Assembly (NCBI RefSeq): GCF_006094275.1
Contig: NZ_CP034412.1
Coordinates: 1,984,001-2,048,000, forward strand
DNA from: Glutamicibacter creatinolyticus
Lineage (GTDB): Bacteria; Actinomycetota; Actinomycetes; Actinomycetales; Micrococcaceae
Direction of reading: 5' to 3'
DNA length: 64,000 nt
The notes under the pieces were generated by a model. The model was not told the DNA's origin and did not search any database. It saw nothing but the letters and a program-made list of their open reading frames with translations. Both the position numbers and the translations under genes were made by a program. This document shows positions 1 to 64,000 of the stretch, one piece after another. The first letter of the stretch is position 1, and every line of letters starts with the position of its first letter.

Positions 1-1
1 G

Positions 2-679
2 GCCTGGGGCTGGGGCGATGAGCACCGCGCCCAGCCGCTGGCCGTGTCGATCACCCAGGCCACCGAGCTGGGCACCGTCTACACCCCGCAGGAGATCGAG
101 GCGATCACCTCCCACGCCCACTCCAAGGGCATGCGGGTGCACCTGGACGGCTCGCGGCTGGGCAACGCCGCGGCCAGCCTGGGGGTGCCGCTGCGCGCGC
201 TGACCACCGACGTGGGGGTGGACATCGTGTCCCTGGGCGGCACCAAGAACGGGATGCTGCTGGGCGAGGGCGTGCTGACCCTGCACACCGAACTGGCCGC
301 CGACATGAAGTACCTGCGCAAGATGAACATGCAGTTGGGCAGCAAGATGCGCTTCATTTCCGCCCAGCTGCTGGAGCTGTACGGCACCGATTTGTGGCAC
401 CGTTCGGCCTCCCACTCCAACGCCATGGCCGCGCTGCTGGGCCAGGCCGTGCAGGGCTCGCAGGGCGCCGAACTGGTCTACCCGGTGCAGGCCAACGGCG
501 TCTTCGCCCAGCTGCCCAACGCCGTGGCCGACAAGCTGCGCGAGACGTTCCGCTTCTACGACTGGGACCGCGCCGCCGGGCACGTGCGCTGGATGTGCTC
601 CTTTGACACCACCGAGGATGACGTGCGGGCGTTCATCGCGGCGCTGAACAGCGAACTGGCGGCCCACCACGCCAAATAG
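2..679 (+). CDS. ltaE: Low-specificity L-threonine aldolase, C-terminal part (5' end outside window)
   Basis: PLP enzyme of the beta-eliminating lyase/threonine aldolase family, cleaving L-threonine or L-allo-threonine to glycine and acetaldehyde in the cytoplasm. The reading frame is open from the window edge (codons from base 2), so the N-terminal third is missing. Visible family signatures are the DEH..QP..VSITQ.TE.GT block at the start, HLDGSRLGNA (the Asp that contacts the pyridine nitrogen) and SLGGTKNG, whose Lys codon at 245-247 is the expected Schiff-base lysine. About 225 residues are present of a usual 340-360. It ends at TAG 677-679, and DUF3000 follows in the same direction. Function from family knowledge; substrate stereochemistry cannot be told. 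Confidence 0.88.
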   Translation, partial: AWGWGDEHRAQPLAVSITQATELGTVYTPQEIEAITSHAHSKGMRVHLDGSRLGNAAASLGVPLRALTTDVGVDIVSLGGTKNGMLLGEGVLTLHTELAADMKYLRKMNMQLGSKMRFISAQLLELYGTDLWHRSASHSNAMAALLGQAVQGSQGAELVYPVQANGVFAQLPNAVADKLRETFRFYDWDRAAGHVRWMCSFDTTEDDVRAFIAALNSELAAHHAK

Positions 680-736
680 GTCTTCCCGGCGTGCCGTAAC
701 CCAACCCCGGTTACGGTGCGCCTTAGACTCGGAAAT

Positions 737-1375
737 GTGAACCGCGAGCAACAGCAAAAGCCCGTTCCCCAGGCCTTCCGCCGGGCCCTGGAGGAACTCT
801 CGCGCGCCAAAGTCCGCCAGGAGCTGCGCATCGCCGAAATCCCGGCGCCGCTGCGCCTGGCGCCCTACGCCCTGGCCCTGAGCGGCGAGGTGGAACAGCA
901 TTCACGCTCACTGCACGGCCAATACGGCCAGGAATTCGCCAAGACGCCGCTGCTGGAAGAACACCATTCCCTGGCCACCGGCCGCTTCGTGCTGCTCTAC
1001 GACCCGGCCAGCCAGGACCTGTGGAACGGCACCTTCCGGGTGGTCACCTACATCCGGGCCCGCATGGAAGAGGACATGGGCCAGGACACGATGCTCTCCT
1101 CCGTGGCCTGGAGCTGGTTTGAGGACGCGCTGCGCGGCCGGCAGGCCGGCTACCACTCGGCCGGCGGCACCGCCACCCGGGTGATTTCCGAATCCTTCGG
1201 GCAAATGGCCACCGACGAGACCAGCGTGGACATCGAACTGCGGGTCTCCTGGTCCCCCGCCACTGAGGACCTGGGGGCGCACCTGAGCGCCTGGGCGGAC
1301 ATGGTCTGCACTTTTGCCGGGCTTCCCCCGCTGCCCGAGGGCGTCGAGCAGCTGCCGCTGCGCCGCCTGAGCTAG
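737..1375 (+). CDS. DUF3000 domain protein
   Basis: A 212-residue protein of the actinobacterial DUF3000 family, function unknown; no membrane segment or catalytic motif is evident. I start it at GTG 737: a TAGACT -10-like hexamer lies 7 nt upstream (724-729) and there is no Shine-Dalgarno, which fits a leaderless mRNA. An upstream in-frame GTG at 716 would overlap that promoter. Recognisable parts are an N-terminal helix rich in R/E/L and a central block with LATGRFVLLYDP and DLWNGTFRVVTYIRA, followed by MLSSVAWSWF. The gene sits directly upstream of ribonuclease D, the neighbourhood typical of this family, so a link to RNA metabolism is possible but unproven. Confidence 0.8.
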   Translation: MNREQQQKPVPQAFRRALEELSRAKVRQELRIAEIPAPLRLAPYALALSGEVEQHSRSLHGQYGQEFAKTPLLEEHHSLATGRFVLLYDPASQDLWNGTFRVVTYIRARMEEDMGQDTMLSSVAWSWFEDALRGRQAGYHSAGGTATRVISESFGQMATDETSVDIELRVSWSPATEDLGAHLSAWADMVCTFAGLPPLPEGVEQLPLRRLS

Positions 1376-1468
1376 CCTGCCGCGGCGCGACACGCGCCGG
1401 GGCGCGCCGTGCCCGCTTGGTCACCTTTGCCCCGCCACCACCGGGCCCGGTCGTAGAATGGGGCTATC

Positions 1469-2755
1469 ATGAGCAGTCCTGAACCCACCTCCAGCGCACA
1501 CCCCACCCCCGTCTCCGCCGCCAACGGCGCGCCCGCCGACCCCGTCGAGGGGCCGCAGCCAGCCGAACCGGTGCTGGTGCCGCTCAGCGCCCCGAGCGAG
1601 GGCATCCCGGAAGTCATCAACACCGCCCCGGGCCTGAACCGGGCGATTCGCGCACTGCGCGGGGGGCAGGGGGCGCTGGCCGTGGACACCGAGCGGGCCA
1701 GCGGGTTCCGCTACGGACAGCGCGCCTTCCTGATCCAGCTGCGCCGCGAGGGGGCCGGGACCTGGCTGATCGACCCGGAGGAACTGGACACGCTGCAGCC
1801 GCTGGCTGACTTCGTGAACAGCGAGGCCTGGGTGCTGCACGCCGCCACCCAGGATCTGCCCTGCCTGCACGCCGAGGGGCTCTACCCCGATGAACTGTTT
1901 GACACCGAACTGGCCGGGCGGCTGGCCGGGTTCCCGCGCGTGGCGCTGGGCACCATGGTCGCGCAGCTGCTGAACCTGAAGCTGGCCAAGGAGCATTCGG
2001 CCGTGGACTGGTCCACCCGCCCGCTGCCCGAATCCTGGCTGAACTATGCGGCGCTGGACGTGGAGGTGCTGCTGGATCTGCGCGAGCGCATGGAGGTGGT
2101 GCTGGCCGAGCAGCACAAGCTGGAGTTCGCGCGCCAGGAGTTCGAGTACGTGCGCACCATGCCCGAGGCCGAACCGCCGGCCGAACCGTGGCGACGGCTG
2201 TCGGGGATCCACAAGCTGAAGAACCGCCGGGCGCTGGCGATCGCCCGCGAGCTGTGGCTGGCCCGTGATGCCCTGGCCCGCAGCCGCGACGTCGCCCCGG
2301 GGCGGCTGTTGTCGGACTCGGCGATCATGGTGGCGGTGCAGCACCGTCCCAGCTCGGTGCCCCAGCTGCTGCAGATCCCCGGCTTCCATGGGCGCAGCGC
2401 CAAGCGCGACGCCCCGCGCTGGCTGGATGCGATCTCCCGCGGCAAGCGCACCCAAGACGTGCCGGATCTGCGCCAGGCCGGCAATGGGCTGCCCAACCCG
2501 CGGGCCTGGACCGAGAAGAACCCGGCCGCCGCCGACCGGCTGGGGGCCGCCAAGGCGGCGGTCACCGAGGTGTCCGAGGCCTGGAACATTCCGGCCGAGA
2601 ACCTGATCACCCCCAAGTACCTGCGCCAGCTGGCGTGGGAGCCGCCGACCTCGGCCTCCGCCCCGGCCGTCGAGGAGGCCCTGGAGCAGCTTGGCGCGCG
2701 CCCCTGGCAACGCGAACTGCTGCGCGCACCGCTGGCCACCGCACTGGCCAAGTAG
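1469..2755 (+). CDS. rnd: Ribonuclease D (HRDC domain 3'-5' exonuclease)
   Basis: A 428-residue DEDDy-family 3'-5' exoribonuclease, expected to trim 3' ends of stable RNAs. After an Ala/Pro-rich 45-residue leader, the exonuclease fold shows all metal-binding motifs: D73 and E75 in AVDTE (ExoI), D129 in ATQDLPCL (ExoII), and Y193...D197 in NYAALDVEV (ExoIII). An HRDC nucleic-acid-binding domain follows at about 215-300 (IHKLKNRRALAIARELW...), then a C-terminal region typical of actinobacterial RNase D. TAGAAT at 1454-1459, 9 nt before ATG and without a Shine-Dalgarno, suggests a very short or absent leader. An inverted repeat downstream (2791-2836) may end the transcript. Confidence 0.93.
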   Translation: MSSPEPTSSAHPTPVSAANGAPADPVEGPQPAEPVLVPLSAPSEGIPEVINTAPGLNRAIRALRGGQGALAVDTERASGFRYGQRAFLIQLRREGAGTWLIDPEELDTLQPLADFVNSEAWVLHAATQDLPCLHAEGLYPDELFDTELAGRLAGFPRVALGTMVAQLLNLKLAKEHSAVDWSTRPLPESWLNYAALDVEVLLDLRERMEVVLAEQHKLEFARQEFEYVRTMPEAEPPAEPWRRLSGIHKLKNRRALAIARELWLARDALARSRDVAPGRLLSDSAIMVAVQHRPSSVPQLLQIPGFHGRSAKRDAPRWLDAISRGKRTQDVPDLRQAGNGLPNPRAWTEKNPAAADRLGAAKAAVTEVSEAWNIPAENLITPKYLRQLAWEPPTSASAPAVEEALEQLGARPWQRELLRAPLATALAK

Positions 2756-2790
2756 CCCCGGGCCGGCGTCTTGGCGCCGATGGTCCATGC

Positions 2791-2836
2791 GGCCGCACCC
2801 CTTGCTCCCGGCGCCCCGGGAAAAAGGGGTGCGGCC
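2791..2836. terminator. Hairpin downstream of rnd
   Basis: Eleven-base inverted repeat (GGCCGCACCCC at 2791-2801 with GGGGTGCGGCC at 2826-2836) between rnd and the thiolase operon. It lacks a U-tract, so it is an intergenic hairpin or weak terminator rather than a proven intrinsic terminator. Confidence 0.45.
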
Positions 2837-2899
2837 GTTAGTTGTATCCGTCCCGCCAGGGCGGCTGCCTCGCCCCGCGCGGCGCGTGATGCAGCGCAC

Positions 2900-2933
2900 T
2901 TGCACTTCAAGTTACCGCTAAGTAACATATGTT
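2900..2933 (+). promoter_or_regulatory. Promoter and operator-like dyad of the beta-oxidation operon
   Basis: TTGCAC (2900-2905) and TAACAT (2923-2928) are separated by exactly 17 bp, a good primary-sigma promoter. A dyad GTTAC-N6-GTAAC (2911-2926) covers the spacer and runs into the -10, and a 10-bp palindrome AACATATGTT (2924-2933) overlaps it. The placement is that of a repressor site. A TetR-type fatty-acid regulator (FadR/FasR/PaaR style) is an inference; no regulator gene adjoins. Confidence 0.5.
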
Positions 2934-3001
2934 GTGGGTCACAGAACCCCTCCGATCTTCCGAGACCTCGGATTCGACCGACCACAACAAGGAGCCACAC
3001 G

Positions 3002-4240
3002 GTGAGTGCTAACGATCCGACAGTGCACGCAGCCCTCGACGACCGCGACGTCGTCTTCATCGACGGAGTGCGCACACCCTTCGGCAAAGCCGGCGAAAAG
3101 GGCATCTACCATGGCATGCGCGCCGATGACCTGGCCGTGAAGACGGTGCGCGAACTGCTGCGCCGCAACCCCAACGTCCCGGCCGAGAAGGTCGACGAGG
3201 TGGCCATGGCCGCCACCACCCAGACCGGCGACCAGGGCCTGACGATCGGACGCACCGTCGGACTGCTCTCCGGACTGCCCAAGTCCGTGCCCGGCTACGC
3301 CATCGACCGCATGTGCGCCGGGGCGATGACCGCGGTGACCAGCACCGCCGGGGGCATCGCCTTCGGCGCCTACGACGTGGTGATCGCCGGCGGCGTGGAA
3401 CACATGGGCAACCACCCGATGGGGGCCGGGGCCGACCCGAACCCGCGCTTCCTGGCCGAGAAGATCGTGGACCCGCAGGCGCTGAACATGGGCAACACCG
3501 CAGAAAACCTGCACGACCGCTTCCCGGCCATCACCAAGGAACGCGCCGACCGCTACGCCGTGGCCAGCCAGTCCAAGCTGGCCGCCGCCTATGAATCCGG
3601 CCAGATCCAGCCGGACCTGGTGCCGGTGGCCTCCCGCCGTCCAGGGGAAGGCTGGCAGCTGAACACCGCCGATGAGCCGCCGCGGCCGGGCACCACGATC
3701 GAGGACCTGGAACAGCTGCGCACCCCGTTCCGCGCGCACGGCCGGGTCACCGCCGGCAACGCGGCCGGGCTGAACGACGGAGCCACCGCCGCACTGCTCA
3801 GCAGCGCCGCGGCCGCCCGCGAACTGGGCCTGGCCCCCAAGATGCGCATGGTCTCCTTTGCCTTCGCCGGGGTGGAACCGGACGTGATGGGCTACGGCCC
3901 GGTGCCGGCCACCGAAAAGGCGCTGGCCAAGGCGGGGCTGGGCATCGAGGACATTGGCCTGTTTGAAATCAACGAGGCCTTCGCCGTGCAGGTGCTCTCC
4001 TTCCTGGACTACTACGGCATCGACCAGGACGATGAGCGGGTCAACCGCTACGGCGGGGCGATCGCGGTGGGCCACCCGCTGGCCTCCTCCGGGGTGCGGC
4101 TGATGACCCAGCTGGCCCGCCAGTTCCACGAGGACCCCTCGGTACGCTACGGCATCACCACCATGTGCATCGGCCTGGGCATGGGCGGCACGGTGATCTG
4201 GGAGAACCCGCACCACCAGGACTTCGGGACCAAGGCTTAG
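3002..4240 (+). CDS. fadA: Acetyl-CoA C-acyltransferase (3-ketoacyl-CoA thiolase)
   Basis: A 412-residue thiolase catalysing the last step of fatty-acid beta-oxidation, cleavage of 3-ketoacyl-CoA by CoA. The catalytic triad is visible: nucleophile Cys105 (IDRMCAGAM), His358 ([11 protein letters not shown]) and Cys389 ([11 protein letters not shown]). GTG 3002 is chosen because AAGGAG lies 8 nt upstream; the open frame continues further upstream but has no better start. The stop is 9 nt before fadB, whose RBS (GGAGAAGAG) sits in the gap, so the two are an operon encoding the beta and alpha activities of the trifunctional complex. Family knowledge supports the reaction; chain-length preference is not visible. 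Confidence 0.93.
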
Positions 4241-4249
4241 GAGAAGAGC

Positions 4250-6373
4250 ATGACACAGGATACGCAGGACTTTTCGGCCGTCGCCGAACTGAAGAAGGAC
4301 GAGATCGTCACCCATTCGCTCAGCCAGGAGCTGACCCTGCCCAGCGGCAAGAAGCTGGTGCTGATCACCCTGGACAACGGGCTGGACCACAAGCGCCCCA
4401 CCACCCTGGGCCCGAATTCGCTGCTGGAGCTGCGCGCACTGCTCACCGAGCTGAAGCAGCGCGCCGCCGAGGGGCAGATCGATGCGGTGGCCGTGACCGG
4501 CAAGCCGTACTTCCTGATCGCCGGCGCGGATCTGTCCTCGGTCACCGAGCTGCAGCGCGCCGAGGACGCCCGGGCGATGGCGAGCCTGGGCCACGCCACC
4601 TACGACCTGCTGGCCGATCTGGGGGTGCCGACCTTCTGCTTCATCAACGGCCTGGCGCTGGGCGGCGGCATGGAGATCGCGCTGGCCTGCACCTACCGCA
4701 CCGTGTCCACCACGGCCGGGGCGCTGGGGCTGCCCGAGTCCTTCCTGGGCCTGATCCCGGGCTGGGCCGGCATCTACCGCCTGCCGCGGCTGATCGGGCC
4801 CGAGGAGGGCCTGAGGGTGATCATCCAGAACCCCTGGAACAACAACCGCACCCTCTCCGGCCCACAGGCCTACAAGCTGGGCGCCGCCGATGCGCTGTAC
4901 GAGCCGGCCGACTTCCTGGAGCAGTCCCTGGGCTTCGCCGATGAGGTGCTCACCGGCCAGCGCACCGTGCAACGCCCGAATGCGGTGGATGATGCGGACC
5001 CGCAGGTCGCCGCCCGCTTCCACGCCGCCGCCGATGAGGCCGAAAAGTTCGTCGACGCCAAGGTCCACGGTGCCGCCCCGGCCCCGTACAAGGCGCTGGA
5101 GGTCTTCCGCGCCGGGATCGGGAAGAGCCAGAAGCACTCCGCGCAGCTGGAAATCGAGGCACTGACCGAACTGATGGCCACCCACCAGTTCCACAACACC
5201 ATCTACGCGTTCCTGGACCTGGTCCAGCGCCGCTCCAAGCGTCCGGCCGGGGCGCCGGACAGGAAGCTGGCCAAGCCGGTGACCAAGGTCGGCGTGGTCG
5301 GGGCCGGGCTGATGGCCAGCCAGCTGGCGCTGCTGTTCGTGCGCCGGCTGAACGTGCCGGTGGTGCTCACCGACCTGGACCAGTCCCGCATCGACAAGGG
5401 CCTTGGCTACATCCACGGGGAGATCGACAAGCTGGGCGCCAAGGGCCGGATGAGCGCCGACGCGGTCAACCGCGCCAAGGCCCTGGTCTCCGGCTCGGTG
5501 ACCAAGGACGCGTTCGCCGACGCCGACTTCGTCATCGAGGCGGTGTTCGAGGAGCTGAGCGTGAAGAAGCAGGTGTTCGCCGAGGTGGAGGCCGTGGTCT
5601 CCCCCGAGTGCATCCTGGCCACCAACACCTCCTCGCTCTCGGTCACCGAGATGGGCCGGGACCTGAAGCACCCCGAACGCCTGGTCGGGTTCCACTTCTT
5701 CAATCCCGTGGCCGTCATGCCGCTGCTGGAGATCGCGGCCACCGAGTGGACCGACGAGGCGACCTTGTCCACCGCGTTCGTGCTGGGCAAGTCGCTGCGC
5801 AAGACCTGCGTGCGCACCACCGACTCGGCCGCGTTCGTGGTCAACCGGGTGCTGCTGCGGCTGATGAGCGAGGTGCAGGCCGCGTACGATGAGGGCACCG
5901 ACGCGCAGACCGCGGACAGCGCGCTGCAGCCGATGGGCCTGCCGATGAGCCCGTTCACGCTGCTGGCGATGGTCGGGCTGCCGGTGGCGCAGCATGTGAA
6001 CGAATCGCTGCATGCGGCGTTCGGGGAGCGTTTCAAGGTCTCGGGCAACCTGCAGGCGCTGATCGACGCGAAGATCACCGCACTGTGGGTGAAGGACGAG
6101 CAGGGCAACCAGGTCATCGACCCGAAGGCGCTGCAGGTCATGAGCTTCGGGGACCAGCCCTCCACCGCCGAGCAGCTGCTCACCCGGGTTCAGGACGCCC
6201 TGGCCGAGGAGATCGGCCTGCTGCTGGAGGAAGGGGTCGTCGCCGCGCCGCAGGACGTGGACCTGTGCATGATCACCGGCGCCGGCTGGCCGATGCACCT
6301 GGGCGGGATCACCCCGTACCTGGACCAGATCGGCGCCTCGCAGCGGGTGAACGGCAAGAAGTTCCACGCCTAA
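4250..6373 (+). CDS. fadB: Fatty-acid oxidation complex alpha subunit: enoyl-CoA hydratase / 3-hydroxyacyl-CoA dehydrogenase
   Basis: A 707-residue bifunctional enzyme performing hydration and NAD-dependent oxidation in beta-oxidation. Residues 1-310 form the crotonase domain: oxyanion-hole segment IAGADLSS near 92, FINGLALGGGMEIAL with Glu142, and LPESFLGLIPGWAG with Glu163, both catalytic glutamates being present. The dehydrogenase domain follows from about 340 with the Rossmann motif VGVVGAGLMAS, VIEAVFEELSVKKQVF, the catalytic HFFNPV segment (GFHFFNPVAVMPL) and two C-terminal helical repeats. It lies 9 nt after the thiolase gene. Length matches FadB/FadJ-type proteins. A strong GC-rich hairpin follows at 6393-6443. 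Confidence 0.94.
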   Translation: MTQDTQDFSAVAELKKDEIVTHSLSQELTLPSGKKLVLITLDNGLDHKRPTTLGPNSLLELRALLTELKQRAAEGQIDAVAVTGKPYFLIAGADLSSVTELQRAEDARAMASLGHATYDLLADLGVPTFCFINGLALGGGMEIALACTYRTVSTTAGALGLPESFLGLIPGWAGIYRLPRLIGPEEGLRVIIQNPWNNNRTLSGPQAYKLGAADALYEPADFLEQSLGFADEVLTGQRTVQRPNAVDDADPQVAARFHAAADEAEKFVDAKVHGAAPAPYKALEVFRAGIGKSQKHSAQLEIEALTELMATHQFHNTIYAFLDLVQRRSKRPAGAPDRKLAKPVTKVGVVGAGLMASQLALLFVRRLNVPVVLTDLDQSRIDKGLGYIHGEIDKLGAKGRMSADAVNRAKALVSGSVTKDAFADADFVIEAVFEELSVKKQVFAEVEAVVSPECILATNTSSLSVTEMGRDLKHPERLVGFHFFNPVAVMPLLEIAATEWTDEATLSTAFVLGKSLRKTCVRTTDSAAFVVNRVLLRLMSEVQAAYDEGTDAQTADSALQPMGLPMSPFTLLAMVGLPVAQHVNESLHAAFGERFKVSGNLQALIDAKITALWVKDEQGNQVIDPKALQVMSFGDQPSTAEQLLTRVQDALAEEIGLLLEEGVVAAPQDVDLCMITGAGWPMHLGGITPYLDQIGASQRVNGKKFHA

Positions 6374-6392
6374 CCCGTCCCTGCGCCAGCAG

Positions 6393-6443
6393 GCGCACAG
6401 CCCCGGTACACCCGCAGCGCGCGGGGGTGCCGGGGCTGTGCGC
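6393..6443. terminator. GC-rich hairpin after fadB
   Basis: Fourteen-base stem GCGCACAGCCCCGG / CCGGGGCTGTGCGC with an inner CACCC/GGGTG pairing. There is no U-tract, but this form is common for actinobacterial transcript ends. Confidence 0.55.
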
Positions 6444-6497
6444 GTTGGGCGCCCGGCGCTTTTCCCGGGCGGGGTTTTCTCTGGAAGAATGGAAGGC

Positions 6498-6974
6498 ATG
6501 ACTGACGCCGTTCGCCCAGATCGCCGCACCATCATGTGCGCCACCGCCCTGTTCGGAGCCACCGCCACGCTGAGCGCCTGCGGGGATGGACGCTCCGAGG
6601 CCCCGGTCAACGCCCCCGGGCCGGTCCCCGAGCCCAGCGGCGAGGGACAGGTGGTCCTGCCCGCCAAGGACCTGCCGGTCAAGTCCCGTGCCCAGGTCGC
6701 CGCGAAGGACCCCTCCGGCGCGGACGTCGGGGTGCTGCTCTACCGCCAGGACGAGCAGACCGTGCTGGCCTACTCGAACATCTGCACCCACCAGGGCTGC
6801 GCGGTGGGCGTGAAGTCCCCGGCCAAGACGGACTTCTACTGCGCCTGCCACGGCTCGCACTTTGACCCGCTGGACGGCACCGCCACCGAGGGCCCGGCCA
6901 AGGGCGCGCTGACCCGCTTCGCCTGCACCATCGAGCAGGGCAACATCCTGGTCTACGTCCCGGCCGAGGGCTAG
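6498..6974 (+). CDS. Exported Rieske [2Fe-2S] lipoprotein
   Basis: A 158-residue Rieske iron-sulfur protein. The N-terminus has a twin-arginine motif (R9-R10 in RPDRRT), a hydrophobic stretch and a lipobox LSAC with Cys28, so Tat export and lipid anchoring are likely. A Pro/Glu-rich linker precedes the Rieske domain: Cys96-Thr-His98...Cys101 and Cys115...Cys117-His118. C96, H98, C115 and H118 are the cluster ligands, and C101/C117 the usual disulfide. It is much shorter than QcrA and has no QcrB/C neighbours, so it is a stand-alone Rieske protein of unknown redox partner. ATG 6498 is chosen over 6438 because it places the RR motif at residue 9. Confidence 0.87.
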   Translation: MTDAVRPDRRTIMCATALFGATATLSACGDGRSEAPVNAPGPVPEPSGEGQVVLPAKDLPVKSRAQVAAKDPSGADVGVLLYRQDEQTVLAYSNICTHQGCAVGVKSPAKTDFYCACHGSHFDPLDGTATEGPAKGALTRFACTIEQGNILVYVPAEG

Positions 6975-6994
6975 GCCCCACACCGCGAGATGCA

Positions 6995-7045
6995 ACGGCC
7001 AGGGGCCGGGGCCGGCCCAAAAAGCCGGTCCCGGCCCCTGGCCGT
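6995..7045. terminator. Hairpin between convergent Rieske and aldo/keto reductase genes
   Basis: Long near-perfect inverted repeat (ACGGCCAGGGGCCGG... with ...CCGGCCCCTGGCCGT) around a short A-rich loop, placed between two convergent genes; a likely bidirectional terminator. Confidence 0.6.
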
Positions 7046-7095
7046 CCCCTTGCCCCCCACGCGTCCCACCCGCGGCGCCGGGCCGTGCCGCGGCG

Positions 7096-9733
<2,638 letters not shown>

Positions 9734-9760
9734 GAACCCTGCCCCGGCACCATGCTGAAC

Positions 9761-9802
9761 GGCCCCGGCCGGCTTCCCGTTGTGGGAGCCGGCCGGGGCC
9801 TT
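9761..9802 (+). terminator. Intrinsic terminator of argG
   Basis: Stem GGCCCCGGCCGGCTTCCC / GGGAGCCGGCCGGGGCC around a 5-nt loop, followed by TT. Near-perfect 17-bp stem 27 nt after the argG stop. Confidence 0.7.
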
Positions 9803-9882
9803 GGCATGTGCGCCGTCCGCCTGGTTTTCGTGTTGCGCCCAGCCTGGGGCTGCGTGCCCGCCGGGGCACCGCGGTGGGGCCT

Positions 9883-10239
9883 CTAGCCGTTCCACCCGTT
9901 CAGGACGGCCAGGGACTGCAGGGCCAGGATGAAGCCGACCAGCGCGATCATCCGCAGGCTGGCGTGAATGATCCTTCCGCTGCGGGTGTCCTTGCCCGGC
10001 AGGGTGAACGCCTCGTCGGCCAGCCAGGTCACCAGCGTGGTCAGCGTGCCGATCAGCGCCTTTTGCTCCTCGGGCATCCGCATCAGCCTGGCCAGGGCGA
10101 TTCCCAGCGCCAGTCCGAACAGCAGTTGGCCGGCCACCAGCGCGGCGGCGCGCCAGCCCGGCCAGCCCCAACGGTTCCGGCGCGGGCTCGCCGCCGGTGG
10201 GCGCTCCATGGTTGCGTTCCGTGCGGTCCGTGGTGCCAT
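9883..10239 (-). CDS. Small membrane protein, two to three hydrophobic segments
   Basis: A 118-residue protein with no recognised family. Arg/Pro-rich N-terminus, hydrophobic segments near 30-50 (AALVAGQLLFGLALGIALA), 65-75 and 92-112 (LRMIALVGFILALQSLAVL), so an inner-membrane protein. The start is fixed by a TAATG junction: its ATG overlaps the stop of the preceding gene (10239-10241), implying translational coupling. The two neighbouring membrane proteins share a similar layout (hydrophobic N-half, charged centre, hydrophobic C-half) and might be diverged duplicates. Confidence 0.65.
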   Translation of the reverse strand: MAPRTARNATMERPPAASPRRNRWGWPGWRAAALVAGQLLFGLALGIALARLMRMPEEQKALIGTLTTLVTWLADEAFTLPGKDTRSGRIIHASLRMIALVGFILALQSLAVLNGWNG

Positions 10240-10562
10240 TAGCCGAGCAGGCTCATCAGCGCGCTGACGCAGACGGTGAAGCCGATCAGCGAGACGAGCT
10301 TGAGCACCAGCATGATCCGTGCGGTGGTGCGCAGGTTGGCGGTGGACCACTGTACGCCGTGCTCCACGGCCCAGGCCACGATGCTGATGATCACGCCGGT
10401 CAGCGCCAGTTCCGCCGGCGGCAGGGCGATGACCTGCACCAGCCCGAGTCCCAGGATCACCCCAATGCTGGCCTGGAACACCAGGTGCATCGGTGCCCGG
10501 CTCTCGCCCATGCGGGAGGTGCGCCGCCCGGTGGCGTCGTGCCCGCTCTTGCTTTGCTCCAT
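10239..10562 (-). CDS. Small membrane protein, unknown function
   Basis: A 107-residue protein with hydrophobic segments near 30-62 (FQASIGVILGLGLVQVIAL and LALTGVIISIVAWAV) and 85-105. The pattern resembles the next gene downstream, with which it is coupled by TAATG. ATG 10562 is preceded by GAGGAG at a very short distance, so an internal ATG (MGESR..., about 17 codons in) is an alternative. It lies 59 nt after the 189-residue hypothetical gene, probably in the same leftward transcript as dxs. Confidence 0.6.
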   Translation of the reverse strand: MEQSKSGHDATGRRTSRMGESRAPMHLVFQASIGVILGLGLVQVIALPPAELALTGVIISIVAWAVEHGVQWSTANLRTTARIMLVLKLVSLIGFTVCVSALMSLLG

Positions 10563-10621
10563 GTCTCCTCTTCGGGGGTGTTTCGCGCCAGGTGGTACTC
10601 CCGGCGGTGCCGGTTGGCGGG

Positions 10622-11191
10622 CTAGGTCAGCGAGAACGGCTTGGGCGGCAACGGGTGGACCGCATTGGCGGCCTGCAGCCCGTCGTAGCCGGCGGTGGCG
10701 ATCGTCATCTTGGTGAAGTCCAGCTTGGCCTCGCGGATGCACACCTTCACGGCGGCCACGGCCTTTTTCGGGGCCGGGGTCAGGATCCGGATGTTCAGCT
10801 TGTGCGGGGCAAAGTCGCTGGATTCCACGGTGCCCAGCCCACGCCAGGCCAGATGGGAGGTCAGCGCGTCGGTGGCCTTGTGTTCCAGGTAGCGGTCGCG
10901 TTCGGTGCCGGCCGCGCTCTTCAGTGCGTACTGCACGATCACCCAGGACTGCTCCTGCTCCGGGATCGGGGCATAGCCGTCGGCCTGGCACTGCTCCAGG
11001 AAGCCGGCGAACAGTTCATCGGCCCGCTCCATGTCCACATCCTGCACCGAACTGGTCTTGGACTGGTGGCCGATCGCCCCATGGTTGATGACGAACTGTC
11101 CCAGGTCCTCGTTGTCGAACTGCTGGTACCAGGCTTCCCGGAAGTGCAGCTGGTTCTTCTCGTCCAGATGGTAGGTGCGGATGATTGCCAT
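10622..11191 (-). CDS. Conserved-looking hypothetical protein, 189 aa
   Basis: Not assigned to any family I recognise. Soluble, acidic/mixed composition, no signal or membrane segment. The N-terminus MAIIRTYHLDEKNQ and the central block EDLGQFVINHGAIGHQSKT, then VQYALKSAAGTERDRYLEHKATDALTSHLAWRGLG, read like a compact alpha/beta protein. The C-terminus is basic (KKAVAAVKVCIREAKLDFTK). It begins 2 nt after the DUF402 stop, so it belongs to the dxs-DUF402 operon. Confidence 0.65.
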   Translation of the reverse strand: MAIIRTYHLDEKNQLHFREAWYQQFDNEDLGQFVINHGAIGHQSKTSSVQDVDMERADELFAGFLEQCQADGYAPIPEQEQSWVIVQYALKSAAGTERDRYLEHKATDALTSHLAWRGLGTVESSDFAPHKLNIRILTPAPKKAVAAVKVCIREAKLDFTKMTIATAGYDGLQAANAVHPLPPKPFSLT

Positions 11192-11193
11192 AG

Positions 11194-11811
11194 TCAGTGG
11201 TCCTTGGTTTCGCTCAGGTTCGGATTCGGTGCGCGCAGCTCGATGGCCCTCTCCAGCCAGGTCGCGCGGTACTGCCGGTTGAAGGGCGGCTGGTCGGCGC
11301 GGACCGCGGTCATCAGCTCCGCGGCGCTGTTGCGCATCTGTTCGATGAGCGGCCCGGGGTAGCCCATGGTGCGCGCGTGTTCCTCGAACTCGTCCTCGTC
11401 ATCCAGGAACAGGCCGCGGGAGTTGGAGCGGATCACATCCAGGTCCATGTCGATCGAGTTCACTTCCCAGCCCCCGGTGGGCAGCGTCTGCCAGCCGATG
11501 CGGGTGGAGATGTCCAGGTAGACGTCCACGTCTTCGCCCGGGTTGTCGTAGAAGGTGCCGACCCAGGAGCCGGTGTGCGGGATCAGGCACAGGGCGTCGC
11601 AGGCGGCCAGGTGGGCGCGTCCGGGCCGGGAGACCAGGGAGCCTTCGGACTGGAAAATCCAGTAGCCGTACTCGTCCGAGCCCAGCAGGTAGCCGGGCAC
11701 CACCCAGTGCGGGGTGCCGTCGTATTTCCAGGCGCGCGCCACCACCAGCTGGCCCAGGCGGGGCTGGCCGGGGGTGCGGGAGAGTCCGATCGGGCAGGAC
11801 ACGGCGTTCAC
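11194..11811 (-). CDS. DUF402 family protein (possible nucleoside-phosphate hydrolase fold)
   Basis: A 205-residue member of the DUF402 (FomD-like) superfamily. The characteristic block is present: DVDVYLDIS near 100, SIDMDLDVI near 125, and [16 protein letters not shown] near 143, giving the acidic metal-binding cluster. DUF402 proteins include ribonuclease- and nucleotide-hydrolase-type enzymes (FomD hydrolyses a CMP-linked intermediate), but the substrate here is unknown. The start overlaps the dxs stop by 4 nt (ATGA). Confidence 0.78.
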
Positions 11812-13775
11812 AGTTTGGGGATCTGGCCGGTGGGCAGGTCCTGGCCGGGCAGCGGGCGGGCGAAGGGCACCTTGGTGCCCAGCACCTGGGCGAGCGTGTC
11901 CTGGGCGACCTGCTGGGCGGTGAGCCCCACCCGTTCAAGCACCTCGGCGCGTGAGCCGTGGGCCAGGAACTCGGTGGGCAGGCCGACCTCGTTCAGGGCG
12001 GTGTCCACCCCGGCGGCCCGCATCTCGGTGCGCAGCCGTGAGCCGATGCCGCCGGCGCGCACCCCGTCCTCGATGCACACCACGATCCGGTGGCGGGCGG
12101 CCAGGGACACCACCGACTGCGGGACCGGCAGCACCCAGCGTGGGTCCACCACGGTCACCGACACGCCCTGGCTGTTCAGCCGCTGCGCCACATCCAGGGA
12201 CAGTTCGCTCATCGCGCCAACGGAGACGATCAGCACGTCCGGGGTCGAACGGTCCCCGAGCCGGGCGAGCACGTCCACCCCGCCGGGCAGCTGGTCGATG
12301 GCCTCGATCTCCGGGCCCACCGATCCCTTGGAGAAGCGCACCACGCTGGGCGCGTCCTCGATGGCCAGCGCCTCACGCAGCTCCTGGCGCAGCCGGGTGG
12401 CGTCGCGCGGCGCGGCCAGGTGCAGGTTCGGGACGATCTGGGTCAGCGCCATATCCCACATGCCGTGGTGGCTGGGCCCGTCGGGCCCGGTGACCCCGGC
12501 CCGGTCCAGCACGATGGTCACCCCGGCCTTGTGCAGCGCCACGTCCATCAGCAGCTGGTCGAACGCCCGGTTCAGGAAGGTGGCGTACACGCACACCACC
12601 GGGTGCAGGCCCCCGAAGGCCAGTCCGGCCGCCGTGGTCATGGCGTGCTGTTCGGCGATGCCCACGTCGATCACGCGTTCCGGGTAGGCCTGGGCCATCT
12701 TCTTCAGGCCCACCGGCTGCAGCATGGCCCCGGTGATGGCCACCACGTCGGAGCGCTCCTGGGCGACCTTGGCGATCTCCTCGCCAAAGACGCTGGTCCA
12801 GCTCTGCGAGCCGGGGGCGGCGACCGGCACGCCGGTCTGCGGGTCGATCACCCCCACCGCGTGGAACTGGTCGGCCTCGTCGCGCACGGCCGGGGCGTAG
12901 CCGTGCCCCTTCTCGGTCATTGCGTGCACCAGCACCGGCCCGGCATACTGGCGGGCCTGCAACAGCGCCTCTTCGACCGCGGCCTGGTTGTGCCCGTCGA
13001 TCGGGCCAATGTACTTGATGCCCAGGTCCTCGAACAGGCCCTGGGGTGCCCACCAGTCCTTGATGCCCTTCTTGGTGGCGTGCAGCGACTTGTAGGTGAA
13101 CTTGCCCACCGCGCCGGAGTCCTTGAGCTTGTCCTTGAGCTTGTCCATCGCGGTCTCATAGGCCGGGTGGGTGCGCACCTTGTCCAGCTGCTGGCGCAGC
13201 CCGGAGAGCTGGTTGGCCAGGCCCCCGATGGTGGGTGCGTAGGAGCGGCCGTTGTCGTTGACCACGATGACCGCCTTGCGGTCCTTGTCCGCAGCGATGT
13301 TGTTCACCGCTTCCCAGGCCATCCCGCCGGTCAGCGCGCCGTCCCCGACCAGCGCCACGGCGTAGCGTTCGGTTTCCCCGCCGAGCTTGTAGGCCCGGGA
13401 GATGCCATCGACCCAGGACAGGGACGAGGAGGCGTGCGAGGATTCGACGATGTCGTGTTCGGATTCCCCGCGGTCCGGGTATCCGGACAACCCGCCCTGC
13501 TGGCGCAGGGTGGCGAAGTTCTGGCGCCCGGTGAGCAGCTTGTGCACATAGGACTGGTGGCCGGTGTCGAAGACGATGGAGTCGGTCGGCGAGTCGAAGA
13601 TCCGGTGGATGCCCAGCGTCAGTTCCACCACGCCCAAGTTCGGTCCCAGGTGTCCACCGGTGCGCGCGACGTTGTCGATCAAAAAGGCCCGGATCTCCGC
13701 GGCCAGTTCCTCCATTTGCGCCAGGGACAGGGCCCGCAGATCGCCAGGCTTCTTAATGGTCTTCAATAAAGACAC
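11808..13775 (-). CDS. dxs: 1-deoxy-D-xylulose-5-phosphate synthase
   Basis: A 655-residue TPP-dependent transketolase-family enzyme making DXP from pyruvate and glyceraldehyde-3-phosphate, first step of the MEP isoprenoid pathway. Seen: catalytic His42 ([10 protein letters not shown]), the TPP/Mg motif GDG (144-146) ending in VVNDN at 171-175, DGHN in the middle domain, and the pyrimidine domain with GIAEQHAM and [18 protein letters not shown] 13775 is chosen since AAAGGGG precedes it by 6 nt; an in-frame ATG two codons upstream would lie on the Shine-Dalgarno. It heads a leftward operon with DUF402. Confidence 0.95.
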
Positions 13776-13953
13776 GGTCATCCCCTTTACATCCTCGCCC
13801 ATAACGGACACTACCAGTCCGTGCGGCAGCAATTCCGCGCGAAAGCAAAAGTATAGCCGCGCACCGACCTGTTCCATTATCCGCCACGGCGCGGCCGCAC
13901 GCGAATCAGCGGGCCATGAAGTTGGCTACCCTCGGCTCTTTTAGAATGGGTGG

Positions 13954-14721
13954 ATGAGCAGCGTTGCCCCCAGCATGGTTTTCGATTTGGACGGCACCCT
14001 GTGCTTTGACGGCGTCGGTGTTGCCGCGCCGATCATCCGCGCCATTGACAGGGTCATCGCCGCGGGACGGCCGGTGGCATTTGCCTCGGCCCGTCCCATC
14101 CGGGACATGCTGCCCCTGTTGCCGGCGGCCTGGCATGGGCACCTGTTGATCGGGGCCAACGGGGCCCTGGTGCGACACGGACGGCAGAGTGCGGCCCGGA
14201 GCTTTGGCGAAGTGGACCGCCGCGAACTGGACGCGATCATTGAGCGGCACCAGCTGGCCTACTTGATCGACTCCCCATGGGACTACAGCTATACCGGCCC
14301 GACCGGACACCGGTTGCGCCGACAGGTGGATCCGGGCGGGCTGGCGCGCAACCTGCCGCGACGGCACCTGAAGCGCTACTGCAAGGTCCTGCTGTTCAGC
14401 GACGCACCGCAAGTGCTTGACTGCCTCTCGCGCCTGCAGCTGGTGGCGCACCGGCACACCGGGCAGGGGCTGATCGACCTCTCCCCCGGGCGCACGACGA
14501 AGGCCGAGGCCGCCGCGCAGTGGCTTGCCGGGCCGTTCGTGGCCTTCGGAAATGACGCGAACGATGCCCAGCTGTTCACGGCCGCCCAATTCTCGGTGTG
14601 CGTCGGCTCGCACCCGGTAGCGGGGCTTGCAGACCTGGTGATCGCCGAGCAGCAGGTCTCCTCCACCATCACGGCCGTGCATGAACGCCTGCTCGCCGAG
14701 GCCAGCACCTCCTTGCGCTAG
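13954..14721 (+). CDS. HAD-superfamily hydrolase, Cof type
   Basis: A 255-residue phosphatase-like protein. Motif I is FDLDGTL with nucleophile Asp11 and acid/base Asp13, motif II SAR in FASARP, and motif IV GNDANDA near 200, with an inserted cap domain (class IIB). The usual substrate range is sugar phosphates or nucleotides. The gene is divergent from dxs. TAGAAT lies exactly 6 nt before ATG 13954, with no Shine-Dalgarno: a leaderless transcript. Confidence 0.87.
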   Translation: MSSVAPSMVFDLDGTLCFDGVGVAAPIIRAIDRVIAAGRPVAFASARPIRDMLPLLPAAWHGHLLIGANGALVRHGRQSAARSFGEVDRRELDAIIERHQLAYLIDSPWDYSYTGPTGHRLRRQVDPGGLARNLPRRHLKRYCKVLLFSDAPQVLDCLSRLQLVAHRHTGQGLIDLSPGRTTKAEAAAQWLAGPFVAFGNDANDAQLFTAAQFSVCVGSHPVAGLADLVIAEQQVSSTITAVHERLLAEASTSLR

Positions 14722-14764
14722 GACCAGCACCGGTTCCCCCGCGGCAGGGGCCGTGGCCGCGGCG

Positions 14765-15364
14765 CTAGTTTCGGTTGATGCTCACCATGGCCGCCACGTC
14801 CAGGTCCGAGGGCACCCCCTGGAAGCCGGCCTGGCTGAGCAGCACGGCGCCGAACACGGTGCTCCAGAAGGTGCGCACTTCCTTTTCCACGGACTTGGGC
14901 ATGTGCCAGGCCTTGTCCTCCAGCACCGTCTCCACATAGCGGGTGGACTGGCGGAAGAGGACCTTCATGCCGGCCACCAGGCTCGGCTGCACGGACGTGT
15001 TCGCCCGACCCATGCCCAGCGCGGTGACCACCATCGGGGTGGAGGGCACGGCCAGTGCGGTGCGGGCCAGGGCGGTCACAAATGACTGCGGGCTGGAGGC
15101 CCGCCGGGAGAGGGACCGCAGGCGTGCCGAATCCCGCAGCAGCAGCGAGAACGCGGCGTCCACGTAGAGCCCGTCCTTGGACCCGAAATGGTGGGTGATC
15201 TGGTTCGGGTAGACCCCGGCGTGGGTGGCGATGCGCGAGACGGTGACGTCCTCGGGGGCGAAGCGGGCGAAGAGCTCTACGGCGCTGGCCCGGATCCGGG
15301 AGCGGGTCACCGAACCGCGCACCTGCCTGCCCGAATGACTGCTGACTCGCTGCGGCTGACTCAT
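14765..15364 (-). CDS. TetR-family transcriptional regulator
   Basis: A 199-residue regulator with an N-terminal TetR helix-turn-helix at about 20-65 (TRSRIRASAVELFARFAPEDVTVSRIA... ITHHFGSKDGLY) and a helical ligand domain of unknown effector, including IRTFWSTVFGAVLLSQAGFQG-type helices. It is divergently arranged with a beta-ketoacyl-ACP synthase gene across 55 bp, so autoregulation and control of that gene are likely. A TAGACT element 6 nt before the ATG suggests a leaderless start. Confidence 0.88.
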   Translation of the reverse strand: MSQPQRVSSHSGRQVRGSVTRSRIRASAVELFARFAPEDVTVSRIATHAGVYPNQITHHFGSKDGLYVDAAFSLLLRDSARLRSLSRRASSPQSFVTALARTALAVPSTPMVVTALGMGRANTSVQPSLVAGMKVLFRQSTRYVETVLEDKAWHMPKSVEKEVRTFWSTVFGAVLLSQAGFQGVPSDLDVAAMVSINRN

Positions 15365-15419
15365 GGGTATAGTCTAGACAAACCAATAAGACTTGTTTCC
15401 CATACAAGAAGGATGATTC
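15365..15419. promoter_or_regulatory. Divergent promoter region with dyad CTTGT-N7-ACAAG
   Basis: The 55-bp gap between the TetR gene and the synthase gene carries an inverted repeat CTTGT (15392-15396) / ACAAG (15404-15408) and a nearby TTGTC/GACAA half-site. Both promoters must lie here. The AAGGA RBS of the synthase is at 15409-15414. A TetR operator is the obvious reading, not shown. Confidence 0.45.
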
Positions 15420-16643
15420 ATGGCCAATGTTGTGGTTTCCGGATATGGCGCGATCACCCCACTGGGCCGCGGAGCCCAGCAGTTGTGGGAGGGGCTGAAC
15501 GCCCAGGAATCGGGGATCGGCACCCTGGAGGATGAACGCTTCAGCGCCGCCGGACTGGGCACTGCGGTGGCCGCGGCGGTCACCGTGGACATGGAACAGC
15601 TGCTGGGCCGGCCGAAGTCACGCCGACTGGACCGGTCCCAGCAGTTCGCCCTGCTCGCCGCGCAGGAGGCCTGGGAAGACGCCGGCCTGGATGAGGTCGA
15701 CCCCGAACGCCTGGCGGTGGTCATCGGCACCGGCATCGGCGGGCTGACCACGCTGCTGGCCCAGGAAGAGGTGCTGCACAATTCCGGGCCGCGGCGGGTC
15801 TCCCCGCGCACCGTGCCGATGCTGATGGCCAATGCCGCCAGCGCGCAGGTGGCCATGGCCTACGGTGCCAAGGCCGGGACCTATACCCCGGTCAGCGCCT
15901 GCGCCGCCGGGGCGGAGGCCGTGGCGAGCGCCGCCCGACTGATCGCCTCCGGGGAAGCGGACGTGGTGATCGCCGGGGGCGCGGAGGCAGCGGTCGCCCC
16001 GCTCACCGTCGCCGCCTTCGGCCAGGCCCAGGCACTGGCCAAGCCCGATGAGCGTCCGGCCGCCGAGCTTTCCCGGCCGTTCTCCGCGGACCGGGCCGGC
16101 TTTGTGCTCGGCGAGGGCGCCGGGGTGGTGGTCCTGGAATCCGAGCAGCACGCCGCCGCCCGCCAGGCCCGCGTGCGGGCCCGGCTGACCGGGTGGGGCA
16201 TCACCTCGGACGCGTACCACATCACGGCCTCGGACCCCACCGGGGCCGGCCAGGTGCGAGCCATGCGCCGGGCCATTGCGCACGCCGGGATCCAGCCCGC
16301 CCAGGTGGGACACGTCAACGCGCACGCCACGGCCACCAGCGTGGGGGATTTGAGCGAGTCCGGGGCCATCAATGAGGTCTTCGGCCACGCTCCGGTGGTG
16401 ACCGCGCCGAAGGGCGCCATCGGACACCTGGTCGGCGCCGCCGGCGCGGTGGAGGCCATCATCACCATTCAGGCCCTGGAGGAGCAGCAGGTGCCGCCGA
16501 CCCGCAACGTGGGCAGAATGGATGAGCAGATCCAGCTGGACGTGGTCACCGGCGCCCCGCGGGCGGTGCACCTGGAGCATGCGATCACCAACTCCTTCGG
16601 CTTCGGCGGGCAGAACGTGAGCCTCTTGTTCTCCGCGAACTAG
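15420..16643 (+). CDS. Beta-ketoacyl-[acyl-carrier-protein] synthase (KAS II-like, FabF family)
   Basis: A 407-residue thiolase-fold condensing enzyme. The Cys-His-His triad is complete: Cys161 (VSACAAGAEAV), His302 (VNAHATATS) and His336 (KGAIGHLVGAAG), and GFGGQNVSLLF closes the active site. It would extend acyl-ACP chains using malonyl-ACP. It stands alone without acpP, fabD or fabH and under a TetR gene, so it is more likely a regulated accessory synthase than the main fatty-acid synthase, though Micrococcales can use FAS II genes in other loci. AAGGA lies 7 nt before ATG. Confidence 0.88.
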   Translation: MANVVVSGYGAITPLGRGAQQLWEGLNAQESGIGTLEDERFSAAGLGTAVAAAVTVDMEQLLGRPKSRRLDRSQQFALLAAQEAWEDAGLDEVDPERLAVVIGTGIGGLTTLLAQEEVLHNSGPRRVSPRTVPMLMANAASAQVAMAYGAKAGTYTPVSACAAGAEAVASAARLIASGEADVVIAGGAEAAVAPLTVAAFGQAQALAKPDERPAAELSRPFSADRAGFVLGEGAGVVVLESEQHAAARQARVRARLTGWGITSDAYHITASDPTGAGQVRAMRRAIAHAGIQPAQVGHVNAHATATSVGDLSESGAINEVFGHAPVVTAPKGAIGHLVGAAGAVEAIITIQALEEQQVPPTRNVGRMDEQIQLDVVTGAPRAVHLEHAITNSFGFGGQNVSLLFSAN

Positions 16644-16664
16644 CCGGTTCCCCGAGGACACCGA

Positions 16665-16716
16665 GGGCCCCGGGGTCGGCACCGAGAAGGTGCCGGCCAC
16701 GGGGCCCTGGCCTTTC
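16665..16716 (+). terminator. Terminator of the ketoacyl synthase gene
   Basis: Stem GGGCCCCGGGGTCGGCACC paired with GGTGCCGGCCacGGGGCCC around GAGAA, followed by CCTTTCTCT 22 nt after the stop codon; intrinsic-type terminator in + orientation. Confidence 0.65.
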
Positions 16717-16777
16717 TCTCCCGCCCGGACCGGCAGCGCCAGCAGGCTCAAAGGAGGCCGTTGGCCAGGCTTAAAGG

Positions 16778-16819
16778 CCCGCAGGGGCCCGAAGCCATGC
16801 GGCTTCGGGCCCCTGCGGG
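16778..16819 (-). terminator. Terminator of the aconitase gene
   Basis: Near-perfect stem CCCGCAGGGGCCCGAAGCC / GGCTTCGGGCCCCTGCGGG with an ATGC loop. In the minus direction it is followed by CCTTTAAG, 40 nt after the acn stop. Confidence 0.65.
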
Positions 16820-16855
16820 GTGTTCCGGTGACGGTGTGACCGTACCGCGTCCGCC

Positions 16856-19564
<2,709 letters not shown>

Positions 19565-19615
19565 TGGGACTCCTCTCGCCAGACTTCATCTTGATGCACG
19601 CGCACACTGTCATTC

Positions 19616-19635
19616 CAGTTAGGCGCTCCTAACTG
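19616..19635. promoter_or_regulatory. Perfect 20-bp palindrome upstream of aconitase
   Basis: CAGTTAGG-CGCT-CCTAACTG in the aconitase 5' region, 52-71 bp before the GTG. A TAGCAT -10 candidate (minus strand) lies just upstream, so a bound protein would block early transcription. TetR/AcnR-type operators are of this size, but the sequence does not match the corynebacterial AcnR consensus I know. Confidence 0.5.
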
Positions 19636-19753
19636 AGATGGTCATGCTAGTTCCGCGGCAGAGCTAGTCCCAGTCTAGCCGCTTTGGCCCGTTTTTCCCC
19701 GCCGAGCACCACAAATCACGTTAATTTCACGCCCAAGCACCCGAAAGTGACGT

Positions 19754-21073
19754 TCAGCGGCGTTCGAAGAGCCCGATCGTTTCCATATGGTGGGTGTGCG
19801 GGTACAAATCGTGCACCTCGACGTGCCCTAATTCGTAGCCGCGGGCGGCCAGCCGGGCCGTGTCGCGGGCGAAGGACGCCGGGTCGCAGGAGACGTAGCA
19901 GATCCGCGGCACGCCGCTGTTGCCCAGCTCCGCGGCGACCTTCTTGTCCACCCCGGCGCGCGGCGGATCAAGCACCACCGCATCCAGGCGTTCTGCGGCC
20001 AGCTGGCGCAGCATCCGCTCCACCCGCCCGCGGATCACGCGCGCCTGGTCCAGGGCGCGCAGGTTGCGCTTGGCGTCGCGGTGGGTGCCCGGGGCGCCCT
20101 CGATGCTGAACAGAGCCCCGGCCGCGCCCACCCGCTGGGCCAGCGGCAGCGAGAACAGCCCGGCCCCGGCATACAGATCCGCGATGCGCTGTCCCGGGCG
20201 CGGGTCGACCAGCTCCAGCACGCGTTCGGTGAGCACGGTGGCCGCCTGCCGGTGGATCTGCCAAAACCCCTCCCCGGTCACCCGGTAGCGGTGGCCCAGC
20301 ACGGTCTCGGGCAGCCAGGAGTGTCCGCGCAGCTGGTGCAGGGCACCCTGCCCGTCCGCCGCCGCCCCGGTGCCCTGGCTGAACGCGGCGACGTTCAGCG
20401 CCTCGGGCAGCTGGCGGGCCACCCGCACCGCCGCCTCCGGTTCGGCCTCTGCCAGCAGCACCAGCACGGTGGCGTCATCCGCGCTGGACACGGCCACCTC
20501 CACCCGGCTGATCCCGGAGTAGTCCACCTGGTAGATCCCGCTGTTCTCGATGCCCGGGTGGGCCAGCGGCATCTGCTCCAGCGCGGTGAGCCGGTGGCTG
20601 CGGTGCGCGCTCATCGCCAACGCGCCCTGCCCGTTCACCGCGTAGGCCATCCGGGTGCGCCAGCCCAGCCCGTCGCGCTCCCCCGGGGCCGGCTGCACGC
20701 CGCTGAAGCCGATCTGCTGCGCGTCCACGCCGGCCAGGCGCTGCAGCTGTTCGGCGAGGATCCGCCCCTTCAGCTCCCGCTGGTGGCCAAGGCTGATGTG
20801 CCCGAACTCGGCCCCGCCCACCGGGTCGTGGTGGGCCAGCGCATCGGCCGGGTCCCAGAAGTGCGCCACCCGGTGCTCGCTGGGCTCGAGCACCTCGGTC
20901 ACATCGGCCCTCCAGAACTTCGCCTCCGGTTCGGCCTCGGTCAGCCGGGCCCGCACCAGTTCGCCGGGTATCGCGTGGCGCACGAAGATCACCCGGCCCT
21001 CGTGGCGGGCCACGCAGTGCCCGCCGTGGGCGATGGGCCCGATGCGCAGTTCAAGGGTGGGGGTGCTGGGCAT
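19754..21073 (-). CDS. TRAM-domain SAM-dependent RNA (uracil-5-)methyltransferase, RumA/TrmA family
   Basis: A 439-residue class I methyltransferase. The N-terminal TRAM/OB domain (1-60: LRIGPIAHGGHCVARHEGRVIFV) binds RNA, the central region is a family-specific insert, and the SAM-binding domain begins near 290 with IADLYAGAGLFSLPLA. LDAVVLDPPRAGVDKK is the DPPR motif, and the nucleophile is Cys396 in YVSCDPASFARD. The [4Fe-4S] cysteines of RumA are not evident, as in many actinobacterial members. It is expected to make m5U in rRNA or tRNA; which one cannot be told. It lies 51 nt downstream of the kimA-like gene. Confidence 0.9.
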   Translation of the reverse strand: MPSTPTLELRIGPIAHGGHCVARHEGRVIFVRHAIPGELVRARLTEAEPEAKFWRADVTEVLEPSEHRVAHFWDPADALAHHDPVGGAEFGHISLGHQRELKGRILAEQLQRLAGVDAQQIGFSGVQPAPGERDGLGWRTRMAYAVNGQGALAMSAHRSHRLTALEQMPLAHPGIENSGIYQVDYSGISRVEVAVSSADDATVLVLLAEAEPEAAVRVARQLPEALNVAAFSQGTGAAADGQGALHQLRGHSWLPETVLGHRYRVTGEGFWQIHRQAATVLTERVLELVDPRPGQRIADLYAGAGLFSLPLAQRVGAAGALFSIEGAPGTHRDAKRNLRALDQARVIRGRVERMLRQLAAERLDAVVLDPPRAGVDKKVAAELGNSGVPRICYVSCDPASFARDTARLAARGYELGHVEVHDLYPHTHHMETIGLFERR

Positions 21074-21124
21074 GGTTGTCCTTTGCGGTTGCTCGTGCGG
21101 GATTCGGCCGGTGGCCGGCGGGGC

Positions 21125-23104
21125 TTAACGGTGGGCGCTGGATTCCTCGGTGGTGCCGCTGGCGGAGCTGAGCAGGCGCCAGGGCACCGAGGCGACCACC
21201 ACACCCGGTTCGTGGTGCAGCCGGTTCTTCACCCGCACCGCGGTCTGGTTGTGCACCAGCTGCTCCCACCAGTGGCCGACCACGTATTCGGGGATGTACA
21301 CCACGATCAGATCGCGCGGGGATTCGCGGCGGATGGAACGGATGTGGTCGATCAGCGGATCCACGATGGTGCGGTACGGGGAGGCCAGCACGGTGATCGG
21401 CACCGGGATCTGCAGCCGCTGCCAGTCGCTGAGCGTGCGCTCGGTCTTCTCGCTTTCCACATCCACCATGATCGCCTCCAGCTTGGAGGGGCGCGAGGCG
21501 CGGGCGAAGGCGATGGCCCGCAGCACCGGCTTGCGCACGGTGGAGACCATCACCAGGGCGTGCACCCGGGCCGGCAGCGCGGCCGCCTGGTGGTCCTGGC
21601 TGACCGCCAGCTCCGCATCCACCGCCCGGTAGTGGCGGTTCAGCGACTCCATGACCGCCATCAGCAGCAGGATGCCGATCACCGCCAGCCAGGCGCCGTG
21701 GGTGAAGCGGGTGACCAGCACGACCGCCAGCACCAGGGCGGAGAGCACCAGGCCCACCAGGTTCAGCAGGCGCTTGCGGTGGATCGCGGCGCGGGCGTTG
21801 CGGGAGGGGACCTGCACCAGGCGCCGGGACCAGTGCCGCAGCATCGCGGCCTGGCTGAGCGTGAAGGAGACGAACACGCCCAGCACGTAGAGCTGGATCA
21901 GGATCGTGACATCCCCGTCGAACGCGAAGATCAGCACGATCGCGGCCACCCCCAGGGAGAGGATGCCGTTGGAGAAGCCCAGCCGGTCCCCGCGGGTGCG
22001 CAGCTGGCGGGGCAGGTAGCCGTCGGTGGCCAGGTGGCTGGCCAGGTTCGGGAAGGAGTTGAACGCGTGGTTCCCGGCCATCAGCAGCACCCCGACGGTC
22101 AGCACCGCCACGCTGCCCACCCCGATCACCGAACCAAACACCGCGTCGGCCAGCTGGGTGAGCACCGGGGCCTGGGTGTACCCAGCCCCCACCGGCACCC
22201 CGTCGGCCAGCAGGTTCGCCTGCGGGTCGGCGACCACCTTCACCCCGGTGGCCCGGGCCAGCAGCAGGGTGCCGAAGGTCAGCACCCCGGAGAGCAGCCC
22301 GATCACCAGCAGGATCCGCCCGGCGTTGCGGGCCCGCGGCTTGGTCAGCGTGTGCACGTTGGAGATCGGCACCTCGATGCCGGTCAGCGCCGCCGAACCG
22401 GTGGAGAACGCGCGCAGGATCAGCAGCGCGCCGGTCAGCCCCTGCAGCCCGGTGGCGAACTGGGCCTCCGGGCGGATTTCGTAGCCGGCACTCGGCGCGT
22501 CGCCCAGGTTGCCGCTCAGGGCCAGCACCGCGCCGACCGCGATCATCAGCAGCATTCCGCCGACGAACAGGTAGACCGGGATCGCCAGCGCCCAGCGTCC
22601 CTTGCCGCGCCCGCGCAGGTTGCCGAACACCAGCACCGCCACGATCGCCGCGGCCACCAGCGCCCGATGTTCCTCCAGTGCCGGGAACACCGCGCCGACG
22701 TACTGGGCGGCGGAGGTGCTGGAGACCGCCACGGTCAGCACGAAGTCCACCAGCAGCGCCGCGGCGACCGCGGTGCCCGGGCGCGGCCCCAGGTTCGCGC
22801 GCACGATCTCATAGTCCCCGCCGCCGGAGGGGTAGGCTGCCACCGACTGGCGGTAGGACAGCACCAGCACCAGCAGCACCGCCAGCACCGCCAAGCCCAC
22901 GGCCGGAGAGAGCAGGGTGGCGGCCACCCCGGCGGTGGCCAGGGTCAGCAGGATCTCATCGGGGGCATAGGCCAGCGAGGACAGGGCGCTGGAGGAGAAG
23001 ATCGGCAGCGCGATTTTTGGCGGCAGCGGTTTGCGTTTCAACCGCTCGGTGCGAAACGGCTTGCCCACCAGCAAGCGTTTGACACCATCAAAGAATGCAG
23101 GCAC
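21125..23104 (-). CDS. kimA: KimA-like potassium importer (APC-family permease with C-terminal cytosolic domain)
   Basis: A 659-residue membrane protein with about 12 hydrophobic segments in the first 460 residues and a cytosolic C-terminal domain. The N-terminus follows Bacillus KimA (YdaO) closely: a GVKRLLVGKPF lead-in, SSALSSLAYAPDEILLTLA, SYRQSVAAYPSGGGDYE, NLGPRPG and LLVDFVLTVAVS, then RAFSTGSAALTGIE and RGDRLGFSNGI. KimA is a proton-coupled K+ transporter under c-di-AMP control. The gene is divergent from two TrkA-type K+ regulators, which supports a potassium role. Start is GTG. Often annotated simply as APC permease. Confidence 0.82.
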   Translation of the reverse strand: MPAFFDGVKRLLVGKPFRTERLKRKPLPPKIALPIFSSSALSSLAYAPDEILLTLATAGVAATLLSPAVGLAVLAVLLVLVLSYRQSVAAYPSGGGDYEIVRANLGPRPGTAVAAALLVDFVLTVAVSSTSAAQYVGAVFPALEEHRALVAAAIVAVLVFGNLRGRGKGRWALAIPVYLFVGGMLLMIAVGAVLALSGNLGDAPSAGYEIRPEAQFATGLQGLTGALLILRAFSTGSAALTGIEVPISNVHTLTKPRARNAGRILLVIGLLSGVLTFGTLLLARATGVKVVADPQANLLADGVPVGAGYTQAPVLTQLADAVFGSVIGVGSVAVLTVGVLLMAGNHAFNSFPNLASHLATDGYLPRQLRTRGDRLGFSNGILSLGVAAIVLIFAFDGDVTILIQLYVLGVFVSFTLSQAAMLRHWSRRLVQVPSRNARAAIHRKRLLNLVGLVLSALVLAVVLVTRFTHGAWLAVIGILLLMAVMESLNRHYRAVDAELAVSQDHQAAALPARVHALVMVSTVRKPVLRAIAFARASRPSKLEAIMVDVESEKTERTLSDWQRLQIPVPITVLASPYRTIVDPLIDHIRSIRRESPRDLIVVYIPEYVVGHWWEQLVHNQTAVRVKNRLHHEPGVVVASVPWRLLSSASGTTEESSAHR

Positions 23105-23263
23105 GCATCAACGGTATAACAGCACGCGCGGCATGCTGAAGTCTCTGCCGCCCACACCCAGGCGGCCGGGGCAAAACGTGGCAGACTAATGCAGTGCCGG
23201 TTTTGCCCGGCACGCCCCGGGCCGGCGCCCGGGAAGGATGGCAGCGAACCTAAGGAGTATGCG

Positions 23264-23938
23264 ATGGCCCACTTCGTGATCATGGGCTGCGGCCGGGTCG
23301 GGGCGACACTGGCCCTGACCCTGGACGCGGCCGGGCATTCGGTCACGGTCATCGACCAGAACGAGCGGGCCTTCGGCGCGTTGGGCGAGGACTTCTCCGG
23401 GGACACCGTCACCGGGGTCGGCTTTGACCGCGACACCCTGGAAGCGGCGCGCATCCGTGAGGCCTACGCCTTCGCCGCGGTCTCCAGCGGGGACAACTCC
23501 AACATCCTGGCCACCCGGGTGGCGCGCGAAACCTACAACGTGCAGCACGTGGTGGCGCGCATCTATGACCCGGGCCGCGCCGAAATCTACCAGCGCCTGG
23601 GCATCCCCACCGTCGCGGCGGTGCGCTGGAGCGCGGACCAGGTGCTGCGCCGGATCCTGCCCGAACATTCGATGCGCGGGGACTTTCGGGAATCCTCCGG
23701 CCGGCTGATGCTCACCGAGGTGGCGCTGCATGCGGACTGGTACGGCCACCAGGTCAAGTCCCTGGAGCGGGCCGCCGGGGTGCGCATCGCCTACCTGACC
23801 CGGTTCGGGGAGGGCATCATCCCGCAGAGCAACACCCGGCTGCAGGGCGGGGACCTGGTGCACGTGATGATGCGGGTGGACGAAAGCAGCGACGTGGAAA
23901 AGATCCTGGCCACCGCCCCGCGCCAGGCCCAGGACTAG
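23264..23938 (+). CDS. ceoB: TrkA-type potassium uptake regulator (CeoB-like)
   Basis: A 224-residue RCK protein. The Rossmann RCK_N domain at 1-120 has the nucleotide motif IMGCGRVGATLA (GxGxxG) and acidic residues after strand 2 (VIDQNE). The RCK_C domain at about 140-220 ends with LQGGDLVHVMMRVDE. It gates K+ channels or transporters in response to nucleotides or c-di-AMP. ATG 23264 has AAGGAG 7 nt upstream. Its partner ceoC follows 15 nt later. Confidence 0.9.
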   Translation: MAHFVIMGCGRVGATLALTLDAAGHSVTVIDQNERAFGALGEDFSGDTVTGVGFDRDTLEAARIREAYAFAAVSSGDNSNILATRVARETYNVQHVVARIYDPGRAEIYQRLGIPTVAAVRWSADQVLRRILPEHSMRGDFRESSGRLMLTEVALHADWYGHQVKSLERAAGVRIAYLTRFGEGIIPQSNTRLQGGDLVHVMMRVDESSDVEKILATAPRQAQD

Positions 23939-23953
23939 AACGGAGAGCCACAT

Positions 23954-24619
23954 ATGAAGGTGATGATTGCCGGTGCCGGCTCGGTGGGTTCCTCCATCGC
24001 GCGCGAACTGCTGAACAACGGGCACCAGGTGCTGATCATTGACCGTGACCCGGATCCGGCCGAGCAGCAGGAGCTGCCCGAGGCCCGCTGGCTGCGCGGG
24101 GACGCCTGCGAGCTGGTGGTGCTGCAGCGCGCCGGGCTGGACGATTTTAACGTGGTGGTTTCGGCCACCGGTGATGACAAGGCCAACCTGGTGATCTCGC
24201 TGCTGGCCAAGAGCGAGTTCGGGGTGCGGCGCACCGTGGGGCGGGTGAACAACCCGAAGAACGAGTGGATGTTCGACGACGCGTGGGGGGTGGACGTGGC
24301 GGTCAGTACCCCGCGGCTGATGACCGCGCTGGTCGAGGAGGCCGTGGAGGTCGGGGACCTGGTGGAGCTGCTGAGCCTGAAAAGCGGGGCGGTGCACCTG
24401 GTGGAATTCACCGTGCCCCACGATTCGGCGCTGATCGGGCGCACCATGGGACGGGTCCCGTGGCCCGAGGACACCACCATGGTTTCGGTGGTGCGCGACA
24501 AGTCGCCCTTCCCGCCCACCCGTGACGACGTCATCGAGGGCGGGGACGCGCTGTTCTTCTTGACCACCGAAGAAGCGCGCGAGCAGCTGCGCAAGGTGCT
24601 GCGCGAAACCCGGCGCTGA
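23954..24619 (+). CDS. ceoC: TrkA-type potassium uptake regulator (CeoC-like)
   Basis: A 221-residue RCK_N/RCK_C protein paralogous to the preceding gene, with MIAGAGSVGSSIARELL (GxGxxG) and IIDRDPDP, and the C-terminal domain ending DVIEGGDALFFLTTEE. Paired CeoB/CeoC are standard in actinobacteria. Since no TrkH/KtrB gene is adjacent, the divergent KimA-like permease is the probable partner. The intergenic 15 nt contain the RBS (GGAGAG). Confidence 0.9.
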   Translation: MKVMIAGAGSVGSSIARELLNNGHQVLIIDRDPDPAEQQELPEARWLRGDACELVVLQRAGLDDFNVVVSATGDDKANLVISLLAKSEFGVRRTVGRVNNPKNEWMFDDAWGVDVAVSTPRLMTALVEEAVEVGDLVELLSLKSGAVHLVEFTVPHDSALIGRTMGRVPWPEDTTMVSVVRDKSPFPPTRDDVIEGGDALFFLTTEEAREQLRKVLRETRR

Positions 24620-24628
24620 GCGCGCCGG

Positions 24629-25339
24629 CTAGTCCTGCTGTGCCGTGATCTGGCTGGCGGGGCGGGAAATCATCCATGCGAACCACAGACCCGCCGCGTA
24701 CAGCGGCACCCCCATCACCAGGCGGCTGATGCCCAGGGCCACCACCTGGTCGGTGAAGTACAGCGGAAGCTGCACGGCCAGCCGGGCGGCGAACACCGCC
24801 GCCATGATCCAGGTGGCGATCGCATAGCGGCGCAGCCGTGCGGGCTGCTGGCGCCAGTCGGTGCCCTCCTGGCGCAGGAACCCGTAGAGCACCCCCAGCA
24901 GCGGCCACTTGATCGCGATCGAGATCACCATTGCCAGCAGGTAGGCTCCGACAATGAAGAATCCGGGAACGTAGTAGTCCTTGGCCTCCCCGCTGCTGCG
25001 CGCGGCCAGCGCGCAGATCAGGATGCCCACCAGCCCACTGACCGACTGGGTGAGCGAGGAACGCTTGACCAGGCGGGCAATCATGAACACCGCACCCACC
25101 GCGATCGCGGCGATCAGCGCCACGTCCAGCTGCCGGGTGAGGGCGAAGAGCAGCACAAACAGGAATCCGGGGACCACGGTTTCCAGCACCCCGCGCACTC
25201 CCCCGATGCTGGCCATCACATCGATGTGCCCGGCCGCGTTCTTGCTCAGGTGAGCCGAGGATCCCAGGCGCTGTGCCAGCGACGGGTCCGGTTCACCACG
25301 GGTGCCGGGCTGCTCGGGGGAATCTGGCGTTTGGGTCAT
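24629..25339 (-). CDS. DUF3159 family integral membrane protein
   Basis: A 236-residue protein with five or six transmembrane segments (roughly 50-70, 75-95, 105-125, 135-160, 180-205, 210-230). It belongs to DUF3159, an actinobacterial family of unknown function usually found beside an OB-fold protein and DUF3710, as here. I choose ATG 25339; a TTG seven codons upstream lacks a better RBS. Convergent with ceoC, only 9 nt apart. Confidence 0.82.
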   Translation of the reverse strand: MTQTPDSPEQPGTRGEPDPSLAQRLGSSAHLSKNAAGHIDVMASIGGVRGVLETVVPGFLFVLLFALTRQLDVALIAAIAVGAVFMIARLVKRSSLTQSVSGLVGILICALAARSSGEAKDYYVPGFFIVGAYLLAMVISIAIKWPLLGVLYGFLRQEGTDWRQQPARLRRYAIATWIMAAVFAARLAVQLPLYFTDQVVALGISRLVMGVPLYAAGLWFAWMISRPASQITAQQD

Positions 25340-25377
25340 CTCACTCGCATTCAGTGTCAAAGGGGCCGCCGGGGCGG

Positions 25378-25749
25378 CTAGGCCTGCGGGCGTTCCTGCG
25401 GCAGGATCAGGTAGCGCGGGTTGTGCACCGTGGGAACCTGGTCCACCAGGCTCAGCATCCCCGAGTAGCGGATCTTCACCCCGGGCTTGATCCCCGGCAC
25501 CCGCTTCTGGCCCATGAACAGCAGCCGCACGTGCGGGGCGGTGCGCCGACGCACCCCTGGGCTGGCCAACTGGTCCACCACGGTCGCGGTCAGCCGCGGC
25601 GCCTCCCCCGGCGGCACATGGGTCACCGACTGGATGTAGCCGGTGTGTTCGATGCGGCCGCGTTCGGGCATCTGTTCCAGGTTCTGCAGGTGGCGGACCG
25701 TGGCGCTCTGCGGCAGCGCACTGACCGAAACCTGTGTCTTGCCAACCAT
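25378..25749 (-). CDS. OB-fold nucleic-acid-binding domain protein
   Basis: A 123-residue single-domain protein. Residues 25-120 form a five-stranded OB pattern: RIEHTGYIQSVTHV, PRLTATVVDQL, VRLLFMGQKRVPGIKPGVKIRYSGML. It resembles RecG-wedge-like and ssDNA-binding folds. Its family neighbours DUF3710 (upstream, 18 nt) and DUF3159 (downstream, 38 nt) form a conserved actinobacterial operon of unknown role. Confidence 0.8.
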   Translation of the reverse strand: MVGKTQVSVSALPQSATVRHLQNLEQMPERGRIEHTGYIQSVTHVPPGEAPRLTATVVDQLASPGVRRRTAPHVRLLFMGQKRVPGIKPGVKIRYSGMLSLVDQVPTVHNPRYLILPQERPQA

Positions 25750-25767
25750 GTCAGCGTTCCGTTCCAG

Positions 25768-26520
25768 CTAGCCGATCTGCGTGATTTCCGGCCCGCGTTC
25801 CGGGCGCTGCACCTCGGGCTGCCCGGCCGGGGCCTCGGCGCGGGTGGTGGCATTGCTTGGCACGTTCAACGGCAGCAGCTCACGCGGCGGCAGCGGCCGG
25901 TCCCCGCGGTCCACCACGACCTGGCGCACCAGTTCCTCCACGGCCTTGGAGGCCTGCTCGTCGGAGATGGCCGCGCCGCCGATCACGACCCGCAGGAACC
26001 AGCGCGGCCCGTCGATGCCGATGAAACGCAGCGCCACGTGTCCGGCCCGGCCGTCGGGCAGCTGCTGCGGCACCTTGGCCAGCAGCTCCTTGCCGTAGTC
26101 GCCGTCGCGGGTGAAGATCTCCCCGTTCTGGCCGGTGATGTCCTCGGCGATCTTGCTGGAGATGCCCGGCCAGAGTTCCTCGGACTTCGAACGGGCGAAG
26201 GCCTGCAGCTGCACGCGCGATTCGGCCAGTTCCAGGGACAGCGAAATCACCCGTTTGGTCTGGTCCTCGATGTCCATGCGAACCTTCAGGCCGGTCATCG
26301 GCTTGATCAGCAGGGAACCGAAGTTCAGGTAGTCGTCCGGGTTGTCAATGTCCTTGATGTCGAACGGTCCGGTCACCGGCTGCGGGGTGCCGGGGGCAGC
26401 GTCCTGCGCGTCGGTGCCGGGGGCAGCGTCCTGCGCGTCGGTGCCGGAGGCCGCCTGCTGGGTCGCACCGTCTTCAACCGGCTGCTGTTCCTGCTGCCGC
26501 TTCTTGCGCTTGAAAAACAT
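25768..26520 (-). CDS. DUF3710 domain protein with a tandem-repeat linker
   Basis: A 250-residue protein. A Lys/Arg-rich start (MFFKRKKRQQEQQ) and a low-complexity Asp/Ala/Gly/Pro linker at 15-50 are followed by the DUF3710 domain (55-215), with FDIKDIDNPDDYLNFGSLLI and the conserved RWFLRVVIGG. The linker contains an exact duplication of nine codons (27-bp repeat at 26387-26440). Function unknown; operon with the OB-fold protein and DUF3159, 38 nt after dut. Confidence 0.83.
   Translation of the reverse strand: MFFKRKKRQQEQQPVEDGATQQAASGTDAQDAAPGTDAQDAAPGTPQPVTGPFDIKDIDNPDDYLNFGSLLIKPMTGLKVRMDIEDQTKRVISLSLELAESRVQLQAFARSKSEELWPGISSKIAEDITGQNGEIFTRDGDYGKELLAKVPQQLPDGRAGHVALRFIGIDGPRWFLRVVIGGAAISDEQASKAVEELVRQVVVDRGDRPLPPRELLPLNVPSNATTRAEAPAGQPEVQRPERGPEITQIG
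26387..26440. repeat. 27-bp tandem repeat, two copies
   Basis: Two identical 27-bp units (26387-26413 and 26414-26440), with a third partial unit of about 7 bp. In frame inside the DUF3710 gene, duplicating a nine-residue AQDAAPGTD-type linker. Probably slippage-prone and polymorphic between strains. Confidence 0.9.
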
Positions 26521-26558
26521 CTCGTCCTTAAAACTCTTGTGGTTTACCTCTAGGGTAC

Positions 26559-27017
26559 TTAGTTCGAGCTGAACCCGCCCGTTGAACCGAATCCGGCGGC
26601 ACCGCGCACCGTCTCATCCAGGGAATCCACGACGGTGAACTGGGCCTGCTCCACCTTCTGGATCACCAGCTGGGCGATCCGGTCCCCACGCTGCACCTCG
26701 AAGGTCGCGTGCGGGTCGGTGTTCAGCAGGGTCACCATGATTTCCCCGCGGTAGCCGGCGTCCACGGTGCCCGGCGCGTTCAGCACGGTGATCCCGTGCT
26801 TGGCGGCCAGGCCGCTGCGCGGGTGCACCAGGCCAACGTAGCCGTGCGGGATGGCCAGGGCGATGCCGGTGGGGACCAGCGCGCGCTGCCCGGGGGCCAG
26901 CTGCACCGCTTCACGGGCGCGCAGGTCGGCCCCGGCGTCCCCGTGGTGGGCGTAGCCGGGGGTGGGCAGCCCATCGTCAAGCAGTTTGATGGCGATCTGC
27001 AGGCTTGGTTCACTCAT
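26559..27017 (-). CDS. dut: dUTP diphosphatase
   Basis: A 152-residue trimeric dUTPase converting dUTP to dUMP. All five motifs are present: [62 protein letters not shown]. Motif V at the C-terminus is complete. The start is ATG 27017; the long frame upstream is an artefact of high GC. First gene of the leftward dut-DUF3710-OB-DUF3159 operon. Confidence 0.95.
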
Positions 27018-27228
27018 GGGTGGTGTTTCGTCTTCCGTTGCATCCGGCAGTGGCTTCACTGTGCCGCGGGGCGGGCAGGAGCACTGCCTGCGGCACCTGA
27101 ACAACTCTAGCGCCTCGGGCTTCGCCTGTGGTGGGCCAGGGACGGATTGCCCATAGTTCTTTACCGGTGGGTCGGCGCTGCGGGCGGGCTGGGCGGCACG
27201 CACAGGTTCAGCGCCTAAAATGGACGAC

Positions 27229-27798
27229 ATGAGTATTGCGAGCTCCGGTGAGTCGACCGTGCTGTTCAACGAAAAACTGTGGCCTTCGGCCGGAACCTGG
27301 ATTTGGCCGCTGCTGCTGGCCTTGACCGCGGGGGTGGCCCTGGCGCCGATCGGAGTGGCCTGGGGAATCCTGGCCGGGGTGATCGCCTTTGTGGTGATGA
27401 CGGTAATCCTGATGCTGAACACCCCGCAAATCACGGTGACCGAGGATTCGGTGCGGGTGGGCCGGGCGAACATTGAACGCCAATACGTTGGCGAGGTCAT
27501 CGGCTACCGCGGCCAGGAGGCCTTCGAGCAGCGCGGCCAGAAGCTGCACGGGCTGGCCTACATGAACCTGCGCGGCTGGGTGGATGCCGTGGTGAAGCTT
27601 GAGATCACCGACCCCCGCGACCAGACCCCGTACTGGCTGACCTCCACCCGCCGCCCCGAGGAGCTCACCCGCGCCCTGGGTGGTGTGATGAACGCCTACC
27701 GGCAGCCCGACGAGGTGCCCGCGGCCGAGGACGTCACCGCCGAGGACCAGGCCCAGCCGGAATCGCGCTCCAACCACGGGGACTCCCAGGGCCAGTAG
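27229..27798 (+). CDS. DUF3093 membrane protein
   Basis: A 189-residue member of DUF3093 (actinobacterial, unknown function). Two transmembrane helices at about 25-45 and 48-68 are followed by a soluble domain ([47 protein letters not shown]) and a charged tail. Start ATG 27229 is preferred over ATG 27220: TAAAAT (27216-27221) lies 7 nt before it and would make a leaderless message. Divergent from dut, as is usual for this pair. Confidence 0.82.
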
Positions 27799-27829
27799 CC
27801 TGCCGACGGCGATCGCCACCAGATACAGC

Positions 27830-27882
27830 AAGCCGCCCAGCACTTGCCCTCCCCCTGACGGGGATGCGGTGCTGGGCGGCTT
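27830..27882. terminator. Bidirectional terminator between DUF3093 and DUF4193 genes
   Basis: Fourteen-base perfect stem AAGCCGCCCAGCAC / GTGCTGGGCGGCTT between convergent genes; both strands end in TT. Confidence 0.65.
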
Positions 27883-27934
27883 CGGTGGTTAATGGGCCGG
27901 GCCTGGATCGGGCGCGCTCACGCGGGGAGTCGGG

Positions 27935-28237
27935 TTAGTCTTCACACTCGGTGCAGAACATCTGCGCGCCGTCCTGGCGGGCCAGCTGGGAGCGGTGGCG
28001 GACCATGAAGCAGGAGGCACAGGTGAACTCGTCGGCCTGCTCGGGCATGATTTCGACGCTGAGCTCCTCCTGGGTGACCTCGCCGCCGGGAAGCACGAAC
28101 CCTTCGGCCAGGTCCGTTTCATCCTCGTCGATCAGGGTCGCCTGCTTCGCCGTCCGCCCGGCATTCAGATCCGACAGCTGCCTGGCCGTCTCGGATTCCT
28201 CCTGCTTTTCGCGCGGTGCGTCGTAGTCGGTAGCCAT
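27935..28237 (-). CDS. DUF4193 family protein (zinc-ribbon-like, RNA-polymerase-associated family)
   Basis: A 100-residue small acidic protein, nearly universal in Actinobacteria. The N-terminal half is charged and disordered-looking; the C-terminal half has four cysteines in FTCASCFMVRHRSQLA and MFCTECED, a probable zinc ribbon. Function not established. ATG 28237; divergent from sepH across 237 bp that hold both promoters and no further gene that I can see. Confidence 0.85.
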   Translation of the reverse strand: MATDYDAPREKQEESETARQLSDLNAGRTAKQATLIDEDETDLAEGFVLPGGEVTQEELSVEIMPEQADEFTCASCFMVRHRSQLARQDGAQMFCTECED

Positions 28238-28474
28238 TGAAGTATCGTTCTCTTTTCCTTGACGGATGTGCAACAACTCGTGGCGGTACACTACACCACC
28301 ACTGGCACGCGTGTATAACGTCCTGGACGGCAAAAAATTCCCCGGATCCTGCCTGGAAGGGCGTTCTTCGCCCGCCAGGCCAAGGAAATCGCGCCACACC
28401 CTTGGCGGTAATAGGAATTCCGGGCGTTGAGTGGCAAAGTTTTACTCAGGAAATAAACCGTGTGGAGGGTAGTA

Positions 28475-29527
28475 ATGCGTCAGCTGAGACTGGTAGGAAT
28501 ACATGAAAATGGTTCCAGCCTGCAGGTCAGCAGTGACGACGGGATGAGCTTTGAGCTGCCCGTCGACGATGCACTGCGCAGCGCCATGGCCGAAATCGCC
28601 CGCGCCCGTGCACCGCGCAACCGTGAACAGTCCTCCGACCACTCGCCGCGGGAAATCCAGGCCCGGGTACGCGCCGGCGCCTCGGCGTATGACCTGTCGG
28701 TGGAGTGGGATGTGCCGATCGAGCAGATCCTGAAGTACGAGGGCCCGGTGCTGGCCGAACGCGCCCACATTGCCGAGCTCGCGCGCCGCGTGGAGGTTTC
28801 CGGTCCGCAGACCGATGCCGAGTACCGTGAGGCGTTTGGCGAGGAGCCGGCCGACCTGGGTGCCATGGTCACCCACCGGCTGGGCCAGCTGGGCATTGAT
28901 GCGGAGTCGGTGCAGTGGGATTCCTGGAAGGACCCGGAGGGCCAGTGGCTGGTGACCGCCATCTTCAACTCCCCGCTGCACGAGGGCAACGTTGAGTCGC
29001 TCTCCGAGGAGAACCAGGACGACTCCCCCAACGTGGCCAAGTGGTCCTACCATCCGCAGCGGCGCACGCTGCGCAACCTGAACCGCTGGGCCCAGACCCT
29101 CAGCGAGCAGGCGGCCCCCGAATACTTCTCCACCATCACCCCGGTGGCGGTGGAGTCCCCGGCCGCCGAGGCCCCCGGGGAGGCGGCTCCCACCCAGCCT
29201 GGCGACAGCGAGGAACTGGTGGAGCTGCTCAACGCCCGCCGCGGCCAGCGTTCGGGCAAGGACGAGGACTCCGACGAGCGGCTGAATGAGATCATCGACC
29301 GGAACCTGAACAATTATGGGCAGGACGATGAGGACGAGGGCCTGCCGCACCTGCCGCAGACCATTTCCACCCGCACTTCGCAGCTGACCGTGCTCACCCA
29401 CGACTCGTCCAAGGCCAAGCCGAAGCCCGAGCCGACGGCCGAAGAGGATGCCAACGCCCGCAAGTCCAAGCGTTCCTCCGTGCCCAGCTGGGATGACATC
29501 ATGTTCGGGCGGCGCAAGAAGGACTAG
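28475..29527 (+). CDS. sepH: Septation protein SepH (DUF3071)
   Basis: A 350-residue cell-division regulator. In Streptomyces and Mycobacterium SepH binds FtsZ and promotes its assembly. The N-terminal DUF3071 domain (1-175) includes LRLVGIHENGSSL and a helix-turn-helix-like part (IQARVRAGASAYDLSVEWDVPIEQI). A long acidic disordered middle is followed by the conserved C-terminal SVPSWDDIMFG motif. GGAGGG lies 6 nt before ATG 28475. A strong terminator follows. Confidence 0.93.
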   Translation: MRQLRLVGIHENGSSLQVSSDDGMSFELPVDDALRSAMAEIARARAPRNREQSSDHSPREIQARVRAGASAYDLSVEWDVPIEQILKYEGPVLAERAHIAELARRVEVSGPQTDAEYREAFGEEPADLGAMVTHRLGQLGIDAESVQWDSWKDPEGQWLVTAIFNSPLHEGNVESLSEENQDDSPNVAKWSYHPQRRTLRNLNRWAQTLSEQAAPEYFSTITPVAVESPAAEAPGEAAPTQPGDSEELVELLNARRGQRSGKDEDSDERLNEIIDRNLNNYGQDDEDEGLPHLPQTISTRTSQLTVLTHDSSKAKPKPEPTAEEDANARKSKRSSVPSWDDIMFGRRKKD

Positions 29528-29560
29528 GGGCCTGGTCCGCACACCACCCCGGAACGCTGA

Positions 29561-29606
29561 AGGACGATTCCCCGGCAGCCAGCTGGCTGCCGGGGAATCG
29601 TCCTTT
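29561..29606 (+). terminator. Intrinsic terminator of sepH
   Basis: Perfect 20-bp stem (AGGACGATTCCCCGGCAGCC and its complement) with a 4-nt AGCT loop followed by TTT; it also serves the convergent phosphodiesterase gene. Confidence 0.85.
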
Positions 29607-29635
29607 GCTGGCCCCCGTGGTGGGGTGGCCCGGGG

Positions 29636-30808
29636 TTATTCGGTGTGCAGCTGCAGCAGCGGCACCAGGCGTTCGGCGGTGGTCAGCGATCCGTGCTGCC
29701 CCACCATCTCAAAGGCCTTCGGGTTCACCCGCCGCCCGTCGTAGAAGGCGATGGACTCGGCGGCCAGGATCATCAAGTCCCCCAGCCGTTCGGCCACCGC
29801 GTCGCGCATCGGCCCGAACAGGCCGTGCTGGATCGCTTCCTGGCGGGTCAGCACCCAGGCCTTGGTGCCGTAGCGGCGCTGCCAGGCCTCCCGCACCCGG
29901 GCGCGCACCGCATCGCTGGTGGCGGCGGCGAAGCTCAGCTGCACCCCGCGCGGCTCCCCGCTGGTCAGCTCCACCCCTTCAATCAGTTCCGGTTCCCGGC
30001 TGTAGTCAATGCGCTGGCTGGCTGGCACGTCCACCATGCCGTGGTCCCCGGTGATCAGCACGCTCGTTTGCGCCGGCAGCCGGGACACCATGGTCTTGAG
30101 CGTATAGTCCAGCTCCTCCAGGGTCTGGCGCCACTGGTCCGAATCCACCCCGTACTTGTGTCCGGCCTTGTCCAGCTCGTTGAAGTAGGTGTAGACCAGC
30201 GCGTGGCGGTGCGCGTCGAAGACCTCGGTGGTGGCCCGGCTGCGCGCGGCCAGGGAGGTGGCGGCGACGAACTGGGGCCCGCGCAGGGCCGCCCGGGTCA
30301 GTGCCGAATTCTCGAACAAGGCCAGCGAGACGCTGGCGGTGTGCACCCCGGCGTCGGCGACCTGTTCGAACACGGTGCGGTTCGGCTGCCAGGCCAGCGG
30401 GTCCAGGTCCGCGGGCCAGCCGCCCAGCTGGTTCACCGTCCGGCGCCGCTCCGGGTCGATCACGTCGTAGCCGAGCATGCCGTGTGCGCCGGGGGCCAGC
30501 CCGGTGCCCAGGCTGCTCAACGAGGTGGCGGTGGTCGAGGGGAAGCCGACGCTCAGGCGCTGCGCCTTGTCGAACAGGCGGCGCAGGAAGGGGGCGTGGG
30601 CGATGTTCGACTTCAGCTGGTTCCAGCCCAGCCCGTCGATCATCACCACGTTGACCCGGCGGGTGGACTTCAGCCCCAGCGGGTTCTGGAATCCCGGCAC
30701 ACCCAGCGCGTGCGCGGCCGAGGGCAGCACCTCGGCCAGGGTCTGGGTGCCGTAGGGGGCGGGGGCCGGCAGCGCGGTGGCGGGCACGGGCAGGGTCGGG
30801 TCAGGCAC
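29636..30808 (-). CDS. Alkaline-phosphatase-superfamily nucleotide pyrophosphatase/phosphodiesterase
   Basis: A 390-residue metal-dependent hydrolase. Seen: first metal Asp in VVMIDGLGW (near 55), nucleophile Thr in FPSTTATSLSSLGTG (near 90), GMLGYDV, the DKAGHKYG segment near 218 and ITGDHGMVD near 250. Together these give the two-zinc site of the NPP family. No signal peptide, so cytoplasmic. GTG 30808 has GGGG 6 nt before it; it starts 14 nt after the DUF5998 stop. Conserved next to sepH in actinobacteria; substrate unknown. Confidence 0.88.
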   Translation of the reverse strand: MPDPTLPVPATALPAPAPYGTQTLAEVLPSAAHALGVPGFQNPLGLKSTRRVNVVMIDGLGWNQLKSNIAHAPFLRRLFDKAQRLSVGFPSTTATSLSSLGTGLAPGAHGMLGYDVIDPERRRTVNQLGGWPADLDPLAWQPNRTVFEQVADAGVHTASVSLALFENSALTRAALRGPQFVAATSLAARSRATTEVFDAHRHALVYTYFNELDKAGHKYGVDSDQWRQTLEELDYTLKTMVSRLPAQTSVLITGDHGMVDVPASQRIDYSREPELIEGVELTSGEPRGVQLSFAAATSDAVRARVREAWQRRYGTKAWVLTRQEAIQHGLFGPMRDAVAERLGDLMILAAESIAFYDGRRVNPKAFEMVGQHGSLTTAERLVPLLQLHTE

Positions 30809-30822
30809 GATGAACCCCGGCC

Positions 30823-31410
30823 CTAGAAGTCGGTGGCCTGGCGCAGGCGGACCGCGAAGCTGCGGGCCTTGTTGACCGCGTCCTGCCCGTCGGCTTCGGC
30901 GCTGACCCGGATCACCAGGTCCTCGGGCTGCGCGGTGCCGGTCACCCCGTGGTCGGCGTCGCATTCCGGGTCCGCGCAGGCGGCGGGGGTCAGGTCCAGG
31001 CGGGTGGTGCCGTTCCAGGACAGCCCGAAGGTCAATTCCCGTACCGCGTCCCCGCTGCGGTAGTGCTGGGGCTGGTGGAAGACGTAGCTGGTGGCCACCG
31101 AGGCGATGCGCTTCAGGGAGATCATTTCGGTGGAGACCTGGGCGACGACCTGCTGGCCGTGGTCATCGAGCTGCTGGTCATCAACGTGGATGATGAACAG
31201 CGAATTGTCGCTGAGCACCAGCACGGTGATGTGGCGGTGCACCTCGGTGCGGTCGAAATGGGTTTCCAGGTGGACATAGTGGTCCAGGATCGGCCGGGTG
31301 TACATCGCTTCGGACAGCACGTCCTGGATCATCTGCGGATAGAAGCCGGCGCGGACCAGATCCTGCTGCAGTTCAGCGGCTGCAGTGGTCGAATACGATG
31401 GAGAACTCAT
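30823..31410 (-). CDS. DUF5998 family protein
   Basis: A 195-residue soluble protein of the actinobacterial DUF5998 family, normally upstream of the phosphodiesterase as here. Features: ILDHYVHLETHFDRTEVHRHITVLVLSD near 40-68, SLKRIASVATSYVFHQP, two cysteines in ACADPECDADHG near 145, and a C-terminal AVRLRQATDF. Role unknown; the pairing suggests it accompanies the phosphodiesterase. Confidence 0.8.
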   Translation of the reverse strand: MSSPSYSTTAAAELQQDLVRAGFYPQMIQDVLSEAMYTRPILDHYVHLETHFDRTEVHRHITVLVLSDNSLFIIHVDDQQLDDHGQQVVAQVSTEMISLKRIASVATSYVFHQPQHYRSGDAVRELTFGLSWNGTTRLDLTPAACADPECDADHGVTGTAQPEDLVIRVSAEADGQDAVNKARSFAVRLRQATDF

Positions 31411-31572
31411 GCCTTAAGTTTACCCAGTGCACCCGACTCTTACCTATGAGCCGCCCGCCCGGTGCGCCCCGCCCGCCGGGCGGTGGGAGCCTGCTCACAT
31501 CGAACAGCCGCGGCGCGCGCGGCCGGCTCCGGCACCGGGCGACACCGCCCACCGGTTTGGTAGGTTCGAAGG

Positions 31573-31644
31573 ATGAAGCAAATCGGTGGGGCGCACATCG
31601 CGCGGGCCAGGGCACGCGCACGCCACAAGGCGAGCCCGGGATGA
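31573..31644 (+). CDS. Possible 23-codon leader peptide of the SMR operon
   Basis: ATG at 31573 opens 23 codons rich in alternating Ala-Arg (ARARARARH near residues 10-18). The stop TGA (31642-31644) overlaps the ATG of the first SMR gene by 4 nt (ATGA). A TAGGTT -10-like element (31561-31566) lies 6 nt before the ATG, the same leaderless layout as several genes in this window. A coupled leader ORF could regulate or enable SMR translation; it is short, so chance cannot be excluded. Confidence 0.4.
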   Translation: MKQIGGAHIARARARARHKASPG

Positions 31645-32012
31645 AGCGCTGGCTGCTGCTGGCGCTGGCGGTGATCGCCGAGGTCAGCGGGTCGCTGTCC
31701 ATGAAGCTGGCCCTGGACGCCCCGGCGTTGTACCTGGTGACCGCCGCCGGGTACATTGTGGCCTTCGCCGCGCTGGCCGCCACGCTGCGCGCGGGCATGG
31801 CCCTGGGCGCGGCCTACGGCATCTGGGGTGCGTGCGGGGTGGCGCTGACCGCGCTGTTCTCCCACCTGCTCTTCACCGAGCCGCTGACCCCGGTGATGCT
31901 GCTGGGGATGGGGTTGATCATTGCCGGGGTGCTGCTGGTCGAGTTCGGCTCGCAGCGGGCCGCCGCCGGCCAGGGCACTGCCCCGGCCCCGCGCGGAAGG
32001 TCCGGGGCATGA
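31641..32012 (+). CDS. SMR-family efflux subunit A (EmrE/Gdx-like, paired)
   Basis: A 123-residue small multidrug resistance protein with four transmembrane helices and a 20-residue hydrophilic tail. The essential membrane glutamate is Glu14 (AVIAEVSGS), and helix 3 has GAAYGIWGACGVALTAL. It overlaps the next SMR gene by ATGA, so the two probably form a heterodimeric proton antiporter with opposite topologies. Substrate may be quaternary compounds, guanidinium or polyamines; the sequence does not decide. Translation is apparently coupled to a short leader ORF. Confidence 0.9.
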   Translation: MKRWLLLALAVIAEVSGSLSMKLALDAPALYLVTAAGYIVAFAALAATLRAGMALGAAYGIWGACGVALTALFSHLLFTEPLTPVMLLGMGLIIAGVLLVEFGSQRAAAGQGTAPAPRGRSGA

Positions 32013-32332
32013 GCGCCTGGCTGCTGCTGCTCCTGGCGGTCATCGCCGAGGTGTGCGGCACGCTCTCGCTGCGCATGGCCACCCACGGTTCGCGGCGCTG
32101 GCTGCTCCCGATGTTGTTCAGCTACCTGGTGGCCTTCATTTCGCTGGCCACCAGCCTGGCGCTGGGCATGCCGCTGGGCCTGGCCTACGGGGTGTGGGCC
32201 GCCTGCGGGGTGGCGCTGACCGCGCTGCTTAGCTGGCTGCTGTTCAAGGAGCCGATGAGCTGGGTGATGTCGCTGGGGATCGTGCTGATCGCCGGCGGGG
32301 TGGTGCTGATCAACACCGGCGCCCCGGCCTGA
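32009..32332 (+). CDS. SMR-family efflux subunit B (paired)
   Basis: A 107-residue four-helix SMR protein with Glu14 in LAVIAEVCGT and helix 3 GLAYGVWAACGVALTALLSW. The close similarity of layout to the preceding gene and the 4-nt overlap indicate a co-translated pair, like EbrAB/YkkCD. No downstream terminator is obvious in the 56 nt before the convergent GNAT fusion gene. Confidence 0.9.
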   Translation: MSAWLLLLLAVIAEVCGTLSLRMATHGSRRWLLPMLFSYLVAFISLATSLALGMPLGLAYGVWAACGVALTALLSWLLFKEPMSWVMSLGIVLIAGGVVLINTGAPA

Positions 32333-32388
32333 GCCGGGGCACCACGGCCGGCCATGCTGCTCCCTCCCGGTTCGCGCTCGCGCGCCGC

Positions 32389-35049
32389 TTAGCCGCGCAG
32401 TGCCCGGCGCACGGTGTCGGTGCGCTGTTCCGGGTTGCCGACCTGCACCTCGGCGGCCAACACGCTCAGCCCGTATTCGGAGACGGTGACCGGGGAAATC
32501 TTCAGGATCGCCACCTCCGGGTGGTTGTCCTTCAGCAGCGCCACCCGGTTCAGCAGGTCCTTCAGCGCCGCCAGGTCCACCTGCGGCAGCCCCTGGTAGC
32601 CGAAGAGCCGGGCGCTGCTGCGTGGACGGTGGATCAGGTCCTCCAGGTCCTGCACGGACAGCGGAGCCACCCCGTGCGCCCAGTCATCGAGCAGGTTCAC
32701 CGGGTCCCCGGAGAGCCCGAAGGAGATCACCGGTCCCAGCAGCGGGTCCTCCACCGCCCGGATCACGCAGGCCTGCCCGGCCTCGGCCATGGACTGCACC
32801 TCCAGGGCCTGCACCCCCCACTGCCCCATGGCCTGGAACATGTGGGCGTAGTTGGCCCGCAGCGTGGGTTCGTCGGTGATGTTCAGCCGCACCCCGCCCA
32901 GATCCAGGCGCTGGCGCAGGTAGGGGTCATCGGCCTTCAACGCCACCGGCCAGCCCAGCCGGTGCGCGGCCGCGACCGCCTCATCGGCGCTGTTCACCGC
33001 CTGGGATTCCAGCACCGGGATCCCGTAGTGGGCCAGCAGCGTGCTGGCCTGGTCGTAGTCCAGTTCGCGCAGCGTGGTGCCCGGGATCTGGGCGGTGAGG
33101 GTTTTCAGGTAGTCCTCTGCCCCGTCGGCGTCGATGCCCTCCGGTTCGGGCAGCGCGTCGTGTTCGACGTTCAGCCACTGCCGGTAGCCGTGAGCCTTGT
33201 CCAGGGCCCGCACCGCCGCGGCCGGGGAGGTGAACACCGGCAGCCCGTGGTGCACCCCGGTGCCGATGCTGCGGTCCGAACGCCCGGAGAGCACCACCAG
33301 CACCGGTTTGCCGCAGCCGGCGAAGCGGCCCAGCTCCCCCAGCAGTGCGTTGTCGCTGATGCCGGGCACCGGCAGCAGGGCGATGATCACCGAATGCACG
33401 GTGGCATCCTGCACCAGCTGCTGCACCCGTTCGCGCAGCAGCGGCAGGGCCCGGGACTGGCCCAGGCTGAAGTCCAGTTCGCGCTCGTCCGCGGCGGCGC
33501 TGAGGGTGCGGCTGACGGCCACATCGCAGGTGACTTCCGCCAGGGTGAGCGAATTGGAGAGCACCGTCAGGTTCGGCCCGGCCGGGGCCGGTGAGGTGCA
33601 CAGCACGCTGGCCACGTCCATCAGCTGCTCCACCGATCCGACCCGGATCACCCCGGCCTGGGCCAGCACCGCGTTCAGCGCCGCCGGCGGGGCCTGGGAG
33701 GTGCGCACCGAGTGCCCCGGCGGCAGGCGCAGGCCCATGACATCGCTCTTGGCCACGATCACCGGTTTGCTGCCGGACAGGCGCCGGGCGATGCGGGAGA
33801 ACTTGCGCGGGTTGCCGAAGGACTCCAGGTGCATGGCCACCACCGCGGTGTGCTCATCGTCCTCAAAGTACTGCATGGCGTCATTGCCGGACACGTCCGC
33901 GCGCAGGCCCGCGGAGATCGCGGAGCTCAGCCCCAGCCCGCGCTGGGCCTGCACCCCATGCAGCAGCACCCCCATGGCGGCGGACTGGCTGAAGAAGCCG
34001 ATGTTGCCCGGGGCCGGCAGCTGCTGGGCGACCGAGGCGTTCAGCTGCACATCCGGGTCGGTGTTCTGCAGCCCCAGGGAGGCCGGGCCGATGACCCGCA
34101 TCCCGTTGATCCGCGCCCGGGTGATCAGTTCGCGCTGTTCACGCAGGCCCTGGTCGGATTCGTAGCCGGCGGTCATCACCAGCAGGCCCTTGACCCCGTG
34201 GGCGGCGCAGTCGTCCACGACCCCCAGCACCCGTTCCTTGGGCACGCAGATGATGGCCAGGTCCACCGGGCCGGGCACCTCGGTGATCCGCCCGTAGCTG
34301 GGCAGCCCGCCGATCTCAAAGGCCTGCTCGTTCACCGCGTACAGCGCCCCGGTGAACCCGGATTCCACCAGCCGGTTCAGCACGTCGTAGCCCAGGGTGC
34401 CCCAGGAGCGGCTGGCGCCGATGACCGCCACGGAGGCCGGGGCCAGCAGCCCGGCCACCGACTTCGCTTCGGCGCGGTGCTCGCGGGCCTCCATCACCGA
34501 GCGGGACTTGTCGGTCGGGTCGATCGGGAAGACCAGCATCACCACCCCGTCCTCAAAGTGCCGGGCCACCGCGTAGCCGGCCTCGGAGAAGACGGTGAGC
34601 ATCTTGCGGTTCTCCGGCAGCACCTCTGCGGTGAACTTCTCGATCCCGTTTTCGCGTCCGGCCGCGGCCAGGTGCTCCAGCAGGATGGAGGCGATCCCGC
34701 TGCCGTGGTACTCGTCCGAGACGTTGAACGCGACCTCCGCCTCGGTGGGGTCATCGAGCCGGTCATAGCCGCCGACCCCGATGACCTTCGCCCCGCGCAG
34801 CACCACGAACGCCACCCGGGAGTTGTGATCGACGTTGGTGAAGCGTTCAAGCTCCTTGGGGGTCAGCTGGGACTTGTAGGTAAAATAGCGCAGGTAGACC
34901 GACGCCTCGGACTGCTGGCGGTGCATCTCCTGCAGCGCCTGGGCATCCTTGGGGGTGATGGGCCGCAGGTGCGCGGTTGAACCGTCGCGCAGCACAACAT
35001 CTGCTTCCCAATGTGCCGGATATGCCGCAGAAACTTTACGATCCACCAT
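32389..35049 (-). CDS. GNAT acetyltransferase fused to acyl-CoA synthetase (ADP-forming)-like domains
   Basis: An 886-residue multidomain protein. Residues 1-175 are a GNAT domain (LRPITPKDAQALQEM; acetyl-CoA loop EYHGSGIASILLEHL near 112). From about 200 follow CoA-binding, succinyl-CoA-ligase-like and C-terminal ATP-grasp domains (ALKADDPYLRQRLDLGGVRLN near 725). Such fusions with an N-terminal GNAT are the Streptomyces/actinobacterial PatA form and acetylate lysines of acyl-CoA synthetases. Where ADP-forming synthetases have SHTGAL, this protein reads HSVRTSQAP, so ligase activity looks lost and the large part is probably regulatory. Divergent from parC. Confidence 0.87.
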   Translation of the reverse strand: MVDRKVSAAYPAHWEADVVLRDGSTAHLRPITPKDAQALQEMHRQQSEASVYLRYFTYKSQLTPKELERFTNVDHNSRVAFVVLRGAKVIGVGGYDRLDDPTEAEVAFNVSDEYHGSGIASILLEHLAAAGRENGIEKFTAEVLPENRKMLTVFSEAGYAVARHFEDGVVMLVFPIDPTDKSRSVMEAREHRAEAKSVAGLLAPASVAVIGASRSWGTLGYDVLNRLVESGFTGALYAVNEQAFEIGGLPSYGRITEVPGPVDLAIICVPKERVLGVVDDCAAHGVKGLLVMTAGYESDQGLREQRELITRARINGMRVIGPASLGLQNTDPDVQLNASVAQQLPAPGNIGFFSQSAAMGVLLHGVQAQRGLGLSSAISAGLRADVSGNDAMQYFEDDEHTAVVAMHLESFGNPRKFSRIARRLSGSKPVIVAKSDVMGLRLPPGHSVRTSQAPPAALNAVLAQAGVIRVGSVEQLMDVASVLCTSPAPAGPNLTVLSNSLTLAEVTCDVAVSRTLSAAADERELDFSLGQSRALPLLRERVQQLVQDATVHSVIIALLPVPGISDNALLGELGRFAGCGKPVLVVLSGRSDRSIGTGVHHGLPVFTSPAAAVRALDKAHGYRQWLNVEHDALPEPEGIDADGAEDYLKTLTAQIPGTTLRELDYDQASTLLAHYGIPVLESQAVNSADEAVAAAHRLGWPVALKADDPYLRQRLDLGGVRLNITDEPTLRANYAHMFQAMGQWGVQALEVQSMAEAGQACVIRAVEDPLLGPVISFGLSGDPVNLLDDWAHGVAPLSVQDLEDLIHRPRSSARLFGYQGLPQVDLAALKDLLNRVALLKDNHPEVAILKISPVTVSEYGLSVLAAEVQVGNPEQRTDTVRRALRG

Positions 35050-35188
35050 AAGCTAAACAATAGTGCGCGGTACCGGCCACGGCCAGATGCCACGCACCAC
35101 GGCCTGCACCACGCCCGCGGCGCGCAGTCCGCCTGTTTGCATTCGAACAGTTTCTTATCGACCAGAAGGTAGGGGCACGAACAGCTCA

Positions 35189-37819
35189 ATGGCTCGCAAG
35201 AACACTCCGGCCCTTGACGAGGATTTCGTCGAGAACATCATCGACATCGACGTCACCAGCGAGATGGAGAACTCCTTCCTGGAGTACGCCTACTCGGTGA
35301 TCTACTCCCGGGCCCTGCCCGATGCCCGTGATGGGCTCAAGCCCGTGCAGCGGCGCATCCTGTTCCAGATGGCGCAGATGGGTCTGCGCCCGGAGAAGGG
35401 GCACGTAAAGAGCGCGCGCGTGGTCGGTGAGGTGATGGGCAAGCTGCACCCGCACGGGGACGCGGCGATCTATGACGCGATGGTGCGCCTGGCCCAGGAC
35501 TTCTCGATGCGTCTGGCGCTGGTGGACGGGCACGGCAACTTCGGCTCCCTGGATGACGGGCCGGCCGCCCCGCGCTACACCGAGGCCCGGCTGGCCGCGG
35601 CCGCGGTGGCGATGACCGCGAACCTGGACGAAGACGTGGTCAACTTCGTGCCGAACTACGACAACCAGTTCACCCAGCCCGAGGTGCTGCCCGCCGCCTT
35701 CCCGAACCTGCTGGTCAACGGCGCCACCGGCATCGCGGTGGGCATGGCCACCAACATGGCCCCGCACAACCTGGGCGAGGTGATCGCCGCGGCCCGCCAC
35801 CTGATCGAGCACCCCGAGGCCACGGTCGAGGACCTGATGAAGTTCGTCCCCGGCCCGGACCTGCCCTCCGGGGGCACCATTGTGGGCCTGGACGGGATCC
35901 GCGACGCCTACCGCACCGGGCGCGGGGCGTTCCGCACCCGGGCGAAGGTGGCGCTGGAGAAGATCTCGGCGCGCAAGTCCGCCCTGGTGGTCACCGAGCT
36001 GCCCTACACGGTCGGCCCGGAGAAGGTCATCCAGAAAATCAAGGACGGGGTGGGCAACAAGAAGATTGCCGGCATCTCCGACGTGGTGGATCTGACCGAC
36101 CGGCAGCACGGGCTGAAACTGGTCATCGAGCTGAAGAACGGCTTCAACCCGAACGCGGTGCTGGCCAGCCTGTACAAGTACACCCCGATGGAGGACTCCT
36201 TCGGGATCAACAACGTCACCCTGGTCGAGGGCCAGCCGCGCACCCTGGGGCTGCGCGAGCTGCTGCAGGTGTACGTCGAACACCGCCTGGAGGTGGTGCG
36301 CCGACGCACCTCGCACCGGCTGGCCAAGCGGGAGGAACGCCTGCACCTGGTCGAGGGCCTGCTGATCGCCATCGTGGACATTGACGATGTCATCGCGATC
36401 ATCCGCTCCTCCGAGGCCACCAATGAGGCCCGCGAACGGCTGATGACGGTCTTTGACCTCTCCGAGGCGCAGGCCAACCACATCCTGGAGCTGCGCCTGC
36501 GCCAGCTGACCAAGTATTCGCGCATCGAGCTGGAGGCCGAGGCCGAGCAGCTGCGCAAGGAGATCGAGGAGCTGCGAGCCATCCTGGGCTCCGACGCCCG
36601 GCTGCGTGAGGTGGTCTCCGGGGAGCTGGAGCAGACCGCCGAAACCTTCGCCTCCCCGCGGCGCACCGTGCTGGCCAAGGATGCGGAGACCAAGCCGCTG
36701 AAGGGCACCGTGCTGCCCGAGGCGGTGGGCAGCGGCAAGAAGGCCACCCTGGCTATGGAGGTCGCCGACCGCCCCTGCCGGGCGCTGCTCTCGGCCTCCG
36801 GGCAGATCGCGCGCACCCACGACCGCACGCCGCTGGATTTTGCCGGCTCCCGGGTGAAGCACGATGTGCTGCTCTCCGAGGTGCCCACCAGCGCCCGCGG
36901 CGAAATCGGCGCACTGACCAGCACCGGGCGGATCATCCGGGTGTCAATGATCGACGTCCCGGCGCTGGGCGAGGGCCATGGCTTCCCGCAGCTGGCCGGC
37001 GGGGTGTCGGTCAGCGAGTTCCTGAAGTTGCCCAAGGGCGAGAAGGCGGTGGCGCTGGTCCCGCTGAACCGCGTCTTCGCGCTGGGTACCCGCAACGGCG
37101 TGGTCAAGCGCGTGAACCCGGACTACCCGCTGAACCGTGACGAGTTCGAGGCGATTACCCTCAAGGGCAAGGACGAGGTGATCGGGGCCGCGGTGGCCGA
37201 GGATGAGGACGAGCTGGTCTTCATCACCGCGCAGGCCCAGCTGCTGCGCTTCACCGCCTCCACGGTGCGCGCCCAGGGCCGCACCGCCGGGGGCATGTCC
37301 GGCATCAAGCTGGGGGCGGAGGACTTCGTGATCTACTTCGGCGTGGTGCCGGCCAATGACGCCTCCGCGGTGGTGGCCACCGTGGCGGTCGGCTCCCAGA
37401 CGCTGCCGGGCACCTCCGGGCAGTCGGTCAAGCTCACCGAGCTGGACCAGTTCCCGCTCAAGGGGCGGGCCACCGCCGGGGTGCGCGCCCACCGCTTCAC
37501 CAAGGGCGAGGACAAGCTGAGCCTGGCCTATGCCGGGCCGGGCCCGGCCCGGGCCAGCTCCGCGGCCGGGGTGGTGCGCGCCCTGCCCACCGAGTTCGGC
37601 AAGCGGGACGGCTCCGGGGTGCCGCTGGCGCAGTCCATCGCGCTGCTTGGCGGCGTGCTGCCGGCCGACACGCAAAGCGCGGACCCGGTCTCGGCGCGGG
37701 AACTGGATCAGACGCTGCCCAGCCCCGAGCACGCGGCGCAGACCACCAAGATCGGGCACGAACTGGTGGAGGACACCTTGCCGTTCTCCGATGGCGGGGT
37801 AATTCTCGGCGACGACTAG
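35189..37819 (+). CDS. parC: DNA topoisomerase IV subunit A
   Basis: An 876-residue type IIA topoisomerase A subunit that breaks and rejoins DNA to decatenate chromosomes. Catalytic Tyr130 is in APRYTEARL. The winged-helix region around 75-100 ([24 protein letters not shown]) and the [10 protein letters not shown] tower entry are intact, and the C-terminal beta-pinwheel repeats follow 500-800. Context (parE at 45.7 kb, sigA at 57.7 kb) favours ParC over GyrA, which normally sits next to gyrB near oriC. ATG 35189 matches the conserved N-terminus; the longer open frame upstream is not conserved-looking. Confidence 0.92.
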
Positions 37820-37833
37820 CAGCACCATGCATG

Positions 37834-37874
37834 AGGGGCGGGGAACCAGTGGCGAACTGGTGCCCCGCCCCTTT
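37834..37874 (+). terminator. Terminator of parC (likely bidirectional with cydDC)
   Basis: Stem AGGGGCGGGG-AACCAGT / ACTGGT-GCCCCGCCCCT with a GGCGA loop, followed by TTT, 15 nt after the parC stop. Confidence 0.75.
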
Positions 37875-37911
37875 GGCCTCCCCACGCCCCGCACGCGCTG
37901 CGCGGGCGTGC

Positions 37912-40900
37912 CTACACCGTCAGGCCGTGCCGGGCCCGTTGGCTCAGATCTATCCGGTGGTCGCACTCGCCGGCCAGCTGGGCGTCATGGGTAATGAGCA
38001 CCACGGTGCGACCGGCGAGCGCGGCCCGCAGCTGATCGATCAGCGCCTGTCCCTCGTCCTGGCCCAGGTGGGCGGTCGGCTCATCGAGCAGCACCACCTG
38101 CTTGTCCGCCAACAGGGCCCGGGCCACGGCCAGGCGGCAGCGCTGTCCGCCGGAGAGGCTGTGGCCGCCGCTGCCGATGCGGGTCTCCAGGCCCTGGGGG
38201 TGCTGGGCGTACCAGGATCCCAGGCCCACCGCCTGCAGCACCTGGAGCATCTGCGACTCCGGCGGCATCGGCCCCTCCACGCCCAGCGCCAGGTTGCGCG
38301 CCAGGGTTGAGTCGAACAGGTGCGCCTCCTGCGGGCACCAGGCCACCGAATCCAGGGCCTGGGCCGTCAGCGGTGAGAGCTGCCCGGCGGTGTCGATGGC
38401 GTGGATTTGCCCGGACAACGGGGGCAGCACCCCCAGCAGGGCGGTGAGCAGGGTCGATTTGCCCGAGCCGGAGGGGCCGGTCAGTGCCGTCCAGTCCCCG
38501 GGGGCGATGCGGGCGCTGAGCCCCTGGAGCACCGGTTCACCCTCACGGTAGCCAAGGGCCACCTCGTGCAGCTCAAAGCCGGTGACCGGCCCGAAATCCT
38601 CCTCCGGCTCCGGCAGCTGCTGCTGTGGTGCGCTGCTCACCCCACGGTCGGCCAGGGTCTGGCGCAGTTCGGCCAGTGCCCGGGCCTGTTGGATCGAGGC
38701 GACGCAGGCGGCGGCGGGTTCGGACAGGGCCAGGGCCAGCAGGGCGGCCACCGCGGTCAGTTCGGGCGTCACCTCGCTCAGGGCCACGCAGGCGGTGGCC
38801 AGCACGGCTCCGGTCAGGGTCATCAGGTTCGCCCCGACGCCCTGGCCCAGGGCGTGCCAGCTGGCCTTGCGGGTGTTTTCCCGCTCGGTGCGCCGCAGCC
38901 GGGCCAGCAACTCCCCCAGGGAGTCGTTGGCCCGCAGCGAGGCCCGGTTGCGCAGGATGGCCAGCACGCGTTCGTTGACCTGCAGCCGGTGCTCCAGCTG
39001 CTCGGTGGTGCTGTGCCCCTCGATGCGGCGGATCAGCGGAACAATGACAATGAGCATCAGCAGCAGCGCGCCCAGTCCCGCATACCCGAAGGCCGGCTGG
39101 ATCAGGAAGAGCACCACGGTGCCCAGCAGCCAGACGATCAGGGCCTGCAGGGGCGGGAAGACCACCCGGGCCAGCAGGTCGCGCAGTTCGTCGACCTCGG
39201 CCAGGAAGAAGCGCAGCACCACCGGGGAACGGGAGACAACGCCCCAGCTGGCGGGCTTGGCCACCATGGCGTTCCAGATCTTTTCCCGCAGCTCGGCCGC
39301 GTACCCCAGCACGGCGTCGTGGATGGCCAGCTGCTCCAGGTAGCGCAGCGCCGCCCGGCCAATGCCCAGGGCGCGCACGCTCACGATCGCCACCATCAGG
39401 TGCAGCACCGGGGGCATGTAGCTGGCCTTGACGATCAGCCAGCCGCTGACCGCGGAGAGGGCCACGGCGAAGAGCACCGACAGCACCCCCAGTAGCACGG
39501 CCTTGCGGGCCCCGGTGTAACGGGTCAGCAAATCCCGCACCGGGGTGAATCCGGACGCCTGCTGGCCGCGCGGCGGCCGGGGCGCCTGCGGCAGCGCCGC
39601 CGGTTCGTCCTCATCCACCGGGGCGGTGGTGGCCGTCGGTGCGGTGCCGGGCACCTGGCGGGCGCCCAGCAGCGGGTCGTGGCTGGCCACCAGGACCGCG
39701 CAGCCGGCAGGCAGTTCGCCCAGCAGCCGGCGTACCGCGGCCGCGTTGCGGGCATCCAGGTGGGCGGTTGGCTCATCGGCCAGCAGCAGCCGGGTGCCGG
39801 GTTCGCTGTGGATGCGCAGCAGGGCGCGCAGCACCTCAAGTCGGCGCAGTTCGCCCGGGGAGTATTCGGCGATGGGCCGCTGCAGCATCGTGTGCAGCCC
39901 CAGCTCGTGGGCCAGACGCTGGATTTGTTCGGCACTGGCCTGGGGCGCATCCAGGGCCAATTGCCGTACGCCGGTGTCCTGGCTGAATTCCGGGTGCTGG
40001 CTGATCAGCGCGAACCCGCCGCGCAGCCGCAGCTGGCCGCTGGTCTGCTCGGCGTCCAGCGCGTTGGCGCTGGCACCCTCGGCGATGGCCTTGAGCAGGG
40101 TGCTCTTCCCGGTGCCGCTGGCCCCGTCCAGCAGCAGGCGCTGGCCCGGTTCCAGGCGCAGCGTGTAGTTGCGGTAGAGCGGCGCCTCGGTGCCGTAGCG
40201 GAAGGAAAAGTCCTCCAGCTCCAGGATCGGCTGGCGGTTCCCGGCATCCAGGGGCAGCCGTTGGACGCTGATGGCCGGTTCGGGGTTCTGCCCCACCATC
40301 TGCTCGTAGCGCTGGTAGGCGGCCAGCCCGTCATCGGCGGCGTGGTAGGCCGAGCCGACCTCACGCAGGGTTCCGAAGACCTCGGGAGCCAGGATCAGCA
40401 CGATCAGCCCGGCGGCCAGGTCCATGTGGCCGCCGACCAGGCGCAGGCCGATGAACACCGCCACCACCGCAACCGAGAGCGTGGAGATCAGTTCGAGCCA
40501 GAAGCTGGAGAGGAAGACCGTCTTCAGGTTCTCCATGGTGGCCTTGCGGTAGCGTCGGCCCAACCGGGCGATCGCAGTTCCCTGGGCGCGGGCCCGCCCC
40601 AGGCCCAGCAGGGCCGGCAGCCCCAGGGCCAGCTCATACAGCTGGTGGGCCAGCGCGTCGAGTCCCGCCTGGCTTTCGCGGATCTTCTCCTGGGTGTGCA
40701 TGCCGATCAGGGCCATGAACAGCGGCACCAGCGGAATGGTGATCAGCAGCACGATGGCGCTGGTCAGATCCACGGTCAGGACATAGATCCCCAGCAGCGG
40801 CGGCAGCACCAGTGCGCTGACCATGGCCGGGATGAACTTGGTGAAGTAGTCATCGAGCTTGTCGATGCCGTGCGCCGCCAGGGTGGCGGTTACCGGCACG

Positions 40901-41235
40901 GAGAACTTCTTGGACGCCACCGGGACGATGGTGCTGACCGCTGCGGTGCTGGCCACCAGCTGTTCGCGCATTCGCTCCTTCGCGCCCAACCCCATCCGCC
41001 GGGAGGACACGTTCAGCCCCCAGCCGCCAGCGGCCCGCAGCAGCGCGCCGGCCAGGGCCAGCCACAGCAGCCGCGGGCCGGCCGGCGCACCGGAGCCGGC
41101 CAGGGAGGCGATCCAGGTGCCCAACGCGAAGGCGAGCAGGATCAGCCCCAGGGCCTTGCTGATCGACCACACGGTCAGCAACACCAGCTGCCGGCGCTGC
41201 AGCAGGTTTGAGGGCAGGAAGCGTGGTGCGGCCAT
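37912..41235 (-). CDS. cydDC: Fused thiol-reductant ABC exporter CydDC
   Basis: A 1107-residue natural fusion of CydD (about 1-550) and CydC (about 560-1107). Each half is an ABC half-transporter: six transmembrane helices, then a nucleotide-binding domain. Walker A sites are GASGTGKST (near 375) and GPSGSGKST (near 905), and Walker B sites LLLADEPTAHLD and QVVLLDEPTAHLG. The signature motif is degenerate in the first domain (SPGELRR) and canonical in the second (LSGGQRC), an asymmetry known for CydDC. It exports cysteine/glutathione or heme-related species needed for cytochrome bd assembly. Start ATG 41235 with AAGGAG 6 nt before; 30 nt after cydB. The fusion is common in Micrococcales. Confidence 0.93.
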   Translation of the reverse strand: MAAPRFLPSNLLQRRQLVLLTVWSISKALGLILLAFALGTWIASLAGSGAPAGPRLLWLALAGALLRAAGGWGLNVSSRRMGLGAKERMREQLVASTAAVSTIVPVASKKFSVPVTATLAAHGIDKLDDYFTKFIPAMVSALVLPPLLGIYVLTVDLTSAIVLLITIPLVPLFMALIGMHTQEKIRESQAGLDALAHQLYELALGLPALLGLGRARAQGTAIARLGRRYRKATMENLKTVFLSSFWLELISTLSVAVVAVFIGLRLVGGHMDLAAGLIVLILAPEVFGTLREVGSAYHAADDGLAAYQRYEQMVGQNPEPAISVQRLPLDAGNRQPILELEDFSFRYGTEAPLYRNYTLRLEPGQRLLLDGASGTGKSTLLKAIAEGASANALDAEQTSGQLRLRGGFALISQHPEFSQDTGVRQLALDAPQASAEQIQRLAHELGLHTMLQRPIAEYSPGELRRLEVLRALLRIHSEPGTRLLLADEPTAHLDARNAAAVRRLLGELPAGCAVLVASHDPLLGARQVPGTAPTATTAPVDEDEPAALPQAPRPPRGQQASGFTPVRDLLTRYTGARKAVLLGVLSVLFAVALSAVSGWLIVKASYMPPVLHLMVAIVSVRALGIGRAALRYLEQLAIHDAVLGYAAELREKIWNAMVAKPASWGVVSRSPVVLRFFLAEVDELRDLLARVVFPPLQALIVWLLGTVVLFLIQPAFGYAGLGALLLMLIVIVPLIRRIEGHSTTEQLEHRLQVNERVLAILRNRASLRANDSLGELLARLRRTERENTRKASWHALGQGVGANLMTLTGAVLATACVALSEVTPELTAVAALLALALSEPAAACVASIQQARALAELRQTLADRGVSSAPQQQLPEPEEDFGPVTGFELHEVALGYREGEPVLQGLSARIAPGDWTALTGPSGSGKSTLLTALLGVLPPLSGQIHAIDTAGQLSPLTAQALDSVAWCPQEAHLFDSTLARNLALGVEGPMPPESQMLQVLQAVGLGSWYAQHPQGLETRIGSGGHSLSGGQRCRLAVARALLADKQVVLLDEPTAHLGQDEGQALIDQLRAALAGRTVVLITHDAQLAGECDHRIDLSQRARHGLTV

Positions 41236-41265
41236 CTTCTCTCCTTGGCGTTGGGCCATCAACGG

Positions 41266-42291
<1,026 letters not shown>

Positions 42292-42309
42292 TGTCAGTTT
42301 CCGTTCCCG

Positions 42310-43890
42310 CTAGTAGGCGAAGGACAGCACATCATCATCGTGCTTGTCCTCGTCCTTGCGCTCGTCGTTGTTCAGTTCGGGCATGGAGGAGGCCACCCCA
42401 CCGCGGATGAACCGGGTGAGCAGCACGAGTTCGACCACCAGCAGCACTGCGTAGATCAGCGTCAGGCTGATCGTGGAGAAGAGCATCTCCCCGGCACTGA
42501 CAGTCGGCGAGACCGCGGCGGCGGTGTACATGAACACCTGGTCAATGCCGCCCATCTGCGGGTTCGGCGCCACCACGAAGGGCTGACGTCCCATTTCGGT
42601 GAAGATCCAGCCGAAGGAGTTCGCCCCGAACGGGGCGGCGATGCCCAGCAGGGCCAGCCGGGAGACCCACTTGTTGTGCGGCACGGTCCCCTTGCGGGTG
42701 AGCCACAGGGCCACCGCGGCGGCGACGGCGCTCAACCCGCCCAACGTGATCATCAGCCGGAAGCCCCAGTAGGTGACCTCCATGACCGGGACGTAGTTGA
42801 TTTCCTGGCCGGCGTACTGACCGAGGTATTCCTCATCCGGGTAGTGGGTGCCGTACTTTTCCTGGTATTCGGGGATCAGCGTGTTCACGCCCTTGACCGG
42901 GGTTTCAAAGTCGCCGTTGGCCAGGTAGGAAAGCAGACCGGGCAGTTCGAAGACCGCGGTGACGTCATCGCAGCTGGTGCTGCCCTGGGTGCGGACATCG
43001 CCCAGCGTCAGCACCGAGAACCCGGTGCCGTCGTGGCAGGCGGCCTCGGCGGCGGCCATCTTCATCGGCTGCTGCTCGAACATCAGCTGGGCCTGGGTGT
43101 GCCCCGAGAAGGCCACCCCCAGGAAGGAGACCAGCGCCACCACTGCACCGATGCGCAGCGAGGAGAGCCATACCTTGTGGTCGGTCTTGTCGCGGTTGCG
43201 GCCCTTGCTCAGGTCTTCCCCGACGATGACGCGCCCGTTGGCGTCCACCGTGTCGATGCCCTCCGCGCGGCGACGGTACAGGTGGAACCAGGAGATGCCC
43301 AGCAGGAATCCGCCGGCCACGGCGAAGGCGCCGAAGACGGTGTGCGGGAAGGTGACCAGCGCCGTGTTGTTGGTGAACACGGCCCAGGCGTCGGTCATGA
43401 CCGCGCGCCCGTCAACGATTTCGGTGCCCACCGGGTGCTGCATCCACGAGTTTGCGACGAGGATGAAGTAGGCCGAGAGGATGCTGGCCAGCGAAGCGGC
43501 CCAGATCGTGGCCAGGTGCAGCTTTGCCGGCAGTTTCTTCCAGCCAAAGATCCACAGTCCCAGGAAGGTGGATTCGACGAAGAACGCCAGCAGCGCCTCC
43601 ATGGCCAGCGGTGCCCCGAAGACGTCGCCGACGAATCGGCTGTACTCGCTCCAGGCCATGCCAAACTGGAATTCCTGCACGATACCGGTGGCCACGCCCA
43701 TGATGAAGTTGATCAGGAACAGCTTGCCCCAGAACTTCGTCATTCGCAGCCACTGTTCATTGCCGGTGCGCAGCCATACCGTTTGCAGCACCGCTACGAC
43801 CAGCCCCAGCCCGATCGTCAGCGGCACCATCAGGAAGTGGTAGACGGTGGTGATGCCAAATTGCCACCGCGCAATTTCCAACGGGTCCAT
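42310..43890 (-). CDS. cydA: Cytochrome bd quinol oxidase subunit I
   Basis: A 526-residue membrane subunit carrying hemes b558, b595 and d. The N-terminus MDPLEIARWQFGITTVYHFLMVPLTIGLG contains the conserved His ligand (His18), and GREVGRQPF-type residues occur as ITEMGRQPFVVAPNPQ after the Q-loop. The Q-loop is long (YQEKYGTHYPDEEYLG, a CydA N-type insertion of about 60 residues). ATG 43890 with GAAGGGAA upstream; the frame extends eight codons further, ignored. Two BlaI-type operators lie 28-90 bp upstream, so repression by the divergent regulator is likely. Confidence 0.95.
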   Translation of the reverse strand: MDPLEIARWQFGITTVYHFLMVPLTIGLGLVVAVLQTVWLRTGNEQWLRMTKFWGKLFLINFIMGVATGIVQEFQFGMAWSEYSRFVGDVFGAPLAMEALLAFFVESTFLGLWIFGWKKLPAKLHLATIWAASLASILSAYFILVANSWMQHPVGTEIVDGRAVMTDAWAVFTNNTALVTFPHTVFGAFAVAGGFLLGISWFHLYRRRAEGIDTVDANGRVIVGEDLSKGRNRDKTDHKVWLSSLRIGAVVALVSFLGVAFSGHTQAQLMFEQQPMKMAAAEAACHDGTGFSVLTLGDVRTQGSTSCDDVTAVFELPGLLSYLANGDFETPVKGVNTLIPEYQEKYGTHYPDEEYLGQYAGQEINYVPVMEVTYWGFRLMITLGGLSAVAAAVALWLTRKGTVPHNKWVSRLALLGIAAPFGANSFGWIFTEMGRQPFVVAPNPQMGGIDQVFMYTAAAVSPTVSAGEMLFSTISLTLIYAVLLVVELVLLTRFIRGGVASSMPELNNDERKDEDKHDDDVLSFAY

Positions 43891-43917
43891 CGGTTTCCCT
43901 TCGAGTGTAAACACATT

Positions 43918-43934
43918 TTCTACGGAACGTAGAA
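43918..43934. promoter_or_regulatory. BlaI-type operator 1 upstream of cydA
   Basis: TTCTAC-GGAAC-GTAGAA, a 6+5+6 dyad 28 bp before the cydA start. Same arms and spacing as the next two sites. Confidence 0.6.
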
Positions 43935-43962
43935 AAGTCGTTCACCACCACGATAGGCCAAT

Positions 43963-43979
43963 TTCGACAAGACGTAGAA
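43963..43979. promoter_or_regulatory. BlaI-type operator 2 upstream of cydA
   Basis: TTCGAC-AAGAC-GTAGAA, with one arm mismatch. It lies 45 bp from operator 1 centre to centre, close to four helical turns. Confidence 0.55.
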
Positions 43980-44136
43980 CTCGCGGGTAACCGGCCTGTG
44001 GCCTGCAAAACAAGCCACCGACCAAACCGCGTGATGCCAGCAACAGTCAAGCGCCAAATTTGCCGAGTTCTCAAGGTGCGCCCAAGAGACTATGCCCGAA
44101 TGTGATTTTGGCAACAATAATCTACTCAGACCCGAT

Positions 44137-44153
44137 TTTTACGAAGTGTAGAA
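44137..44153. promoter_or_regulatory. BlaI-type operator 3 upstream of the regulator gene
   Basis: TTTTAC-GAAGT-GTAGAA, with two arm mismatches, about 100 bp before the regulator start. It suggests autoregulation. The remainder of the 363-bp gap (43891-44253) holds the divergent promoters; no gene seen. Confidence 0.5.
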
Positions 44154-44253
44154 AATTTGGTCAATCCCCTATAGAATGGACTGCACGATACGTTCGTTGG
44201 CGCTTAATGGCGCCGGACGTTTTAGCACTAGTAGGCAAGTGAGGTACTGCCCT

Positions 44254-44625
44254 GTGGCCAGCCTTGGCGATCTGGAACGCTCAGTCATGGAACTTCTGTG
44301 GGACTCCGCAGAACCACTGACCGCCAATGATCTGCGCGATGAACTCGCCGCACCCGGCGATGCTGCGAAGGAACTCGCAGTCACCACTGTGCTGACGGTA
44401 CTCGCGCGGTTGGAAAAGAAGGGCCTCGTCGCCCGGGAACGCTCCACGCGTCCGCACCGCTACACGGCCTCGTCGACCCGCGAGGATCACACCGTGAACC
44501 TGCTCAACGAGGCATTGGGAACCGCCCAGGACCGCGAAGCTGTTCTGGCGCGCTTCATCGGCGGCATTTCCCCCGACGAAGCGGCGGCACTTCGTGCTAT
44601 CTTGGACGCACCGAAAACCGTCTAA
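44254..44625 (+). CDS. BlaI/MecI/CopY-family transcriptional repressor
   Basis: A 123-residue winged-helix repressor: LGDLERSVMELLWDSAEPLTANDLRDEL (helices 1-2), VTTVLTVLARLEKKGLVARER (recognition helix and wing) and a C-terminal dimerisation helix. Family members are cleaved when the BlaR1 metalloprotease senses a signal. GTG 44254 is preferred because it begins the conserved fold; the upstream ATG at 44176 would add an unconserved leader. The operator copies before cydA imply that the target is respiratory rather than beta-lactam genes. Confidence 0.85.
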   Translation: MASLGDLERSVMELLWDSAEPLTANDLRDELAAPGDAAKELAVTTVLTVLARLEKKGLVARERSTRPHRYTASSTREDHTVNLLNEALGTAQDREAVLARFIGGISPDEAAALRAILDAPKTV

Positions 44626-44649
44626 ATCCTTCACGATATAGAGGGCTGA

Positions 44650-45615
44650 GTGCTTCTCACCTCATACTTTCTTGCGGCGTTGGCCATCGCATTAGCGTGG
44701 CCAACGCCGTTGGCGTTGGCCAAAGCGAAATGGCCAGCCCGCTCCCCGGTGGCCGCTGTCCTGTTGTGGCAGGCCATCGCCCTGGCCGGTGGGCTGTCAA
44801 TGATCGGCTCCATGCTCGTGTGGGGTCTGACTCCACTGGGCGATGACCTGCTCAGTGCCCTGCACCAGGGATGGCGCTTGCTGCTCGGGGACCCCGATGC
44901 CCCGTCCCCCGGGGTGGTCCACCTCTTTGCGCTCAGCGCCGCACTGCTCTTTGCCACCCATCTGGTCCTGACCCTGCTGCGCGCCGCCTGGCGGATCTCC
45001 CGGCAGAGGGCCAAGCATCGCCAGCTGCTGAGGCTGTTGACCAACCCCGCCGAGGACCGGCCCAATACCCTGGTTTTGGACCATGACGTCCCGGTTGCCT
45101 ATTGCGTTCCGGGCATGACCCGCTCGGTCACCGTCCTGTCCCGTGGCCTTCTGGACCAGCTCTCCGAGACCGAACTGCAGGCGGTGCTGGCCCACGAGCG
45201 GTCGCATCTTGAACAACGCCACGACCTGCTGATCCTGGCCTTCACCGCCTGGCACGAAGCCCTTCCCTGGCTGCCGACATCGCGCCTGGCGTTGGACGCG
45301 GTGCGCCAGCTGACCGAGATGCTGGCCGATGACACGGCCCTGCAGAAGGTGCAGCGCCCAGTCCTGTTGCGGGCCATCGTGACCGTCGCGTCCTCCGTGG
45401 CCCCCAACCCGGTCCACGATCCCGCCCAGCAGGGCGGCTCGGGCGGCGACCTGGAAACCGTGCCGAACGGAGAATTGTCCTCCGGACGCCTGCAGCGCCT
45501 GCTCAATGATCCGAACCCGCTGAGTGTTTTCCAGACCACGGCGATCGTCTTTTGCTCACTGATGCTTTTGGTCTGCCCCACCGTGTTGCTGATTGCGCCC
45601 AAGCTGCTGGGCTAG
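44650..45615 (+). CDS. M56-family (BlaR1-like) membrane metallopeptidase
   Basis: A 321-residue protein with about four transmembrane helices (5-25, 35-60, 90-110 and 285-315). The zinc-protease motif HERSH (AVLAHERSHLEQRHD) is near residue 185, with an acidic ligand probably in ADDTALQ. There is no C-terminal penicillin-binding sensor domain, so it is the short M56 type common beside BlaI repressors in actinobacteria. Predicted to inactivate the repressor encoded 24 nt upstream; the trigger is unknown. GTG start with GAGGG 6 nt before. Confidence 0.87.
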   Translation: MLLTSYFLAALAIALAWPTPLALAKAKWPARSPVAAVLLWQAIALAGGLSMIGSMLVWGLTPLGDDLLSALHQGWRLLLGDPDAPSPGVVHLFALSAALLFATHLVLTLLRAAWRISRQRAKHRQLLRLLTNPAEDRPNTLVLDHDVPVAYCVPGMTRSVTVLSRGLLDQLSETELQAVLAHERSHLEQRHDLLILAFTAWHEALPWLPTSRLALDAVRQLTEMLADDTALQKVQRPVLLRAIVTVASSVAPNPVHDPAQQGGSGGDLETVPNGELSSGRLQRLLNDPNPLSVFQTTAIVFCSLMLLVCPTVLLIAPKLLG

Positions 45616-45666
45616 ACGCAATCCACAACCGGCCACGGCTGAAGTCCCGGAACACCGGGCAAAAGG

Positions 45667-45719
45667 AAACGCCGACCGGTCCCCCCGGGTAATACCCGGG
45701 GCAAACCGGTCGGCGTTTT
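45667..45719. terminator. Bidirectional terminator between the M56 gene and parE
   Basis: Nested stems: AAACGCCGACCGGT / ACCGGTCGGCGTTT outside and CCCCGGGTAATACCCGGGG inside. TTTT follows in + orientation and TTTCC in the minus orientation. Confidence 0.8.
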
Positions 45720-45733
45720 CGCTGCTGGCGCCC

Positions 45734-47842
45734 CTAAACGTCGATGCGTTCGCGTTCCAGGTTGTCAGCACCGGAGATGATGAATTCCTTGCGCGGTGCC
45801 ACATCCGAGCCCATGAGCAGGTCGAAGATTTCCTCGGCCGCCTGGGCATGCTCCACGCCGACCCGGCGCAGCGTGCGGTGCCGGGGATCCATGGTGGTTT
45901 CGGCCAGCTGGTCCGCGTCCATCTCACCCAGGCCCTTGTAACGCTGGATCGGCTCCTTGTAGCGCCGGCCTTCGGCCTCGATCTTTGCCAGCAGGCGGGT
46001 CAGCTCGGCTTCGGTATACGTGTAAACCACTTCGTTGCTCTTCGAACCGGGATTGATGATCTCAATCCGGTGCAGTGGCGGCACCGCGGCGTAGACCCGG
46101 CCCTCCTCCACCATCGGTCGCATGTACCGGTAGAAGAGGGTCAGCAGCAGGGTCCGGATGTGGGCGCCGTCCACATCGGCATCGGTCATCAGGATGACCT
46201 TGCCGTATCGGGCCTGGTTGATGTCAAAGGTGCGGCCCGATCCGGCGCCGATGACCTGGATCATCGAGGCGCACTCCGCATTCGAGAGCATGTCCGAAAT
46301 GGAGGCCTTCTGCACGTTCAGGATCTTGCCGCGGATGGGCAGCAGGGCCTGGAAGTCGCTGGACCGGGCCAGGCGGGCGGTACCCAGCGCACTGTCACCC
46401 TCAACGATGAATAGTTCGGAACGCTCGGTTTCCTTCGTCCGGCAATCCAGCAGCTTGGTCGGCAGGGATGAGGACTCCAGAGCGGTCTTGCGGCGCTGGG
46501 TTTCCTTGTGCACGCGTGCGCTCACGCGGGACTTCATCTCATTGACGACCTTCTCCAGCAGTGTGGCCGCTTCCTGCTTTTCTGCACGCTTCGTCGAGGC
46601 CAGGCGCTCGTTGAGCGCCTTCTCCACGACGCGGGAGACGATCTGGCGCACCTGCGAGGTACCCAGGATCTCCTTGGTCTGGCCCTCGAACTGCGGTTCG
46701 GCCAGGCGGACGGTCAACACGGCTGTCATGCCGGCCAGGACGTCGTCCTTCTCGATCTTGTCCTTGTTGCCGAACTTCAGTTTGCGGGCGTTGGCCTCCA
46801 CGGCCTTGCGGAAGGACTTCAGCAGCGCCTGTTCAAACCCGGTCTGGTGGGTGCCGCCCTTGGGCGTGGCGATGATGTTCACAAAGGTGCGCACCGTGGT
46901 GTCATAGCCGATCCCCCAGCGGACGGCGAGATCGACTTCGCAGACGCGCTGCAGATCTTCAATGTGGCTGCGCCCCTCGGCGTCGAAGACCGGCACTTTC
47001 TCATGGAATGAGCCGCTGCCCTGGATCCGCCAGATGTCGGTGACTGCCGAATCGCTGGAGAGGAAGTCCACGAATTCGCTGATGCCGCCGTCGTGTTGGA
47101 AGACCTCCTCGTAGGGCCCGTCCTCACCCAGGGTGCCGGGCAGGCCGCGCTCGTCGCGCAGGGTCATGCGCAGGCCGGGCACGAGGAACGAGGTCTGCCG
47201 TGCGCGGTTTTGCAGGTCCTCGTAGGAGAAGCGGGCATCGGAGGTGAAAATGTTGTCATCCGCCCAGTAGCGGATCCGGGTTCCTGTGACGCCGCGCTTG
47301 GCCTTGCCCACCACGTCGGGTTCGGTGGCCTTCTTGAAGGCCTCGAAGGGAGCATCCGCCCGGGGTTTGCCGCGATCGGTGAAGCGGCCCGGTTCCCCGC
47401 GGCGGAACTGCATGCCGTAGGTCTTGCCTCCGCGGTCAACTTCCACGTCCAGGCGTGCCGAAAGGGCGTTGACGACCGAGGCGCCCACACCGTGCAGGCC
47501 GCCGGAAGCGGTGTAGGAGCCGCCGCCGAACTTGCCGCCGGCGTGCAGCTTGGTGAAGACGACCTCGATGCCGCTCAGGCCGGTCTTGGGTTCGATGTCC
47601 ACCGGGATGCCTCGCCCGTCATCGCGCACTTCCACCGAACCGTCGTTGTGCAGAACGACGGAGATGGACTGGCCATAACCGCCCAAGGCCTCATCGACCG
47701 AGTTGTCGATGATTTCCCACAAACAGTGCATGAGTCCGCGCGAGTCGGTGGATCCGATGTACATGCCGGGACGCTTGCGTACGGCTTCGAGTCCCTCGAG
47801 CACGGAAAGATGGCGGGCGTTGTAATTATCGGCTTTGGCCAC
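45734..47842 (-). CDS. parE: DNA topoisomerase IV subunit B
   Basis: A 702-residue ATPase subunit partnering ParC. GHKL ATPase motifs: EIIDNSVDEALGG (near 42), DDGRGIPV (near 77) and GLHGVGASVVNALS (near 118). Toprim region: EGDSALGTARLARSS (near 480) and metal-binding DADVDGAHIRTLLL (near 555). The C-terminal ends GLGEMDADQLAETTMDP and lacks the extended GyrB insert. GTG 47842. The gene is divergent from DUF7455; parC lies 8 kb away. Confidence 0.93.
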   Translation of the reverse strand: MAKADNYNARHLSVLEGLEAVRKRPGMYIGSTDSRGLMHCLWEIIDNSVDEALGGYGQSISVVLHNDGSVEVRDDGRGIPVDIEPKTGLSGIEVVFTKLHAGGKFGGGSYTASGGLHGVGASVVNALSARLDVEVDRGGKTYGMQFRRGEPGRFTDRGKPRADAPFEAFKKATEPDVVGKAKRGVTGTRIRYWADDNIFTSDARFSYEDLQNRARQTSFLVPGLRMTLRDERGLPGTLGEDGPYEEVFQHDGGISEFVDFLSSDSAVTDIWRIQGSGSFHEKVPVFDAEGRSHIEDLQRVCEVDLAVRWGIGYDTTVRTFVNIIATPKGGTHQTGFEQALLKSFRKAVEANARKLKFGNKDKIEKDDVLAGMTAVLTVRLAEPQFEGQTKEILGTSQVRQIVSRVVEKALNERLASTKRAEKQEAATLLEKVVNEMKSRVSARVHKETQRRKTALESSSLPTKLLDCRTKETERSELFIVEGDSALGTARLARSSDFQALLPIRGKILNVQKASISDMLSNAECASMIQVIGAGSGRTFDINQARYGKVILMTDADVDGAHIRTLLLTLFYRYMRPMVEEGRVYAAVPPLHRIEIINPGSKSNEVVYTYTEAELTRLLAKIEAEGRRYKEPIQRYKGLGEMDADQLAETTMDPRHRTLRRVGVEHAQAAEEIFDLLMGSDVAPRKEFIISGADNLERERIDV

Positions 47843-48027
47843 GTGGTTACTAACTCCTACTGCTGCCTGACGGGGATCCTGCCCCCATTCTAGTCGTCAA
47901 TGTGTTCGAATTCTGTGAGCCGGACACCCGTGAAAACGGGAACTTGGCCACTATGAGCTTATCCACAAGCAGTACGCGGTGAGCGAAAGAGCGGCCCGAG
48001 GGGCATAAAGTTCGGGCCATAACTGGT

Positions 48028-48040
48028 TGTATTGAATACA
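48028..48040. promoter_or_regulatory. Perfect palindrome TGTATT-G-AATACA before the DUF7455 gene
   Basis: A 13-bp odd-centred inverted repeat 23 bp before the start, overlapping a TATTGAAT -10-like sequence. Could be an operator for a MerR/Fur-size dimer; protein unknown. Confidence 0.4.
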
Positions 48041-48062
48041 CCAAGTTTTAAGGAGGCTGGCA

Positions 48063-48287
48063 ATGACTACTACAACTGCAAGTCGCGAACTCAATGCCCT
48101 CGACCGGTGCGACCGTTGCGGCGCACAGGCCTACGTAAGGGCCGTGCTAGCCTCCACAGGTGGCGAACTGCTGTTCTGTGCACACCACGCACGAGCCGTA
48201 GAGGATAAGCTTCGCCCGCTCACCTCGGAGTGGCAGGACGAAACTTCGCGGCTTTACGAGAAGCCGAAGGTGGACATCCAGGACTAG
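48063..48287 (+). CDS. DUF7455 small zinc-ribbon-like protein
   Basis: A 74-residue protein characteristically located next to sigA in Actinobacteria. Cysteines in DRCDRCGAQAYVRA (near 16-19) and LLFCAHHARA (near 39) could bind zinc; the C-terminal is charged (SEWQDETSRLYEKPK). AAGGAGG lies 6 nt before ATG. Function unknown. Its convergent neighbour would have been sigA before insertion of the 9.2-kb element. Confidence 0.85.
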   Translation: MTTTTASRELNALDRCDRCGAQAYVRAVLASTGGELLFCAHHARAVEDKLRPLTSEWQDETSRLYEKPKVDIQD

Positions 48288-48309
48288 CTCGCGCCGTCCG
48301 TTGTCTGCC

Positions 48310-48350
48310 AAACGCTGGGATCCGCCGAAGGGCGGGTCCCAGCGTTTTTG
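48310..48350 (+). terminator. Terminator of the DUF7455 gene
   Basis: Stem AAACGCTGGGA-CCGCC / GGCGG-TCCCAGCGTTT with a GAAG loop followed by TTG, just downstream of the stop. Confidence 0.8.
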
Positions 48351-48458
48351 TTATGGGTCAAATATTGCTCCGCAGCGCCGGTGCCGCTCAGCAACCGCCA
48401 AGCAGGGCCCGCACCACTCATCGGTGTGCGAATTGCGGCGAAATGTTGGGTTTAACGA

Positions 48459-48498
48459 CCGCGGCGGACGAAGCCACACAGAGCTTCGTCCGCCGCGG
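48459..48498 (-). terminator. Native sigA terminator, displaced by the integrated element
   Basis: A 15-bp perfect stem (CCGCGGCGGACGAAG / CTTCGTCCGCCGCGG, 10-nt loop) 9 bp outside the left att repeat. In the uninterrupted chromosome it would lie about 10 bp after the sigA stop; it is now 9.2 kb from sigA. The 108 bp between it and the DUF7455 terminator contain nothing I recognise. Confidence 0.75.
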
Positions 48499-48507
48499 AA
48501 CGTTCGT

Positions 48508-48528
48508 TTTAGTCCAGGTAGTCGCGCA
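48508..48528. repeat. Left attachment site (21-bp direct repeat)
   Basis: Perfect copy of the 21-bp sequence at 57720-57740; its core reads TTAGTCCAGGTAGTCGCGCA preceded by one more T. On the minus strand it encodes the last five residues of SigA (RDYLD) plus stop, here without the rest of the gene, so it is the attB/attP hybrid at the far end of the element. Confidence 0.9.
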
Positions 48529-48605
48529 CTGTCCTCGGTTGTACGCTGTGCGGCTCTCACTAGTAACGCGGGGATTCAAGAGTTCCAGTCAAACGCTGTA
48601 GGGCG

Positions 48606-48670
48606 TAATATCCTGGACTAACAAAAGTGCCCCAGTGAATGCTAGAACACTCACCGGGGCGATAGTCCAG
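48606..48670 (+). promoter_or_regulatory. Left-end promoter, leader hairpin and TAGTCCAG octamers
   Basis: TAATAT (48606-48611) is a good -10, with a weak -35 (TTCCAG) 17 bp upstream. Immediately after it is the octamer in reverse (CTGGACTA, 48613-48620). An imperfect hairpin follows (GCCCCAGTGA 48629-48638 with TCACCGGGGC 48651-48660), and then the octamer forward (48663-48670). The rightward 148-residue gene follows. Confidence 0.45.
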
Positions 48671-48693
48671 ACCTTGAAACGGAAGGTCTGAAC

Positions 48694-49140
48694 ATGACTC
48701 AGCATACCCAACCCCAGCTGTCCGGTGAACTCGCTAAGTACAGCGACATCGAATTGACCACTGAGCTGTTTCGCCGCGCTGAACAGCGTGAGCATGAAGC
48801 GGCTGTTGCCCGCGCTACCGTGATTCTGCGTGACATGCCCGAAGTGCTTGACCCAAAGTGGACTGTCAACAAGCTGTGCGCTGTCGCTGTTGAACATGGG
48901 CTGCCAGCAACTGCCACCTTTGCGGCGTGGGAAAAGCTCACGACTAAGCCAGCCAGCAAGAGCATTCCAGATGTACTCGGCTCGAACGCCTTCCAGCCCG
49001 GTGACCGTGTGGCCTTTAGCTTTGACTGCAACGCCACTGGCACGGTCACCACTGTTACCGATCAAGAGGTACGTGTGAAGTGGGATGACTGCGGTCTAGA
49101 GACTCCTACAGACCCTGCCGAGCTTGTGGCGGTGGCATAG
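48694..49140 (+). CDS. Hypothetical protein with C-terminal SH3/KOW-like domain
   Basis: A 148-residue soluble protein, one of only two rightward genes in the element. The N-terminal 60 residues are helical and charged (ELTTELFRRAEQREHEAAVARATVIL), the middle is basic, and the C-terminal 45 residues form a small beta-barrel pattern (FQPGDRVAFSFDCNATGTVTTVTDQEVRVKWDD) like KOW/SH3 modules. No known family recognised. GGAAGG lies 7 nt before ATG. Its position at the end opposite the integrase and its own promoter are typical of accessory (interference or defence) cargo in satellites; that is inference. Confidence 0.7.
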   Translation: MTQHTQPQLSGELAKYSDIELTTELFRRAEQREHEAAVARATVILRDMPEVLDPKWTVNKLCAVAVEHGLPATATFAAWEKLTTKPASKSIPDVLGSNAFQPGDRVAFSFDCNATGTVTTVTDQEVRVKWDDCGLETPTDPAELVAVA

Positions 49141-49142
49141 TC

Positions 49143-49259
49143 ATGCCCCGCGCTATCCGTTCCACCGTGTGCACCGTGTTCTACACCGGCATGTTCTTCG
49201 CCCTCGTGGCTGTCCCCCAGCTGCTCTCTCACGCGCTGGGCGCCCCTGTAACGCTCTAA
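49143..49259 (+). CDS. 38-residue single-pass membrane microprotein
   Basis: Starts 2 nt after the stop of the preceding gene. A short basic N-terminus (MPRAIRST) is followed by one hydrophobic segment (about residues 11-30: TVFYTGMFFALVAVPQLLS) and a short tail. It has no separate strong RBS, so it is probably translationally coupled. Size and topology resemble small phage membrane proteins (holin-like, superinfection exclusion or toxin), but no assignment is possible. Confidence 0.5.
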   Translation: MPRAIRSTVCTVFYTGMFFALVAVPQLLSHALGAPVTL

Positions 49260-49384
49260 CCCCCTCTACCCCTTCCGTCCGTGCCTTGGGGGCATGGGCG
49301 GGCTGGGATGCGCTCACAAGCCCGTCTTGTGGGTGTTTCCGAGCCTATTCTCTCGGCGCGTTCCTGCTCTCCTAGCGCCTAACC

Positions 49385-49485
49385 AGTGAGAGCGCGGTAC
49401 AGACATAGCAACATTTAGCCCCATACCGCTGGGGCACCGTATCTAAAGGCCACGGGTACGGGTTCACCTTCAGCACGCTCTCATT
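49385..49485 (+). ncRNA. Candidate structured RNA in the non-coding part of the element
   Basis: A closing stem AGTGAGAGCG (49385-49394) pairs with CGCTCTCATT (49476-49485), ten pairs with one G-U, and encloses two hairpins: GCCCC/GGGGC (49418-49435) and CCGTA/TACGG (49437-49461). The loop of the first (TACCGC, 49424-49429) can also pair with GCGGTA at 49394-49399, a possible pseudoknot. No open reading frame of note covers it. It does not match tRNA or a riboswitch class I know. Confidence 0.35.
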
Positions 49486-49632
49486 TCGAGGGGGTGCTAC
49501 TGGTGCTACTCCGAATGATGGTTGCCGGGGTTCGGGGTGCTGTTGTGGTGTGGGGGATCAAAGCAAAGGCAGCCCGTAGGCCCGCTAGCCCAAAGGGCCA
49601 ATAGGTAAGGATCTTCTCTCATAGAACTTCTT

Positions 49633-49859
49633 GACGGATCTGTCAGAAAGTCCTTTTTTAGGGTTGACCCTCAAAACGTTCTTGCCATCTTGCGCGATCC
49701 CGCAAAGTTCGGAACTCCTGCATTCCAAATGCGAGACTTCCGCGTTCCCAACGCGAAAGGGTAGGCGTTGAGCGCACACCCTTTGGGGTACTCGTTCAGT
49801 GAGTACCCCTCATTCAAAATGCGACCTCGGATCTAAAATCCGACCTCACGTTTCAAACG
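49633..49859. repeat. Array of short perfect hairpins in non-coding DNA
   Basis: About nine short inverted repeats in 227 bp: 49633-49644 (imperfect), 49660-49671 (AGGGT-TG-ACCCT), 49690-49705 (TTGCG/CGCAA), 49720-49732 (GCATT-CCA-AATGC), 49741-49755 (CGCGTT-CCC-AACGCG), 49756-49784 (AAAGGGT/ACCCTTT), 49785-49809 (GGGGTACTC/GAGTACCCC), 49827-49843 (TCGGAT-CTAAA-ATCCGA) and 49849-49859 (CGTTT-C-AAACG), with a weak one at 49811-49821. Stems differ, but loops are mostly 1-7 nt and C/A-rich. The 373 bp before it (49260-49632) hold only the candidate RNA and a 9-bp tandem duplication GGTGCTACT at 49493-49510. Confidence 0.6.
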
Positions 49860-50473
49860 CGAGCTGAATAGTTTCTCCACCAGTCCGTAAGAACACTTTC
49901 CACGGTTCCCCACATATCCCCTACCACGACAGGCGTCAGTCCTAATTCGCTTAGCCTGGCACCGCTATCGGCATTCATCACAATGACACTCCCAGTAAGC
50001 TCCATGCGGCTCCCCCTGAAGCCTGCTCCCGTCATCGGATCGTGCAATCTGACTGCCGCGAGAACCGGGAACGTCTTAGCCTTTTGATCTTGACGCTTCC
50101 AATGCCTTAAGCGCAGTCCGTTGACCTTCTCGTCATCATGGCAGCCAGGGCTAAAGAATGGCCACACATCTAACGGGTGGCGGGCCAAATAATATCCACA
50201 AGTGCAATTCGGTTCGGGTGGCGTGTGCGTCGAGTCGTATCGACAATATGCGCTGTCGCCAGGGGTAAAAAGTTCCCCACCTTCCGGGCCAAGCAATTTC
50301 CCCTCATACTCCACAAACAGCCTGTATCCATCAAGAAAAGGCAAGTTCAGTGATTCACCGGCTTGAAGATTTTGCCGTCCAGCACGATGAAATTTAACCT
50401 GACCCGGTGGCAAACTGACTTCCACATATCCGCCATCGTAAAAACGTTCAGAATCGCTTCGAGCACTACCCAA
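49853..50473 (-). CDS. Hypothetical protein, 206 aa, with CxCG motif
   Basis: No known function. The start is TTG 50473, supported by GAGGAG 6 nt upstream. Region 85-100 (HTPPEPNCTCGYYLAR) carries a Cys-x-Cys-Gly motif seen in many actinobacterial and phage hypothetical proteins, followed by a mixed alpha/beta part and the aromatic C-terminus LTDWWRNYSARV. The motif recurs more weakly in the 187-residue protein upstream in this element (PNCKCSVPEH). It lies after a terminator, so it is transcribed separately from the terS operon. The last hairpin of the array overlaps its stop codon. Confidence 0.65.
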   Translation of the reverse strand: MGSARSDSERFYDGGYVEVSLPPGQVKFHRAGRQNLQAGESLNLPFLDGYRLFVEYEGKLLGPEGGELFTPGDSAYCRYDSTHTPPEPNCTCGYYLARHPLDVWPFFSPGCHDDEKVNGLRLRHWKRQDQKAKTFPVLAAVRLHDPMTGAGFRGSRMELTGSVIVMNADSGARLSELGLTPVVVGDMWGTVESVLTDWWRNYSARV

Positions 50474-50496
50474 AATTTTCTCCTCACATCAAGACA

Positions 50497-50534
50497 CAAA
50501 AAGCGGCGACACCCCGTAAGAGATGCCGCCGCTT
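50497..50534 (-). terminator. Intrinsic terminator of the long leftward operon
   Basis: On the minus strand AAGCGGCG...CGCCGCTT (8-bp stem, 18-nt loop) is followed by a TTTTTG tract. It sits directly behind the 87-residue gene and ends the replication/terS operon. Confidence 0.75.
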
Positions 50535-50536
50535 GG

Positions 50537-50800
50537 TTACTGTCCACTGATTCCGAGCACTTCCAAGACCTGCTCGAACCTACCGCCCGAAGACAATGGC
50601 CCGAAGAAATTCTGGCTCGTCTCACGAAAAGGCGAGTGTTCAGTCCTGATCCGCTGGATCTTCCCACCCTGCCAACGAACCACAACATGCCCTAAACGGG
50701 GATGCTCGATAGCCTGGAACGTGCTCCGGGAAGGGTCTTGATCCTGCGGACGTTCAAACGCTGGATTACGCTTTGCCCTAGCAAGCCGTCGGCTACTCAT
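50537..50800 (-). CDS. Hypothetical protein, 87 aa, coupled to terS
   Basis: Basic N-terminus (MSSRRLARAKRNPAFERPQDQ), then a beta-rich segment (HPRLGHVVVRWQGGKIQRIRTE) and a C-terminal helix (FEQVLEVLGISG). Unknown family. Its ATG overlaps the terS stop by 8 nt, so the two are translationally coupled, and a DNA- or terminase-related role is possible. Confidence 0.65.
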   Translation of the reverse strand: MSSRRLARAKRNPAFERPQDQDPSRSTFQAIEHPRLGHVVVRWQGGKIQRIRTEHSPFRETSQNFFGPLSSGGRFEQVLEVLGISGQ

Positions 50801-51161
50801 CTGTAACCACGATCCATCCCAAGGCGAGCATCCCCGAAGGGGTCAGCCCAAGCTGATGCCCAAGGTGCCGCATTTCCTGAGCCTGCCACGCCGAAGCCGT
50901 GCCCTCGTAAACAGCCGTCGCATGGCAGATATACGCGGCAACCGACGGCATGAAACTGTCATCCCACTGGGTAGCCTGCGGGGACCCCCACAAATTGCGC
51001 CATAGCTTCCGTTCCTCAGCGCTCCACTTCCGGCCTGCGGGAAGCTTCGGAACTGGGAGCGTGCACCCCTCAGCCGGTAACTCGATAAGGCCAGTAGAGC
51101 GCGTGTTACCACGGTGGCGGCGGCTATTAGGTTTCAAAGGATTAGCCGAAGGTCCAGGCAT
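50793..51161 (-). CDS. terS: Phage terminase small subunit (P27/actinophage type)
   Basis: A 122-residue protein matching the actinophage small-terminase layout. MPGPSANPLKPNSRRHRG is the basic leader, LPAEG...PVPKLPAGRKWSAEERKLWRNLWGSPQATQWD the conserved tryptophan-rich core, and LGLTPSGMLALGWIVV the C-terminal block that in these families reads LGLTP.....RWRIV. TerS recognises the packaging site and recruits the large ATPase/nuclease. No TerL gene is present, so it could only act with a helper phage enzyme. Carrying terS alone is a hallmark of PICI satellites, which use it to redirect packaging to their own DNA. Confidence 0.8.
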   Translation of the reverse strand: MPGPSANPLKPNSRRHRGNTRSTGLIELPAEGCTLPVPKLPAGRKWSAEERKLWRNLWGSPQATQWDDSFMPSVAAYICHATAVYEGTASAWQAQEMRHLGHQLGLTPSGMLALGWIVVTDE

Positions 51162-51460
51162 AATTACCTACTTTCAAACTTGTTTGGTTGAGTCCAACTG
51201 GTTGCCGCACACTAAAACGCTCTCCCCGGCGGTCCCGTCGAAGGAGGCCTCCGAGGGTGCACCGGGTGGGGTGTTTGGCCTTGTCAGCATGGCTTTTGTT
51301 CGTCTTCGTGCGGGTGTTGGTTTGTGTGCTGTTCGCGCCGTGTTTGTTGCGGGTTTGTTGGTGTTCCGCTGGGGTTTGCACTGGTTCCGCTGGTGTTTGG
51401 TGCTTGGTTTGGCGGGGGTTCCGTTGTGGTTCCCCCGCCGTTTGTGTGCGATCTGGGCTG
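51162..51460. other. 299-bp non-coding stretch between the 283-aa gene and terS
   Basis: Strongly T/G-rich on the + strand (A/C-rich on the transcribed strand) with imperfect direct repeats around TTCCGCTGG (51364-51411) and a GC hairpin GGCGGGGG/CCCCCGCC at 51411-51439. An open frame of 79 codons (51142-51381, minus, GTG start) is possible but has no RBS and low-complexity Asn/Thr/Lys content, so I do not call it. Could hold a terminator or processing site upstream of terS. Confidence 0.5.
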
Positions 51461-52312
51461 CTAGATTGCGACCATGCTGTTAGTGGTGTCGTGCTTGTCG
51501 GTGGTTCGCTTGAAGGCGTTCTGTGCGTTCTGTCGTCGTGCGTTCAGTTCGGTTGGGTTGGCGAAGCTGATGGTTGCTCCTTCGTAGTGTCCGGCTGCGA
51601 TGCGTGCGAGGGTGTCGTCCATGTTTAGGGCGAGGTCGTTGGCGATGCGTCGGATGGTGTGGGTGCCGGTGAGCTGCGGGGCGTTGGATGGTACTGGTGC
51701 TAGGTCGTTGAGTCCTGGCTTGATGCGTTCGATGGTTGCTTTTGGCAGTTCAACTATTGGAAGGACAGTGTGTACTGCTGTTGGGGTTCCGTCGGTTGGC
51801 GTGCCTTGTGGGTAGATGGCGGCGTAGGTGCCGAGTAGTGCGAGGGTGTCGCGGGTGGTTTTGTATTCGGTGCCGGTTCCGGCTTCGATGTTTGCGGCCA
51901 TGTCGAGCGGGTGGCCGGCTGGTAGTTTCTTTGCGGCGGTGGTGAGTGCCTTGGTTAGCTTGGCGATCTGTGGTTCCAGTTCGTTGGCTGCGGTGGCTCG
52001 GTAGTGGTGTGCCTTGCTGTCGAGTGCTGACTGGATGTTCTTGGCGAAGGCGTTCTTGAGTACGTCGGCGGCCTGTGCTCGCTGGATGCGGGTTAGGGCG
52101 TTCTCGTAGAACTCTGCCGGGTCGTCGGCTTCGAGGGCTTCGCGGGCGATGTTGGCGGCTTCCTGCTGCACGGTGGGCGCGGTGGTGATGGTGCGCTTGA
52201 GTTCTTCGACGTAGGTTGGCGGGGTGAGTCCTGCGAGGGTGTAGGCATCGTTGATGCGTGCGAACTGGTTGAGCTGGTGGGTTGCTGGACGGTTGTAGTA
52301 GTTGGTGCTCAT
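51461..52312 (-). CDS. Hypothetical helical protein, 283 aa (possible structural or capsid-modifying protein)
   Basis: ATG 52312 has AAGGAG 8 nt upstream; the longer frame (to 52432) adds an Arg/Gln-rich artefact. Mostly alpha-helical with Ala/Thr/Asn-rich composition: repeated helices at 60-140 (EFYENALTRIQRAQAADVLK; ELEPQIAKLTKALTTAAKKL), a Pro/Thr-rich middle (IYPQGTPTDGTP), and a C-terminal segment ending ELNARRQNAQNAFKRTT. No family recognised. It is the largest unassigned gene of the element and lies just upstream of terS, where capsid, scaffold or size-redirecting genes often sit; this is positional inference only. Confidence 0.6.
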   Translation of the reverse strand: MSTNYYNRPATHQLNQFARINDAYTLAGLTPPTYVEELKRTITTAPTVQQEAANIAREALEADDPAEFYENALTRIQRAQAADVLKNAFAKNIQSALDSKAHHYRATAANELEPQIAKLTKALTTAAKKLPAGHPLDMAANIEAGTGTEYKTTRDTLALLGTYAAIYPQGTPTDGTPTAVHTVLPIVELPKATIERIKPGLNDLAPVPSNAPQLTGTHTIRRIANDLALNMDDTLARIAAGHYEGATISFANPTELNARRQNAQNAFKRTTDKHDTTNSMVAI

Positions 52313-52329
52313 GGTGTGTCTCCTTGTTG

Positions 52330-52527
52330 TTAGTTGATGCCGAAGAATCGGTTGAATTCTTCGCTGTTGTTGGTTGGGCTGGTCATGGTCTGTTCGGGTT
52401 GTTCGAGGTTGTCGATTTTGTCTTTGAGCCATGCCGTGCCGGTGGGTGTGGTGTCTTGGCCACGCTGTCGGATCTGGGCGGCGTATTGTTCACCGGCTTC
52501 ACGGAATGCGTCTTCGAGGCTTGTCAT
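52330..52527 (-). CDS. Small acidic protein, 65 aa
   Basis: The start is fixed by the ATGA overlap with the stop of the 41-residue gene and GAAGAAG 6 nt upstream. Acidic helix (SLEDAFREAGEQYAAQIRQ), a linker, then a C-terminal EEFNRFFGIN. Ends 17 nt before the 283-residue gene. Function unknown. Confidence 0.6.
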   Translation of the reverse strand: MTSLEDAFREAGEQYAAQIRQRGQDTTPTGTAWLKDKIDNLEQPEQTMTSPTNNSEEFNRFFGIN

Positions 52528-52649
52528 CGGTTCTTCTTCCATTCGTTTCGGGAGAGCCATTCGGCTTGCTTGAGGTCTTCGAGCCGTTGTTTTTCGGCTT
52601 TGTTCTTGAGTCGTTTCTGGTGGCCGATGTCGTGCTTTTGTTTGCTCAT
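52524..52649 (-). CDS. Basic microprotein, 41 aa
   Basis: Starts at ATG 52649 with AAGGAA 5 nt upstream; that RBS overlaps the stop of the preceding gene. Lys/Arg/Gln-rich single helix (KRLKNKAEKQRLEDLKQAEWL), ending KKNR. Overlaps the next gene by 4 nt (ATGA). Probably nucleic-acid binding or a protein-protein adaptor; unknown. Confidence 0.55.
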   Translation of the reverse strand: MSKQKHDIGHQKRLKNKAEKQRLEDLKQAEWLSRNEWKKNR

Positions 52650-52657
52650 GTTGTTCC

Positions 52658-52966
52658 TTAGTCTGCTGGGGTTGCCGGTAGCGGTTGCTCTGGTGTGCCG
52701 TCCGCTGCTGTGAGAGTTTGGCTAGTGTGGATGGGCGCGATTCCCCTGCCTGCCTGTTGTCGCGATGGCGGGGCTGTGGTGGCTTCTGGTAGGCGCTCTG
52801 CCAGGTCTACTAGCTTGTCTGCGAGGTTGATAGCTTCGGTGGCGGTGAGGTGTCCTGCAATGCCTGATGCTCCAACGATGCGGATTCCTCGGATGCGTTG
52901 TTTGTCTTTGGTGATCCAGTCTTGGATGCGGACGGCTCCGATGTAGGGGCGCTGGTCGTAGGTCAT
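52658..52966 (-). CDS. Hypothetical protein, 102 aa
   Basis: AAAGGAG lies 8 nt before ATG. Residues 1-60 look folded (IGAVRIQDWITKDKQRIRGIRIVG, then HLTATEAINLADKLVDLAERL, a helix pattern seen in small actinophage proteins), followed by a Pro/Thr-rich disordered tail. It starts 1 nt before the end of the upstream 57-residue gene's stop, consistent with one operon. Confidence 0.6.
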   Translation of the reverse strand: MTYDQRPYIGAVRIQDWITKDKQRIRGIRIVGASGIAGHLTATEAINLADKLVDLAERLPEATTAPPSRQQAGRGIAPIHTSQTLTAADGTPEQPLPATPAD

Positions 52967-53140
52967 TTATTTGTCTCCTTTGCAGTGGTGTTCTTGCATT
53001 CGTCGTTCCGCGGATTCGGCGCGGTGTTTCCAGTAGTTGGCGTTGTGTTCCCAGTGTTTGGCGCGTTCCCATAGGACGGCGGCTTGGGCATGTTCTGTGT
53101 AGGTTTGGATTTGTCGGTCTGAGTAGTAGTAGCCGGGCAT
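52967..53140 (-). CDS. Small helical protein, 57 aa
   Basis: ATG 53140 is chosen for the GGAGG 9 nt upstream and because the longer frame overlaps another gene. MPGYYYSDRQIQTYTEHAQ start, then a Trp/His/Arg-rich helix (LWERAKHWEHNANYWKHR) and a CKGDK end; probably a coiled coil. Unknown function. Confidence 0.55.
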   Translation of the reverse strand: MPGYYYSDRQIQTYTEHAQAAVLWERAKHWEHNANYWKHRAESAERRMQEHHCKGDK

Positions 53141-53144
53141 TGTT

Positions 53145-53285
53145 CTAGCCCTCCTGTTCGAGGTGATCGGAGAGTTCCCATAGTTGAGTGCGGATCTGGT
53201 CACTCGGGGTTCCATTGGATACGTGTGCTGCTGCCGTGCGAAGCAGGAGGATCACAGCAGTTCGGTCGTAAGGATCTAGAGCCAT
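53145..53285 (-). CDS. Microprotein, 46 aa
   Basis: ATG 53285 overlaps the stop of the 187-residue gene by 10 nt, with GAAGG 8 nt upstream; TAG at 53145-53147 lies within the RBS region of the next gene. Two short helices (YDRTAVILLRTAAAHVS and SDQIRTQLWELSDHLEQEG), resembling small dimeric phage proteins. Not otherwise recognisable. Confidence 0.5.
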   Translation of the reverse strand: MALDPYDRTAVILLLRTAAAHVSNGTPSDQIRTQLWELSDHLEQEG

Positions 53286-53839
53286 GAGAACAGCCTTCTA
53301 GGTATCGAGTGGGCATCCCCCGAATCATGGGGGTTGTCATTTTCCTTGGATGATTGGCTGTCACATTGAAAGGGATCAGTGAGGTCATGCCCTTCGGCAA
53401 GGCGTTCATGCAGGTCTGGAACAACAGAAATTGCGATGTTGCACCAGTCTTTATAAGCGCCCTCCAAGTCGCGTTTCTGCGTCTCGGTGGTGACGAATGC
53501 CTCCATAGCAAGGAACCTTTTGCCGGCGACCTCCTTCACTCCTTCCACTTCGGTTTTGAACCGAGGAGCGAACATTCCTCCTTTGACAAGAAATAGCTGT
53601 TCGGGTCGATGCGCCATGACGGCCGCTGCAACTACTTGTTGCAGCCCTGAACTATCTAAGGCTGCATGCACTTCGTGATGAACTTCGCGATGCTCTGGAA
53701 CTGAGCATTTGCAGTTTGGCCTGTAGTCCGGTCCGGGGATCTGCGCGAACTGAAAAGGACTTTTGACGATCTTCCTTGAGTGGCCATCGTGGAGCACCAA
53801 TAGTCTGTATGACGTGACAGGCTTGAATTCGATAGTCAC
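53276..53839 (-). CDS. Hypothetical protein, 187 aa, CxC motif
   Basis: GTG 53839 overlaps the preceding stop by 4 nt (GTGA). Domain-like region 1-150: SYRLLVLHDGHSRK, a PNCKCSVPEHREVH stretch with a Cys-x-Cys motif, VMAHRPEQLFLVKGGMFAPRF, and helix QKRDLEGAYKDWCNIAISVV; the tail is acidic and polar. Possibly the same loose family as the 206-residue protein of this element. Not assigned. Confidence 0.6.
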   Translation of the reverse strand: MTIEFKPVTSYRLLVLHDGHSRKIVKSPFQFAQIPGPDYRPNCKCSVPEHREVHHEVHAALDSSGLQQVVAAAVMAHRPEQLFLVKGGMFAPRFKTEVEGVKEVAGKRFLAMEAFVTTETQKRDLEGAYKDWCNIAISVVPDLHERLAEGHDLTDPFQCDSQSSKENDNPHDSGDAHSIPRRLFSWL

Positions 53840-54075
53840 TGGACACCTTCCCGTTCTTGTTGGTCCGCGTAGTCGTGAAGCTTGTCATCTATGGCGCGAT
53901 CTTCCTCTGTGGAGAGGTTTTCGAGGGGATCTTGTTGGTCAGGGGCACTTAGGGCAGATAGTCCCAGTGATTCCCTAGAATCAATTCCCGCGAGAATCGA
54001 TGGGAAGAAGTGCCCCAAGTGACCCTGTTCTGCCCTTTTATTAGCCTTTGCCCTAGTCAAGTAGAGAATCGTCAT
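53836..54075 (-). CDS. Hypothetical protein, 79 aa
   Basis: The basic N-terminus (YLTRAKANKRAEQG) leads into an acidic C-terminal helix (LSTEEDRAIDDKLHDYADQQ). It overlaps the helicase-primase stop by 23 nt from ATG 54075; a TTG five codons later at that stop is an alternative start. Cotranscribed and probably coupled. Unknown role. Confidence 0.55.
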   Translation of the reverse strand: MTILYLTRAKANKRAEQGHLGHFFPSILAGIDSRESLGLSALSAPDQQDPLENLSTEEDRAIDDKLHDYADQQEREGVQ

Positions 54076-55444
54076 TTTTCAGTCCTGCCCCCTTCCAGAC
54101 CCTGATTCCATTGCTTTTCGCCTCACTGATGCCTGGGAGTGCTGCGATGCGTGGAGAAAATGCCCTGGCGGTTAGCTGTTCTGCCCCGTTGTCTTTCGCC
54201 CATGCCAGGTAGGCATGATGTAGCTCTGAACGGGTCACCCTGGCGTTTGGGTGCATCACGCATTCATCGGTGAGGAACTGCTTTACCGTGTCGTTTTCGG
54301 CCCGGTAGTCGGTGGTGGCTGCCATGACTTTTGCCGGGGCGTTGAGTCCTTCCTGCTGGTATTCCCATAGGCCAGCTACTGCCCAGCTAAGAATGCCGTC
54401 TGCTGCCATGAGCAGATCTTCCGGCAGTGACTTGTCTTCGCGGCCTTCAAAGGACACTTCGAACGGCACTACCCGGATTCGTGCCCAAACTGCGGTGGCG
54501 GTGGGGTCCACCTTTGGCAGGTCGTTGGTGAGCATGAAAAATGAGTGCGACGGGTCGAACTGGATGCGGTCTTGTCCCATGTGCTTAGCGGTGATCCGGT
54601 CCCCGCCGGTAAGTTGTTTCATGGTCGATTCGGCTAGTTCGGCGCCCTTTTCTAGCTCGCTCATCACCGCCCAGCGTGCCCCGCGTAGATCCATCTGTGC
54701 CGATAGTTCTGATGCGGATTTGTGGCCGTGTCTGCCGGTCACCAGCATGTCGTTGCTGGCGGTGATCCCGTAGTCTCCCAGTGCGTGGGATACAGCGTCG
54801 GCCAGCACGCTTTTGCCGTTGCGCCCGGTGCCGGTGGCAACGACTAGTACGTGATCGCGTACCCTGCCGATGAGTGCTGAGCCGATATAGCGTTGCAGGA
54901 AGTAACGCACCTCGGGATCAGGCAGGGAGGATTCAAGGAACGCTAACCACCTCTCGCTGACCTCGTTGGAGTTGAACCCGGCGCGGGTGATCTTTGTCAG
55001 GTTGTCCGCTGGGTCGTGGGGTCGTAGTTCCATGCTGTGCAGGTCCAGGGTGCCGTTAGCGACGTTGAGCAGGTAGGGGTCTGCGTCCATGTCCTCGGCG
55101 TTAGCGGTGAGCCACTTGGATGCAAGATCCAGGACCCCGTTAGAACCGCTGGCGGTCATGCAGGATCGAACGTCAGCGGCTAGATCCTTGTCCGACATGG
55201 CTTCACCCCAGCACAGGGCCAGTAGCTCTTGTAAGAGCCGGTGGGCGTGCTTGGCGTGCTTGTCCTCGGCCCAGCGGGTGCCGTCGTAGTGGTGCCACCC
55301 CATGCCGGTGATGTGCTTGCATTCCCCGGCGTAGCGTTGGGCGAATCGTGCGGCGATGCGCTGGTGAGAGCGCAGCCCCTTGTCCTGCCATTCGATTGCC
55401 GGGGCGTCATAAGCGTCGGCCTTGAAGTAGTCAGGGGTACTCAT
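54053..55444 (-). CDS. Phage/plasmid helicase-primase, SF3 (D5/P4 C-terminal type)
   Basis: A 463-residue replication protein. The N-terminal 170 residues contain the D5-N-like region (GWHHYDGTRWAEDKHAK; YLLNVANGTLDLHSMELRPHDP, the NGxLD motif). The SF3 helicase core has Walker A ATGTGRNGKSVLADAV (near 207), Walker B-like WAVMSELEKG (near 260) and motif C SFFMLTNDLPKVD (near 305), with the arginine finger probably in VWARIRVVPF. There is no N-terminal prim-pol domain at this length, so it is a helicase that may rely on another primase. It would drive autonomous replication after excision, as the Rep/Pri of PICIs and P4 alpha do. Confidence 0.88.
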   Translation of the reverse strand: MSTPDYFKADAYDAPAIEWQDKGLRSHQRIAARFAQRYAGECKHITGMGWHHYDGTRWAEDKHAKHAHRLLQELLALCWGEAMSDKDLAADVRSCMTASGSNGVLDLASKWLTANAEDMDADPYLLNVANGTLDLHSMELRPHDPADNLTKITRAGFNSNEVSERWLAFLESSLPDPEVRYFLQRYIGSALIGRVRDHVLVVATGTGRNGKSVLADAVSHALGDYGITASNDMLVTGRHGHKSASELSAQMDLRGARWAVMSELEKGAELAESTMKQLTGGDRITAKHMGQDRIQFDPSHSFFMLTNDLPKVDPTATAVWARIRVVPFEVSFEGREDKSLPEDLLMAADGILSWAVAGLWEYQQEGLNAPAKVMAATTDYRAENDTVKQFLTDECVMHPNARVTRSELHHAYLAWAKDNGAEQLTARAFSPRIAALPGISEAKSNGIRVWKGAGLKNDDSLLD

Positions 55445-55722
55445 GCGCGGGCACCCCCTCGGCGCTGCGTCTCGCGGGCGGCGACAACACTAATAGCGTC
55501 ATGCGCTGACTTCGCGGCTTGACGGTGCCAGGATTCCCCGGCCTCCATCGTGTAGAACAGTCGGGCGGCGTGCTCTGCGTGGGACTCTGCGGCCGCGTCT
55601 GCGGCGTTCCAGCCCTGCTTGTGCCCATCCTCTAGGCCGTGGCGGTATCCCTGCTTGTATCCGGCGTTCAGGCCCTGTCGGAACACTTCGCTGTCTCGGG
55701 CTTCCCAGTAGTTGCTAGTCAT
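55441..55722 (-). CDS. Hypothetical protein with Gly/Gln-rich repeat, 93 aa
   Basis: ATG 55722 overlaps the upstream stop (ATGACTAG, 8 nt) and the gene itself overlaps the helicase start by ATGA, fixing both ends. The N-terminal part has FRQGLNAGYKQGYRHGLEDGHKQG, an imperfect G-x3-G-x3 repeat typical of phage membrane- or DNA-associated small proteins, then an Ala-rich helix. Unknown function. Confidence 0.6.
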   Translation of the reverse strand: MTSNYWEARDSEVFRQGLNAGYKQGYRHGLEDGHKQGWNAADAAAESHAEHAARLFYTMEAGESWHRQAAKSAHDAISVVAARETQRRGGARA

Positions 55723-55999
55723 CCAGACCACCACTTACAGGGATCAGCTGGCACAGCACTACCGATGCATCGAGTCCTTCCATGTGCGCCCGGGAGATTG
55801 CCCGGTTCGCCGCTGGCAGATTAAGGAACACGCGGCGGCGGTAGCGTGCTGGGGTGTGATCACCCTTGATTTGCACGACGGCCACATAGACGCCAGCCAC
55901 CAATCCATCGTGGGAAGGTGCTAGAATAGGGGTATCACAAGAACGTTTTTCTAGATTCCCCTGGTTGCCCGCCGGGGGATTCTTTTTTGCCTCAATCAC
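55715..55999 (-). CDS. Hypothetical protein, 94 aa
   Basis: GTG 55999 is chosen because it overlaps the previous stop by 4 nt (GTGA), continuing the coupling pattern; the ORF extends further upstream without support. Poorly ordered first 30 residues, then a compact VYVAVVQIKGDHTPARYRRRVFLNLPAANRAISRAHMEG domain and VVLCQLIPV end, a pattern seen in actinophage early proteins. Unknown function. Confidence 0.6.
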   Translation of the reverse strand: MIEAKKNPPAGNQGNLEKRSCDTPILAPSHDGLVAGVYVAVVQIKGDHTPARYRRRVFLNLPAANRAISRAHMEGLDASVVLCQLIPVSGGLDD

Positions 56000-56163
56000 G
56001 CAGCAGCACCCCCGGATTCTTCCAAGTATGCAACTTCGATCTGGAACATGGTGCGGATTGCAGCCAAACGATATTCTAGAATTTCGTCCGGGGTAGCATC
56101 GGTCAAGCCGTCGCAAAGTTGCTGGCGGGCTTGTTGCCACTTCGGGTTATCACGGTAGCTCAC
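55996..56163 (-). CDS. Microprotein, 55 aa
   Basis: GTG 56163 and TGA 55996-55998, with a GTGA overlap at both ends linking it to its neighbours. SYRDNPKWQQARQQLCDGLTD, then EILEYRLAAIRTMFQIEVAYLE, two helices with acidic surface. Strong coupling supports it as a real gene. Unknown function. Confidence 0.6.
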   Translation of the reverse strand: MSYRDNPKWQQARQQLCDGLTDATPDEILEYRLAAIRTMFQIEVAYLEESGGAAA

Positions 56164-56435
56164 GCGGCATCACGCAGCTTTCCTGCGTCCTTGTTGCGGC
56201 GAGCTTTGGCGCTGGCCAATGCTAAGCGCTTGAAGTGGGCTTTGCGCAGATGTTCGGCGCGCTTGGCGCGTTCTGCCGGGAGTAGCTTGCCCTCGGGGTC
56301 GGCTTCTTGCTCGAACTTTGCCATGAGCGCGGCGCGGGCTTTCGCCGTTCGGGCGCTTCTATCGGTAGTGTTGGCCCATGATTCATGGGCGGCGATTTGA
56401 GCGGCTATACGTCGCTCAGTTGGCGTAGATGCCAT
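56160..56435 (-). CDS. Actinobacterial mobile-element small protein, 91 aa
   Basis: First gene of the leftward operon. The sequence layout (TERRIAAQIAAHESWANT.DRSARTAKARAA, then FEQEADPEGKLLPAERAKRAEHLRKAHFKRLALASAKARR) is a familiar one in actinobacterial plasmids, integrative elements and phages; function unknown, highly basic and helical. GGAG lies about 8 nt before ATG. A 5' leader of about 200 nt carries a nested hairpin (56461-56506). Confidence 0.7.
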   Translation of the reverse strand: MASTPTERRIAAQIAAHESWANTTDRSARTAKARAALMAKFEQEADPEGKLLPAERAKRAEHLRKAHFKRLALASAKARRNKDAGKLRDAA

Positions 56436-56460
56436 TTGGATACTCCGCTTAAAACACGAA

Positions 56461-56506
56461 TGCCGTGCTAACTAAAGCCATATCTGATGGCTATAGCTGC
56501 TCGGCA
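56461..56506 (-). promoter_or_regulatory. Nested hairpin in the operon leader
   Basis: TGCCG (56461-56465) pairs with CGGCA (56502-56506), and AGCCAT (56476-56481) with ATGGCT (56487-56492) inside it. In the minus-strand mRNA it sits about 25-70 nt upstream of the first start codon and could control translation or be the target of an antirepressor. The rest of the 266-bp gap carries only the promoter. Confidence 0.35.
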
Positions 56507-56652
56507 CTCCGTCGCGGAATTGGCCGTTAGTCCTTGTCTGCACCCTTTAGCGTCTGCATCGCGCTTTCGCCTATCTGGACTCTGGGAATCGCTCCCGTAT
56601 GGTCCAGCGTGTACCCCTTGGGACTAGCTGCTGGTCATTCTCTAATGAGTCT

Positions 56653-56682
56653 ATTTAAACATACGCTGTGCGGTTCGGTCAA
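56653..56682 (-). promoter_or_regulatory. Promoter of the leftward replication/packaging operon
   Basis: On the minus strand TTGACC (56682-56677) is followed after 17 bp by TTTAAAT (56659-56653). It lies 20 bp behind the integrase stop and about 220 bp before the first operon gene. Confidence 0.45.
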
Positions 56683-56701
56683 ATGAGTGTACAGATCCAG
56701 A

Positions 56702-57607
56702 TCACAGATCCCCCAGATTCAGATTTCGGGCTTCGGCGGCGGCGCGGTCTGCCGCTCTTGCTTTCGTGTACCGTTGCAGCATGTCAGGCCGCGTCCACCC
56801 CGCGACTGCCATTAGCCCACCCTCTGAGCCTCCTGCGGCTAGCCATCGATGGGCTGCGGTATGACGTAACAGATGTGGGTGAAAGCGGTCGATTCCCGCG
56901 ATTGCGGCACGCTTTTCCAGCGCTTTATGTAGAGCATCGTAGGTAAAGCCCCGTTGACGGGTCCCGAGCCACAAGTCGGGGCGGTCAGCGAGCACATGTT
57001 GTGCGCGGGCACGTCGGTATCGGTCTAACGCCCTGGCCGTTTGCGCTCCGAACGGAACGGTTCGCCCTTTGCCGCCTTTTCCTCGGCGCACGATTGCGGT
57101 GCCATGCGTAAGATCCAGGTCGGCTAGCTGCATTCCAGTGCATTCACCGGCGCGTATCCCGGTTTCTACCATGAGCCGGAAAATTGCTTCATCCCGGCGG
57201 GCCATAAAGTCGTTGCCCTGGCACGCTTTCAGAAACTGCTTGATTTCGTCTTGCGTTAGTGGCTCGATCACTTTGGTGTCTAGTTTGGCCGGTTTGACGT
57301 TGGCTAGTTCGTCCTGTGGAATTTCCTGCTCGGCGGCGAGCCATTCGCTCATGCGGCGTACGGCGAGTTGGCGGGACCGGACGGTTGCGGCTTGTCGGCC
57401 AGCGTCTAAGAGGTCGCCTGAAAAGGCGTGGTAGTTGTCTTTGGTGAGGCGTAGAGGCTTGTTGTTGGCGGTGGCCCAGGCGATGAAGGCTCTCACACCG
57501 TCTGAATAGTTTTTCAGGGTGGCAGCGCTCTTTCGCTCGGCCCGGAGTTCAAGCATCCAGGATTCGAGCATTAAAGAAAGATCAGGGTATGACGTTGTAT
57601 CCGACAT
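56702..57607 (-). CDS. int: Tyrosine site-specific integrase
   Basis: A 301-residue XerD-like recombinase. The N-terminal SAM-like core-binding domain (10-100) is followed by the catalytic domain: Arg in ETGIRAGE (near 152), Lys in GKGGKGRTVPFG (near 177), HLLRH (near 247-251), the GW pair of the second His site (AVAGW) and nucleophile Tyr in MLQRYTKAR (near 281). All catalytic residues are present, so it is probably active. ATG 57607 is 6 nt after TAAGAT, suggesting a leaderless mRNA, and lies inside a perfect 14-bp inverted repeat. It is 113 bp from the right att repeat, the usual int-att arrangement. Confidence 0.93.
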   Translation of the reverse strand: MSDTTSYPDLSLMLESWMLELRAERKSAATLKNYSDGVRAFIAWATANNKPLRLTKDNYHAFSGDLLDAGRQAATVRSRQLAVRRMSEWLAAEQEIPQDELANVKPAKLDTKVIEPLTQDEIKQFLKACQGNDFMARRDEAIFRLMVETGIRAGECTGMQLADLDLTHGTAIVRRGKGGKGRTVPFGAQTARALDRYRRARAQHVLADRPDLWLGTRQRGFTYDALHKALEKRAAIAGIDRFHPHLLRHTAAHRWLAAGGSEGGLMAVAGWTRPDMLQRYTKARAADRAAAEARNLNLGDL

Positions 57608-57618
57608 ACCCTGATCTT
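57578..57618. promoter_or_regulatory. Perfect 14-bp inverted repeat over the integrase start codon
   Basis: AAGATCAGGGTATG (57578-57591) and CATACCCTGATCTT (57605-57618), 13 bp apart. The right arm contains the -10 (TAAGAT, minus strand) and the ATG of int; the left arm lies inside the coding region. It could be a repressor operator or, in RNA, a hairpin hiding the start. Confidence 0.65.
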
Positions 57619-57673
57619 ATCAATATCTGGACTAGAAGCGCTATGCGGTGGTACGCTCTAATTTGTAAGGCTC

Positions 57674-57699
57674 AAAAAGCGCTTGAACTCGCGGCTTTT
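57674..57699 (-). terminator. Element-borne terminator just inside the sigA junction
   Basis: On the minus strand AAAAGC(C)GC / GCGCTTTTT with an 8-nt loop and one bulge, ending in a T5 tract, 20 bp after the right att repeat. It would stop sigA transcripts before they enter int. Confidence 0.55.
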
Positions 57700-57719
57700 G
57701 ACCCTTTGTTACTAGTTGG

Positions 57720-57740
57720 TTTAGTCCAGGTAGTCGCGCA
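57720..57740. repeat. Right attachment site within the 3' end of sigA
   Basis: Second perfect copy of the 21-bp repeat; it contains the last five sigA codons (RDYLD) and TAA. The two copies differ immediately outside on both sides. Confidence 0.9.
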
Positions 57741-58926
57741 GCACCTGAGAGCGCGAGGGGTGACGCAGCTTGGACATCGTCTTGGATTCGATCTGACGGA
57801 TGCGTTCACGGGTCACCCCGTAGACCTTGCCAATTTCGTCTAAAGTCTTCGGCTGACCGTCGGTCAGGCCAAAGCGCATCGCCACGACGCCGGCTTCACG
57901 TTCCGAGAGGGTGTCCAGCACCGAGTGCAGCTGCTCCTGCAGCAAGGTGAAGGAAACCGCGTCGGCCGGAACCACGGCTTCCGAGTCCTCGATCAGGTCA
58001 CCGAACTCCGAGTCGCCGTCTTCACCCAGCGGGGTGTGCAGGGAGATCGGTTCGCGGCCGTACTTCTGGACTTCGACAACCTTTTCCGGGGTCATGTCCA
58101 GTTCCTTGGCCAGCTCTTCCGGAGTGGGTTCGCGGCCCAGGTCCTGCAGCATCTGACGCTGGACGCGGGCGAGCTTGTTGATGACCTCGACCATGTGCAC
58201 AGGAATACGAATGGTTCGTGCCTGGTCGGCCATGGCACGGGTGATCGCCTGACGGATCCACCAGGTGGCGTAGGTCGAGAACTTGAAGCCCTTGGTGTAG
58301 TCGAACTTCTCAACCGCACGAATCAGACCCAGGTTGCCTTCCTGGATCAGGTCCAGGAACAACATGCCGCGGCCCGTGTAGCGCTTGGCCAGCGAAACCA
58401 CGAGGCGCAGGTTGGCCTCCAGCAGGTGGTTCTTGGCGATCTTTCCGTCGTGGATGATCTGTTCATAGTCCCAGCGCAGCCGCTGGTCCATTGACCCGTC
58501 GTCCTTGTTCAGCTTGTCCTGAGCGAACAGCCCTGCCTCGATGCGCAGCGCAAGATCCACTTCCTGCTCGGCGTTCAGCAGTGCGACCTTGCCGATCTGC
58601 TTCAGGTAGTCCTTGACCGGGTCGGCGGTGGCACCTGCCACCATCACCTGCTGCTGAGGGGCGTCGTCTTCGGACGAGCTGATGACGAAGCCAACGGAAT
58701 CGTCTTCAGTCTTTTCTTCAGTTTCGGCGTTGTCGGTCTGAGCCTCGGTCTGCTCTTCGTTGTCAACGACTTCTTCTGAGGCCTTACCGGCGGCCTTGCT
58801 GCTTGCCTTGGCCTTGGTTGCGCGCTTCTTCGCGACAGGTTTCTCTGCCACAGCCTTGGCGTTGGCTTCCTCAGCCGCAGTTGCGTTGGCAGCCTTGCGC
58901 TTAGCGTTCGTCTCAGTTGATGACAC
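57721..58926 (-). CDS. sigA: Primary RNA polymerase sigma factor
   Basis: A 401-residue group 1 sigma-70 factor. The N-terminal 85 residues are Lys/Ala then acidic (region 1.1-like). Region 1.2 is [16 protein letters not shown]. Region 2 ([60 protein letters not shown]) contains the -10-binding aromatic residues. Region 3 is [10 protein letters not shown], and region 4.2 contains [24 protein letters not shown] 58926. Essential housekeeping gene. The element insertion keeps the reading frame and the C-terminus SQVLRDYLD unchanged, so function should be preserved. TTGACA on the minus strand (58985-58990) is a candidate upstream -35. Confidence 0.96.
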
Positions 58927-59178
58927 GAATAACCTTTCTCACGATGCGTCCCAGATGCACCTACCGGTAACACCACTATGACCCTGTCAAGTCCGTTAGC
59001 GGAAACAAGGAGTTTCCGCCATGGCGACAGTCACGTATTTCAACGCATCTACGCCTTCTTTTGTTCCCGCTGTGAAAAGACGGAACGCAAAAGAACAATC
59101 GGACCTAACCGGGTCTGTTGTCCCATTATCCACGAATAACCACGCAGGCACCACTTGGCGCGGCCGGATTTCGCGCTC

Positions 59179-60282
59179 CTAATGGAAACTTGAACGCCAG
59201 GCACGTTGGGGATCAGTGGCCCACTCCGGCATGATTCCGCGGTAAAGCAGTTGCTGCAGCAACTGCGCAAGACGGTATTCAGGGTCACTATCCAAGGCGG
59301 TCCGCAAGAGCGCCATGGACATGCTTCCCCTGCCTTTGGCCCATTCAATCCACGCCAGGATGCACAGCAGCGCCGAACGCTGTCCGGCTCGCGCCACCCC
59401 CAATAGGTCTCGGCAGATGAACCACAGGTTCTCCAGCCGTTTCCACTCCGGAGTGTTCGCCCCACCGCCCAACAGAAAATCGGCCAGTTCCTGGGCGCGT
59501 TCCTCAGTCTCGCGCAGCGCCAGTTCACGCACCGCCGTGCGCGCCGCGACCGCACCCACACCAGCGAGGTAGGGCAGGATGTCGCGCACGAGCCGGATTT
59601 CCAAGCCAGAGAGCAGCCGTGCCGCGACCAATGGTTCGGAGCGCATGGTTGCCTCGGACTGGTAGGCGTCTGTTTCCAGCAGTGCAGCCCAGGTATCCAG
59701 GCAGTCGTACATGTCGCCGTCGAGCGAATCGGCGAGGCTGCGGATCGTTCCGGCGTTCTCCCATTCCGGGACGCCCTCCCCGTCCCAGGGCTCGTGCAGT
59801 GGGGCGGAACCGGCCAGGACCATTCTGAGGTAAGTGTCGCTGAGTTCCGGGCAGGCCGGGTTCTCGCGCTGTTCTGGCACCGCCCCGTTGTAATTCCACA
59901 CCATGCCCCGGTTGACAAACCACGCCTGATGCAGTGGCGTACGGCGCGCATCGAAGCTCTCGCTGAGCTCGGCAAGCAATTGGTGATAGGGCAGTTCCCG
60001 CCCGGCAGGTGGCGGGTCGTTGGAGTACAGGACGCACAGTGCTCCGGTCAGCTGCGGCAGCTTTCCCACCAACTTGCAGACCTGCTCCACCCACGGCCGT
60101 CGCTCCCCCGCGCTGTCGTGTTTTGGCAGATCAACGCGCAGGGTCGCTTCCAGCTTCTTGTCGACCATCAGCAACAGCACGGCCGAATCGGAGGGATGAA
60201 ACCCCAGCGCGTGGGGCACGTAGGCAAGGATGTCTTCGGCGCGCTCCAGGGAGAGCGGCTCTTGTTCCGGTGTAGTAGTCAT
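59179..60282 (-). CDS. DUF4192 family protein
   Basis: A 367-residue member of actinobacterial DUF4192. Typical features: SLERAEDILAYVPHALGFHPSDSAVLLLMVD at 10-45, a middle domain with LLAELSESF and WFVNRGMVWNY near 120, and a C-terminal part with ALLCILAWIEWAKGRGSMSMALLRTALDSDPEYRLAQLL. Soluble; function unknown, usually near sigA. ATG 60282 begins the conserved region; 20 upstream codons are probably untranslated. It lies 250 bp upstream of sigA, the gap containing the sigA promoter. Confidence 0.87.
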   Translation of the reverse strand: MTTTPEQEPLSLERAEDILAYVPHALGFHPSDSAVLLLMVDKKLEATLRVDLPKHDSAGERRPWVEQVCKLVGKLPQLTGALCVLYSNDPPPAGRELPYHQLLAELSESFDARRTPLHQAWFVNRGMVWNYNGAVPEQRENPACPELSDTYLRMVLAGSAPLHEPWDGEGVPEWENAGTIRSLADSLDGDMYDCLDTWAALLETDAYQSEATMRSEPLVAARLLSGLEIRLVRDILPYLAGVGAVAARTAVRELALRETEERAQELADFLLGGGANTPEWKRLENLWFICRDLLGVARAGQRSALLCILAWIEWAKGRGSMSMALLRTALDSDPEYRLAQLLQQLLYRGIMPEWATDPQRAWRSSFH

Positions 60283-60366
60283 GACCCGACAGTGGGCCAA
60301 GACCGAGGTGCCCACGGAATCGGGGACCCCGAGTGTGGACAACTCGGGCCGCAGCCACCAGGGAAG

Positions 60367-61635
60367 CTAATGGCCGGGATTTTGCTGGCGGCGCGCCTTC
60401 TTGCGTGCCAGGAGCATCCCGCTGATGCCCACGGCCACGAACACGAACTGGACGCACAAGGCCAGCTTGAACGCGCCCAGGTTGTACAGTTCCCGTTCAC
60501 CGCCGGCCAGCTGGAACTGGAAGTCCAGCAGCATGCCGACCAGGTACATGCAGATGAAGGCCCCGGAGAATCCTCCGACGTTGACCAGGCCCGTGGCTGT
60601 TCCCATCACGTGCGGCGGGTTGAAGGTGCGGGCAAAGTCGAAGCCGATCACCGACGCCGGACCGCCAGCGGCGATGCTGATCATCAGGACGATCAGCACC
60701 CACAGCGGCGCCCGTCCGGGCCACAGCAGCACCACGGCCCACATCACCGTCATCCCCAGCACGATGGTCAGGGCGATCAGCGACCGGCGGGTCGGATAGC
60801 GGGCGGTGAGGGCCCCCAGGATCGGGGCAAGGACAATCGCGACGACAACGAAGATCGACAACAGGCTGGAGGCCAGTGCTCCGGAGACCCCCTGGCCTTC
60901 GACGAGGAAGGGGAAACCCCAGGTAAGCATGAATACGTTGACCATGAACGCGGTGCTGAAGTGGGTCCAGAACCCCAGCCGGGTGCCCGGTTGCCGCCAC
61001 GCCGCCGCCAGCCGCGCCCGGGTGCTCAGCGGGTCCTCTGCCCCGGTGCCACGCCATTCGTGCCCATTGTGCACAAAGGTGATGACCAGCAGCAGGGACA
61101 CGAAGGCGATGACGGCAAGCATCGCAAATGCCGGGGTCCACCCGACGTGGATGAGCATCGCGTGGAACGGGAAGAGGCTGATCAGCTGGCCCAGCTGCCC
61201 TACCGTGCCGGTGATCTGGGTGAGCATCGGGATGCGGGACCCGGAGAACCACATGGGCAGCAGCCGCAGCACCGAGACGAAGACCATGGCATCTCCGGCA
61301 CCGACCAGCACACGCCCAACCAAGCCCTGGGGCACGTTGTTCGCAAAGGCCAAGAATGCCTGGCCCAGGGTCATCAGGATCGCCCCGCCGACAATCATCC
61401 GGCGCGGGCCGACCTTGTCCAGGATCAGCCCGACCGGCACCTGGCCGGCCGCGTACACCAGCAGCTGGACGACCGAGAAGGTCGCCAGGATCGAGGCGGA
61501 GGCGTTAAAGCGTTCCGTGGCCTCCAGCCCGGCCACGCCGAAGCTGGTGCGCTGGGCGACCGCCGAGAGGTAGGCCAGCAGCGCCACCGTGTAGACGATC
61601 CAAGATTTTTTTGAATTCAGCTGGTCATGGCTCAA
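60367..61635 (-). CDS. Major facilitator superfamily transporter
   Basis: A 422-residue protein with 12 transmembrane helices and a central loop (near 195-225). The MFS motif between TM2 and TM3 reads GLILDKVGPRRMIVGG; SRIPMLTQITGTVGQLGQLISLFPFHAML and LGALTARYPTRRS follow. It resembles the anion/sugar-phosphate or NarK/GudP-like branch; substrate not evident. TTG 61635 is taken because it overlaps the PAC2 stop by 4 nt (TTGA) and begins SHDQLNSKKSWIVYTV. Operon with the PAC2 gene. Confidence 0.83.
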   Translation of the reverse strand: MSHDQLNSKKSWIVYTVALLAYLSAVAQRTSFGVAGLEATERFNASASILATFSVVQLLVYAAGQVPVGLILDKVGPRRMIVGGAILMTLGQAFLAFANNVPQGLVGRVLVGAGDAMVFVSVLRLLPMWFSGSRIPMLTQITGTVGQLGQLISLFPFHAMLIHVGWTPAFAMLAVIAFVSLLLVITFVHNGHEWRGTGAEDPLSTRARLAAAWRQPGTRLGFWTHFSTAFMVNVFMLTWGFPFLVEGQGVSGALASSLLSIFVVVAIVLAPILGALTARYPTRRSLIALTIVLGMTVMWAVVLLWPGRAPLWVLIVLMISIAAGGPASVIGFDFARTFNPPHVMGTATGLVNVGGFSGAFICMYLVGMLLDFQFQLAGGERELYNLGAFKLALCVQFVFVAVGISGMLLARKKARRQQNPGH

Positions 61636-62684
61636 GGGGTCGGGTCACCGGAACCATCGGCCGAACCTTCGGGGCCGTGCGGGTCATCGTCCGAATCGGC
61701 GCTCTCATCGGCGTCGGTGTGCGTGGCGTCCTCGTCACGGTCCTCGGGCAGGGGGCCGGTTTCGGCCAACCAGGCATCCAGGTCCTCGATCCCGGCCAGG
61801 AAGGATTCGGCGCGGGCAGCGATCTGCTCGGCGTCGGGAAGCTCATGGTCCTCATCAAGCAGCAGCGACCGCGGCTGGTGCTCCTGGGCGTGGGCGTCAA
61901 AGCGCTTCTCAAACCCGGCCACCATCTGGCGCACTTCGGTGTTCGCGTCGATCTGTTCGGCCAGCTGTCCTTCGATCAGCCGGCCGGCTTCACGCAGGCT
62001 GTCGGTGGGCAGGGCCAGTTTCAGGGCCGCCCCCACAAATTCCAGGGCGGCCACGGCCACCGGTGGGTATTCGGCCTCGGCCAGGTAGTGCGGGGTGTGC
62101 AGCGAGTAGCCGACCACGTCGCGCCCGGCCTCGGCCAGGCGGATCTCCAGCAGGTCAGTGAAGGCGGCCGGCAGTTCGGCGGTCGGCGACCAGGTGGAAA
62201 TCTGTTCGATCAGGTCCTTGCGGTTGCCGTGGGCGGTCACACCCACCGGACGGGTGTGCGGGACCGGCATCGGCAGCGAACTGGTGGAGACCACCGGGCC
62301 GATGTTAAAGGCCTCGATCAGCGCCAGCAGCTGGGAGCTGAGCTCTTCCCATTTCAGGTCCGGCTCAACGCCGGTGAGGAACCAGAAGTCCCGGTCCATG
62401 CCATCGGTCATCAGGTACAGCTCGATGACCGGCTCCTGGTAGGCGGCGAAGTGGTCCCCCAGGTAGGTCACTCGGGGCCGCTGGGCGGAGTAGCACACCA
62501 GCTGATCGGCGTCGAAACGGGCCACCAGCTCGCCGGCCAGCTGCCCAAACAGCTCGTTGTGCACCTGGACGTGGGCGTTGCCCGCGTCGCTGGCCCCCTT
62601 GAGGGAAATGTACATTCCCAGCCCCTGCAGGCAGGGGTCATCGAGGTCTTCGGCCATCATCTTCATCAACGACGAACTGGTCAT
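61632..62684 (-). CDS. PAC2 (proteasome assembly chaperone-like) family protein
   Basis: A 350-residue protein with the PAC2/DUF75 fold over 20-270: LISLKGASDAGNAHVQVHNEL-type start, RPRVTYLGDHFAAY, DFWFLTGVEPDLKWEELSSQLLALI and TSSLPMPVPHTRP. The C-terminal 60 residues are highly acidic (DEDATHTDADESADSDDD). Actinobacterial PAC2 proteins are conserved near sigA, with a postulated but unproven link to the proteasome. ATG 62684 has GGGTGGA directly upstream; ATGs 6-8 codons further in are alternatives. Confidence 0.83.
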   Translation of the reverse strand: MTSSSLMKMMAEDLDDPCLQGLGMYISLKGASDAGNAHVQVHNELFGQLAGELVARFDADQLVCYSAQRPRVTYLGDHFAAYQEPVIELYLMTDGMDRDFWFLTGVEPDLKWEELSSQLLALIEAFNIGPVVSTSSLPMPVPHTRPVGVTAHGNRKDLIEQISTWSPTAELPAAFTDLLEIRLAEAGRDVVGYSLHTPHYLAEAEYPPVAVAALEFVGAALKLALPTDSLREAGRLIEGQLAEQIDANTEVRQMVAGFEKRFDAHAQEHQPRSLLLDEDHELPDAEQIAARAESFLAGIEDLDAWLAETGPLPEDRDEDATHTDADESADSDDDPHGPEGSADGSGDPTP

Positions 62685-63023
62685 TCCACCCCGATCCGAG
62701 ATCAGCCGCCGGATCATCCCGGCGGATCACTACTTGTCCTACCCGTTGGGCCAACGGCACCGTCGTGCACGCCATGCACGCCTGCCTGCCACCCAACGAT
62801 TCTTAGCAGAACCCGGGCCCCGGGTCATACTCCAACGTCACATTCTATCTCTTCGGGGCAACAGCCACTGTGAACTGGGGCACGCGCGGGGTGTACCTCG
62901 GCTAACATCTACTAGTGGGACACGGTGCAGATGCCGCATGCCGCCACCCGCGGCGCCCGCTCCGCCCGGTCCCCTACCCTTACAGATCCTCAAACCCTAC
63001 AAAGGCTTAGAAGGAATGATTTC
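62685..63023. promoter_or_regulatory. 339-bp divergent promoter region between PAC2 and aminopeptidase genes
   Basis: No gene found. TAGAAT on the minus strand (62842-62847) and TAACAT on the plus strand (62903-62908) are -10 candidates for the two directions. Neither has a convincing -35, so this is weak. Confidence 0.3.
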
Positions 63024-64000
63024 GTGATCAACTCCAGCGATCTCAAGCTGACCGCAATCGGAACCGACATCAAGCGCAAGAACGCCGACGCACTGGTGCT
63101 AGGCATCTACAAGAGCGATGAGAAGGTTCACATCGCCGAATCGGTGCTTGACCCCCAGACCACCGCAGAACTGGAAAAGTCCCTGGCCGACATGGGCGTC
63201 GCCGCCAAGGCCGATGAGCTGACCCGGCTGCCGGCGGTGGAGGCCTCCAAGGCCAAGTATGTGGCCTTCATTGGCCTGGGAGTTGATTCGCTGCAGGAGC
63301 TGACCGACGAGAAGCTGCGCCGCGCCGCCGGTTCGGCCGCCCGCCAGCTGGGCAGCGTGAAGAGCGCCCTGTTCGCACTGCCCGCCGCCACCGTGGCGCG
63401 CGCCGCCGCAGTGGCCGAGGGCATCGCCCTGGGCAGCTACCGCTTCGAGAACTTCCGCTCGGAAAAGAACGAGAAGCCGGTGCTCAGCGACGCGATCGTG
63501 GTCACCGCCGCCTCCGCGGACAAGCAGCTGCCGGCGGCGCTGAAGCGCGCAGCGGTGCTGGGCCGCGCCGTGCGCGCCACCCGCGACCTGATCAACACCC
63601 CGGCCAACGCGCTGTACCCCGAATCCTTCGCCAACGCGGTCAAGGACTACGCCAAGTCGCTGCCGCTGAAGGTCACCGTGTACGACGAGAAGCGCCTGGC
63701 CAAGGACGGCTTCGGCGGGCTGATGGGCGTCGGCGGCGGCTCCGAGCGGGCCCCGCGCCTGGTCAAGGTCGAATACTCCCCAGCCAAGGCGAGCAAGCAC
63801 CTGGCCCTGGTGGGCAAGGGCATCACCTTTGACACCGGCGGCATCTCGCTGAAGCCGGCCGCTGGCATGCACGCCATGAAGTCGGACATGTCCGGCGCGG
63901 CGGCCATGTTCCAGACCGTGGCCGGTGTGGCCGAGCTCGGCCTGGACCTGAAGGTCACCGCCTGGCTCTGCCTGGCCGAGAACATGCCCGGCGGGCGTTC
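63024..64000 (+). CDS. pepA: Leucyl aminopeptidase (M17), N-terminal part, runs off the window
   Basis: The reading frame is open from GTG 63024 to the window edge (about 325 of the usual 500 residues). The N-terminal Macro-like domain occupies about 1-175. The catalytic domain starts with TRDLINTPANALYPESFA near 192, and the metal-binding LVGKGITFDTGGISLKPAAGMHAMKSDMSGAAA contains the Lys and Asp ligands near 263-285. The NTDAEGR motif lies beyond the edge. AAGGA is 8 nt before GTG; the ATG at 63017 is out of frame. Cytosolic di-zinc or di-manganese exopeptidase. Confidence 0.92.
   Translation, partial: MINSSDLKLTAIGTDIKRKNADALVLGIYKSDEKVHIAESVLDPQTTAELEKSLADMGVAAKADELTRLPAVEASKAKYVAFIGLGVDSLQELTDEKLRRAAGSAARQLGSVKSALFALPAATVARAAAVAEGIALGSYRFENFRSEKNEKPVLSDAIVVTAASADKQLPAALKRAAVLGRAVRATRDLINTPANALYPESFANAVKDYAKSLPLKVTVYDEKRLAKDGFGGLMGVGGGSERAPRLVKVEYSPAKASKHLALVGKGITFDTGGISLKPAAGMHAMKSDMSGAAAMFQTVAGVAELGLDLKVTAWLCLAENMPGGR

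Follow-up and report, generated by a model that had tools for sequence, protein, structure and literature searches.

Which genes does a BlaI-family repressor control when it is encoded beside cytochrome bd oxidase, and how would its repression be lifted? This question is raised by a locus of Glutamicibacter creatinolyticus that we analyzed within a stretch of 64 kb (the window) from a genome of 3.31 Mb in a single contig. On the minus strand the window carries cydA for subunit I of cytochrome bd oxidase (42310-43890; Pfam PF01654, E 2.6e-151), whose start is more probably ATG 43890 than GTG 43914 of the ORF list, cydB for subunit II (41266-42291; PF02322, E 2.3e-93) and cydDC for a fused CydD and CydC ABC transporter (37912-41262; NCBIfam TIGR02857 and TIGR02868, both above cut-off). 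On the plus strand lie blaI (44251-44625), encoding a winged-helix repressor of the Penicillinase_R family (PF03965, 77.7 bits with a cut-off of 22.6, E 1.1e-21), and, beginning 25 nt 3' of it, the gene for an M56 (BlaR1-type) membrane metalloprotease of 321 aa (44650-45615; PF05569 39.8 bits with a cut-off of 31, PF01435 (M48) 42.8 bits). The Pfam and NCBIfam profiles bear out the gene content given in the first-pass annotation, namely cydA, CydDC and a divergent BlaI-family gene followed by an M56 protease, a repressor-protease combination known above all from penicillin resistance. In the PDB the window BlaI matches one sequence only, 2G9W, the BlaI of M. tuberculosis (E 9.6e-19), and the protein is 91% identical to BlaI of Glutamicibacter sp. 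PS; its scores are below the NCBIfam cut-offs for CopY_TcrY (28.4 vs 121.95) and BlaI_of_BCL (22.7 vs 180). The genome also holds a second BlaI-family gene (G000:C1:3120841-3121173, minus strand) whose product is 39% identical to the window BlaI.

Between cydABDC and the divergent blaI-M56 genes we found three dyads of 17 bp, given without strand and each built from 6-bp arms and a 5-bp spacer, as the first-pass annotation had claimed: O1 (TTCTACGGAACGTAGAA, 43918-43934) is nearest to cydA and has both arms perfect against TTCTAC-N5-GTAGAA, O2 (TTCGACAAGACGTAGAA, 43963-43979) is the second site 5' of cydA, and O3 (TTTTACGAAGTGTAGAA, 44137-44153) is located 5' of blaI, the latter two with one arm mismatch each. 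Its placing of two dyads close to cydA and one before the regulator was likewise correct. These are the sole matches in the 64 kb scanned when up to two mismatches are allowed, and at up to one mismatch 30 first-order Markov simulations of the window gave a mean of 0.0 dyads, a count that took in only strings starting with T or C. As ATG 43890 is the more probable start of cydA, O1 ends about 27 nt 5' of it. Between O1 and O2 the minus strand reads TATNNTG (43949-43955), a candidate -10 element for cydA whose defined bases do not vary among 10 aligned sequences and which was not among the sites listed by a promoter scan. A possible promoter of blaI-M56 (44149-44177, plus strand, 9/12 consensus matches) overlaps O3 with its first hexamer, and its second hexamer reads TANANT in all ten and TANAAT in nine of the ten aligned sequences.

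Thus O1 and O2 flank an invariant TATNNT and O3 overlaps a promoter-like -35, as seen from alignment and promoter scan, a placement around likely promoters that would suit repression. We propose a model in which the winged-helix repressor BlaI would bind the 17-bp dyads TTCTAC-N5-GTAGAA, would repress cydA from O1 and O2 at its likely promoter, and would regulate its own expression from O3 at the likely blaI-M56 promoter. An operator at the own promoter is a trait of the BlaI/MecI/CopY family, and the candidate for it here is the conserved O3 before blaI, which overlaps the promoter-like site and at which binding is predicted. It appears unlikely that BlaI is instead an activator at some of the marked promoters: a few dyads found elsewhere in the genome are far from the start codon, such as that of ctaE at -198, which would fit activation, but the overlap of O3 with a -35 and the position of O1 and O2 on both sides of a -10-like element do not. 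Known BlaI proteins are repressors. The accessible part of PMC12565901 describes BlaI in the same way.

In order to follow the dyads in relatives we used 67 BlaI loci from a protein search, with gene context for 50 of them and a recount of all 67 (two without a BlaI match at 1e-6). In 34 of the 67 loci cydA is divergent from blaI, and 33 of these 34 carry dyads, so that one of the cases named by the first-pass annotation as speaking against its idea, dyads not being conserved before cydA in relatives, was not observed. The exception is a locus of an uncultured Arachnia (L074, BlaI homologue 41% identical), where cydA is divergent and the dyad is absent, and which does not belong to the set of 33. 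Within this set (399 kb) all 84 dyads with up to one mismatch fall into the cydA-blaI gap and they carry 56 distinct spacers. Similarly, all 36 arm positions of O1-O3 (12 per dyad) are invariant in 10/10 aligned sequences and the spacers vary. One dyad each is also kept before blaI where cydA is no neighbour, in 10/10 such loci (L056 and the nine Nesterenkonia loci L057-L065). In other bacteria cyd genes are under the control of other regulators, and as binding of BlaI is predicted here, the dyads could be those of a different regulator of respiration (Rex-like or not), with blaI-M56 as a mere neighbour. The dyads that stay at blaI without cydA argue against this, and so do the sites at blaI itself, as autoregulatory sites are expected of BlaI.

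A further point against another regulator comes from BlaI itself. The dyads before blaI can be divided into TTC-type and TAC-type operators, and in 31 BlaI proteins TTC-type operators go along with L48 and E55 in 18/18 cases and TAC-type operators with M48 and A55 in 13/13 cases, where the proteins were picked for a known operator type and phylogeny confounds the association. Eight further columns separate the two types less cleanly. Residue 48 we take to lie within the helix that is expected to read DNA. With dyads kept at blaI and an operator type that goes along with the recognition helix, ownership of the dyads by a different regulator is very improbable, and BlaI remains the predicted repressor.

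Do the dyads mark more than cydA? The first-pass annotation had proposed a genome-wide scan, and by number alone its outcome was poor, with 16 dyads at up to one mismatch vs 10 matches for the reversed control pattern. As this barely exceeds the control, we used position, conservation and gene context instead, and by these the scan was informative: 14 of the 15 dyad sites examined are intergenic vs none of the eight control sites examined (of 10 found), and the sixteenth dyad site at 2908018 is intergenic as well. Outside cyd-blaI, dyads were found beside the ATP synthase operon, ctaE-qcrCAB, ABC-ABC-ctaA, ctaB, a run from DUF3099 to SURF1 opposite a short-chain dehydrogenase gene, hemE opposite hemA and a CopC/PCu(A)C copper-delivery operon, as well as beside the flavohaemoglobin gene hmp, Pyridox_ox_2 and APP1, DUF308 adjoining an FMN dehydrogenase gene, DUF6069 and the gene of a 116-aa membrane protein. 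Seven of these 13 sites thus adjoin atp, SURF1, ctaE-qcr, ABC-ctaA, ctaB, hemE/hemA or copper genes, and six have no evident respiratory target or lie within coding sequence. The site at 301024 is inside a coding sequence and was taken as a chance match. Since dyads precede these further respiratory genes, the pair is better understood as a regulator of respiratory capacity: the claim of a BlaI/BlaR1-like pair linked to cyd is supported by the dyads in 33/34 loci, by cyd linkage in six actinobacterial families and by the helix-operator association, and it was too narrow in that the dyad marks other genes of oxidative phosphorylation and of heme and copper supply.

Two of the marked genes deserve a separate remark. 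Behind one dyad of the genome runs a series of genes for an ABC ATPase, an ABC-2 permease and the heme A synthase CtaA (L022:5203-7869). In M. tuberculosis, Rv1456c is presumably a CtaA-like protein and a target of BlaI, and for this reason Rv1456c-Rv1457c-Rv1458c may be a heme A operon. Reviews instead describe these genes as an antibiotic ABC efflux system. The second is the small membrane protein of 116-118 aa, which has a dyad 9-19 nt 5' of its gene in the own genome (L023:5228-5578), in family f20 (L157:4036-4386) and in family f22 (L210:4020-4376). Its own copy shows four hydrophobic stretches, and no informative Pfam match was obtained for the three small membrane targets.

Several of these sites are conserved within the genus. 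Among 14 genomes (the own one included, dyads counted at one mismatch) the dyad is present before ctaE, the atp operon, ctaB and ABC-ctaA in 14/14 each. For ctaE and atp we made 280 mononucleotide shuffles each, and a match of this quality turned up in one of those for ctaE and in none for atp. All 17 nt of the atp site stay the same within flanks of 54-64% identity, the ctaE site is 99% identical in flanks of 78-85%, and the ctaB and ABC-ctaA dyads have spacers that vary across the genus. The hemE site is missing in 12 of the 13 other genus members and the thirteenth has a match with two mismatches only; further hemE sites were seen in Galactobacter (L133) and family f20 (L155, L161, L214). 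These targets also bear on a reading as an ordinary beta-lactam resistance circuit with the oxidase genes as bystanders, for which the family names could be quoted and also M. tuberculosis BlaI, the major repressor of blaC according to the accessible part of PMC8265638. Against it, neither a beta-lactamase nor PBP2a was found among 30 scanned proteins at or near the own-genome sites (a part of the neighbours), the M56 protein has no penicillin-binding domain and the genus-conserved targets are respiratory, so that we consider such a circuit hardly credible and keep to BlaI as a predicted repressor of respiratory genes.

Beyond the genus, perfect dyads outnumber reversed controls by 40 to 2 in six named genomes, with 18 to 0 in Nesterenkonia alkaliphila. 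In the latter, 7 of the 17 sites away from blaI adjoin hemQ, two SURF1-type genes (one of them a weak match with 25% identity), ABC-ABC-ctaA, ctaB, ctaC-ctaD and sdh, Pyridox and DUF308 neighbours recur, and eight have no evident respiratory link or are in coding sequence (L113, L114, L117, L119, L120, L123, L124, L126). From nine sites in four other genomes, seven repeat CopC (in one case with the gene 821 nt away from the dyad), Pyridox/APP1, hmp or hemA/hemE, and two are without evident target. A genome of the same family (G008) has dyads at cyd-blaI, hmp, hemQ and Pyridox, with DUF308 beside a site and a further site near an operon with ResB. DUF308 stands beside a dyad in three genera; the dyad faces it from upstream in the own genome only and follows the gene in L121 and L147. 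No evident target was seen at L134, L138, L154, L156, L162, L163, L165, L199-L202, L205 and L208.

Across 98 genomes sampled from the class we counted 39 perfect TTC dyads vs 14 reversed controls, the matches coming from 10 genomes and being concentrated in few lineages, and a BlaI match is present in 50 of the 98. We read 29 class-wide loci, of which 14, spanning six families, have blaI-M56 divergent from cydA. In family f20 a distant bd oxidase (CydA 26-30% identical) adjoins blaI-M56 (L153, L159 and L212, where CydA is 26-27% identical), with dyads in between in three of four genomes. The degenerate pattern TWCKAC-N5-GTMGWA was found within 200 nt 5' of blaI in 17 of the 29 loci and in none of 500 block shuffles; the other 12 have no site in this range, although in L170 and L176 a site lies at a greater distance or at the border of the stretch, and L171 has none (L213).

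Two genomes of the sample, G055 and G088, are mycobacterial as judged from sequence and label, G088 because its BlaI (L211, encoded between 6PGD and urease genes) matches M. tuberculosis BlaI 2G9W with E 1.9e-72, and G055 because it shares the genus label of G088. Both carry TACKAC-N5-GTMGTA 32-40 nt before cydA and also before blaI, and an atp dyad inside the 3' end of the preceding gene, 264-284 nt before the first atp gene. Against controls this pattern counts 7 vs 5 in G055, where it is hardly enriched, 5 vs 1 in G088, 4 vs 1 in G032 and 3 vs 4 in G065, where it is not enriched. Dyads reading TACGAC-N5-GTCGTA are also found before the genes of BlaI homologues from planctomycetes and further bacteria (L080-L083, L085, L086, L088). 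As the architecture thus occurs at BlaI of other phyla, it belongs to the repressor family as such and is not specific to respiration; the peculiarity of the present case is its set of target genes.

What would lift the repression? The M56 protein has its HExxH motif as HERSH at residue 182, and H182, E183 and H186 as well as the distal glutamic acid E223 are invariant in 21 sequences. No Pfam match to a penicillin-binding (beta-lactam) sensor domain was found in its 321 aa, and we therefore class it as an M56 protease of the BlaR1 type and not as BlaR1, which also makes the signal a guess. Its predicted structure has a moderate mean pLDDT of 76.8, and S. aureus BlaR1 accounts for each of its best five fold matches in the PDB, with probabilities of 0.98-1.00 but TM-scores of only 0.26-0.29 and no E-value below 0.001. 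An M56 match accompanies blaI in 29 of the 29 class-wide loci, and together with the invariant HExxH and glutamic acid this suggests a working protease partner. In N. alkaliphila (L060; L128:5568-6503) the M56 gene is several kb away from blaI, and its neighbours there are SURF1 and a fabG-like gene with a dyad. A possible, though less likely, alternative is that BlaI controls the respiratory genes but M56 is not what relieves it, so that a ligand, phosphorylation, a redox change or the like would set BlaI free: this would agree with the missing sensor domain, with the distant M56 gene of N. alkaliphila and with the kinases and WhiB4 proposed for M. tuberculosis (PMC5473688, accessible part), and it has to face the constant M56 company of blaI and the invariant catalytic residues.

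Taking the evidence together, BlaI is very probably a repressor of respiratory genes that would be relieved by an M56 protease without a beta-lactam sensor domain. From its dyads at ctaE-qcrCAB, ATP synthase, ctaB, ABC-ctaA, SURF1, the copper-delivery operon and hmp, the BlaI-M56 pair would set respiratory capacity, and the membrane-bound protease would lift repression on a membrane or respiratory cue, for which our best guess is an impaired function of the terminal oxidases (low oxygen, NO, lack of heme or copper). A further-reaching idea, which might equally well turn out right or wrong, is that BlaI with a sensorless M56 protease is an ancestral actinobacterial switch that senses the condition of the respiratory membrane and jointly controls the two terminal-oxidase branches, the assembly of heme A, copper and cytochromes, NO detoxification and ATP synthase, with mycobacterial beta-lactamase control as a derived offshoot. 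If true, the latter would explain why mycobacterial BlaR has no beta-lactam sensor.

How much of this is new? The abstract of Sala 2009 reportedly names the blaI locus, blaC-sigC, rv1456c, rv3921c and the atp operon as BlaI targets and does not name cyd. BlaI control of ATP synthase, and perhaps of cyd, is already known from M. tuberculosis, as reported in the accessible parts of two papers: BlaI binds the Rv1303 promoter of the atp operon and lowers transcription of the M. smegmatis homologue (PMC12565901), and, citing Sala 2009, it binds the promoters of cytochrome bd and ATP synthase (PMC5473688). The latter also describes mycobacterial BlaR as being without sensor domain and what it senses as unknown. 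In titles and abstract starts of the open-access literature we found no work outside mycobacteria that connects BlaI to cyd or to a respiratory regulon, and in the open-access literature we found no precedent for cyd linkage in several families, for a reach that includes bcc-aa3, heme A, copper and hmp, or for the helix-operator association. If confirmed, one repressor-protease pair would coordinate cytochrome bd, bcc-aa3, cofactor supply and ATP synthase in an actinobacterial group, the signal of the sensorless mycobacterial BlaR would become testable in relatives as a respiratory cue, and the connection reported between beta-lactams and mycobacterial energy metabolism would appear in a new light.

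In comparison with known systems, the window pair resembles staphylococcal BlaI/BlaR1 and MecI/MecR1 in combining a repressor with an M56 membrane metalloprotease whose fold matches BlaR1 (at low TM-scores), and differs from them by an M56 protein without beta-lactam sensor and by respiratory targets. With the copper repressors CopY/TcrY the window BlaI shares a Pfam family and a copper-delivery operon among the dyad-marked genes, but its CopY_TcrY score (28.4 vs 121.95), its M56 partner and its mainly respiratory targets set it apart. Closest is the M. tuberculosis pair BlaI (Rv1846c)/BlaR (Rv1845c), with the 2G9W match, a sensorless M56 partner and the ATP synthase operon as target (accessible parts of PMC12565901 and PMC5473688). 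In contrast to that system blaI of the window is physically linked to cydABDC, the dyads have TTCTAC arms vs TACKAC, further dyads are found at ctaE-qcrCAB, ctaB, ABC-ctaA and SURF1 as well as at copper and hmp genes, and no beta-lactamase was seen among the scanned neighbours of the own-genome dyads. With BlaI orthology, an adjacent sensorless M56 gene and a dyad at the atp operon (14/14 in the genus; G055 and G088), the window pair is, on present sequence evidence, best seen as a mycobacterial-type BlaI/BlaR system that would act on respiratory genes.
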